Source: a virus. Taken from it: a stretch of 29,846 nucleotides of DNA. How positions within the stretch are numbered: position 1 is the first letter of the stretch; each line of letters begins with the position of its first letter. A program made the translations under genes and the position numbers. The notes below the pieces were generated by a model that searched no databases, had not been told where the DNA came from, and was given only the letters and a program-made list of their open reading frames with translations. This document shows, piece by piece, positions 1-29,846 of this stretch. The DNA lies in the IMG/VR virus record IMGVR_UViG_3300045107_000228, positions 1-29,846 of that record; one strand, written 5' to 3'.

Positions 1-22
1 TCTCCCCACTAAAGTGGGGAGA
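1..22. repeat. Perfect inverted repeat at the window edge
   Basis: Two 10-bp arms, TCTCCCCACT and AGTGGGGAGA, are separated by 2 bp. No T-run follows on the plus strand, so a terminator for an upstream gene is not shown. It sits just before the acidic zinc-ribbon reading frame and may be an operator or the end of an element outside the window. Confidence 0.5.
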
Positions 23-201
23 GTGATCACGAGGAGGGTTTCTGCTGGGGCTGCGGCTATTTCAACGCTGGGTTTGAGTCGTTCGATTTCAGCAAGAGTG
101 GGCTGTGCGACGCCTGCCAGGAGGATTGGGAAGCAGAATTCGACGAGGATGACATCGTGTACGAAGACGATTACATCGATGAGGAGGATTTCGATTACTA
201 A
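13..201 (+). CDS. Small acidic zinc-ribbon protein, start not identifiable
   Basis: A reading frame open from base 13 (after an in-frame TAA at 10-12) ends in TAA at 199-201, overlapping the ATG of the next gene (TAATG). That overlap is typical of coupled phage genes and argues that the frame is real. The product has two Cys pairs (CWGC and CDAC) about 20 residues apart, as in a zinc ribbon, then a very acidic tail rich in Asp, Glu and Tyr. No ATG, GTG or TTG is in frame. The gene may therefore be truncated at its 5' end, shifted in frame near the hairpin at 1-22, or start at a rare codon. Function unknown. Confidence 0.45.
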   Translation, partial: SGESDHEEGFCWGCGYFNAGFESFDFSKSGLCDACQEDWEAEFDEDDIVYEDDYIDEEDFDY

Positions 202-461
202 TGACAGACGCAGAATTCAAAACCCTGTGGGACACGATCTTAGCGATTGCGCGTATGGCGTCGGTGATTGATCCCGACGAAGTGCGCAAGCTGATCGAAA
301 CAGCCGAGCGGGCTGCTTCAATTGGCCCGATCCTCTACCCAACCGAATATCGGAATGGTGGGGCAGACAACGTTGAGGAGCAGCGCGTGCTGGCGAAAGG
401 GTTCCTCGCGTTCCGCAACGCTATCGACCAGGTGAAAACGGAGGCGCTCGACAGAAAATAG
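201..461 (+). CDS. Hypothetical protein, 86 aa
   Basis: The ATG at 201 overlaps the stop of the preceding frame by one base, so translation is probably coupled. The product is a soluble, mostly helical protein without membrane segments or metal-binding clusters. I do not recognise a family. It is the middle gene of a short plus-strand group that ends at the terminator at 1055-1088 and points towards the late operon, opposite in strand to it. Confidence 0.65.
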   Translation: MTDAEFKTLWDTILAIARMASVIDPDEVRKLIETAERAASIGPILYPTEYRNGGADNVEEQRVLAKGFLAFRNAIDQVKTEALDRK

Positions 462-480
462 ACGGCGGGATAAGGCGACC

Positions 481-509
481 TGTATTACATGTAATACACC
501 TGTATTACA
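481..509 (+). promoter_or_regulatory. Repeated TGTATTACA sites upstream of the RHH gene
   Basis: Bases 481-498 form a perfect 18-bp palindrome, TGTATTACATGTAATACA, followed after 2 bp by a third half-site TGTATTACA (501-509). A fourth partial copy, GTATTACA, lies at 540-547 just inside the next gene. Closely spaced half-sites directly before a ribbon-helix-helix gene are the usual arrangement for autoregulation, or for an RHH-type partition site. Binding is inferred. Confidence 0.65.
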
Positions 510-532
510 GTCTGGTGGAGCGGAGAAACGGC

Positions 533-1006
533 ATGAGACGTATTACAAAATCGCTGCAATTGGTCGTGGGGCAGGACGACGATCTGATCGCCTGGTTTAA
601 CAGTCTGCCGGATGGTCAGGGGCAGCAAAAGATCAAGGAGACTCTGCGTAAGGGTATCAACGGTAAGGGCGGCAGCAGTCCGTCGCCTGCGCCCAACGCG
701 CCGCCGGACGAAACGCTCAACCAGATTCTGCAATCGATCAACAACCTGCCGCAGGCGTTGTCGCTGGCCCTAATGCCGGTTGTCATGCACATCGCCGCCA
801 ATGCTGGCACGCTACCCCCGCCGTCCGCGAACTACGTCCCGGCCTATGAACGGCAGCAAGAGCGCTCGTATCAGATCAAGCGTCCATCGCTGGAAGAGTC
901 GTTTGAGCGGTCGCAAGGAATTATCGAGACTGTCCAGGAGACGGCGGAGGCCGCTGAGGCTGCACTGGAAAATGCGACGGCTGCCTTTGTCAATATGTTC
1001 GGGTGA
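533..1006 (+). CDS. Ribbon-helix-helix-like DNA-binding protein with helical tail
   Basis: The 157-residue product begins with a strand-helix-helix segment (residues about 4-43: a short basic beta strand, then DDDLIAWFNSLP, then a second helix), a pattern seen in small RHH regulators and in ParG/ParR-like partition proteins. A Pro/Ser/Gly-rich linker and a long helical C-terminal part (about 120-157) follow. I chose the ATG at 533 because GGAG lies 7 bases upstream; a GTG at 515 in the same frame has no such site. The TGTATTACA palindrome immediately upstream is its likely operator. It ends 48 bp before a terminator. Autoregulation is likely; a role in plasmid-like maintenance is possible but unproven. 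Confidence 0.65.
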   Translation: MRRITKSLQLVVGQDDDLIAWFNSLPDGQGQQKIKETLRKGINGKGGSSPSPAPNAPPDETLNQILQSINNLPQALSLALMPVVMHIAANAGTLPPPSANYVPAYERQQERSYQIKRPSLEESFERSQGIIETVQETAEAAEAALENATAAFVNMFG

Positions 1007-1054
1007 AGTAGTTTGCGAGCGAGCGCAAATCGGGGGTAGGTTCGCTATACAAAA

Positions 1055-1088
1055 GGGACACGGTATGTCGTGTCCCTAAAATATTTTT
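1055..1088 (+). terminator. Rho-independent terminator of the left plus-strand genes
   Basis: Arms GGGACACG (1055-1062) and CGTGTCCC (1069-1076) form an 8-bp stem with a 6-base loop, followed by TAAAATATTTTT. It lies 48 bp downstream of the RHH gene stop. Confidence 0.8.
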
Positions 1089-1223
1089 GCAATAATAAAT
1101 GAGAGCTACCGAATAGCAGATAGCTTCAACGGATGCCTTTTCCCGTTACTTTGGAATTCCTGTTGTGTTTCTAGCTCGGCAATGCGTTGAGGGAGTCCCC
1201 GCGTCATCAAGTGTCGGACGGGG

Positions 1224-1358
1224 ATGCGCAACCGACGCTATTATGCCGCACACCGGGCGGAGAAAATATCCCGGTACGTGGCAGCCCGCCGGGAACGGCT
1301 GAAAGCGCGCAAGACAAAACCTCGCAAGCGTCGGTATGGGGTAAACAGAGCCAGATAA
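1224..1358 (+). CDS. Small, very basic protein, 44 aa
   Basis: The ATG at 1224 opens a 44-codon frame ending in TAA at 1356-1358, four bases before a bidirectional terminator. The product is dominated by Arg and Lys. Its RRYYAAHRAEK segment resembles the basic repeat region of HNH endonucleases, including RRYYADHIEE in the HNH gene at 15962-16840. It lacks HNH residues itself, so it may be an HNH remnant or a small nucleic-acid-binding protein. There is no strong ribosome-binding site. The frame stays open upstream to 1191 without a usable start. Confidence 0.4.
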   Translation: MRNRRYYAAHRAEKISRYVAARRERLKARKTKPRKRRYGVNRAR

Positions 1359-1361
1359 ATC

Positions 1362-1394
1362 AAAAGCGCCGATCCAGTGGGGATCAGCGCTTTT
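1362..1394. terminator. Bidirectional terminator ending the late operon
   Basis: AAAAGCGC (1362-1369) pairs with GCGCTTTT (1387-1394). Inside, GATCC pairs with GGATC around a short loop. A/T runs flank both sides, so it can act on both strands. It begins 2 bases after the endolysin stop on the minus strand and 4 bases after the small basic plus-strand frame. Confidence 0.85.
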
Positions 1395-1395
1395 A

Positions 1396-2307
1396 TCAGC
1401 CCAGCGCGACGGGATTGTCCTGCACCGCGACATCGAAGGCCAGGAATGGCTTGGCGACGTAGCAACCGGCGAATTCCCCGCTGAGAATCTTGCACCACTG
1501 GTAACCATCGGCCTGGATGTCATCGAGAACGGTGATAACCTCGCCGTGTTGAATCTTGCCCGGAATACTGGCCTTGATGGTCGGGGCAGCCCGTGCATTA
1601 AGGCCAATGTCCGAGTTGATGCGCGCCTGGGTCGGCGTCGTGACAGGGGGAGCGTCCGCAGTGGACGGGGCTGGCGTGAGCGCGGCCAGTGCCTGCGTCA
1701 TCAGACTGGCAGCCTGTAGCAGGATTTCCTGCGCGGCCTTGATCATCTCCTGCGGGGTAATGGGTTGGGGATTCTCCACCGGACGATTCCTCCGAATGTA
1801 CTGGATCGGATTAACATAATCGCGCTTCAGCCGGGCTTCATCTGTGCCAGGCCAGTCTTCCGGGTTACGGCCCAGCGTGCTGGTCAGGCTGAGATCGAAG
1901 TGCAGATGGTAGGGGAACTGCCCCTCGGCGTTGCCGATGCGCCCAATCTCGTCGCCGCGCTTGACGGCCTGCCCGACCCGCACGCCAATCGTTTCGACGT
2001 GGGCATAGCGGCTGTAGACCGCTTCGCCTGATGGAAGGGTGTGAGCCAGCACGATCAGCTTGCCCCACGTCCCACCGCCCAGCTTGGCATAGGTCACGAC
2101 GCCATGCGCAGCCGCGTAGACAGGGGCGTGGGCGTCGCGGTCTTCCGGCAGGTTAATATCCGCGCCCGTGTGATACGCCTGGCGCGTCGGCGTGACGTTG
2201 TAGAACGTGCCGTAAGGATTGGCATCCAGCCAGCGCCCAGGAAGCACCTGAGCGCTGCGGCGTTCGTCGGCAGTACCGACTGGTGAATCGAAGCCGTCTG
2301 TAACCAT
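1396..2307 (-). CDS. Endolysin: M23 metallopeptidase with C-terminal SH3 domain
   Basis: The 303-residue protein carries a lysostaphin-type M23 fold at about residues 35-165, with zinc ligands H46 and D50 (HTGAD), H136 from the HLH motif, and catalytic H103 and H134. Members of this family cut peptide cross-links of peptidoglycan. A linker rich in Ala, Thr and Pro (about 200-235) leads to an SH3-like domain (about 238-298), which usually binds the wall. There is no signal peptide, so release should depend on a holin. It is the last gene of the late operon, placed directly after the holin-like gene and before a strong terminator. Its start codon lies behind the 73-bp hairpin leader rather than beside a normal ribosome-binding site. 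Confidence 0.9.
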   Translation of the reverse strand: MVTDGFDSPVGTADERRSAQVLPGRWLDANPYGTFYNVTPTRQAYHTGADINLPEDRDAHAPVYAAAHGVVTYAKLGGGTWGKLIVLAHTLPSGEAVYSRYAHVETIGVRVGQAVKRGDEIGRIGNAEGQFPYHLHFDLSLTSTLGRNPEDWPGTDEARLKRDYVNPIQYIRRNRPVENPQPITPQEMIKAAQEILLQAASLMTQALAALTPAPSTADAPPVTTPTQARINSDIGLNARAAPTIKASIPGKIQHGEVITVLDDIQADGYQWCKILSGEFAGCYVAKPFLAFDVAVQDNPVALG

Positions 2308-2376
2308 AAAATTCGGCGGCGGGGACTGTCGCCTTTAGGCGACAGCGGAAGCCGCCACTCCTCCCTTTCTGTACAC
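2304..2376 (-). promoter_or_regulatory. Hairpin leader copy 1, before the endolysin gene
   Basis: This 73-bp block is identical to 2837-2909. Read on the minus strand it has a strong SD (GGGAGGAG, 2358-2365), one base, an outer stem GGCGGC/GCCGCC (2351-2356 with 2315-2320), a 5x5 internal loop, an inner 8-bp stem CTGTCGCC/GGCGACAG (2338-2345 with 2326-2333) with loop UAAA, then 7 bases and the ATG. Linear SD-to-start distance is about 50 bases. With the hairpin folded it is 8, the ideal spacing. I infer that folding places the SD for initiation. Confidence 0.75.
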
Positions 2377-2840
2377 TATCCGTTCCCGGTCTTTGCCTCG
2401 CCGCCCAGCAAGCTCTGCACGAGTCGCAGTTGCTCTGCGCTGAACGGCTGATCGACGGGTGCAGCCGGTGGCGCGGCTGGCGCTGCCGGGTCTTCGCCGG
2501 GGATCGGCACTTTGCCTGTTGGGTCATTGGTCGGGTCATGATCAATCGACTTGACCCAGTTGCCCATAACCGCTAGGAACGCTTTAAGCTGCGCGTCCTG
2601 GGCGAAGGACTGCCCGGCCTGCAAGGCGTCGATGATTTTGCGAAATGTGTCTTGGGGGATGTTCTCCGTTGCGCCCTTCGCAAGCTGCATATACAGTGGG
2701 TTCGCCATCGCATCCTGGATGGTCTTGGCCGCGACAGCAGCCGCGCGGTTATGCCCGACGGTGAACGCACCGACGATAGCAGCGGCGAAGACCGCCAGAA
2801 TCGCCGCGATACCGAGATACAGTGATAGGTTTTGTTCCAT
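2376..2840 (-). CDS. Holin-like single-span membrane protein
   Basis: The 154-residue protein has one clear hydrophobic segment at about residues 7-28 after a short N-terminus, then a charged helical domain, and a Pro/Ala-rich stretch (about 112-130) before the C-terminus. Position directly before the endolysin and a single N-terminal span suggest a holin or another lysis accessory protein. Its length exceeds that of a typical small holin, so a membrane-anchored accessory role is also possible. Its stop (TAG) lies at the edge of leader copy 1, and its own start lies behind leader copy 2, so both lysis genes share the same translation signal. Confidence 0.6.
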   Translation of the reverse strand: MEQNLSLYLGIAAILAVFAAAIVGAFTVGHNRAAAVAAKTIQDAMANPLYMQLAKGATENIPQDTFRKIIDALQAGQSFAQDAQLKAFLAVMGNWVKSIDHDPTNDPTGKVPIPGEDPAAPAAPPAAPVDQPFSAEQLRLVQSLLGGEAKTGNG

Positions 2841-2909
2841 AAAATTCGGCGGCGGGGACTGTCGCCTTTAGGCGACAGCGGAAGCCGCCACTCCTCCCTT
2901 TCTGTACAC
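2837..2909 (-). promoter_or_regulatory. Hairpin leader copy 2, before the holin-like gene
   Basis: An exact second copy of the 73-bp leader: SD at 2891-2898, outer stem 2884-2889 with 2848-2853, inner stem 2871-2878 with 2859-2866, start codon 2838-2840. Unlike copy 1, the upstream gene runs into it and stops at a UAA in the apical loop (2868-2870), so a translating ribosome would open the hairpin here. This suggests that the two copies respond differently to upstream translation. Confidence 0.75.
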
Positions 2910-3206
2910 CAGATGGAATTCTGACCGGGACCGCAGCGCGTCGTCCCAGGCCGTCGCAGGCAGGGCCAGGGCGTTTTGCAGCAGAATCTTGGCCCGCGCA
3001 TTGCCGCCGCGTCCCGGCGTGGTCACGAGTTCCGGTACGATGCCGTCGATGTCGATCTCGCCCGCAGCTTCCTGACGGCGATACTCGTCCAGACAAGCCT
3101 TGATGCGCGCAATGATGCGCGGGTACAGATCGCCCGGCTCGACGGTGATCTCAGGCGGCGTCTGCGCATCGTCGCGCTGCATGGGGATAGTGGTTACGTC
3201 AAACAT
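2868..3206 (-). CDS. Hypothetical protein, 112 aa, C-terminus encoded by the leader repeat
   Basis: I chose the ATG at 3206 because GAGGAG lies 5 bases upstream; a longer frame from 3245 lacks this. The soluble product lies between the fibre/baseplate gene and the holin-like gene, a place where small chaperones or adapter proteins are common, but I do not recognise a family. Its last 13 or so residues (VYRKGGVAASAVA) are encoded inside the 73-bp repeat and the stop codon is in the repeat hairpin loop. The repeat therefore probably arrived by duplication and replaced the original end of the gene. Confidence 0.7.
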   Translation of the reverse strand: MFDVTTIPMQRDDAQTPPEITVEPGDLYPRIIARIKACLDEYRRQEAAGEIDIDGIVPELVTTPGRGGNARAKILLQNALALPATAWDDALRSRSEFHLVYRKGGVAASAVA

Positions 3207-3225
3207 ACGCTCTCCTCTTCGTTTG

Positions 3226-4605
3226 CTAAGGTAGTGCAACACCAACGACCAGATCGCTGATGGTTGAGCCGGTATTGTTCTTGAAGGTGGTCTTGGTAGA
3301 CCCGTTGGCGCCTGATCCGTCGTCGTAGCGGACGAGGATGCAGGCCTGCGCGCTGCTCCAGTCGTCGATGGCCTTCGGCATGTCGGGCGAGCCTGCTACG
3401 TAGGCAAACGCCTTGCGCGCATACGGCGCGGTGTCTTCATAGTGTTCAACGGTTAGCGTGCCGCCATTGGCGACGCTGGCCCGCTTGTAAACATACGCCG
3501 CGCCTGGCGTCACATTGATCGTGGTTGTGTTGACGGCTACGCCGAGCTTGAGCAGGATGACTTGCCCGCCGCCGGATGACGGCGTTGGCCTGGTCTGCGT
3601 GTACCCACTGCTGTGCAGGTAAACCGGGCCGCCTGCGGTCAGACCGGAGAAGCCGCCGAGCAGCCCGCCGGTGTGGATGATTCCGGTGGCGTTTGATTCA
3701 GGGGTGGCCGCGACCAGGAACCCGCGCTCCGCGCCGAACGCTACCGGGCCAGTAGTGCTGTTGCTGGCCGGATACCACTTGTTATCGCTGGCCTTGCGGT
3801 ACAGGATGACATGGGCGCTGGTGCTGTTGGCAACCGTGCCGTAGACGCCGGACTTCTGCGTGCCAGCCGTGACCCAGTTGCGGCAGTCCCGGAATTTAAG
3901 GATGCTGCCGATCTGTGACTCATCGCCGGACAAGTCATAGCCGCCGAGCGGTGGGTACACGCCCAGGTCGATGTTTGCCAGGTCTTCATCCAGCAGCCGG
4001 GTTGCCAGCGCAACCGAGTCACCGGCAACGGCGATAAGCTGGTTGTTGGTGATGTCGATGCCGATCTTGACCCAACAGTGATCGGTGCTGGCCGGCTGGT
4101 AAGGCGTCAGGTCGATCTCATCGCCGGGGAAATAAATCTGCCGCCCGTAGAGTTCGTAGAAGCCCGGTTCTACGCGGATACTGAGCGTCTGATCGCGGCC
4201 CCGCTTCAAGGTCAGCGGTTCAAACCGCAGCCCCTCTACATAATCCGGTAGGCCCAGGCCGAACCGGTGTGAGTGCGGCGGGACGAACATACCCGGTGCG
4301 AGGTTCTGCATGACGGCCAGCGCTGCGCCGATGTCCGGGCTGTCAATGTAATATTCGCCGGACGGCAGCCGCTTGAGAATCACCGGCATGTTCCAGGTGC
4401 GCGCGCCCGCGACGTGGATCGCCTTGACGACGCTGGAGCGCGAGTTGTCCTCTAGCGTGACGTAGACCAGGTTGGGCATACCCGGCACGTCGATCACGCG
4501 GCGGCCCGCGCTCATGTAGCCGATCCTGCCCCGCAGTTCATCCGGCTTGGCGATAACCTTAATGGCGCGGGTCAGCTTGTCGCGGACATCCTGCATACTC
4601 GTCAT
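3226..4605 (-). CDS. Tail fibre or baseplate-associated protein, 459 aa
   Basis: It begins 4 bp after the stop of the giant tail-tip gene and precedes the lysis genes, the usual place for a receptor-binding or fibre protein. The N-terminal third is mixed alpha/beta and probably the attachment part. From about residue 200 the sequence is rich in Gly, Ser, Thr and Asn with short beta repeats, as in fibre shafts and tips. I see no catalytic motif. Assignment rests on context and composition. Confidence 0.6.
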   Translation of the reverse strand: MTSMQDVRDKLTRAIKVIAKPDELRGRIGYMSAGRRVIDVPGMPNLVYVTLEDNSRSSVVKAIHVAGARTWNMPVILKRLPSGEYYIDSPDIGAALAVMQNLAPGMFVPPHSHRFGLGLPDYVEGLRFEPLTLKRGRDQTLSIRVEPGFYELYGRQIYFPGDEIDLTPYQPASTDHCWVKIGIDITNNQLIAVAGDSVALATRLLDEDLANIDLGVYPPLGGYDLSGDESQIGSILKFRDCRNWVTAGTQKSGVYGTVANSTSAHVILYRKASDNKWYPASNSTTGPVAFGAERGFLVAATPESNATGIIHTGGLLGGFSGLTAGGPVYLHSSGYTQTRPTPSSGGGQVILLKLGVAVNTTTINVTPGAAYVYKRASVANGGTLTVEHYEDTAPYARKAFAYVAGSPDMPKAIDDWSSAQACILVRYDDGSGANGSTKTTFKNNTGSTISDLVVGVALP

Positions 4606-4609
4606 TGGG

Positions 4610-7600
4610 CTACCCCGTCACCGTGACCTGCGTGATGCAGGTGTATTCGTCGATCAGTGGGTCGTCGGTCAGGATGATCATGTTGGTAGCCAACAGCGAC
4701 ACGCCCGCATTGTCGGCTGCGTCCTGTACCTCGCCGGAAAAGTCCGTCCAGTTCGCGCCGCCGTCAACGGTGTAAATGAATTGCCGGTTACTGCTGACAT
4801 CGTTGCCGGAGATGATGTAGAACTTGGGATTAGGCCACCACCAGCCGATGGAGGACAGGGTTGTGACGGGTTGGTAGTAGCTGATGGTGATTCCGCCGTC
4901 ATTCGAGTAGAAGAATCCTTTGGCGGTGCTGTTGGCAACTACGCCCGCAAAGTATTTCCCGTTGTAGGGGTTGATCGTCCAGTGCCGCAGCGCGTTACCC
5001 GACCAGCCGAACCCGCTGGGATTCTGCGGCACGGTAGTGTTGCGCGGCGTCTTGAAGGCGTTTGACCAGAAGAACCGCGCGAGGTTTTTATACCCCTTGT
5101 TCTTCGCGCCGCCCGGTAAGGTGTGCGGCATAATCGCCTGGGAGCGCCCCGCCGACGGGGTGCTGTTGAGGGATGCCGGGTTATCCTCAGTTTCAATGAC
5201 CCAGGTCAGACCCCAATCGTCCGAACGCAGCACGCGACCCACGTTGTATTCATCGGAACTATTGGCAGACCCGGCGTTGCAGGCCAGCCAGATTTTGCCC
5301 ACGCTGGCGGTGTTGAAGTGACCAATGTCACACGACCAGGGGATGTCTACGGTATCGCTGGCGTTGCCGCCGCCGACTGCGGTCACCTGCGGCAGGGCGA
5401 CCCGATGAATGGTGGCAAACCGGTCATCCGTCCAGTAGAAAGCGTTGTTGGGTGCAGCGCTGCCGCCCACGTTGTAGGCGTGGTTGCTGGAAGCCCAGCC
5501 GAACCAGTCCACGCGGTTCACGCTGGCGTCACAGGCCAGTGCGAAGCTGTCCCCGCTTGTGCCGTCATCTAGGGCAGCCAGCACGTCCATTGCGGGGGTA
5601 TCGTTCGTCCAGAAGTCCTCTGAGATGCCGACAGCATGGTTGCCCCAGAACAGCACGGCGTTATTGTTGTGCGGATCGGCCATAACGTGGGCCAGTCCGG
5701 TATTGCCGTTGGGCCAGGACAAGCCAGAGAAGTCCAGATACTCCCAGACACGATCAGCCGGGTCAGGCGTGTTGAAGTTGCGGCAGCGGAAGAACTTGTA
5801 CGCGCCTGCGTAGATCAGGACACGGGCAGGCAGCCGGTAGTCGAAGGTCGTGCAGTTTTCTTCCTGTTCTTCAGTGATGACATACACGTCGCCCTCGTCC
5901 GGGCGCTCGTAGACGGTCAGCCCCATTTCGTTATCATCGTAGATGATCTCAGTGGCAGGCTGGCCCAGCACCTCGCGCTCCAGGGTGAGGTTCACCTGGC
6001 GGGTGTGCGCTTCGTGGTTGTACTGGTAATCGACCTGCTTAATCAGGTAGCGCCGGTTGTCGAAGGGCAGCGGACGGTGGAATGAATCTACGTCAGTGTC
6101 CACGACGACCCACTCCATGTAGGCGGGTTCCAGGCCGCAGTCACCCGGATGAGTCAGAGTCAGTGTGATCGGCCCATGCGGCGGGTTATAACGCATGGCG
6201 TATTCATGCCCGTGCGTATACAGCAGCTCTTCGACCTTGATCACGAGGCGCTGCGTCCGCTCGGCAGCGCTTGCCCCCTGGCCCGGTGCAGGGCCGGGCG
6301 AGATGCAGAAGCGGGCGCGGATGTTGCCCGTACCGAATTCGTTGCGGCTGATCTCCAGCGCCGACCCCTTGAACCAGTGGTACTTAGGCGGGCGGGTCAG
6401 GTTTACCTGAAATTCGCTGTGATCATCTGGCCCGATGGTCATGATCTCAGTCTGGGTGCGGTATGGCACGCCTGCAAAGACTGGCATTAACGACTGGGTA
6501 TAGGTGATCTGGATGCCCGGATCGCCCTTCACGTAGAGCGTCCCCCGGCTGTCGCAGGTCAGGCGCGCGTTGACCGCTTTGGCGCGCTCGTCCACCTGGT
6601 CATACAGGTTGGCCCCGCCGCTGCCGAGCGTCGAGAATGGATAGTTGCTGACGATGCTCTGATCCGGGCGATAATCGGCGACCTCCAGCACGGTGCTGTG
6701 CCAGTGCAGAAGATAATGTAACCAAACGTGCAGATCGGGCTTGTCGTTCTCCAGCCAGTTGGATGGCGACGCCTTGCGGTGCAGCTCAGACGGGTATCCT
6801 GGCAGCTTCGTCATCCGCCCGCCGATATCTAAGCAGTTGAAGGTAGCCCGGCTCTCATAGGTGCTGGGCGGTTTGCCAGTCAGTCGCAGGCTCTCATTGT
6901 CCATCCAGCCGATGAACTTGATATGCTCCCGGTCAGTCGGCCCGGCCAGCGACCCCTGCACCTCGTCATAATACTCGTCTTCGATGTAGGCGACGAGTGT
7001 CCCATCTGGGAAATCGTTCCAGTCCACGTCTTCATACATTTCGACGGCGAACGTCTGACCCTCTGGTTTGAGGCTGCGCTGGCTAATCCTGAACGCCTCA
7101 AAGAAAGAGGCGACCCCTCGGAGTGCGGTTTCATCCTGATCACCGATGAAGACCGGGATATGCTGGGTTGCGGGGCTGCCGTTGGTATCGTAGACGGTGT
7201 GTTCCACATAGGAAAAGCCATAGGGCATGTCTACAGTCGGGTCAGCATCGGTGGATGTGGTGGGGTTGGCGTTGGGGCCAAAGCTCCAGTCATGACTATC
7301 AATGCTGGCGTCGGGATCAACCGCAATCGACAGGCTGCCGTTGAAGGTCACGGAGTAGACCGCGCTCCCGGCATAGCCACCGCGTGTCCCTCGGACGAAC
7401 ATGCCGGGGCCGGAATTGCAGACTGGGGGTGGCTGCGTGCCGTTCGTGCCGAGCGTGATGTCCTTGTCCTTAAATATATTGCCGGATGATTTATCGATGT
7501 ACGGCGGCTTCGACCAGGCTTCGTATAGCTCGTAAACCCGCACCCAGGCATCATCTTCGATGGTGACTGCGCCAATTTCGAATCCGGGACTCGACCAGCC

Positions 7601-7876
7601 AATATTGATCGTAGGATCGTTGGTGCTGCGCACGCGCTGACGCCCGAAATCCTGCCTGCCTTGCGCGCTGCCAAAGGCGATGGTCATGCCCGGCTTCACA
7701 TCCGCGATGTCACCAACCGTGACGTTTTTGATGTTGACGGACGCGATCGGGTAGGTCGCCACGCCGCCGGGCAAATCGATCTGGGCATCCAGAATGATCC
7801 GGGGCTTCAGGATGAACAACCAGCCATCGACGGCGTAGCGTTTGCGCCAGGTGGTGAGATCAGAGAACACGGGCAT
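4610..7876 (-). CDS. Giant tail-tip protein with PKD-like and Asp-box (BNR) domains
   Basis: The 1088-residue protein follows the distal tail gene, where tail hub or central tip proteins lie. Residues about 170-245 look like a PKD/Ig-like fold (HDWSFG near the start, then YVEHTVYDTNG). The middle part (about 280-680) resembles tail hub proteins. The C-terminal third has three Asp-box motifs of the BNR/sialidase beta-propeller type: SDDWGLTW (about 885), SNDGGIT (about 990) and TVDGGANW (about 1035). Asp boxes structure a propeller but do not prove sialidase activity, and I do not see an assignable sialidase active site. The combination suggests a hub that carries its own glycan- or surface-binding head. 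Confidence 0.7.
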   Translation of the reverse strand: MPVFSDLTTWRKRYAVDGWLFILKPRIILDAQIDLPGGVATYPIASVNIKNVTVGDIADVKPGMTIAFGSAQGRQDFGRQRVRSTNDPTINIGWSSPGFEIGAVTIEDDAWVRVYELYEAWSKPPYIDKSSGNIFKDKDITLGTNGTQPPPVCNSGPGMFVRGTRGGYAGSAVYSVTFNGSLSIAVDPDASIDSHDWSFGPNANPTTSTDADPTVDMPYGFSYVEHTVYDTNGSPATQHIPVFIGDQDETALRGVASFFEAFRISQRSLKPEGQTFAVEMYEDVDWNDFPDGTLVAYIEDEYYDEVQGSLAGPTDREHIKFIGWMDNESLRLTGKPPSTYESRATFNCLDIGGRMTKLPGYPSELHRKASPSNWLENDKPDLHVWLHYLLHWHSTVLEVADYRPDQSIVSNYPFSTLGSGGANLYDQVDERAKAVNARLTCDSRGTLYVKGDPGIQITYTQSLMPVFAGVPYRTQTEIMTIGPDDHSEFQVNLTRPPKYHWFKGSALEISRNEFGTGNIRARFCISPGPAPGQGASAAERTQRLVIKVEELLYTHGHEYAMRYNPPHGPITLTLTHPGDCGLEPAYMEWVVVDTDVDSFHRPLPFDNRRYLIKQVDYQYNHEAHTRQVNLTLEREVLGQPATEIIYDDNEMGLTVYERPDEGDVYVITEEQEENCTTFDYRLPARVLIYAGAYKFFRCRNFNTPDPADRVWEYLDFSGLSWPNGNTGLAHVMADPHNNNAVLFWGNHAVGISEDFWTNDTPAMDVLAALDDGTSGDSFALACDASVNRVDWFGWASSNHAYNVGGSAAPNNAFYWTDDRFATIHRVALPQVTAVGGGNASDTVDIPWSCDIGHFNTASVGKIWLACNAGSANSSDEYNVGRVLRSDDWGLTWVIETEDNPASLNSTPSAGRSQAIMPHTLPGGAKNKGYKNLARFFWSNAFKTPRNTTVPQNPSGFGWSGNALRHWTINPYNGKYFAGVVANSTAKGFFYSNDGGITISYYQPVTTLSSIGWWWPNPKFYIISGNDVSSNRQFIYTVDGGANWTDFSGEVQDAADNAGVSLLATNMIILTDDPLIDEYTCITQVTVTG

Positions 7877-7922
7877 TTAGGCCACCTCCTGGTTGTGCAG
7901 GTACACGAGATCGTGTATCGAA

Positions 7923-8030
7923 ATGTTGTCTCTGGCAGACGCGGCGAAGGAAGCTAGATATGGTGAGCGCAAAGCGCAAAAAATTCTTGCCCGCATTCAG
8001 GTGTATTTCGACTGGCTCAAGACGCAGTAG
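7923..8030 (+). CDS. Possible 35-aa antisense mini-gene in a late-operon gap
   Basis: The 161-bp space between two minus-strand tail genes holds a plus-strand frame starting at ATG 7923, with a charged, amphipathic helical product (AAKEARYGERKAQKILARIQ and so on) of plausible composition. There is no ribosome-binding site. A 7-bp-arm palindrome (7902-7917) lies just upstream. A competing minus-strand frame (8036-7860) covers the same bases, starts directly after the preceding stop, but is Leu/Arg/Ser-rich as antisense frames often are. Only one, or neither, is likely real. Confidence 0.25.
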   Translation: MLSLADAAKEARYGERKAQKILARIQVYFDWLKTQ

Positions 8031-8037
8031 CGACATC

Positions 8038-8445
8038 CTAAACACTCTGAACCTCAATGATCTGTTTTTCCGTAAACACCCATTTGACGGACTCCACTCG
8101 GCCAAGCTTGCGGTTGACATCCTGGTTAAATTCCGGCTGCCGCAAGGCCCCATAAACCGTCTCCCAGAGTCCCGTTTTTTCGTTGCGTGTGCTGAAGGTC
8201 ACGTCGATGCTGGCCTCGTCGTTGGGAAAGTAGGCGTTTATGTCGGCGTACCAGACGCTCAGCTTCTTGGCGATCCAGAACCATTCATGCGTGGATCGGC
8301 CTTGATAAAAGGTCTTGCTGCTCACCGCTGTGACAACCTCCTGGTGGATCGGCCCTACCGCCGAATGCGGCTGCGGGTTGATCTGCACGAGATCATCCGA
8401 TGTCCCCAAACCAACATAGAGTCCGTACCACGTCGGGACTGTCAT
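8038..8445 (-). CDS. Minor/distal tail protein, 135 aa
   Basis: The gene starts at 8445, overlapping the stop of the tape measure gene, and precedes the giant tail-tip gene. This is the standard position of a distal tail or tail-tip adaptor protein. The product is beta-rich, without membrane segments, and ends in a charged beta hairpin. Family recognised from position, not from a diagnostic motif. Confidence 0.6.
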   Translation of the reverse strand: MTVPTWYGLYVGLGTSDDLVQINPQPHSAVGPIHQEVVTAVSSKTFYQGRSTHEWFWIAKKLSVWYADINAYFPNDEASIDVTFSTRNEKTGLWETVYGALRQPEFNQDVNRKLGRVESVKWVFTEKQIIEVQSV

Positions 8446-11405
8446 CAGTTGACCCCTCCAATCGTTTCAGGAATGGCCTGGTAAAGCGCGTCCACCACCG
8501 CCTGCTGTATCTGCGCCGGGGTGATGCCGCCTGCGTTGCCGGTGACAGTGACAGGGACACTGAGCGATCCGATCTGGACTGACCTGCCGCCCGCCTGACG
8601 CCCCAGGGCCGAGAGCGCGCTGAGGGTCTGATCGGCGGGGATAACGCGCGCCGGACGATCAAACTGCACCATCTCAGGCCCACCTTCACCGACCAACACT
8701 GGACGGCCCAGGGGCGGATCGCCACCCTCGGCAAACCCGTCCAGCAGGTTGCGGCGCTGGTACGTCGTCACCGTCTTGGTCTGGACGATCACGCGCTGGC
8801 TGGGTGTAACGGCCTTGCCAGCCGACTGACTGCCCGCGCTTGCCTGACTGCCGCCGCTGCCAACGCTGGCGGCATCGTTCTTGAAACGGGCGAGGGCCTG
8901 CCGTGCCTGATCCAGCGCCGCCGAGGCGTCATCGCCGAAGCCTTTCCAGAATGATTCCTCGTCCTTTGTTGCGGCGGTCAGCGCCTTCTTGCGGATGTCG
9001 CTTTCCTTCTTGAGCGCGTCTTGTTCATCGGCAATCTGCTTGTCCCGCGACGCTTTCCGGTCAGCGTCCTGAATGGCCCGATCCTCGTCGCGGCGCGCTT
9101 TGGTGATGGCCCGGTCTTCGGACTCCTCCTGAACCTTGATCGCCCGGTCTTCGGCGCGTCGGGCCTGAGCAATGGCGCGCTGCGCGTCCTCGTCGGCAAG
9201 CTGCTCCTGGAAGGCTTTCAGTCGGTTCTCGCGTTCAACGGCGCGCTGCTGGGCGGCTTCCTGTTCGCGCTGCTGCTGATCCTCGGCAGCTCGCCCCTGG
9301 GTCTTGCCGAAGTCGCGGTTCTCCGCATCAGTGGATCGGAGGGCGTCGCGCTGCGCCCGGAAGACGGCGGTTGCGTCCAGGTTGGTCGCGGCATCAAATA
9401 CGGCGTCCAGCCGGTTGCGTTCTATATCAGCCAGTTTGTCGTAGTGGTCGGCTGTCGCCCGCTGCTGATCCTGTCGGAACTTGGCGGCATCCTTCGCCTC
9501 TTGCTTCTGGGCCTCCACTTCGGCATTGCCAGATTCCTTGAGAATATCAGCGAGGCGCTTGGCCCGATCCCGCGTAATATCTTCGGCTTCACGCCGTTCG
9601 GACAGAGCCAGGGCGCGCCCTTCCCGTGTATTGCGGCGGGCCAGGTCTTGCCCTTCACGCAAATCACCGCGCGCGCGATCACGGGCAATCCGGGCCGTCT
9701 CGTCGTTGAAGTCGCGCTGCGCCCGTGCGGCGCGCTTGGTAATCTCGTCGGTGCGCTCTAGCGACTGGGCATAATCCGACGCTGCTTTCTTGGCTCCTTC
9801 GGCAGCCTTCTTCTGTTCGTCGTTGGCTTTGGCCTGATCTAAAACCGTCCCCGTAAGCTCGCCTAGGTCGCGGTCAATCTCCTTGACGCGATCCTGGTTC
9901 TCCTTCAACGCTTTGGCGGCTGACCCGTCCGGGCCTTCCTTCTCGGCACGAGCCTGTAGTTCGGCCTGATGCTTCTGGCGGGCATCCCGTTCCGCCTTGA
10001 GATCGGCAATCTGCCCCTGAATTTGTTCAGCGCTGGCTGTGCGGCGCAGTTTGTTGAAGTCGATCTCATGCTTGATCGCGTCTTCAATCCCCTTCACCGC
10101 GTTGCGTTCAGCTTCGCGGGCAGCGATCAGCCTGCCGGTGTCACCGGTCAGGGCGTTTTGCGTGGCACGGAGATCGACCAGCCGTCCGCTGTATTCAACC
10201 ACCAGATCGGCGGCTTTGGCGCTTTCAGGATGTGCGGCGGCCTGAGCCTGCGCCTGAGCCAGCAATGCCTCGGTTGTTTTGATGGTTTCGGCATTCTCGG
10301 TAATCCGGGCTTGCAATTGTTCGGTCGATGCCGTGCGCGCAAAAGCTGCCATTTGAAGCTGGGCTTCGCCGCTCCGCTTCAGATCGATGGCTGCCTGATT
10401 CGCGGCAAACGCGCCGCTTGCCAGACCGCCGCCCAGACGCCCCAACGCCGAGTCGGTGTCGAGAATGGATTTCTTATTTTCGTCAAGCTGCTTAGTCAGA
10501 ATGCGAAAGCCGTCGCCCAGTTCGCGCGGCAGGGCAATCCCTACGTCGCGGGTGACATGCAGTGCTTGTTCAAGCTGCTTGAGCGCGCCCTCGGTTTCAT
10601 TGGCGGCTTTAAGCTGCGCTTCGCGCGTGCTTTGCAGGGATGCGACCCTGGCCTGCGCTTCCTCGGTGGAGGCTGTCGCCGCAAATTCGTAGTAGCCCTT
10701 CTGCGAACCGAGTGCCGCCTCAAGATTCTTCTTGCCATCGGCTGCACCGTCCGACAGCAGCTTGAGGCCGAGCGCAATCGCGCCCAGGACAACCACAACC
10801 GGGGCTGCCACCGCGATAACCGCGCCCATACCAGCGGCAGTTGCGCCGAGGCCGCCAGCGGCAGCCGCCCCATCAGCGGCGACCGTCCCGATGATGCCAC
10901 CCATACCCTGAAGCTGACCGCCGAGTGCGCCGAATTGATCGGTGATAGCTTTGACTTCTTTGCCGACCTGCCCAATATCCCCGGCCCTGGTGATGGCCCC
11001 ACCCACGTCGCCCAGACCCAATTGCGACAAAGCGCCGCCGGTGCGCCGCAGAGACTCGACCCCGACCCCGCTCCCACCGCTGCCAGGCGCTGCTGGGGAG
11101 CCGCCCAGCAGATCGCCGCGCAGGTCATTGAAGCTGCCTGGTTTGGTTTTGGCAAGCCTCTCAGCTTTGTCCTTCGCTTTGGCGATGGCATCGCCCAACT
11201 TGCTGGCGCTGCGCTCCGAACTGGCGAAGCTATCGCGCAAGGCTTGTCCCGAACGGTCTGCCGCATCGCCTAATGCACCCGCCGATTTTGTGATTGATTT
11301 CAGGCGTGCATCCAGATCAGCACCGGCCTTATCAACCTGCTTTAGTGCCGACTCGTCAATGCTGTACTTTAATCTGACGTTCGCCTCACGGTTAGAGTCA
11401 GACAT
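8445..11405 (-). CDS. Tail tape measure protein, 986 aa
   Basis: GGAGG lies 6 bases before the ATG. Residues 1-130 are helical. A hydrophobic Gly/Ala/Val block (about 185-215) gives membrane-insertion potential, as usual in tape measures. Residues about 220-850 are long, highly charged coiled coil rich in Ala, Arg, Glu, Gln and Asp with internal RAEDRAI-like repetition. The C-terminal part holds the typical FAEGGD and VGEGGPEMV motifs of phage tape measures. It sits after the tail assembly chaperones. By the roughly 1.5 angstrom per residue rule the tail would be near 150 nm, compatible with a siphovirus. Confidence 0.92.
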   Translation of the reverse strand: MSDSNREANVRLKYSIDESALKQVDKAGADLDARLKSITKSAGALGDAADRSGQALRDSFASSERSASKLGDAIAKAKDKAERLAKTKPGSFNDLRGDLLGGSPAAPGSGGSGVGVESLRRTGGALSQLGLGDVGGAITRAGDIGQVGKEVKAITDQFGALGGQLQGMGGIIGTVAADGAAAAGGLGATAAGMGAVIAVAAPVVVVLGAIALGLKLLSDGAADGKKNLEAALGSQKGYYEFAATASTEEAQARVASLQSTREAQLKAANETEGALKQLEQALHVTRDVGIALPRELGDGFRILTKQLDENKKSILDTDSALGRLGGGLASGAFAANQAAIDLKRSGEAQLQMAAFARTASTEQLQARITENAETIKTTEALLAQAQAQAAAHPESAKAADLVVEYSGRLVDLRATQNALTGDTGRLIAAREAERNAVKGIEDAIKHEIDFNKLRRTASAEQIQGQIADLKAERDARQKHQAELQARAEKEGPDGSAAKALKENQDRVKEIDRDLGELTGTVLDQAKANDEQKKAAEGAKKAASDYAQSLERTDEITKRAARAQRDFNDETARIARDRARGDLREGQDLARRNTREGRALALSERREAEDITRDRAKRLADILKESGNAEVEAQKQEAKDAAKFRQDQQRATADHYDKLADIERNRLDAVFDAATNLDATAVFRAQRDALRSTDAENRDFGKTQGRAAEDQQQREQEAAQQRAVERENRLKAFQEQLADEDAQRAIAQARRAEDRAIKVQEESEDRAITKARRDEDRAIQDADRKASRDKQIADEQDALKKESDIRKKALTAATKDEESFWKGFGDDASAALDQARQALARFKNDAASVGSGGSQASAGSQSAGKAVTPSQRVIVQTKTVTTYQRRNLLDGFAEGGDPPLGRPVLVGEGGPEMVQFDRPARVIPADQTLSALSALGRQAGGRSVQIGSLSVPVTVTGNAGGITPAQIQQAVVDALYQAIPETIGGVN

Positions 11406-11431
11406 AGGCCGCCTCCAATTGGCGAGTGTCT

Positions 11432-11716
11432 TTATCGATCACTGCTATCCCCCACCGGCGTCAGTTGAAGATCGGGATTAAACCCGCCGTCCTTCCAGCA
11501 CTGATAGAATTTGTCGCTGTTCTCTTTGCTGGACTGCGGATCGTACTGGTGCGCGCAATCCAGAATGATCTTGGCGTTGGCGGTTGCTGTAATGCGGCGA
11601 TTGGCCGTCGCCTGAGCAGAAGCGGACTGCTGAACGTTGCCGGAGACGAGAAACGCCAGCAGCGCGACGGCCAGGACGAGCAGGATAACAATGGCGATCA
11701 AAAACCTTTTCAGCAT
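11432..11716 (-). CDS. Small single-span membrane protein, 94 aa
   Basis: I use the ATG at 11716, which follows an AAAGG about 9 bases upstream; a TTG further up is possible. Residues about 3-25 (LKRFLIAIVILLVLAVALLAF) form a signal anchor, and the rest, with two Cys residues, would be outside the cytoplasm. It lies between tail chaperones and tape measure, an unusual place for a membrane protein. It could be an inner-membrane infection or exclusion factor, or a moron, but no family is recognised. Confidence 0.65.
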   Translation of the reverse strand: MLKRFLIAIVILLVLAVALLAFLVSGNVQQSASAQATANRRITATANAKIILDCAHQYDPQSSKENSDKFYQCWKDGGFNPDLQLTPVGDSSDR

Positions 11717-11739
11717 CGCGTCAAGCCTTTCACAGTCCC

Positions 11740-12452
<713 letters not shown>

Positions 12453-13298
12453 CTATGCCAGGTACGGCAGGAAGGCCACGATCTTTGCATTGTCGGCGGG
12501 TGCATCGGCGAAGATCAGCTTCTTGGTGCTGGTGTTGATCGTCACGCCGCTGGTCAGCGGTACGCCAGCCTTAGCGATGATCGCCTCATCCACGTCGCTG
12601 GTAGGCGGCGTCCAGGGGATCGTGAAGTCGGTGACCGTGCCATCGCCAATGAAACTGATAGGCCGCAGCAGGTAGTTACTCGATAGGGGGAAGATGGGCG
12701 CGCTCTCCGTGCCAAGCGCTGTGTCGGCAACCAGTTCGCCCCAGGGCAGTACATCGGCCACATTGGCGATGACCTGGTACTTGAACTGGCTGGCTTGTCT
12801 TTCCTTGTACCCATCCGAGTCCAGCGGGATGATGGTCGCTTTGGGAGCGATCCAGCCCTCGTATAACTTGCCACCCTTCGAGCCGCTGTCCTGGCTCTTG
12901 GCCCGGCGCTGGAACATGAGCATCATGTCCGGGTATTCGGGGTCAGTCGGCTGGGCCGCCGTGATGGTGATGTTGCCGTAATCAACTGGATCGACGCCTT
13001 GCGCCAGACCGTCAAAGGTCATATCCCGCATGGCCGTCTCCATGTCGAAGCCCGGCACTTCAGCCGGTGGGAAGATCATCGCGCCGAGCGCGATATCCTT
13101 GCCGGTGAAGTTGATGATGTCCGGTACTTTCACGCTGACGTTGGCCGTCTTCACGCCATCCAGTTCATAGGCTGCCGCACCAGTAGCGCCTTTGGCGGGT
13201 GTAGCGGTTCCCATGATGTAGCCGTCGGCGTCCGGGAAGGCTGTCCAGCAGATTCTGAACCCGCCCACCAACAGTTTCTTCGTATTGACTTTTGCCAT
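12453..13298 (-). CDS. Major tail (tube) protein, 281 aa
   Basis: AGGTGG lies just before the ATG at 13298. The product is beta-rich with a long N-terminal region (residues about 1-210) and a separate C-terminal beta domain (about 210-281), like tail tube proteins carrying an extra Ig-like or receptor-decorating domain. It lies directly before the frameshifting chaperones, which fixes its identity by order. It should polymerise into the tail tube around the tape measure. Confidence 0.75.
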   Translation of the reverse strand: MAKVNTKKLLVGGFRICWTAFPDADGYIMGTATPAKGATGAAAYELDGVKTANVSVKVPDIINFTGKDIALGAMIFPPAEVPGFDMETAMRDMTFDGLAQGVDPVDYGNITITAAQPTDPEYPDMMLMFQRRAKSQDSGSKGGKLYEGWIAPKATIIPLDSDGYKERQASQFKYQVIANVADVLPWGELVADTALGTESAPIFPLSSNYLLRPISFIGDGTVTDFTIPWTPPTSDVDEAIIAKAGVPLTSGVTINTSTKKLIFADAPADNAKIVAFLPYLA

Positions 13299-13775
13299 TT
13301 ACCACCTCTCGTCGAATTCGATGTCCGTGTCAACCGGGACGCGCAAGCGGAATTCCGTCCCCACCTGCATCGGTATCCCAGGTTCTTGAAAGTACGCTGT
13401 ACCGATCCCCCCGGTTAGAGTCGCTCCCATCTGGGAGAGATAGTCAGGGGGTTCGGGGAATTTGGTTGCTGTGAGACCCACATGCGCGGCAAAGAACGCC
13501 CGCAGCACAGGGATGTGTTTACGCAGTACGCGCTCGGTCTGACCCTTGTACCCCTCGGTCACGTGACCGATGATCAGACGCATCCGCACGACGTACACAT
13601 CAGCCTGCATGTCCTCGCTGTTGGTGTCATACGCGAAGTCCCCCAGGCCGTTCGTCATGTAGGGCGTCTGGTCGAGGCGATCTGCGAGAACATCGAGCGC
13701 TCTTATACCCAGCGCCTCCTCCTCCATCGCACAGACGCGCTTGATCAGGTCGTCCAGATCGATCTCGTTCGCCAT
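13299..13775 (-). CDS. Tail terminator / tail completion-like protein, 158 aa
   Basis: I use the ATG at 13775, which overlaps the preceding gene's stop (TGATG). The product has an N-terminal helix followed by beta strands (RMRLIIGHVTEG, then TGGIGTAYFQEPG and a final VPVDTDIEF). This matches the size and order of tail terminator proteins, which lie between head-tail connectors and the tail tube gene. No diagnostic motif. Confidence 0.6.
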   Translation of the reverse strand: MANEIDLDDLIKRVCAMEEEALGIRALDVLADRLDQTPYMTNGLGDFAYDTNSEDMQADVYVVRMRLIIGHVTEGYKGQTERVLRKHIPVLRAFFAAHVGLTATKFPEPPDYLSQMGATLTGGIGTAYFQEPGIPMQVGTEFRLRVPVDTDIEFDERW

Positions 13776-14659
13776 CAGATCACACTCCACCGTACTTTGC
13801 GGTACTGCGCCAGGATCGCCTCCACTTCGCCGGGGGCGTCCTTCGGGAACGTCACGGTGGCGACGCCATCAAAGCTGGTCTGCTCATACGCCCCACGTCG
13901 CTGAAGCAGATAGCCCACCCAACGCAGCGCCGCGCGCTGAATGTTGGGTTCGACCTGAAAGACGTCGATGACAGTGTTTTTGACGTGCGTTGCCGCCGTT
14001 GACCCGTTCACGCCGCGCCGCACGGTCAAGGTATCGGTGCTGGGGTTGGTGGCGATCACCTCGCAGAACTCGCTCTCCAGGCGGATCAGGTTGCCGGGGC
14101 TGAAGCGCGGCGTCTGCCCGTAGGCGTCTTCCTCGTCCACATCTTCAACGGTGATCAGCGTCTCCGTGCTGCTGATCTGCGGGTCATCCTGCACACTGTC
14201 GCCGCTGCTGAACCACGCCTCGGCATAGTCCGCGTGATACCCGGCGATCCCCGTCACCTCAATCGCATCGCGCCAATCGGTGCTGTACTGCGTCCAGGAA
14301 CGTCCGCTCCCGGCAATGAGCCGCAGGGCGGTGATCGGCGTCTTGCCACGCGGATACGGGTAGTAATCCGTGCCAGCCACCAGCGTATTGCCCAGCCCAT
14401 CCTTGACCGTCGTCAGGCTCAGGAACGGCATCTGGGTCAATTCCAGCAGCCGGTAGTCAACGACGTGCGCACCTCTGGCGTCATACCAATCCGTCATATA
14501 ACGCGGCGCGAACTCATACCGCGTCTCACGCTCGATACGCGCACTGACAAATCGGATCGCCGCCTGCAAGAAGACGAGCGCATTATCGTCGGCAGACTCA
14601 AAGCCGTCCTTCATGCGGGCTTCCGCTTTGGCCTGATCGAGCGTGCAGTACATCGGCAT
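13775..14659 (-). CDS. Head-tail connector (adaptor) protein, 294 aa
   Basis: AAAGGAGG precedes the ATG at 14659. The N-terminal part (about 1-65: LDQAKAEARMKDG..., ALVFLQAAIRFVSARIERETRYEF) has the helical pattern of gp6/gp15-like adaptors that dock on the portal ring. Residues about 155-240 hold an inserted beta domain, and the C-terminus returns to helix (IQRAALRWVGYLLQRRG). The insertion makes it longer than the usual 100-200 residues. It is the first structural gene after the accessory cassette. Confidence 0.65.
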   Translation of the reverse strand: MPMYCTLDQAKAEARMKDGFESADDNALVFLQAAIRFVSARIERETRYEFAPRYMTDWYDARGAHVVDYRLLELTQMPFLSLTTVKDGLGNTLVAGTDYYPYPRGKTPITALRLIAGSGRSWTQYSTDWRDAIEVTGIAGYHADYAEAWFSSGDSVQDDPQISSTETLITVEDVDEEDAYGQTPRFSPGNLIRLESEFCEVIATNPSTDTLTVRRGVNGSTAATHVKNTVIDVFQVEPNIQRAALRWVGYLLQRRGAYEQTSFDGVATVTFPKDAPGEVEAILAQYRKVRWSVI

Positions 14660-14686
14660 GAGCTATAAACCTCCTTTCGGTGAAAT

Positions 14687-14735
14687 GAAAACGGCCTGTG
14701 ACCGAACGATGGCATACCGTCCGGCTACAGGCCGT
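14687..14735 (-). terminator. Long terminator hairpin after the HTH gene
   Basis: Arms ACGGCCTGT and ACAGGCCGT (14727-14735 and 14691-14699) plus an inner, mostly paired 8-bp stem make a long hairpin on the minus strand, followed by TTTTCATTT. It lies between the HTH gene stop and the connector gene, so it can separate cassette transcription from the tail genes. Late transcripts must read through it. Confidence 0.75.
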
Positions 14736-14762
14736 CTAAAGGGTTGATATGCGGTTGGGTGG

Positions 14763-14975
14763 TTAGCCCTTGCGTTTATCCTTGTGAGGTTTGCGCTGAG
14801 GCTTCTCGTCTTTGTAGCGCATGAGATCGTCGTAATCGACGAGATAATGGCGCGGAGCAATTTCCAGCGAGGCGACAGAACCCGCTTTGACCAGCTTCCG
14901 AATGTGATCGTAACCGTAGCCGCTGCGCTCTGCCGCTTCTTCAAGAGTGAGGTAGCGGCCTCTGTCGATTTCCAT
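14763..14975 (-). CDS. Small HTH DNA-binding regulator (excisionase/MerR-like), 70 aa
   Basis: Residues about 8-52 (YLTLEEAAERSGYGYDHIRKL, then an IAPRHYLVDYDDLMRY wing) match the HTH-17/excisionase-like winged helix, in which the first helix pair reads DNA. A Lys/Arg-rich tail follows. AGGGGG lies 8 bases before the ATG. It is transcribed divergently from three small plus-strand genes, and the space between contains two overlapping promoters and two copies of ATCTCACTT-nn-CCGG. It is the likely regulator of both directions. Regulation is inferred from position. Confidence 0.8.
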   Translation of the reverse strand: MEIDRGRYLTLEEAAERSGYGYDHIRKLVKAGSVASLEIAPRHYLVDYDDLMRYKDEKPQRKPHKDKRKG

Positions 14976-15002
14976 AAGATTATCCCCCTACTATTAAGGG
15001 GA

Positions 15003-15031
15003 ATTATCTCACTTATCCGGTTTTCGTGCAA
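15003..15031 (-). promoter_or_regulatory. Promoter for the HTH regulator gene
   Basis: On the minus strand TTGCAC (15026-15031) and GATAAT (15003-15008) are separated by exactly 17 bp, a sigma-70-type promoter. Transcription should start near 14996, about 20 bases before the HTH start codon. Operator repeat 1 (15006-15020) overlaps its -10. Confidence 0.75.
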
Positions 15032-15045
15032 TCTCACTTGACCGG
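15006..15045. promoter_or_regulatory. Two direct-repeat operators ATCTCACTT-nn-CCGG
   Basis: Copies at 15006-15020 and 15031-15045 share ATCTCACTT and CCGG with a variable dinucleotide between, and are 25 bp apart. The first covers the -10 of the leftward promoter, the second covers the -35 of the rightward promoter. A protein bound to both would control both directions. The HTH protein encoded next door is the candidate. Confidence 0.7.
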
Positions 15046-15066
15046 AAATCGGAAAAGTGCTACACT
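15038..15066 (+). promoter_or_regulatory. Promoter for the plus-strand accessory genes
   Basis: TTGACC (15038-15043), 17 bp, TACACT (15061-15066) is a near-consensus sigma-70-type promoter. Transcription should start near 15073, giving an 80-base leader to the gene at 15153. The -10 context GTGCTACACTG also occurs in the promoter at 29075-29103. Confidence 0.8.
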
Positions 15067-15152
15067 GATTGTATCGACAAACGACAGGGCCTACCGCCCC
15101 AACTCTCGCAAAGTATGGCGGTAAGCCCTCAGAGACAAGGAGATTGCTCCCC

Positions 15153-15323
15153 ATGTCAGCTAACGAGTCTACCGCAACCCCCGCCAAGCCTGCAAATTGG
15201 GCGACCATGACGCAGGCCGAGAAGTTCCGCTGGTACAACAACCAGCCGTACCGCGACACCCCGCGCAGCCGTTGGGAAGCGCATCGCGCCGCCAGCGTAC
15301 CCAGGAAGGCGGTGCGCGCATGA
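15153..15323 (+). CDS. Hypothetical protein, 56 aa (cassette gene 1)
   Basis: AGGAG lies 10 bases before the ATG at 15153; a longer frame from 15069 would start at the inferred transcript start and is less likely. The short product is rich in Ala, Arg, Pro and aromatic residues (KFRWYNNQPYRDTPRSRW), with no recognised domain. Its stop overlaps the next start (ATGA), so it is part of one translational unit with the next two genes. Confidence 0.7.
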   Translation: MSANESTATPAKPANWATMTQAEKFRWYNNQPYRDTPRSRWEAHRAASVPRKAVRA

Positions 15324-15631
15324 ACAGCCAGAACCTCGGCAGCACCACCAGCCCCTATGTCGTCCGCGCTGGAAAGGCGCGCGATCTGCTGGTCAAGCAT
15401 CGGCTTGGCGCGCAGGTGCGCGTCATCACTTACGACGCCGGGCGCTACGCGCAGGGCGACCACACGAAGTACATAGCCTACGTGTACGTCAAGATCGCGC
15501 AGCACCTCAACGGCCTGTCGGCTGTATTCTTTGACGAGGCGGTGCAGGTCGCTATCGACATGATCCGCGACGGCTTTGAACTGCCGGACATCATCCAGTA
15601 CCTTGCCCGCAACTACGGCGTGAGGCGCTAG
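15320..15631 (+). CDS. Hypothetical protein, 103 aa (cassette gene 2)
   Basis: The ATG at 15320 overlaps the upstream stop by 4 bases. The product seems compact and soluble: a beta strand pair (AQVRVITYDAG, TKYIAYVYVKI) followed by helices (AVFFDEAVQVAIDMIRDG, LPDIIQYLARNYG). No family recognised. Small acidic-to-neutral soluble proteins in an HTH-controlled early cassette are typical of phage accessory genes. Confidence 0.75.
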   Translation: MNSQNLGSTTSPYVVRAGKARDLLVKHRLGAQVRVITYDAGRYAQGDHTKYIAYVYVKIAQHLNGLSAVFFDEAVQVAIDMIRDGFELPDIIQYLARNYGVRR

Positions 15632-15634
15632 GCC

Positions 15635-15919
15635 ATGTTGAACCAACAGCCCGAACGCAAGCTCCCTGAGACGTGGGCCGATCTGACCTTTGAAGAAACT
15701 GCCGTGCTGGTCGTGTACCAGCAGATCGATCTCATCATGGATCGGCTGTTCGCCCCGGCGAAGCTGCGCGCCCTGTTTGGCAAGGGGCATACCGAAGCTG
15801 ACCTGAAGAAACTGAGTAAAATCTTCATGGTAGCCGCAGCGCAGATCGGCAAGGGCCGTACCCTGGATGAGACCGTGTGGTACATCCGCGCCCACTATAT
15901 GCCGCCCGAATGGAAGTGA
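15635..15919 (+). CDS. Hypothetical helical protein, 94 aa (cassette gene 3)
   Basis: It starts 3 bases after the stop of the previous gene and ends 6 bases before a terminator stem. The product is predicted to be nearly all helical (FEETAVLVVYQQIDLIMDRLF, EADLKKLSKIFMVAAAQIG, LDETVWYIRAHYM). No family recognised. Confidence 0.75.
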   Translation: MLNQQPERKLPETWADLTFEETAVLVVYQQIDLIMDRLFAPAKLRALFGKGHTEADLKKLSKIFMVAAAQIGKGRTLDETVWYIRAHYMPPEWK

Positions 15920-15925
15920 GTATGG

Positions 15926-15947
15926 CCCGCGCTTCGGCGCGGGTTTT
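15926..15947 (+). terminator. Terminator of the accessory cassette
   Basis: CCCGCGC (15926-15932) pairs with GCGCGGG (15937-15943) around a TTCG tetraloop, followed by TTTTGTT. This is a strong intrinsic terminator just after cassette gene 3. Confidence 0.9.
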
Positions 15948-15961
15948 GTTGAGAGGGATAG

Positions 15962-16840
15962 ATGATCTATTGGCCTAATCCATACAAACGCTGTAGCAAG
16001 TGCGGTGAATGGAAGTTGGCGACGCTTGTTTGTTTCCCCAGAAGGCGACGAAATAAAGACGGCCTCGATAATCGATGCAAAGCATGCGCGTGCGGACAGA
16101 GCGAGGATTATCGAGACCGGAATCCTGAAAAGGTGCGGCAATCCCGCCGGGATCGCTATTGCGCAAATGCGGAGGATATTCGCGCAAAAGCACGACGCTA
16201 TTATGCTGATCATATTGAAGAGCGGCAGGCATACGACAGACGGCGATATCTGGCTAATCCTCAACTGAGATGCGAAACAGCCAAGCGCTCCCGCGAACGA
16301 AGCTACGGAGAATATGTCCGGCGACGAAGAGAGCGTCGCTTCAGCCGACGTGCGGAAATAAATCTTCAAAGGCGACAGCATCGCGCCCAAAATCTGGAAA
16401 GGTACCGTGAGCGCGCGCGCCTCTATCGACAGCGATACGGGCGTAAACGAGATCGACAAAAGGAGAATGAGCGTGCCCGACAGCGCTATAATCCCGAAAG
16501 GGGTCGCCAGCGCAATCACAAAAGACTGGCGCGCGCCCGATCCTTGCCATACGCCTTCACTCGCACCGATTGGCAACAATGCCTTGACTACTGGTGCGGC
16601 TTTTGCTGCTATTGCGCCGAACGCCGCGCTACCACAATCGATCATTTTATCCCGCTCGACTCTCCCGACTGCCCTGGTACGATCCCCGGCAATGTGCTTC
16701 CCGCCTGCGCGTCTTGCAACTACAGCAAGCAAAATCGCTCTGCCGGCGAATGGCTGGCGTGGAAATTCGGCGCGGATCAGGCGCGTGAAACCCTTGCCCT
16801 TATCCAGCAGTATTTTGAGTGGATAGAGACTCAAGGCTAG
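15962..16840 (+). CDS. Free-standing HNH endonuclease, 292 aa
   Basis: The C-terminal part (residues about 212-256) has an HNH/zinc-finger fold: CCYC (215-218), DH (227-228) with the catalytic His, N244, then CASCN (249-253). The N-terminus has a second Cys cluster (CSKC at 11-14, CKAC at 39-42). Between them is a long, extremely Arg-rich region with RRYYADH-like repeats, expected to bind DNA. GAGAGGG lies just before the ATG. It lies on the strand opposite to the structural genes, between two head genes, ending 5 bp before the convergent minus-strand gene. This is typical of homing endonucleases that invade phage genomes; it may also have brought the neighbouring cassette along. Confidence 0.85.
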   Translation: MIYWPNPYKRCSKCGEWKLATLVCFPRRRRNKDGLDNRCKACACGQSEDYRDRNPEKVRQSRRDRYCANAEDIRAKARRYYADHIEERQAYDRRRYLANPQLRCETAKRSRERSYGEYVRRRRERRFSRRAEINLQRRQHRAQNLERYRERARLYRQRYGRKRDRQKENERARQRYNPERGRQRNHKRLARARSLPYAFTRTDWQQCLDYWCGFCCYCAERRATTIDHFIPLDSPDCPGTIPGNVLPACASCNYSKQNRSAGEWLAWKFGADQARETLALIQQYFEWIETQG

Positions 16841-16845
16841 TTGCA

Positions 16846-17334
16846 TCACTTGATCCCCAGTACTTCCGCCCAACCATCGATCAGCAAGTCAGTCGTGATG
16901 TCAGTGATTTCCCGGATCGCTGCCGGGAAATCTTTTCCCCAACCAGTTCTCTCGTGTCCAAGTGTTTGCCAAACCCCAAACACGTAGATCGCCACCGGAC
17001 TGACATTGCGAATCGAGATCGCCCCCTCGTTCCTTCTTCTATCGATGTCCACCCGCCATGCTTGCGCCAGTTCACCTGTCCGCTGGTAGCGCCCGCCCCG
17101 ACTCCCACGCGGCACTTTGGCAGCAAAGTAAAAGCGGCGACTCCGAGCAGTACCAAACGCGAACGGCAGTTGTGTCGGGCCTGGGTAAGGCGCAAGTTTC
17201 TCTTGCGCCAGACTCTCCACGCGCGGACGCACCACGCCGTCAAAGTACGCGCTCATCTGTTCGGGAGCCGCCTTTGCTACTTCGCGCGCGGTGCGCAGTA
17301 TGGCAACATCAACATCCAGACTCGCGTAGTACAT
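16846..17334 (-). CDS. Head-tail joining / minor structural protein (gp10-like), 162 aa
   Basis: The N-terminal helix (VDVAILRTAREVAKAAPEQMSAYFD) and the RRYQRTGELAQAWRVD segment resemble HK97 gp10-type or minor head-tail proteins, in which an Arg/Gly motif is followed by beta strands. In related phages such genes stand right before the tail genes. Here the accessory cassette lies between this gene and the connector gene at 14659, which shows that the cassette is an insertion. Confidence 0.6.
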   Translation of the reverse strand: MYYASLDVDVAILRTAREVAKAAPEQMSAYFDGVVRPRVESLAQEKLAPYPGPTQLPFAFGTARSRRFYFAAKVPRGSRGGRYQRTGELAQAWRVDIDRRRNEGAISIRNVSPVAIYVFGVWQTLGHERTGWGKDFPAAIREITDITTDLLIDGWAEVLGIK

Positions 17335-17337
17335 CGG

Positions 17338-17574
17338 CTACGCCTTCTTCCGCTTACCAGTCGGCGGTGCAGTCGGTTCGTCGCTGCGATCCGTGATCGG
17401 CTGCGCTTCCGCAACCGGTTCATCCGCCCCGATCCACTCCGCGTGACCGTTCTTTACCAGGTAGTCGGCCAGGCCGAACAGGCGCTCATCGTCGGGCGCG
17501 TAGTCACCGGCGACAACCGTCTGATTCTGGGAAGGCATCCCCTGATAGTTGTGCCAAACGCGCACTTGCCGCAT
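17338..17574 (-). CDS. Small head-region protein, 78 aa
   Basis: I use the ATG at 17574, with AAGGAG 6 bases upstream; the longer frame from 17715 overlaps the preceding gene and is Arg-rich noise. The product starts with short beta strands (RQVRVWHNYQG) and ends with a Pro/Thr/Lys-rich tail. Function unknown; location suggests a head or connector accessory. Confidence 0.7.
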   Translation of the reverse strand: MRQVRVWHNYQGMPSQNQTVVAGDYAPDDERLFGLADYLVKNGHAEWIGADEPVAEAQPITDRSDEPTAPPTGKRKKA

Positions 17575-17584
17575 GACTGGCTCC

Positions 17585-18004
17585 TTATAGGTCGGGTAGT
17601 TCGACCAGCACCCAGAGCGTGATCGTCGCGTCCAGCGTCGTGGGCGAAACCGTGCCGCTCTTCGTCCAGTCAATGCCCAGCCGATCCCCGGCGGCGAAGT
17701 GGGTCTTATCGGCAAGCTGGCTATCCGCCGTGCGCTGTTTGCTGCTGCTCAGGGCAGTCGCGGTGAATGCCGTGACTGCTGTCCCATTGATGGTCGGGCG
17801 GAACGTCACAGTGCCGGTGGACAGCGCGCCATTCAGCGCCGCCGTGATCGCTACGACGCTGCCCGGATAGGGCATGACGTATTCCGTGCTGGCGGGTTCA
17901 ATGGCATTCGCCGTCCCTGCCGCGTCCGCGATGTTGGATGTCTGGAAGAACAGCGGCACAACGTACTTGTCCACCGCGATCCGTTCGAGAAGTTTATTGC
18001 CCAT
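17585..18004 (-). CDS. Possible capsid decoration protein, 139 aa
   Basis: It is the gene immediately after the capsid fusion. The product is rich in Ala, Thr, Ser and Val and is predicted to be nearly all beta strand (YVMPYPGSVVAITAALNG, TVTFRPTINGT, ATITLWVLVEL), like an Ig or jelly-roll decoration or head-fibre domain. No family recognised, so the role is inferred from position and composition. Confidence 0.55.
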   Translation of the reverse strand: MGNKLLERIAVDKYVVPLFFQTSNIADAAGTANAIEPASTEYVMPYPGSVVAITAALNGALSTGTVTFRPTINGTAVTAFTATALSSSKQRTADSQLADKTHFAAGDRLGIDWTKSGTVSPTTLDATITLWVLVELPDL

Positions 18005-18024
18005 GTTCCGTGCCTTTCTGGATA

Positions 18025-18047
18025 CACCCTCCCCAAAAGGGAGGGTG
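18025..18047 (-). terminator. Hairpin between capsid and decoration-like genes
   Basis: CACCCTCCC (18025-18033) pairs with GGGAGGGTG (18039-18047) around a 5-base loop. No T-run follows on the minus strand, so this may stabilise or process the abundant capsid mRNA rather than terminate it. The following gene's SD (AAAGG) lies about 20 bases on. Confidence 0.5.
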
Positions 18048-18079
18048 AGGATTCTTTGGCTGCTAGACGCGAGCCGTTA

Positions 18080-20809
18080 TCAGACTGCGATGTTATAGAG
18101 GATGCTCGCGCAGTAGACATCCCTGTTGATGAACGCCGGGCGGACGGTGGCCGTCATCTGATAGCTGTCGTAGTACGACAGGTATTCCGTGACGACGGAA
18201 ATCTTGCGGCGGTAGCCGCCATAGAACTGCGGCTTGCTGGCGATAACCAGACGCCCGCGCGTGTTGTTGCCGCCGGTGCTGCTGACCTTGCCATTGCTGG
18301 AGGCCAGAGACATTTCATTGCTGACCAGAACCGGGATGTTATCGATCTTGCCGACCTCACCCGTGATGACAGTGGCGTTCGTGCCGTACTTATCGACGGT
18401 CAGCAGCTCAGGCAGGCTGAGGAGCTTCATGTAGGTCGGGAAGTCGCAGAAGATCACCAGGTCTTGCGGACGCGCGGCGTAGGCGCTCAGAAGCTTGGCG
18501 CGCGTGGCGCGGATGTACGCCAGGGTGGGCGCGATGTTGCCCATGTCCAGTGCGTTGCCGCCACTGTTGCTGACCAGGGCCGTGTAGATGATGCCCTTGA
18601 ACGCCACATAATACTTTTCCGTGCCGCCCGGCGTCCCACCGTCATAGTTGACGTTGCCCGACGCGGTGTTGTCCGCGTTCAGGTACACGTTGTCGATGGC
18701 GTCTTCCAGCGCGCGCTGTCCCTGCTTGCGCAGTTGCGCCGCGAACGGAATGATGGCGTCCTCGTCGGATTCCATCGAATAACCGACGCGCAGCGCCAGC
18801 TTGTCAGCGGTCAGGGTGACCTTGCCGGTTGCCAGCTTGCTGTCCGGGATGGGATTGCCTGCCCCGGCGATGGTCAGGTGCGCTTCGTCGGAGGTCTCAG
18901 GAACCTTGTACACCGTCGGATCGGTGCTTTCGATGGGCAGCTCATACGGGTTGGACGGCATGTCGATCTGCGCGAACTGCGCTGCGACCACGTTGTCCAA
19001 CCGGGTGCGATCCCAGAGGCGGTTCAGCCACAGATCAGGAACCCACTCATCGCCATAACCCGACTGCGTGCTGGTATCCAGTTCGTTGGACTTGATGGCA
19101 TTGAATGCCTTGATTGCCAGATCCGGCAGGCGTGTCCCGAACGATACGGCTTTCGTCGCCTTGTCGGCCATTTCGCGCATGAATTCGATGGTGGGCCGGT
19201 ATGCCTCACCCTTCGCTTTGGCGATGCCCTTCATGAAGGTCGCTACATACGCCATGTCCTCGTGATCGAGGTCGGCATACTTGGTGCTGACCTGAATGCG
19301 CGCATTGCGCTCGTGACCGGAGGCGCGGAAGCCGCCTACCTGGCTGATGCCAGGCGTGCCAGCGATGGTCGCCTTCACCGCGTCCTTGATCGCCTGGGAG
19401 CCGGGCTTGCGCACATTGCGCACAACACTGGCGACTGCCTGCAAGAACTTCGGATCATGGATCGCCTTCTGCGTCATGTCCTCTTCAGGAACGGGCGTGC
19501 CATCAGTCTTGGCAGGCGGAACGCCTTCGGCAGCGTCTTCCTGCTGCTCATACTGCGTATAGACCGGCGTGACCTGCTGCACCAGTTGGGCCATTTCCTG
19601 CTCGTTAAGCTGGATACCCAGGGCTTCGGCAACCGCCTGCACCAGAGCTTGCATCATCTGCTCGTCCATTGCTTTATATCCCTTCGTTCGTTTTGGTTTA
19701 GAGTCGTTGGTTGGTTGGGTATCGCCCGCCGCGTCTTGTCCCGCGTCGCCTGCTTTAGCCGTCCCCGACGACTCTTCCAGGCTGGCGAGATACGCCTTGA
19801 GCGTGGTTACACGTGTGCGTTGGTATTCGGCTGGCGTGGGGGTCAGGCTGGCTTCCACCAATGCCCATCTTTTGATCCGCCCGTCATAGTCTTTTTCAAC
19901 AGACTGCGGCAGCGCGCCGCTGGACCATCCTAGCACGCCCTTGCCGATCAAATCCTGCACCGCCATGACATACTGGTTGTGCAGATCAAGCTGTGCCTCA
20001 GCCCACAGGCCCACATCGTCGGTCTTGATGCTGTCAACAAATCCAATGGCGGTAGTCTTCAACGTTGCATCAAAGCCGTGATGGTAAAGAACCGGGCGCT
20101 GCGAATACCAGTCGAGGCAGAACTCTGTCTCAGGTGTGAAGTATTCTCCTTCCAGGTCTTTGCCGCCGAAGGCCACCAGATAGCCTCCCACGCGCCCATT
20201 GCCGAGGGACTTGATCGCGCTGCCGAAGGCAATGGGCCGATCCAGCGATTTCATTACCTGCCCGGTTAGCGGCAGGTCGTACCGCTCATCGCCCCAGGCC
20301 AGGGTGACGTGATCGACGGTGAACGCCACAGGATCAATCACGATAGGCGGCGTGGCGATCTCCCGTGGGATATAGGCCAGCGTGAGGTGCGGCGTGAAAC
20401 CATGCGTCTGATCGGGTGTAATGCCGACTGCCTGGAGCGCGCCCAGGAGCCGCTGCCGGAAAGCGGGCAGGGCAGGCGAGTCGAAGTTGGCATAAAAGGC
20501 GTTGGGATCGGCATCCATAAAGCGCCCGATGCCGTTGAACTTGCCGTCCAATGGTGGCTCGTTGAGCGCGAATGCCCGCAATGCATCGATCACCGCCGTC
20601 TTCTGCTCATCCAGGGGTGCAGCGTCACCCAGATAGGCCAGCGTCACGTGCATGTCGTCGGGTTCCTGCATGGCAGCAGCATTACCACCATCGATGGCCC
20701 CGGCACAGCGCTCGAACAGGACAGTAGCCAGTGTCACCGGCGGGAAGAACGCAACCATCGCGCCCGTATTGCCCAGTGTCTTGTTGCTTGTTTGGTTTAT
20801 GTCTGACAT
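18080..20809 (-). CDS. Fusion: 2H phosphoesterase + prohead protease + HK97-type major capsid protein, 909 aa
   Basis: I chose ATG 20809 (GAGGG 4 bases upstream) over the longer frame from 20851. Three parts are visible. Residues about 15-185: a 2H phosphoesterase of the LigT/CPDase type with both catalytic motifs, H54-V-T56 (HVTLAYLG) and H141-L-T143 (HLTLAY). Residues about 190-340: an HK97-type prohead serine protease, with a GKDLEGEYF-like start, His at 243/244 (LYHHG), Ser at 296/297 (GWSSG) and E319 (VEAS). Residues about 381-909: a helical scaffold-like delta region followed by the HK97-fold capsid protein (segments NELDTSTQSGYGDEWVP, then YSMESDEDAI and so on). Protease and capsid fusions are known; the added 2H domain is unusual. 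The protease may release the 2H domain during maturation. The domain could act on 2'-5' or cyclic nucleotide bonds, as T4 Acb1 does on CBASS signals, but this is inference. Confidence 0.85.
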   Translation of the reverse strand: MSDINQTSNKTLGNTGAMVAFFPPVTLATVLFERCAGAIDGGNAAAMQEPDDMHVTLAYLGDAAPLDEQKTAVIDALRAFALNEPPLDGKFNGIGRFMDADPNAFYANFDSPALPAFRQRLLGALQAVGITPDQTHGFTPHLTLAYIPREIATPPIVIDPVAFTVDHVTLAWGDERYDLPLTGQVMKSLDRPIAFGSAIKSLGNGRVGGYLVAFGGKDLEGEYFTPETEFCLDWYSQRPVLYHHGFDATLKTTAIGFVDSIKTDDVGLWAEAQLDLHNQYVMAVQDLIGKGVLGWSSGALPQSVEKDYDGRIKRWALVEASLTPTPAEYQRTRVTTLKAYLASLEESSGTAKAGDAGQDAAGDTQPTNDSKPKRTKGYKAMDEQMMQALVQAVAEALGIQLNEQEMAQLVQQVTPVYTQYEQQEDAAEGVPPAKTDGTPVPEEDMTQKAIHDPKFLQAVASVVRNVRKPGSQAIKDAVKATIAGTPGISQVGGFRASGHERNARIQVSTKYADLDHEDMAYVATFMKGIAKAKGEAYRPTIEFMREMADKATKAVSFGTRLPDLAIKAFNAIKSNELDTSTQSGYGDEWVPDLWLNRLWDRTRLDNVVAAQFAQIDMPSNPYELPIESTDPTVYKVPETSDEAHLTIAGAGNPIPDSKLATGKVTLTADKLALRVGYSMESDEDAIIPFAAQLRKQGQRALEDAIDNVYLNADNTASGNVNYDGGTPGGTEKYYVAFKGIIYTALVSNSGGNALDMGNIAPTLAYIRATRAKLLSAYAARPQDLVIFCDFPTYMKLLSLPELLTVDKYGTNATVITGEVGKIDNIPVLVSNEMSLASSNGKVSSTGGNNTRGRLVIASKPQFYGGYRRKISVVTEYLSYYDSYQMTATVRPAFINRDVYCASILYNIAV
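19667..19685 (-). promoter_or_regulatory. Internal ribosome-binding site and start inside the capsid fusion
   Basis: Codon 381 of the fusion is an ATG (19667-19669) preceded by GAAGGGA (19679-19685) at a spacing of 9 bases. Initiation here would give a 529-residue scaffold-plus-capsid protein without the 2H and protease parts. That would solve the dosage problem of making hundreds of capsid subunits but few proteases, as nested lambda C/Nu3 does for scaffold. Confidence 0.55.
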
Positions 20810-20821
20810 ACGTCCCTCAAC

Positions 20822-20860
20822 AAAAAGCGCCCAGCACAGACTTCCGTCCATGCCGAGCGC
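20822..20860 (-). terminator. Intrinsic terminator or attenuator just before the capsid fusion
   Basis: Read on the minus strand, a 15-bp stem (arms 20846-20860 and 20827-20841, with G-U pairs) closes on a GGAA (GNRA) tetraloop and is followed directly by TTTTT. The SD of the capsid gene begins 3 bases after the T-run. It would stop or reduce transcripts coming from the terminase-portal genes unless read through or antiterminated. Confidence 0.75.
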
Positions 20861-20932
20861 CCCAGTTCTCAGGCTCGCTGGCGGCCTTCCGGCAGGGCCA
20901 ACGATAAGCAGCAGGTGATCAGTTAGTAGGTG

Positions 20933-21121
20933 TTACCGCTTCATGCGCTGCGGCTCACCCCTCGGAGTCCAGCGTACAACCTGGTTGCACGCGCCACAGA
21001 CAAATGAAAGGATTTGCACGCGCCGATCCGCGGTTAGCAGCCGCCCGTCTTCGACGATCAGATCATCGACGACATGCTTGCAGCGTGGGCATCTGGCGGG
21101 GGTGGCTGTCGTAATCGACAT
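20933..21121 (-). CDS. Small zinc-ribbon protein (Com-like), 62 aa
   Basis: The ATG at 21121 overlaps the portal stop codon by one base (TAATG). Two CxxC pairs (CPRC near residue 11, CGAC near residue 43) flank a beta-rich stretch, as in Com-like zinc ribbons found near Mu-like head genes. The role is unknown; Com of Mu regulates translation, which could be relevant here, but the similarity is only in the pattern. Confidence 0.7.
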   Translation of the reverse strand: MSITTATPARCPRCKHVVDDLIVEDGRLLTADRRVQILSFVCGACNQVVRWTPRGEPQRMKR

Positions 21122-23292
21122 TAGAACCGTCCCCTCGCTGGCTCTGTCACCCGCTCGAAACCGCAGTCGCAGTTGAAGCCCTGGCATTCCAGCCGGTCGG
21201 ACTTGGGAACCCAGCCGCGCGCATACCATTGCTTCAGCCGGTGGACTTGTCCGTTCAGCCGCTTACAATCGCCGCAGTGTTCCTCGGTACGCCCCAGCTT
21301 CCAGACATACAAGCCGTTCTTATCGGCAGACAGCAAGCCTGCCTGGTACATCTGCTCCAGGCTCTTGTTGGCCCAGGCCTGCGCCCGGCTCTCGATCTCA
21401 AGCTCAGACAAGCCCTGCTTGAACACCTCGTTAGCGAAGGAACTGATGTACTCGGACTGCTTCATCAGCCAACTTTGCACCTGGAAGAGATCGTCCTCGT
21501 CGAGCGGATCATTCACGCCGCCCTTTTGCAGGCCATCCTGGAAGGCCATCTGGCCCAACCGGCGAAGCTGGGCGCGCATGACCGTCCCAAAGCGCCGCCG
21601 GGACACTTCTTCATTCAGCCCGCCCCGGATCAGATCGGTCAGGTTGCTGATGAATTCGGCGCGGGTGGCATCGTAGTCCTTGATCGCTTCAGCTTCATCC
21701 ACCAGACGCGGCACGTCGGCCAGCCGCTCAGTCGCGCGAGCAAATATGTCCTTGATTACATCCTTGTCCAGCGTCTTGGCCGCCGCGATCTCGGAACGGA
21801 TGTGATCCGCCAGCACGGACGGCGTGTTGTAGCACACGAACCGCAGCGCTTTATTGCGCCCACTGTTCAGCGCTGCGCGTTCCCATGCCGCCAGTTCCGT
21901 CGATGGGGTGAGCTGCTTCGGCTTATCGGGCGCAGCGTCCGATGGCGTGGACGGTGTGATCGTCGCAGTGAACGGCGCGACCGGCTGCGGCTTGGCCTGC
22001 TGCATCAGCGCTTGAATGTTGGCGAGTTGATCAACCGGCACCGCCGTAAACCCGGACGGGATCAGCAGGACATCACCGCCGGGCAGGGGTGGCTCATTGA
22101 ACGCCGCGCGCGCGCCGTTGATGGTCATTACCCCGGCCTGCACCCGCGCACTGATCACGCTTGATTTCTGGGTTACGTCTTCAATCGACACTTTCACGTC
22201 GGTGAAGTCGAACTCGAAGCGCGTCTGCCCGCTCATATCGAAGAAGGGCATCAGGCTGGTGTTGATCATCTCGGCGAACAGATCACACTCCGGGAAAATC
22301 GTTTCGTAATACAGGCTGCGGCGCTGCTCCGGCAGGCTCTGATAGGTCGCATCATCCCAGGCCCCGGCCAGGGAGAGCGGCACACCTATCGCAGCGGCGA
22401 TCTTGCGGCGCTGCGATTGCTCCAGCTCAGGCTGCTCCGGTACGGGTTCGCGTTGAATGGCGAGCCACTCCACCGGCTGGTCTGAGACAAATGTCCGCCC
22501 ACGATTCTTCGCCCCCTTGAGCTGCTCCTGGATTTTGGCGAGGAGCGCGTTGTACTGCTTATCGTTCAGCGGGATGCCCTTCGGCGTCACAATCCCATCC
22601 GGGCGGGAGTCGTTCCGATACCAGGCGCGGGTCGCGCGCTGAATGTCCCGATCCACGTTTACGGCATCCAGTGCGACCGTCATCGGGGCCAGGCCGCGAA
22701 AATCATCCAGCGGATTGCGGTACTTGTGGTAGATAATATCGTTCGGCTTGAACCGCTGAATCCGCCCGGATGTATTGTCGCTGTAGTCGTACCAGGCGAT
22801 CCGACCATCATAGATATAGGGCTCGATTGCCGCTGGATTCAGCCAACGCACGCCGGTCGCCATGCTGAAGACGTTGCGAATCTTCTCAAGATAGGCTTCG
22901 CCCCAGATACACAGCGCCATTTCCCAATCGAACAGCAGATCGCTCTGCGCGAAACGGAACGCCTCCCGGATTGCCAGCATCATCGGGTGATCGGGAATTT
23001 CTTTACCGGTCTGGATGTTGACGACCCGCCGCTTGATGCGTGACACCGCCTGGGCGCGGATCATGATGCAGCGATAAGCCCAGGCAGAGGCCTGCACGGC
23101 AAAGGCGAGACCAATATCATCGCCCGGAATCTCGATCCGGACGGCGGGGGTGGGGCTGTCGCTGCTGCTCGGCGTGTCCGATTTGATTGCCGAGAGGGTT
23201 CCGTCGCCGCGCAGGATAAGCAACTGCGACGCGGCTCTCACGGCGGGCTGCACCGAATTGCGTGAAATGGTCCAGCCGAATAGTGTCGCCAT
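21121..23292 (-). CDS. Portal protein fused to a MuF-like C-terminal domain, 723 aa
   Basis: Residues about 40-430 match an HK97-type portal: WAYRCIMIRAQAVS near the start, GEAYLEKIRN, LNPAAIEPYI, then IIYHKYRNPLDDFRGLAPM and AAAIGVPLSLAGAW. The portal ring is the packaging motor docking site. A Pro/Thr-rich linker (about 435-475) leads to a helical domain and a Cys/His cluster (HCGDCKRLNGQVH, then ECQGFNCDCGF) typical of MuF/minor head proteins. Such portal-MuF fusions occur in several phage groups. The gene starts 2 bp after the large terminase stop. Confidence 0.88.
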   Translation of the reverse strand: MATLFGWTISRNSVQPAVRAASQLLILRGDGTLSAIKSDTPSSSDSPTPAVRIEIPGDDIGLAFAVQASAWAYRCIMIRAQAVSRIKRRVVNIQTGKEIPDHPMMLAIREAFRFAQSDLLFDWEMALCIWGEAYLEKIRNVFSMATGVRWLNPAAIEPYIYDGRIAWYDYSDNTSGRIQRFKPNDIIYHKYRNPLDDFRGLAPMTVALDAVNVDRDIQRATRAWYRNDSRPDGIVTPKGIPLNDKQYNALLAKIQEQLKGAKNRGRTFVSDQPVEWLAIQREPVPEQPELEQSQRRKIAAAIGVPLSLAGAWDDATYQSLPEQRRSLYYETIFPECDLFAEMINTSLMPFFDMSGQTRFEFDFTDVKVSIEDVTQKSSVISARVQAGVMTINGARAAFNEPPLPGGDVLLIPSGFTAVPVDQLANIQALMQQAKPQPVAPFTATITPSTPSDAAPDKPKQLTPSTELAAWERAALNSGRNKALRFVCYNTPSVLADHIRSEIAAAKTLDKDVIKDIFARATERLADVPRLVDEAEAIKDYDATRAEFISNLTDLIRGGLNEEVSRRRFGTVMRAQLRRLGQMAFQDGLQKGGVNDPLDEDDLFQVQSWLMKQSEYISSFANEVFKQGLSELEIESRAQAWANKSLEQMYQAGLLSADKNGLYVWKLGRTEEHCGDCKRLNGQVHRLKQWYARGWVPKSDRLECQGFNCDCGFERVTEPARGRF

Positions 23293-23294
23293 CG

Positions 23295-24782
23295 TTATAA
23301 GTCCAAATCCTGTAGCTGGCCCACATGACCACTGGTGGCCGTTGCCTGCACCGCTAACGCATACGAGTCGGCCCGGTCGTCATGCTCGCCTTCCGGCGCG
23401 CGGAGCGTTGCGCCTTCGATGCTGCCCATCTGCGTATAGGTAGCGAAACTGTGCATGATCGTTGTTCCATCACGCAGGGCATCCGCAGCGCCATCGTAGA
23501 GGAGGGCCTTCCCCTTCGAGTTGCTCAACCAGCCGGGCTTCTGATCCCAGCCATAGATCACGAAGAGGGAGCCGTTGTCCCGCAGCCACATAATCACGGC
23601 ATGACCGTGATTGTTGCGCTCGCACAGCACACCAGCGTTGTTGTAATACTGGCCGACCTGGTTGATATAGGAGGCAAAGACGCTTGGTTCAAACTTCCCG
23701 GCCAGCGCTGCCACCTCTTCGCCGGTGATCGTGTCCATGAGGGTGAACGCGCTGTCATCGCTCGTCGGGTTGCCTTCGGCAGGATCGGCCCCGATGCAGT
23801 AATCGCGTCCGGGCTGCGGCAGTTCGTATAATTCGAGCTGGGGGATCGCCGGTGCTTCATCGGGCAGCGGCAGCGGCTTACGTTCGTCGTAGCAGGCCAG
23901 CAGCCATTGTGGGGCAATACGCTTATCGAGCGTCCGCGAGGCCAATGCCTGAACATCGGTCTCCGGGTACTGCTCGTATAGATCGTCCAGTGCGCCGGTA
24001 GTATGCTGAACATCCTGCTTCTGCCGTTCGTACCACGCCTGATCACGGCCTGGGTGAACATACCAGGGCAGGAAGACGGCGGCCCAGCCGTTTAGCTGCT
24101 GCTTGGCCGCGCGGTAGATTTGCTTGAACCGGGAGTTGGGCGTGCTTTTATCGACGCGGCTGATCAGCGCCATCTTGCCGCCCGCGTCAATCGTCGGCTT
24201 GGCGCTGCCGAGCAGCCGTGCCAGGTCAGGAACGAGATCGGCTTCATCGACGATTGCCAACGTTGCGGTGTACCCATCGCCGCCGGATGTCGGGAAGGCT
24301 CGCGCCACACTGCCGTTGGACAATGCCCACTGGTGCTTGTCGTCGGTCTTCACGGCGTTGGCCTGCATCCACAGCGGCAGCCGCTTGTACATTCCGCGCA
24401 GGCGCTCTTCGCCGAGCAAGTAGACGGCTTCATCGTCGCGCTTGGAGAAGATCAGGACGGTGGCAATCGGCTTGAAGATCATCTGCCACAAGGCATAGCC
24501 CAGGAGCAGCCAGGTCATGCCGATCTGCCGCGCCTTCAGGATGATGGAAAGCTGATTCTCGTGGACGGTGCGCAGCGCGAGGCGTTGGGCTTCCCACAGG
24601 TGGAAGGGAATCCAGTTGCTTGCCTCGGCATCATACACCTGGCAATACGTGTCGATGAAGTAGGCAGGATCGTTCGCACAGCGTTCCCACTCAACGCTGT
24701 GTGTGCCATCGGCAGGCTTCTTCCGCAACCGTATCACGGCAGCCGCCCGGCTAATCCCTGGATAAACGCTAGTCGCGTTCAC
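23295..24782 (-). CDS. terL: Terminase large subunit, 495 aa
   Basis: The ATPase part has a variant Walker A (KARQIGMTW, residues 83-91) and Walker B (LAIVDE, 175-180). The RNase H-like nuclease part has D333 (IGADPAEG), E388 (CERNNHG) and the D468/D469/D472 cluster (EHDDRAD). This enzyme drives DNA into the prohead and cuts it. Start is a GTG at 24782 with GGAG about 10 bases upstream, overlapping the small subunit gene by 14 bp. The 3 terminase-portal genes form the standard packaging order. Confidence 0.95.
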   Translation of the reverse strand: MNATSVYPGISRAAAVIRLRKKPADGTHSVEWERCANDPAYFIDTYCQVYDAEASNWIPFHLWEAQRLALRTVHENQLSIILKARQIGMTWLLLGYALWQMIFKPIATVLIFSKRDDEAVYLLGEERLRGMYKRLPLWMQANAVKTDDKHQWALSNGSVARAFPTSGGDGYTATLAIVDEADLVPDLARLLGSAKPTIDAGGKMALISRVDKSTPNSRFKQIYRAAKQQLNGWAAVFLPWYVHPGRDQAWYERQKQDVQHTTGALDDLYEQYPETDVQALASRTLDKRIAPQWLLACYDERKPLPLPDEAPAIPQLELYELPQPGRDYCIGADPAEGNPTSDDSAFTLMDTITGEEVAALAGKFEPSVFASYINQVGQYYNNAGVLCERNNHGHAVIMWLRDNGSLFVIYGWDQKPGWLSNSKGKALLYDGAADALRDGTTIMHSFATYTQMGSIEGATLRAPEGEHDDRADSYALAVQATATSGHVGQLQDLDL

Positions 24783-25257
24783 CGTTCGCCAACTCCTCCA
24801 TCATCAACTGGAACGCCTCAGAGGGCGTTAACCCGTACTTCTTCAGCAAGACCGCCTGTTCAGGGTCGATCCGAATCGTCATCTTGTCGCCGTATTTGTC
24901 CGGCTTGTTGGCCTTCAGCATCAAGGCCATCAGCGAGTCGCTGTACTCGCGCATATAGCCGATGCGCTCGCCCTTGTAATGAATGGGCTTCAATACACCA
25001 CGCTCGGCCCGGCGGCGCGCTTCCAGTTCCAGCCGGTCAGCCGCCATCTCCAGGGCTTCATCCCAAGTAGCGGCAAAAGCGGCATCCCGTTCGCGTCGAT
25101 CATAGACCGTGCGACGAGCAACTTTGGCGGCTTCGCAGGCGGTAGTGACCACGCCGTAACGACGCAGGGCAGTCAGAAATGCTTTATCCCAACTATGCGC
25201 AGGCGCGCGTTGGGCTGTGCGTTTTTGTGCGGTTTTCCCCGTCCGTTTGCCTGCCAC
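24769..25257 (-). CDS. terS: Terminase small subunit, 162 aa
   Basis: I use the GTG at 25257, 10 bases after GGAG; a longer frame from 25278 would overlap the tiny membrane gene. Residues about 18-55 are a helix-turn-helix (FLTALRRYGVVTTACEAAKVARRTVYDRR), the usual DNA-recognition domain of small terminases, followed by a helical oligomerisation region. Directly upstream of, and overlapping, the large subunit gene. Confidence 0.85.
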   Translation of the reverse strand: MAGKRTGKTAQKRTAQRAPAHSWDKAFLTALRRYGVVTTACEAAKVARRTVYDRRERDAAFAATWDEALEMAADRLELEARRRAERGVLKPIHYKGERIGYMREYSDSLMALMLKANKPDKYGDKMTIRIDPEQAVLLKKYGLTPSEAFQLMMEELANGERD

Positions 25258-25258
25258 G

Positions 25259-25339
25259 CTACTTACGCTCCAACACACTGATCACGAACAGACCGAGCAT
25301 CACGCCGAGTGTCGCGTAGAAACCGAATGCGACGATCAT
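25259..25339 (-). CDS. 26-aa hydrophobic membrane peptide
   Basis: ATG at 25339 overlaps the stop of the preceding gene (ATGA); TAG at 25259-25261 lies 1 base before the small terminase start. The product is one transmembrane helix (IVAFGFYATLGVMLGLFVISVL) ending in a short basic-acidic tail. Start and stop overlaps with both neighbours and strong hydrophobicity argue that it is translated. Function unknown: small membrane peptides in phages range from holin-like to exclusion factors. Confidence 0.6.
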   Translation of the reverse strand: MIVAFGFYATLGVMLGLFVISVLERK

Positions 25340-25628
25340 TGCGCACCTGTCAGGAGCTGCTTCTGTATCCAGAGAATCCGGCTCATCTCTTCGAGTTGCC
25401 GGTTCAACTGGGTCACGCGCGTCGTCAGCTTGTGGTTGTCCTGTCGCAACGTCTCAATCCGCTCTTTGGCCGCCTTCTGCATCTGCACCGGCTGCGGCTT
25501 CGCTTTGGTTGGGGTGGGGTACTGGGTCTGATAACGCTCGGCAGACTTGAGAGTCTTCTTATACCCCTTAGCCGACTCGCGCTTCATCTGCTTCTTGGTC
25601 TTGCGCCACTGCTCTTTGGTCAGCTTAC
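25336..25628 (-). pseudogene. 3' part of a small basic coiled-coil gene split by the IS
   Basis: This part encodes residues from about 15 to 111 of the gene whose first 14 codons lie at 27323-27365. Joining the two pieces at TTAC, with the IS removed, gives one uninterrupted 111-codon frame (84 bases from the ATG to the in-frame ATG at 25587, exactly 28 codons). The product is Lys/Arg/Gln-rich, with a coiled coil near the end (IETLRQDNHKLTTRVTQLNRQLEEM). It may still be made from the ATG at 25587 as an 83-residue product. Its original role is unknown. Confidence 0.8.
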
Positions 25629-25641
25629 CGAATAGCGCCGT

Positions 25642-25666
25642 AAAGCCCCTGCCTTCAGGCGTGGGG
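25642..25666 (+). repeat. Left-end hairpin of the IS
   Basis: AAAG (25642-25645) is followed by CCCC-T-GCC, a TTCA loop and GGC-G-T-GGGG, a stem with a bulged T at 25662. The AAAG plus bulged hairpin layout is that of IS608, where the tetranucleotide guides recognition of the TTAC cleavage site. An outer GCGCC/GGCGC pair (25635-25639, 25673-25677) encloses it. Confidence 0.85.
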
Positions 25667-25687
25667 ATATAAGGCGCTCCTTTCCCC

Positions 25688-25728
25688 TTGTATTATATAG
25701 GCTCATGCTGTATAATACTTGCATGAGC
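25688..25728 (+). promoter_or_regulatory. tnpA promoter with inverted repeat; probable leaderless transcript
   Basis: TTGTAT (25688-25693), 17 bp, TATAAT (25711-25716) gives a start near 25722-25724, at the tnpA ATG (25723). There is no SD, so tnpA would be leaderless. GCTCATGC (25701-25708) and GCATGAGC (25721-25728) form an inverted repeat around the -10, a possible operator. Confidence 0.65.
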
Positions 25729-26127
25729 AGCGAACGAACCTTCAAGAGCAACCACAACGTGGTGTACTCCTGCAAGTACCACATCATCTTTTGTCCCAAA
25801 TACCGCCGCAGCGTCTTGGTACGGGGTGTGGATGCGCGTTTCAAAGACATTGCGACGACGTTGGCGGCTGAGATGCGCGTAGACATCCTTGAATTAGAAG
25901 TGATGCCCGACCACGTACATCTGTTATGCGAGATTGATCCGCAGTTGGGTGTCCACAAGTTCGTGAAGCATCTCAAGGGACGTAGTTCGCGGCAGCTGCG
26001 CCAGGAATTTGACTGGTTGCGCTCCCGTTTGCCGACGCTGTGGACGAACTCGTACTTTGTGGCGACGGTTGGCGGCGCACCGCTGGCAGTCATCAAGCAG
26101 TATATCGAGAACCAGAAACACGTCTGA
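25723..26127 (+). CDS. tnpA: IS200/IS605 transposase TnpA (Y1 HUH), 134 aa
   Basis: The HUH motif is H64-V-H66 (MPDHVHLL), and the catalytic tyrosine is Y127 (VIKQYIENQ). These nick and join single-stranded DNA at the element ends. Length is normal for the family. The ATG at 25723 is preferred to 25705, since it fits the promoter position and gives a standard N-terminus; both are in frame. The stop overlaps the tnpB start by one base (TGATG). Confidence 0.95.
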   Translation: MSSERTFKSNHNVVYSCKYHIIFCPKYRRSVLVRGVDARFKDIATTLAAEMRVDILELEVMPDHVHLLCEIDPQLGVHKFVKHLKGRSSRQLRQEFDWLRSRLPTLWTNSYFVATVGGAPLAVIKQYIENQKHV

Positions 26128-27290
26128 TGCAGCGCAAGACCTTCAAGTACCGTCTGTACCCCACCCCACCGCAAGCCCGCTTGCTGGCGCAAGTGCTGGA
26201 TGTATGCCGCCACTGGTACAATATGTGCATCGAAGACCGCAAGTTGGCGTGGGAACTGGAACAGCGCAGCGTCACGAAGGGTCAGCAAGAAAAGACGGGC
26301 ATCCACTACCGCCGTACCTTCCCCAAAGCACAGGCCGTCTTTAGCCAGACGATGCAGGTGGTATGTGACGACGTAGATAAGGCGTATCAAGCCTTCTTTC
26401 GCCGCCTTAAGGCGGGTGAAACGCCGGGCTACCCGCGCTTCAAGGGCTACTACCACTTTGACAGCTTTGGCTTCAAGCAGTACGGTTCTGGCATTAAAAT
26501 CGACGGACGGCGCTTGAAGATATTCGGGGTAGGGCGGGTGCGCGTGCGGTGGGATCGCTCCATCGAAGGCACGATCAAGACCGTTCGCATCCGGCGCACC
26601 GCTGGCAAGTGGTATGCCTGTTTTAGCGTTGAACTGCCCGACCCCACGCCGCTTAACCCAACCGGACAGCAGATCGGCATCGATCTGAACGTGGAAAACC
26701 TGCTCACCGACAGCATGGGCAACCGCCGCGAGTCGCCTAAATACTACCGGCAAGCGCAGCGTGATCTGCGCCTTGCCCAACGTGCCGTGCAGCGCAAACA
26801 GCAGGGCAGCCAGAACCGTCGCAAGGCAATTTTGCGCGTTCAGCGTTTGCACGAACACATCAAGAACCAACGGCAAGACCTCCTCAACAAAGTTGCCCAT
26901 GACTACACGCGGGCCTTCGATTTGATTGCCCTCGAAGACCTGCGCATCACCAATATGGTACGCAATCGTCACCTCAGCAAAAGCATTTTGGATGCGGGTT
27001 GGGGCTACCTGCGCAACCGATTGACCGTCAAAGCTGCGAACGCTGGACGACAAATCGTGCTGGTAGACCCGGCCTATACCTCCAAGACTTGCTCGCACTG
27101 TGGTCAACTGTTCTCCGATCTAACCCTTGCCGATAGGTGGGTCACTTGCGATGCTTGTGGTCTAAGTCTCGCCCGCGACCACAATGCCGCGATCAATATT
27201 CTCAAGCGGGCGACTATCGGATGGGACACATCCGTACCGCTTAACGTAGCCCCGCTGCCAGCAGGATCGGTAAGGGCAAGCGTGCGGTAG
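26127..27290 (+). CDS. tnpB: RNA-guided nuclease TnpB, 387 aa
   Basis: All catalytic positions of the RuvC-like domain are present: D186 (GIDLNVENL), E270 (IALEDLR) and D351 (ARDHNAAIN). The four-Cys zinc finger is C322, C325, C341, C344. The N-terminal WED/REC-like part begins KTFKYRLYPTPPQ. Length (387) is typical, so this looks active. TnpB proteins use an RNA from the right end of the element to cut DNA matching the flank, which maintains the element after excision. The ATG at 26127 overlaps the tnpA stop; the longer upstream frame is a shadow of tnpA. Confidence 0.95.
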   Translation: MQRKTFKYRLYPTPPQARLLAQVLDVCRHWYNMCIEDRKLAWELEQRSVTKGQQEKTGIHYRRTFPKAQAVFSQTMQVVCDDVDKAYQAFFRRLKAGETPGYPRFKGYYHFDSFGFKQYGSGIKIDGRRLKIFGVGRVRVRWDRSIEGTIKTVRIRRTAGKWYACFSVELPDPTPLNPTGQQIGIDLNVENLLTDSMGNRRESPKYYRQAQRDLRLAQRAVQRKQQGSQNRRKAILRVQRLHEHIKNQRQDLLNKVAHDYTRAFDLIALEDLRITNMVRNRHLSKSILDAGWGYLRNRLTVKAANAGRQIVLVDPAYTSKTCSHCGQLFSDLTLADRWVTCDACGLSLARDHNAAINILKRATIGWDTSVPLNVAPLPAGSVRASVR

Positions 27291-27342
27291 AAACCCCCGC
27301 CTTTAGGCGTGGGGAGTGTCATGACCACCAAAGCCCCGACCG
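27170..27342 (+). ncRNA. Predicted TnpB guide RNA (omega RNA) with guide
   Basis: By analogy with other TnpB elements, the RNA should cover the 3' end of tnpB and the right-end hairpin and run into the flank. The guide would be about 16-20 bases from 27323, and the adjacent motif would be TTAC. I cannot see the exact 5' end or processing. Confidence 0.4.
27291..27322 (+). repeat. Right-end hairpin and tip of the IS
   Basis: CCCCC-GCC, TTTA loop, GGC-G-T-GGGG (27294-27314) repeats the left-end fold with the bulged T. AGTGTCAT follows; the element ends at TCAT (27319-27322). The hairpin begins 4 bases after the tnpB stop. Confidence 0.85.
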
Positions 27343-27365
27343 CGAATAGGTTGCTTCTTAGGCAT
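27323..27365 (-). pseudogene. 5' part of the small gene split by the IS
   Basis: The ATG at 27365 has GGAG (27375-27378) 9 bases upstream, inside the end of the previous gene. The first 14 codons encode a Lys/Arg/Gly-rich start (MPKKQPIRGRGFGG). Codon 15 is cut by the insertion after its first base and is completed by bases from 25627-25628. See the 3' part at 25336-25628. Confidence 0.8.
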
Positions 27366-27369
27366 CCAG

Positions 27370-27579
27370 TTAATCTCCTTCGCTCACGTTGCCTAGCCAA
27401 GCCGGGTTGACATGGCACGCGCCGACCGTCCCCATCCGGCTGATCAGCGCGTAGATCTGGTACACCGTGCGCGTCCACTTGTGCCACCAGTAGCACAGCG
27501 CATCCAATGTAGGCGCGCTGTCGCATAGCTCTTTTTCGATCTGGTATTGGGCGATCAGGTGGTTCAGATCGTCGCTCAT
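27370..27579 (-). CDS. Hypothetical protein, 69 aa
   Basis: The start overlaps the stop of the preceding gene by 3 bases (ATGA), so it is coupled. The product has a helical N-terminus (LNHLIAQYQIEKELCDSAP), then aromatic-rich helices (ALCYWWHKWTRTVYQIYALI). No family recognised. It lies just upstream of the IS-split gene. Confidence 0.7.
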   Translation of the reverse strand: MSDDLNHLIAQYQIEKELCDSAPTLDALCYWWHKWTRTVYQIYALISRMGTVGACHVNPAWLGNVSEGD

Positions 27580-28394
27580 GCTGCACCTGCTGTCCGCTCA
27601 TTCAGCGGAACGGCTTCACCGGCCTTCACCCGATCAATGGCGGCGATCAGGTTGGTTTCGGCCAGCCGCAGTTGATCCGGAATACCCTGCACGATCACAG
27701 CGATGGTGTGCCACTCGCTAATCACCGGGGCCAGTTCCTTCGCCATCTGGGCGGGCAGCGCGTTGATCGTGTCGGTCATGCTGGCGATCTGCGTCCCGAT
27801 CTTCTGTTCATGCTGTTCGAGCCGCTGCGGGATGCCTTCAATCGTCGCCAGTGGGCCGCGCGCTTCAGCCTTGAGGCCCTCGACCCAGTGCTGCTGATCC
27901 TGCATCGTGTCGCGGCGAAACCCTTCAAGGGCTGGCTTCAGGCCCTCGACGACATCCGGCGCAATATGCTTGACCGCCTCCGTTGTTTCGCGGATGGCAA
28001 CGGTCTGTTCGGCCTGAATCTTGTTGCGTTCGACAATGCCCTGGGCGCGTGCTTCGTCGCGTTCGGTTGCCTGCTTCAGGACAGCGATGGTTTCCTGGTG
28101 GACGGTCAGGAGGGTTTCGTTCTGGGCGGCGAGCTGGGAGAGGATGCCAATTTGGGCGTTTTCGCGCTTGCTTTGTGCTTCTAATGTGGTGCGTTCGAGC
28201 TGGGCCTGGAGCTTGCGGATTTCGTCGTTGGTACTCTCACGGGCCGCCAGACGTTCATTCAGCCCCTTCTGCACGGCTGCTTGATTGCGGAGGTAGACCA
28301 GCAGGGCGACCAGTCCTAACACCAAAATCACCATAACAAATTTGATGGTGTCAAGCTGGGCCGCCAGTTGTAAGATTTCTTTGGCTGCATCCAA
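27576..28394 (-). CDS. Membrane-anchored coiled-coil protein, 272 aa
   Basis: Residues about 18-36 (IKFVMVILVLGLVALLVYL) form one transmembrane helix near the N-terminus. Residues about 40-140 are a heptad-rich coiled coil with many Gln, Glu, Ala and Arg. The remainder is helical with repeated EGLKPALEG and GIPQRLE-like segments. Start is a TTG at 28394, the only start codon in the open frame before the TM segment; a TGA lies 8 codons upstream of it. Being the first gene of the packaging operon, it could be a membrane-linked infection or replication factor. No family recognised. Confidence 0.65.
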   Translation of the reverse strand: MDAAKEILQLAAQLDTIKFVMVILVLGLVALLVYLRNQAAVQKGLNERLAARESTNDEIRKLQAQLERTTLEAQSKRENAQIGILSQLAAQNETLLTVHQETIAVLKQATERDEARAQGIVERNKIQAEQTVAIRETTEAVKHIAPDVVEGLKPALEGFRRDTMQDQQHWVEGLKAEARGPLATIEGIPQRLEQHEQKIGTQIASMTDTINALPAQMAKELAPVISEWHTIAVIVQGIPDQLRLAETNLIAAIDRVKAGEAVPLNERTAGAA

Positions 28395-28728
28395 CCGCCC
28401 GATCCCCGTTAGATAAACCTTCGATCAGCACATTGACAGAGATACCGGGCGAGCGGACAACCGCTCACGTGTTCGGATTTAGCGCTGCCAGACGGCAGCG
28501 AGACATTTCATCCGATAATTTCGCTTATCTCTACCAACGCAAAATGCCGATACCTCGGCCCTTCTCATGCCGCCGATCCGTCGTTCAGGCGGTCAGCAAT
28601 CGGTTTCTTCGACAGGTTTTATAAACGGACGAATTGACCAGCCGGGGCGACGGATCGCCGCATACGTGAGGATAGATCAGTCTTGAAGCGGAATAAATAA
28701 GAAGTTCTTCGACAAACGCCGAAGAAAC
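28395..28728. other. Noncoding region before the packaging operon, with several palindromes
   Basis: No convincing gene is seen in these 334 bases. It holds two perfect small hairpins, GAGCGG-ACAA-CCGCTC (28451-28466) and CGCTGCC-AGAC-GGCAGCG (28483-28500), and a separated pair CGATCCGTCG (28573-28582) and CGACGGATCG (28649-28658). It must contain the promoter of the packaging genes if these start here, but I cannot pick a clear -35/-10 pair. A late promoter using a phage activator is possible. Confidence 0.5.
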
Positions 28729-28730
28729 TT
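28702..28730 (-). terminator. Hairpin terminator of the winged-helix-like gene
   Basis: AAGTTTCTTCG and CGAAGAACTT (28720-28730, 28702-28711) pair with one bulge around an 8-base loop, followed by CTTATTTATT. The gene's TAA stop lies inside the first arm. The T-tail is weak. Confidence 0.55.
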
Positions 28731-29043
28731 AAAACAAAGCAGGCTGTAACGCAGAGCGAACAGGGGGTGAGGTTAACCGCCGGACAGGGCGTCGCGGCGG
28801 CTGCGGCTGATGATTCGGCAGCCAGTACAGACCATCGTCATAGACGATCTGGTTGGTCACAACGAGCTTCTCCCAGTGCCAATACAGCGTGGATACGGCG
28901 CAGCGATGGCCCTGCGCCCGCAGTTCGCGCCACATCCGGTAACGGGTCGGTAGCCGTCCATTGTGCTGTGCGGCGTGCTGCTCGGCGATGGACATGATCG
29001 CGGAGCGGAGTGATTGGTGGAAAGGGGTTTCAGGTCGGGCCAT
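28729..29043 (-). CDS. Small winged-helix-like regulator candidate, 104 aa
   Basis: I use the ATG at 29043, which lies about 25 bases downstream of the inferred transcript start; a longer frame to 29103 starts upstream of the promoter. Residues about 28-75 (GRLPTRYRMWRELRAQGHRCAVSTLYWHWEKL, then IVYDDGLYWL) look like a helix-turn-helix with a wing. A Pro/Arg-rich tail follows. No clear ribosome-binding site. Upstream lies a promoter whose -35 is covered by a palindrome, which fits autoregulation. Confidence 0.6.
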   Translation of the reverse strand: MARPETPFHQSLRSAIMSIAEQHAAQHNGRLPTRYRMWRELRAQGHRCAVSTLYWHWEKLVVTNQIVYDDGLYWLPNHQPQPPRRPVRRLTSPPVRSALQPALF

Positions 29044-29074
29044 CGTCACCAACGGTAGAGTTCGGTTTGCGACC

Positions 29075-29114
29075 AGTGTAGCACAGATGAAGAGGGGGAT
29101 CAAGAGCGATCCCC
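29075..29114 (-). promoter_or_regulatory. Promoter and palindromic operator of the winged-helix-like gene
   Basis: On the minus strand, TTGATC (29098-29103), 17 bp, TACACT (29075-29080). The palindrome GGGGATC-N6-GATCCCC (29095-29114) covers the -35 box. The -10 context GTGCTACACTG is the same 11 bases as in the rightward cassette promoter at about 15057-15067. Confidence 0.75.
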
Positions 29115-29233
29115 TACTTCTTTGCGCCGGGCTTGGGCGCAGGGCGGGTGAGGGTCGGCGTGTTTCCCCTTACACCACAGCGAGTGATTCATAATCTAGC
29201 ACGAGTGTTCGGTTGTTATCAAGAGCCTCTGTT

Positions 29234-29846
29234 CTATAACAACGTCGGCTGGTCAGGTTTGTCCTGGGCGCGCGGCGCTGCCTTAAATGTCCCGCGTTCA
29301 GTCGGCATCTGGATCGCGGCCCCGGCCAGCAGCGCCTCTATCGTCAGAAGCTGGATACGCGGGTAGTCGCGCTGCCAGTGTTCCGAACGGTAGAACCCGC
29401 TGGTCACGGCTTCCTCCTTCATATCCTTGCTCGGCTCTTCCAGGGTGATGAACACGCCGATCTCGGCCTGCTCTCGATCCAGCACGCCGCGCAGGTCGCG
29501 CACGTCGCCGCTCTTGACGTGACCGCTCTTGACCTGCACCAGCACACGCTTGGGCTTGCCGCTGGCATCGTCGATGAAGTTGATCACACCGTCGATCCCC
29601 TTGTCGCTGCCCTTCTTACCGGTCTTGCTGCCCGCCTCGCCGCCCTGGGGACGCGCTTTGACGAGCGACAGCGCCCACCATTGGAACTGATAGCGGTCAT
29701 GGGCGGCCAGCTCGCGGGCGTCGTGCAGGTCTTCCGGCAGGCCGATCACCTCATACTGCGCATCCGGATACATCGCCTTCAGGCGGTATTCGTTCATGGC
29801 GGTTGCCATCGCCGTGATGTCGATCCCGATCCAGCGACGGCAACCG
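29234..29846 (-). CDS. DNA methyltransferase with C-terminal Mrr-like nuclease domain (5' part missing)
   Basis: The frame continues beyond the window edge. The first visible residues (RRWIGIDIT) match the SAM-dependent methyltransferase core of the N4/N6 DNA methylases. The next about 190 residues include a Mrr-type PD-(D/E)XK-like segment: GSDKGIDG, then VLVQVKSG (the QxK motif), then RDLRGVLDREQAEIGVFITLEEPS. Methylase-nuclease arrangements of this kind are known in restriction-modification proteins. If the endonuclease part is active it could degrade unmodified DNA; catalytic competence cannot be judged from the fragment. It is a minus-strand neighbour of the small regulator. Confidence 0.8.
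   Translation of the reverse strand, partial: GCRRWIGIDITAMATAMNEYRLKAMYPDAQYEVIGLPEDLHDARELAAHDRYQFQWWALSLVKARPQGGEAGSKTGKKGSDKGIDGVINFIDDASGKPKRVLVQVKSGHVKSGDVRDLRGVLDREQAEIGVFITLEEPSKDMKEEAVTSGFYRSEHWQRDYPRIQLLTIEALLAGAAIQMPTERGTFKAAPRAQDKPDQPTLL

Follow-up and report, generated by a model that had tools for sequence, protein, structure and literature searches.

The window, by which we mean the whole stretch of phage DNA that was analysed (an IMG/VR record of 29,846 bases), contains one 73-nt block twice, and in both places the block is read on the minus strand and stands directly before the ATGG with which an ORF begins. What is this block, and why does it precede two adjacent genes? The preliminary description had reported that the two copies are identical, and the direct-repeat listing bore this out, with 100% identity over 73 nt each and a distance of 533 nt, the next-best direct repeat listed in the window being 22 nt long at 86%. 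The features on which the following argument draws are these:

1396 to 2307, minus strand: endolysin-like ORF (M23 peptidase with SH3-like tail, 303 aa), whose start would be served by copy 1
2304 to 2376, minus strand: copy 1, candidate solo transposon end together with the CCAT/ATGG target, in front of the M23 endolysin-like ORF; 100% identity to copy 2
2304 to 2307, plus strand: putative left-flank target CCAT of copy 1, which on the minus strand reads ATGG, a start codon and G; from the guide-target rule
2315 to 2356, minus strand: two-part hairpin of copy 1, from the fold, covariation and a match to covariance model R1 that is 58.2 bits by construction, a window copy being in the R1 seed
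2322 to 2325, plus strand: putative guide of copy 1, GGGA in transposon sense, at the inner-hairpin foot; IS608-rule match to CCAT
2358 to 2365, minus strand: Shine-Dalgarno (SD)-like GGGAGGAG of copy 1, from sequence reading; 50 nt linear and 8 nt effective distance to the ATG
2376 to 2840, minus strand: 154-aa membrane-protein ORF, whose start, conserved in the relative phage contig L003, would be served by copy 2
2837 to 2909, minus strand: copy 2, the identical block (100% identity to copy 1) before the 154-aa membrane-protein ORF
2837 to 2840: putative left-flank target CCAT of copy 2, from the guide-target rule
2848 to 2889, minus strand: two-part hairpin of copy 2, from the fold, covariation and the R1 match (58.2 bits, likewise by construction)
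2855 to 2858: putative guide of copy 2, GGGA in transposon sense, at the inner-hairpin foot; IS608-rule match to CCAT
2891 to 2898, minus strand: SD-like GGGAGGAG of copy 2, from sequence reading; spacing as in copy 1
2868 to 3206, minus strand: gene truncated at copy 2, the frame of which enters the block and ends at the UAA in the hairpin loop

In gene sense, the block reads GTGTACAGAAA-GGGAGGAG-T-(GGCGGC TTCC GCTGTCGCC TAAA GGCGACAGT CCCC GCCGCC)-GAATTTT-ATG-G, where the parentheses enclose the hairpin; its order on the minus strand is SD-like GGGAGGAG, 1 base, a 42-nt two-part hairpin, 7 nt and the ATG. The hairpin comprises an outer 6-bp stem, a 4x4 internal loop, an inner 9-bp stem (counting a terminal G-U) and a UAAA loop. 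With the feet of the outer stem 42 nt apart, the distance from SD to ATG in both copies would fall from 50 nt linear to 8 nt with the hairpin folded out, the same arithmetic on which the preliminary description had built its case. The fold of 81 nt had an energy of -31.2 kcal/mol (z = -2.54, with 3 of 200 shuffles equally good) and was weaker within a 171-nt context (z = -1.34 and -1.23 for the two copies). In local context, the outermost four pairs had mean pairing probabilities of 0.80 and 0.95 in the two copies, and the block SD had mean unpaired probabilities of 0.53 and 0.51.

Neither an exact 51-mer nor an exact 20-mer of the block occurred in viral_contigs, blastn of the 3.4-kb region against phages gave no match, and the block alone gave only one 21-nt match to phages (E = 7). 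Rfam returned no family at gathering score for the block and no HEARO (RF02033) match in the window, and neither the window nor L016 contained a tRNA. The window also has an IS605 of its own, of the TTAC type (25.6-27.3 kb), with AAAGGAG beside its left end.

The two genes behind the blocks had been described as an endolysin and a holin-like gene. The endolysin assignment held, the 303-aa ORF matching Peptidase_M23 at E = 3e-19 and SH3_3 under its cut-off; no relative of this protein was found in viral_contigs. The holin-like label fared poorly, as the 154-aa ORF had no Pfam match at E = 0.001 and its only PHROG match, an Rz-like spanin, was weak (E = 0.005). In L003, the membrane-protein gene is 90% identical by protein and has an ordinary SD (GAGGAGG, 5 nt, GTG) and no block, and the homologue of the gene truncated at copy 2 is longer. 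Similarity between L003 and the window breaks at copy 2, where the two differ in length by ~4.36 kb, and no exact empty site for the window copies was found. As to related phages, in which the preliminary description had suggested searching for the block, L003 lacks it and its exact 51- and 20-mers are absent from viral_contigs; hairpin-pattern homologues do occur in viral contigs. Where the block has GTACA, L003 has GAGTACAAG, and GTACA possibly comes from the truncated gene; such an origin would imply that copy 2 predates copy 1, although five bases are too few for a decision.

The first lead to homologues was a weak plasmid match (84% over 51 nt, E = 3e-4) immediately behind the point where an IS200/IS605 tnpA stops. 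Further plasmid matches, from Allomeiothermus, Mycobacterium and Bifidobacterium, immediately preceded a tnpB-like gene encoded on the other strand, and for L005 and L006 the plasmid gene table starts a gene at exactly the ATG behind the hairpin. Pattern scans, which required the hairpin only and neither an SD nor an ATG, brought in further members, from viral contigs as well as from Bacillota, Bacteroidota, Sutterella and Alicyclobacillus; among the pattern loci (4, 9 and 3), L012, L018, L021-L023 and L024-L026 were chance or uncertain finds and were excluded from the seed alignment. Covariance model R1 was built on the hairpin alone from 12 sequences, one window copy included. It matched at E <= 0.001 in at least 14 of the 15 records of known loci, and at E <= 1e-7 in at least 7, 5, 1, 4 and 1 genomes of sets of 67, 250, 43, 369 and 398, respectively, seed genomes included; the candidates scored in each genome were capped (for example at 16-150), and the Sutterella wadsworthensis genome G009 had at least four matches at E <= 1e-7. 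In alignment A3, which omitted the divergent L010, left L009 (Shinella) unused and took only L019 of the nearly identical blocks L007 and L019, 9 of 14 pairs changed on both sides. In A4 (46 distinct rows), which was fitted to the model and hence biased towards the structure, 13 of 14 pairs did so, including 6 of 6 in the outer helix; in both alignments, 0 of 500 shuffles scored as high. The homologues with compensated stems keep the geometry of SD, hairpin and ATG.

Many of these ends belong to transposons. Ends adjoining tnpA, tnpB or iscB were found at L027 (= L004), L028 (= L005), L029 (= L006), L032, L043, L044, L072, L073, L076 and L077, and ends with iscB at L041, L046, L048, L052, L058, L059, L063-L066 and L070, the IscB homologues of L058 and L063 matching NF040563. 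In L086, Rfam HEARO begins at base 1647, the first base of the element (120 bits), and RF02033 was present in three of seven relatives tested (L086, L118 and L064, not L088, L115, L122 or L125). The tblastn search for TnpB and IscB missed the distant TnpB of L076, so that 'none found' elsewhere is weak. Alongside the window copies (68-nt unit), we found no tnpA, tnpB, iscB or HEARO and no second transposon end; we therefore speak of solo ends and not of elements. As regards the hallmarks of IS200/IS605 elements, the window blocks have the subterminal imperfect palindrome, precise insertion next to the target is seen in relatives (the leuD empty site and the ~1.57-kb aminotransferase case described below), and the transposase or accessory gene and second end, not found beside the window blocks, are present in many relatives.

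The likeness extends to target choice. The left end of IS608 is described as an imperfect subterminal palindrome, at the 5′ foot of which a guide pairs with a short target in the left flank; the element inserts 3′ of this target, which is kept, and guide base 1 goes with target base -3 and guide base 2 with -4 (PMC5934647). In our set, the guide covaried with the left flank (transposon sense), GGGA or GGTA occurring with CCAT, GAAA or GAGA with TCAT, and GAAG with TCAC, and both window copies, with GGGA and CCAT, fit the rule. Read on the other strand, this target is a start codon followed by a purine (NTGR). At both tested positions, the IS608 rule was obeyed by 32 of 39 strong matches, and among the 47 matches with NTGR by 36, compared with a shuffled mean of 19.4 and 0 of 10,000 shuffles as high. 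Because the scan took the first NTGR in range, L072, L073 and the L030/L033/L037 group count as failures although a fitting NTGR follows later; L060, L068, L074, L075 and L077 fail outright. The blocks differ from IS608 in that their target is the complement of NTGR and not TTAC, in the extra covarying outer helix, in the SD-like tract on the inner side, and, in the window, in being solo.

We scored start codons, SD cores (GGAG, GAGG or AGGA) and ORFs for the strong matches (>= 46 bits), which numbered 39 from 22 genomes or records, the window included and every near-identical copy counted on its own; L035, L038 and L050 were outside the scored set. An NTGR lay 6-13 nt from the hairpin in 38 of the 39. 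An ORF of >= 90 aa began at it in 25 of the 39, a count that is generous for two doubtful ORFs (L042 and L043), vs 281 of 1,103 ATGR sites in the same loci (25.5%; binomial 4e-7). In 33 of the 39, an SD core was present no more than 12 nt from the hairpin foot, vs 985 of 13,216 upstream windows (7.5%). By type, the core was present in 21/21 ends with iscB or its remnants, 10/13 with tnpA/tnpB, 0/3 untyped and 2/2 in the window; the six strong matches without it were L039, L074 and L075, which have weak purine tracts, and L043, L044 and L045, which have none. None of the 38 loci with an ATG or GTG in range, both window copies included, had a conventional SD core at -18 to -5. With duplicates removed, 35 strong matches remained, of which 34 had NTGR, 29 the guide rule, 30 an SD core and 23 an ORF of >= 90 aa. 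Among the 13 weaker matches (31-43 bits) that fell in scored loci, other weak matches of the 15-record scan being outside the score, the SD core and the ORF of >= 90 aa were found in 2 each. For 16 later matches, 14 of them from one genome, the same criteria gave 14 with NTGR, 15 with SD and 8 with an ORF of >= 90 aa (background 149/628, 24%). No ORF of >= 90 aa stood behind the end in 14 of the 39 strong and 8 of the 16 later matches, and the SD was present even so in L027, L040, L049, L067, L071-L073, L077 and several G483 copies. Local folding gave the outer stem a probability below 0.5 at 8 of the 38 loci and often left the SD partly paired. Within a genome, the copies inherited their SD from a common ancestor, but insertion beside each different gene is a separate event.

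Family matches showed that many of the ORFs are real genes starting at the flanking codon. The first set (10 proteins) included LeuD, with the profile aligned from residue 1, cystathionine beta-lyase (metC) and RecJ; under curated cut-offs, it included proteins like alanine aminotransferase, mercaptopyruvate sulfurtransferase, Mfd (cut by the locus end), MetQ and the FlxJ methyltransferase, and there were weak or partial Usp-like and MBL-fold-like matches. The second set (10 proteins) included cytochrome c3, DUF805, GAF-SpoIIE, aldehyde dehydrogenase, DsrE, a substrate-binding/HisKA protein and an antitoxin-like protein, with L052 matching only under its cut-off and L056 and L065 matching no family. 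The third set (8 proteins) included ribosomal protein L19 (rplS), LpxL, a response regulator and RecJ again, with weak matches for L117 and L128 and none for L119 and L124. Orthologues aligned from the same first Met for LeuD (7/7), the sulfurtransferase (4/4) and the aminotransferase (7/9, with L101 and L102 aligning from residue 6), and upstream of these orthologues the sequence was different, the 55 nt displayed containing nothing like the end.

The leuD region provided an empty site. G070 and its sister G071 are collinear there (94% upstream, 89% downstream) save for a 1,554-bp insert that sits exactly before the leuD ATG in G070, so that G071 represents the empty site. The insert begins with HEARO RNA from its first base (RF02033, 120 bits), encodes IscB and finishes with ACAAGGAG, the hairpin and AAATCATCT, after which comes the ATG. 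The native GGGGGAC that precedes the leuD ATG in G071 is displaced by 1.5 kb in G070, and the context of the codon differs, being ATGA in G070 and ATGG in G071. HEARO reportedly inserts before ATGA or GTGA. A second, coarser case was found in G068 vs G009, where alignment of the aminotransferase halts at the ATG and upstream similarity resumes after a length gap of ~1.57 kb.

Ends without an element also occur elsewhere. L057 has no more than 73-74 nt in common with L063 and L070, its full-length siblings, and resembles the window copies in standing before an MBL-fold-like ORF as a solo end. G483 has 14 ends, which share roughly 50-400 nt with each other; TnpB or IscB was not found in the fetched stretch for 13 of them and was borderline for L122, by a tblastn search that can miss distant homologues. 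L118 carries HEARO, and L122 and L125 gave no HEARO match. Short derivatives of the transposon thus exist.

These observations point, with good though incomplete confidence, to start-codon-targeting transposons of the IS200/IS605 superfamily that carry a hairpin-bridged ribosome binding site (RBS) and thereby spare the target gene, the phage block being a solo end present in two copies. As part of the same explanation, the subgroup to which the block belongs is probably that of transposons carrying TnpB or HEARO RNA-IscB. In the sequences, the guide at the hairpin foot matches the complement of start codon plus purine, the elements sit immediately 5′ of NTGR, and the element end consists mostly of an SD core followed by a covarying ~42-nt hairpin that usually finishes 7-10 nt before the codon. 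We infer that the hairpin would fold out in the mRNA and bring the element SD to ~7-13 nt from the start codon (8 in the window), where it could substitute for the displaced native RBS and drive initiation at the native codon; the target gene would stay translated and the insertion would be tolerated. In the phage, two identical copies lacking any ORF would serve the starts of the membrane-protein and endolysin-like genes, the second copy having arisen by a second insertion or by duplication.

The structure-dependent start that the preliminary description had likened to T4 gene 38 is thus upheld as a prediction, given that the homologues keep the geometry, with the SD in 33/39 and a conventional SD in 0/38. 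According to PMC3014915, an intervening hairpin cuts the distance from SD to AUG from 22 to 5 nt in T4 gene 38 and from 27 to 11 nt in gene 25, so that hairpin-bridged initiation is possible; the shortening predicted here is from 50 to 8 nt. Those are single phage genes, as far as that source goes, whereas the block's site rides on a transposon end before unrelated genes.

An alternative would confine the role of the block to DNA: TnpA would recognise hairpin, guide and neighbouring purine tract in the single-stranded state, the location of the SD-like tract would be incidental, and the downstream genes would be translated poorly or by termination-reinitiation from the gene upstream. By homology to IS608, the inner hairpin and guide are indeed a TnpA recognition site, and since the hairpin has this DNA role too, its conservation alone is no proof of an RNA role. 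Reinitiation would also suit the upstream frames that stop inside the hairpin, as in several IscB elements and in the truncated gene before copy 2, and the similar purine tract at the left end of the window's TTAC-type IS605 suggests that such a tract may predate start-codon targeting. Against this, the tract is kept both where it is coding (the IscB end, 21/21) and mostly where it is non-coding (tnpA/tnpB, 10/13), which speaks for a role at the nucleotide level. SD cores and ORFs of >= 90 aa are both rare in the weaker matches (2/13 each). In genes such as leuD, recJ (L076) and mfd, the stretch from -18 to -5 contains no alternative SD core, and the outer helix, a feature absent from the accessible part of the IS608 description, covaries at all 6 pairs. 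We consider a purely DNA-level role unlikely.

Much less probable still is the reading that the preliminary description favoured, an RNA switch evolved by the phage and duplicated for coordinated control of lysis timing. The presence of two identical copies before adjacent genes, one of them M23 endolysin-like, speaks for such a switch, but the same kind of end, as part of transposons, stands before leuD, rplS, recJ, an mfd-like gene, metC, an aminotransferase gene and other bacterial genes. In addition, the membrane-protein gene of L003 lacks the block and has an ordinary SD, it is not clear that the first gene encodes a holin, and the block contains no Rfam family at gathering score. Insertion or duplication of a mobile end accounts better than selected co-regulation for the position of the block ahead of two neighbouring phage genes. 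That the strong hairpin and its two identical copies are due to chance or to duplication in the assembly, or represent a terminator or RNA-processing hairpin of the ordinary kind, is scarcely credible: the flanks of the two window copies differ on both sides, the start-codon geometry recurs, with compensated stems, in homologues from many genomes, and no terminator-like U-run directly follows the stem, the nearest UUUU lying 3 nt beyond it, within the spacer.

Start-codon-targeting transposons with a carried RBS resemble several known systems. Relatives of the block form the far end of HEARO RNA-iscB elements (RF02033; NF040563), although the window itself has no HEARO and no IscB match. In the sections available, the TAMs of IsrB are NTGA, NTG and NTGG (PMC9581776), in agreement with NTGR, and those of other IscB nucleases are NTAAA and NWRGNA (PMC13180657), which are not start-codon-like. 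IStrons (group I intron plus IS), as far as the consulted part of PMC4227781 describes them, are likewise transposons with a means of making insertions harmless, but they splice out of the mRNA, whereas the block insert would remain and supply a new translation start. Solo IS605-derived hairpins tied to host genes are also represented, in the accessible parts of the sources, by the free-standing IS605 stem loops of Borrelia (PMC2775950) and by REP sequences (PMC8266576); the Borrelia loops lie at the 3′ ends of lipoprotein genes, and the available text describes no RBS role for them (PMC2775950). Within the literature searched, parts of which were available only as excerpts, we found no published link of the IscB or IsrB TAM to start codons or a carried RBS, and no description of start-codon targeting combined with a carried RBS, the HEARO (2009), ISC (2016) and OMEGA (2021) discovery papers lying outside this coverage; if those papers already treat start codons, the targeting part is less new.

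We also lean, more cautiously, towards a wider reading, in which an RNA-guided IscB/TnpB family has set its target code to start codons and has a built-in split RBS, insertion takes over initiation of the host gene, and solo ends spread as portable RBSs, phages included. This reading would explain the start-codon-like TAMs of IsrB (NTGA, NTGG), an explanation limited to the IsrB type because other IscB TAMs differ. If true, it would provide an answer to how some TnpB/IscB transposons survive in gene-dense genomes, namely by aiming at start codons and bringing an RBS, and start-codon-like TAMs would be accounted for. Genes without a visible SD may then have one ~50 nt upstream, behind a transposon hairpin, which would matter for annotation, and the naturally compensated split-RBS variants would be usable for tests of long-range SD action. 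Transposon ends, on this account, would be able to take over the translation of core genes.

Comparison with L003, a related phage contig that lacks the CCAT block, identified a gene cut short at the second copy of this 73-nt repeat.

Window 2868-3206, minus strand: truncated gene upstream of copy 2 (compared with L003 344-871)

The end of this gene falls within the hairpin loop of copy 2, while L003 344-871 holds a longer version of it, and L003 carries ~4.36 kb of extra gene-bearing sequence at the place matching copy 2. The window also encodes an IS200/IS605 element that looks complete.

Window 25630-27325, plus strand: IS200/IS605 element with tnpA, tnpB, and both ends
Window 25705-26127, plus strand: tnpA (NCBIfam transpos_IS200)
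Window 26127-27290, plus strand: tnpB (NCBIfam guided_TnpB)
Window, near 27290-27313: right-end hairpin of the element

The guide at its left end is AAAG and its target is apparently TTAC, a target type that differs from that of the CCAT block. A further single ORF encodes several protein-family matches in series.

Window 18080-20851, minus strand: 923-aa ORF matching 2′-5′ RNA ligase/LigT, prohead protease (S78), and major head protein

This ORF is a predicted head-gene fusion of an unusual kind.

In several IscB elements (L058 1524-2846, minus strand; L041; L063), the iscB reading frame crosses the SD tract and enters the end hairpin, and the frame in which it does so varies between these elements. 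Related TnpB ends on a Thermobispora plasmid (L030, L033, and L037) have a shorter outer stem and a GTGA flank, with no SD core at the ends and no long ORF behind them, and constitute a natural contrast group. A single bacterial genome, G483, contains 14 element ends (L114, L117-L129), with rplS and lpxL among the genes downstream. Searching the sequence stretch around each end found no TnpB/IscB at 13 of the 14, and HEARO, the RNA of IscB elements, was present at one tested end. The G483 ends possibly represent a short, HEARO-derived repeat family.

What the first reader, a model, noticed from the sequence alone, without database searches (positions are those of the whole stretch)
18080..20809. 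2H phosphoesterase, prohead protease and capsid in one open reading frame
One continuous 909-codon frame has both 2H HxT motifs (H54/T56, H141/T143), a His-Ser-Glu protease part and an HK97-type capsid. Protease-capsid fusions are known; a 2H domain at the front is the surprise. 2H enzymes include anti-CBASS Acb1 of T4 and RNA end-repair enzymes. Making one as part of the prohead would deliver it inside the capsid, or release it by the phage's own protease, at assembly or at infection.
Basis: partly seen in the sequence, partly recalled or inferred. Interest (0 to 1): 0.85.

Follow-up and report, generated by a model that had tools for sequence, protein, structure and literature searches.

The report
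Phage capsid polyprotein carrying 2H enzyme
A virus of Chloroflexota bacteria makes an enzyme that cuts RNA ends or small signalling nucleotides as the front end of its shell-building protein, probably so that it rides inside the new particle; related viruses carry the same kind of enzyme on other shell parts, so this is a new arrangement of a known idea.

Summary
It encodes a LigT-type 2H phosphoesterase, a prohead S78 protease, a scaffold-like stretch and an HK97-fold capsid. It is not an assembly artefact: an 84% identical homologue lies in another metagenome, and two Chloroflexota genomes (43% and 37% identical) have the same order. dN/dS of the 2H part is 0.10, and all four distinct tri-fusions keep both HxT motifs. 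AlphaFold gives a confident 2H fold, nearer CPDase/LigT than Acb1.

2H domains recur in phage head genes: portal, MuF, protease, or alone beside them. In this phage's kin 2H sits either in the portal or in front of the protease-capsid, never seen in both; one relative has an ADP-ribosyltransferase in the portal slot. Trees reject one origin for the tri-fusion 2H domains (AU p about 2e-6). A [ILV]-K-[AST] motif sits at all three domain junctions.

Best reading: a head-carried effector, released by the phage's own protease, acting on host nucleotide signals or RNA ends. 2H-MuF and 2H-portal fusions were already published with that proposal, so this is a new variant of a known kind. Substrate, release and delivery are untested.

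The parts
18080..20809 (-). 2H-protease-scaffold-capsid polyprotein gene (909 aa, P0001)
   Evidence: open frame; Pfam/PHROGs/NCBIfam; homologues with the same order L153, L073, L128
20814..20818 (-). GAGGG ribosome-binding site, 4 nt before the ATG at 20809
   Evidence: sequence and anti-SD pairing -6.1 kcal/mol
20258..20770 (-). 2H phosphoesterase domain (residues 14-184), LigT/CPDase type
   Evidence: Pfam 6.2e-15; AF2 pLDDT 91.5; PDB fold 5h7e 5.7e-10, 1iuh TM 0.79; dN/dS 0.10
20642..20650 (-). first HxT motif, H54-V-T56
   Evidence: among the only 4 invariant columns of 19 head-linked 2H domains
20381..20389 (-). second HxT motif, H141-L-T143
   Evidence: as above; 24 of 26 rows intact in a second set
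20222..20263 (-). low-confidence linker between 2H and protease (residues 183-196)
   Evidence: full-length AF2, pLDDT under 50
20210..20212 (-). K200, putative self-cleavage site AIK|SL that would free the 2H domain
   Evidence: invariant in 29 of 29 relatives; cleavage is inference
19790..20197 (-). prohead protease domain S78 (residues 205-340), invariant H244, S297, E319
   Evidence: Pfam PF04586 3.2e-5, TIGR01543 6.5e-5, invariant residues
19796..19798 (-). K338, second putative cleavage site TLK|AY
   Evidence: Lys in 82% of 28 relatives, inside low-confidence segment 322-379
19094..19789 (-). helical scaffold (delta)-like stretch (residues 341-572)
   Evidence: predicted helices with low-confidence joins, dN/dS 0.36
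19091..19093 (-). K573, third putative cleavage site AIK|SNEL; start of mature capsid
   Evidence: invariant in 29 of 29 relatives, inside low-confidence segment 563-588
18083..19090 (-). HK97-fold major capsid domain (residues 574-909)
   Evidence: Foldseek PDB 8ho3 3.0e-12, 8zvi, 1ohg; phrog_10 1.7e-7
21121..23292 (-). portal protein with MuF-like C-terminus; holds no 2H domain here, unlike many relatives
   Evidence: Pfam PF04860 1.8e-46; census
23295..24782 (-). terminase large subunit
   Evidence: phrog_2 8.4e-32
24769..25278 (-). terminase small subunit
   Evidence: phrog_4044 1.4e-36

Best explanation
The gene makes a capsid polyprotein whose first 190 or so residues are a LigT-type 2H phosphoesterase with an intact active site. 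Because the scaffold parts (and protease) of HK97-type capsid precursors lie inside the procapsid, the 2H domain is drawn inside with them. The built-in S78 protease then cuts at the conserved Lys junctions (K200, K338, K573), freeing the 2H domain, removing itself and the scaffold, and leaving the mature shell protein. The freed 2H enzyme serves in conflict with the host, most likely by cutting a nucleotide signal (cyclic di- or trinucleotide, 2'-5' oligoadenylate) or a 2',3'-cyclic-phosphate RNA end, most likely on entry with the DNA into the next cell. Shown: the fusion, the predicted fold, the catalytic residues, strong selection, recurrence on other head genes, and an ADP-ribosyltransferase in the same slot of a relative. 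Inferred: encapsidation, cleavage at those lysines, delivery, substrate.
For: Same order in four assemblies: window, L153/L234 (84%), L073 = L235 = L269 (Anaerolineaceae NAT290, 43%), L128 (37%). In 19 head-linked 2H domains with mean column identity 31% the only invariant columns are the four HxT residues. dN/dS of 2H 0.10 against capsid 0.14. Fold confident and LigT/CPDase-like. Carriers: portal (L001, L009, L010, L016, L236-L238, L244, L246, L247, L254-L256, L279, L280), Portal_Mu (L005), MuF (L066, L068), S78_2 protease (L003, L065, L069, L154-L163, L281, L282), S78 protease (L004, L283), separate gene beside the portal (L067, L071). The slot in the portal of relative L240 holds an ADP-ribosyltransferase exoenzyme (2.5e-19) with a visible R / STT / ExE pattern instead; 2H and ADP-ribosyltransferase genes adjoin beside the portal in Gordonia phages. 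Tri-fusion 2H domains are not one clade (AU p 1.6e-6 and 2.4e-6), so the same slot was filled at least twice. The [ILV]-K-[AST] motif sits at all three junctions, in or beside predicted linkers; K200 and K573 are the only 2 of 45 lysines invariant in 29 relatives. No RNA ligase (PF09414) or RtcB in the window or in the 49-kb relative. HK97 scaffold is N-terminal and internal (PMC10275583). 2H-MuF/portal fusions were read as injected effectors by Iyer et al. (PMC5512222, PMC9503650).
Against: K200 is also conserved in relatives without a 2H domain, so it did not arise to free 2H. If every capsid subunit carried one, about 415 copies of a 21-kDa domain (T=7, estimate from general knowledge) would fill roughly a tenth of the head, which has to be squared with DNA packing. 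No internal start with a convincing ribosome site was found that would supply 2H-free capsid. The 2H fold is nearer to housekeeping LigT/CPDase than to Acb1. About half the relatives with both genes visible carry no recognised 2H, so it is dispensable. Mutual exclusion of portal and capsid carriers (0 of 37 have both) is not significant by itself (about 1.5 expected). No proteomics or biochemistry.
Confidence: 0.55

Rival explanations
1. Late, in-cell action: the 2H enzyme is tied to the capsid not for injection but so that it appears in bulk exactly when capsid protein does, when capsid-sensing or late-acting signalling defences fire, and it destroys the signal in the producing cell.
For: T4 cyclic-nucleotide degradation by Acb1 begins about 15 min into infection, matching the late onset of CBASS (PMC9117128); Thoeris cyclases sense major capsid proteins (PMC12578639). 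The genome of the host with the L073 prophage holds a SMODS CD-NTase. Fusion gives one 2H per capsid.
Against: Portal-borne copies (12 per head) would supply little enzyme. An enzyme shut in the procapsid is away from a cytosolic signal. A separate late gene would do as well.
Confidence: 0.2
2. RNA end healing: the 2H domain opens 2',3'-cyclic phosphates left by anticodon nucleases or toxins, as CPDase/LigT would, before ligation.
For: Closest solved folds are RNA 2',3'-cyclic phosphodiesterases (5h7e, LigT).
Against: No RNA ligase or RtcB in the window or in relative G003 (both may be fragments, and the NAT290 host genome has RtcB). Iyer et al. never saw this class of 2H with ligases. Repair needs no tie to the capsid.
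Confidence: 0.15
3. Structural passenger: the domain helps prohead assembly, for example as scaffold or chaperone, and its enzymatic activity is a relic.
For: It sits where scaffold parts lie; one related 2H-protease fusion (L163) has lost both HxT motifs.
Against: HxT residues are the only invariant ones in 19 divergent head-linked copies; most kin assemble without it; an ADP-ribosyltransferase takes its place in L240; carriers differ.
Confidence: 0.07
4. Sequencing or assembly error joined two genes.
For: None found.
Against: Four independent assemblies with the same in-frame order, one at 84% identity with dN/dS 0.17 overall.
Confidence: 0.01

Closest known systems
2H domains fused to MuF or portal in phage polyvalent/head proteins (Iyer et al. 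2017 PMC5512222; 2022 PMC9503650)
   Same: 2H enzyme carried on a head-building protein; proposed to be packaged and injected, acting as RNase or against nucleotide signals.
   Different: Here the carrier is the protease-scaffold-capsid polyprotein, in which the 2H would be made in capsid numbers with a protease beside it. The papers name MuF and portal for 2H, and the serine peptidase for Nudix; I found no mention of this one.
2H-S78_2 proteins of actinophages (Arthrobacter Salgado gp18, Microbacterium ValentiniPuff gp7, Arthrobacter Ottawa gp87; phrog_14859)
   Same: 2H domain directly in front of a prohead protease.
   Different: Protease of the XkdF/S78_2 type, capsid in a separate gene.
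Protease-capsid polyproteins (Pseudomonas PAJU2 P85500, Lactococcus Nocturne116 ORF18, Microbacterium clusters EE and EL)
   Same: Prohead protease, scaffold and HK97 capsid in one gene, thought to cut itself (PMC8306868; PMC7302621).
   Different: No enzyme reported in front.
VIP2-type ADP-ribosyltransferase fused to MuF (Microbacterium EH/EJ) and packaged T4 Alt
   Same: Effector enzyme carried by or in the head; relative L240 carries one in its portal.
   Different: Other chemistry, other carrier.
Acb1 (T4 57B) anti-CBASS nuclease and poxvirus LigT-like cGAMP PDEs
   Same: 2H fold, HxT/HxT tetrad, viral use against nucleotide signals.
   Different: Stand-alone proteins; Acb1 fold is distant (TMq 0.45); no activity known here.

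Membership tests
2H phosphoesterase superfamily (LigT/ThpR/CPDase-like) | two HxT/S motifs | tested here: met
   H54/T56 and H141/T143
2H phosphoesterase superfamily (LigT/ThpR/CPDase-like) | two-lobed 2H fold | tested here: met
   AF2 pLDDT 91.5, pTM 0.87; Foldseek 5h7e, 5ldm, 1iuh TM 0.73-0.79
2H phosphoesterase superfamily (LigT/ThpR/CPDase-like) | hydrolysis of cyclic or 2'-5' phosphodiesters | not testable with these tools
   needs an assay
Acb1 (anti-CBASS) | match to Acb1 family model above cut-off | tested here: not met
   no Acb1 (PF23474) hit for the window protein; only weak hits in some relatives' portals (1.2e-4, below cut-off); fold TMq 0.45
HK97-type prohead protease (S78) | family model above cut-off and His/Ser/Glu triad | tested here: met
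   PF04586 24.6 bits over 21; H244, S297, E319 invariant; triad assignment from family knowledge
HK97-fold major capsid protein | HK97 fold | tested here: met
   Foldseek of the full model against DT57C, T5, HK97 capsids 3e-12 to 8e-8; sequence models just below cut-off
HK97-fold major capsid protein | proteolytic removal of the N-terminal scaffold | tested here: inconclusive
   conserved Lys motif at junctions in predicted linkers; no protein data
Head-packaged injected effector (polyvalent protein) | effector-type domain fused to a head-building protein | tested here: met
Head-packaged injected effector (polyvalent protein) | present in the virion and delivered to the host | not testable with these tools
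   no proteomics available

The most novel reading that the evidence does not exclude
The phage builds an anti-defence enzyme in one-to-one ratio with its capsid protein, loads it inside every head as part of the scaffold, and frees hundreds of copies with the built-in maturation protease, so that each infecting particle brings a bolus of signal-destroying enzyme; the N-terminus of the protease-capsid protein and the joint between portal core and MuF are general, exchangeable effector bays.
Probability: 0.25. Interest if true: 0.8.

Novelty: new variant of a known kind. Interest (0 to 1): 0.6.

Why it matters
It shows where in a phage head an effector enzyme can be carried and how it could be freed: the enzyme, the protease that would cut it loose and the shell are one polypeptide. 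That turns the long-standing proposal that phages inject head-packaged enzymes against host defence into a single-gene experiment in E. coli: express the gene, look for a free 2H fragment, and assay it. The recurrent, independent attachment of 2H domains to portal, MuF, protease and capsid genes, and the ADP-ribosyltransferase in the same slot, give a search rule (look for extra domains at these joints) for finding further unknown phage effectors. It also corrects a common annotation: several 'RNA ligase' genes beside actinophage portals are 2H phosphoesterases fused to head proteins.

Tried and rejected
Assembly artefact: rejected by four assemblies and dN/dS. Acb1 membership: rejected. Internal restart at Met187 that would give 2H-free capsid: a Met follows the 2H in all tri-fusions, but no convincing ribosome site (window -6.8 kcal/mol at 9 nt, none in L153), so left open. 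N-terminal extensions of other protease-capsid genes (L012, L017, L020, L031, L046, L050, L056, L062) as further 2H domains: not 2H. Single origin of the tri-fusion 2H domains: rejected (AU); one clade for L073 and L128 alone not rejected (p 0.12). AU test on the protease-capsid tree for the three tri-fusions did not finish. Statistical test of mutual exclusion: too few cases, relatives not independent. A 2H-only alignment scan of viral contigs was not possible. RNA-ligase partner: not found. Virion proteomics of a cultured phage with a 2H head fusion: none found in the library.

Full report
1. What is there. The window is the whole of a 29,846-base IMG/VR virus record, perhaps a fragment. The frame lies on the minus strand, 20809 to 18080, 909 codons. 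Curated models give a 2H domain (Pfam 2_5_RNA_ligase2 6.2e-15, LigT 5.1e-9), a prohead protease (Peptidase_S78 3.2e-5) and, more weakly, a phage capsid (TIGR01554 5.3e-6, phrog_10 1.7e-7). The gene follows terminase and portal genes on the same strand. The start at 20809 has a GAGGG site and agrees with the close homologue.

2. Structure. AlphaFold on 26 natural 2H sequences gives a confident model for the window's 2H part (pLDDT 91.5, pTM 0.87). The nearest solved folds are Deinococcus radiodurans CPDase 5h7e (5.7e-10), E. coli LigT and Thermus TT0787 (TM 0.73-0.79); Acb1 is far behind (TMq 0.45). A profile search of PDB sequences ranks the same way (5h7e 3.8e-15, LigT 5.4e-7, Acb1 2.5e-4). 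In predicted viral structures the nearest are actinophage proteins linked to head genes. The full-length model (pLDDT 67) matches HK97-fold capsids (8ho3 3.0e-12) and CPDase in one chain and has low-confidence linkers at 183-196, 322-379 and 563-588.

3. It is real and under selection. L153/L234, a 49-kb contig from another metagenome, holds the same gene, 903 aa, 84% identical. dN/dS is 0.10 for 2H, 0.16 protease, 0.36 scaffold stretch, 0.14 capsid. Two Chloroflexota genomes hold the same order: L073 (Anaerolineaceae NAT290, in a 2.7-Mb contig; apparently also IMG/VR L235, same frame length and positions) and L128. Among 249 genomes of that class only NAT290 itself has the tri-fusion, so it is rare.

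4. The same enzyme on other head genes. A census with an iterated profile and Pfam shows 2H domains inside portals, between the portal core and the MuF-like end (L001, L009, L010, L016, L236-L238, L244, L246, L247, L254-L256, L279, L280), after a Mu-type portal (L005), after MuF (L066, L068), before an S78_2 protease (L003, L065, L069, L154-L163, L281, L282), after an S78 protease (L004, L283), and as a separate gene beside the portal and an ADP-ribosyltransferase gene (L067, L071). In loci of this protease-capsid family with both genes visible, 2H is in the portal in 14 (some near-duplicates), in the capsid gene in 4, in neither in 19 (10 viral, 9 genomic), in both in none; the exclusion is suggestive, not significant. 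One 'neither' phage, L240, has an ADP-ribosyltransferase exoenzyme (2.5e-19; R, STT and ExE visible) in its portal at the place of the 2H.

5. Origin. In trees of the 2H domains, window and L153 fall with actinophage, Deinococcus and some Chloroflexota head-linked copies (100/99), while L073 and L128 fall with portal-borne copies of their own kin (100/99). One clade for the tri-fusion domains is rejected (p 0.0013, 1.6e-6, 2.4e-6). On the protease-capsid tree the window's sister is L001, whose 2H is in the portal (SH-aLRT 91, quick tree with long branches). So the front slot was filled at least twice, or refilled. In 19 domains of mean identity 31% only the four HxT residues are invariant; 24 of 26 in a second set keep them, L163 has lost both.

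6. How it may work. HK97-type precursors have the scaffold at the N-terminus, inside the procapsid (PMC10275583). A [ILV]-K-[AST] motif lies at the 2H/protease, protease/scaffold and scaffold/capsid joints; K200 and K573 are the only invariant lysines out of 45 in 29 relatives, K338 is present in 82%. I read these as cut sites of the built-in protease; this is inference, and K200 is conserved also where there is no 2H. Freed 2H would then be trapped in the head or lost. The target is open: LigT-like viral enzymes cut cGAMP (PMC11410667), Acb1 cuts cyclic di- and trinucleotides (PMC9117128), and cellular kin cut 2',3'-cyclic-phosphate RNA. No RNA ligase or RtcB is in the window or in the 49-kb relative. 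The host of the L073 prophage has a SMODS CD-NTase, which is compatible with a CBASS target but proves nothing. My estimates by step: tri-fusion real 0.99; 2H enzymatically active 0.9; inside the procapsid 0.8; released by the protease 0.6; delivered to the next cell 0.45; nucleotide signal as target 0.45, RNA end 0.35.

7. What was known. Iyer et al. reported 2H fused to MuF or portal and proposed packaging and action against nucleotide signals or RNA (PMC5512222; PMC9503650); the latter also reports Nudix fused to MuF, portal and the capsid-processing peptidase. Protease-capsid fusions are known (PMC8306868; PMC7302621). I found no report of a 2H-protease-capsid protein in the searched library, which lacks most subscription papers. 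Hence: new variant of a known kind.

Noticed in passing
L117 7965-9755 (+) and similar genes in L074-L152, L270-L278: A 580-620 aa protease-capsid fusion stands alone among ordinary chromosomal genes (copper chaperone, SDR, D-Ala ligase, lysine aminomutase) in L117; 68 of 79 Anaerolineae loci show no recognised portal within reach. dN/dS 0.07-0.21 in eight close pairs. Candidate domesticated, protease-bearing HK97 shell, perhaps encapsulin-like.
   Followed up: partly
L240 867-4310 (+): Portal protein with an ADP-ribosyltransferase exoenzyme domain between portal core and MuF, in the slot where relatives hold a 2H domain.
   Followed up: partly
L163 3872-5044 (+): 2H-S78_2 protein in which both HxT motifs are lost; an inactivated relative or a new role.
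   Followed up: no
L017 6218-8812, L031 3044-4414, L046 1-1488 (+): Other prohead-protease genes carry long N-terminal extensions (about 260-320 aa) with Cys-rich stretches that are not 2H; perhaps other passengers.
   Followed up: no
window 25705-27290 (+): IS200-type TnpA (Y1_Tnp 1e-42) followed by TnpB (OrfB_IS605 9.9e-26, Cas12f1-like_TNB), upstream of the terminase genes and on the opposite strand.
   Followed up: no
window 20933-21121 (-): 62-aa ORF with two CxxC pairs (zinc-ribbon-like, by eye), start overlapping the portal stop, between portal and polyprotein; absent in L153, where the portal and polyprotein genes abut.
   Followed up: no
window 15962-16840 (+): 292-aa ORF on the strand opposite to the late genes whose C-terminal part looks like an HNH endonuclease (by eye); possible homing gene.
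   Followed up: no
G001 C4:80963-81328: SMODS CD-NTase (1.8e-33) in the genome that holds the L073 tri-fusion prophage.
   Followed up: no
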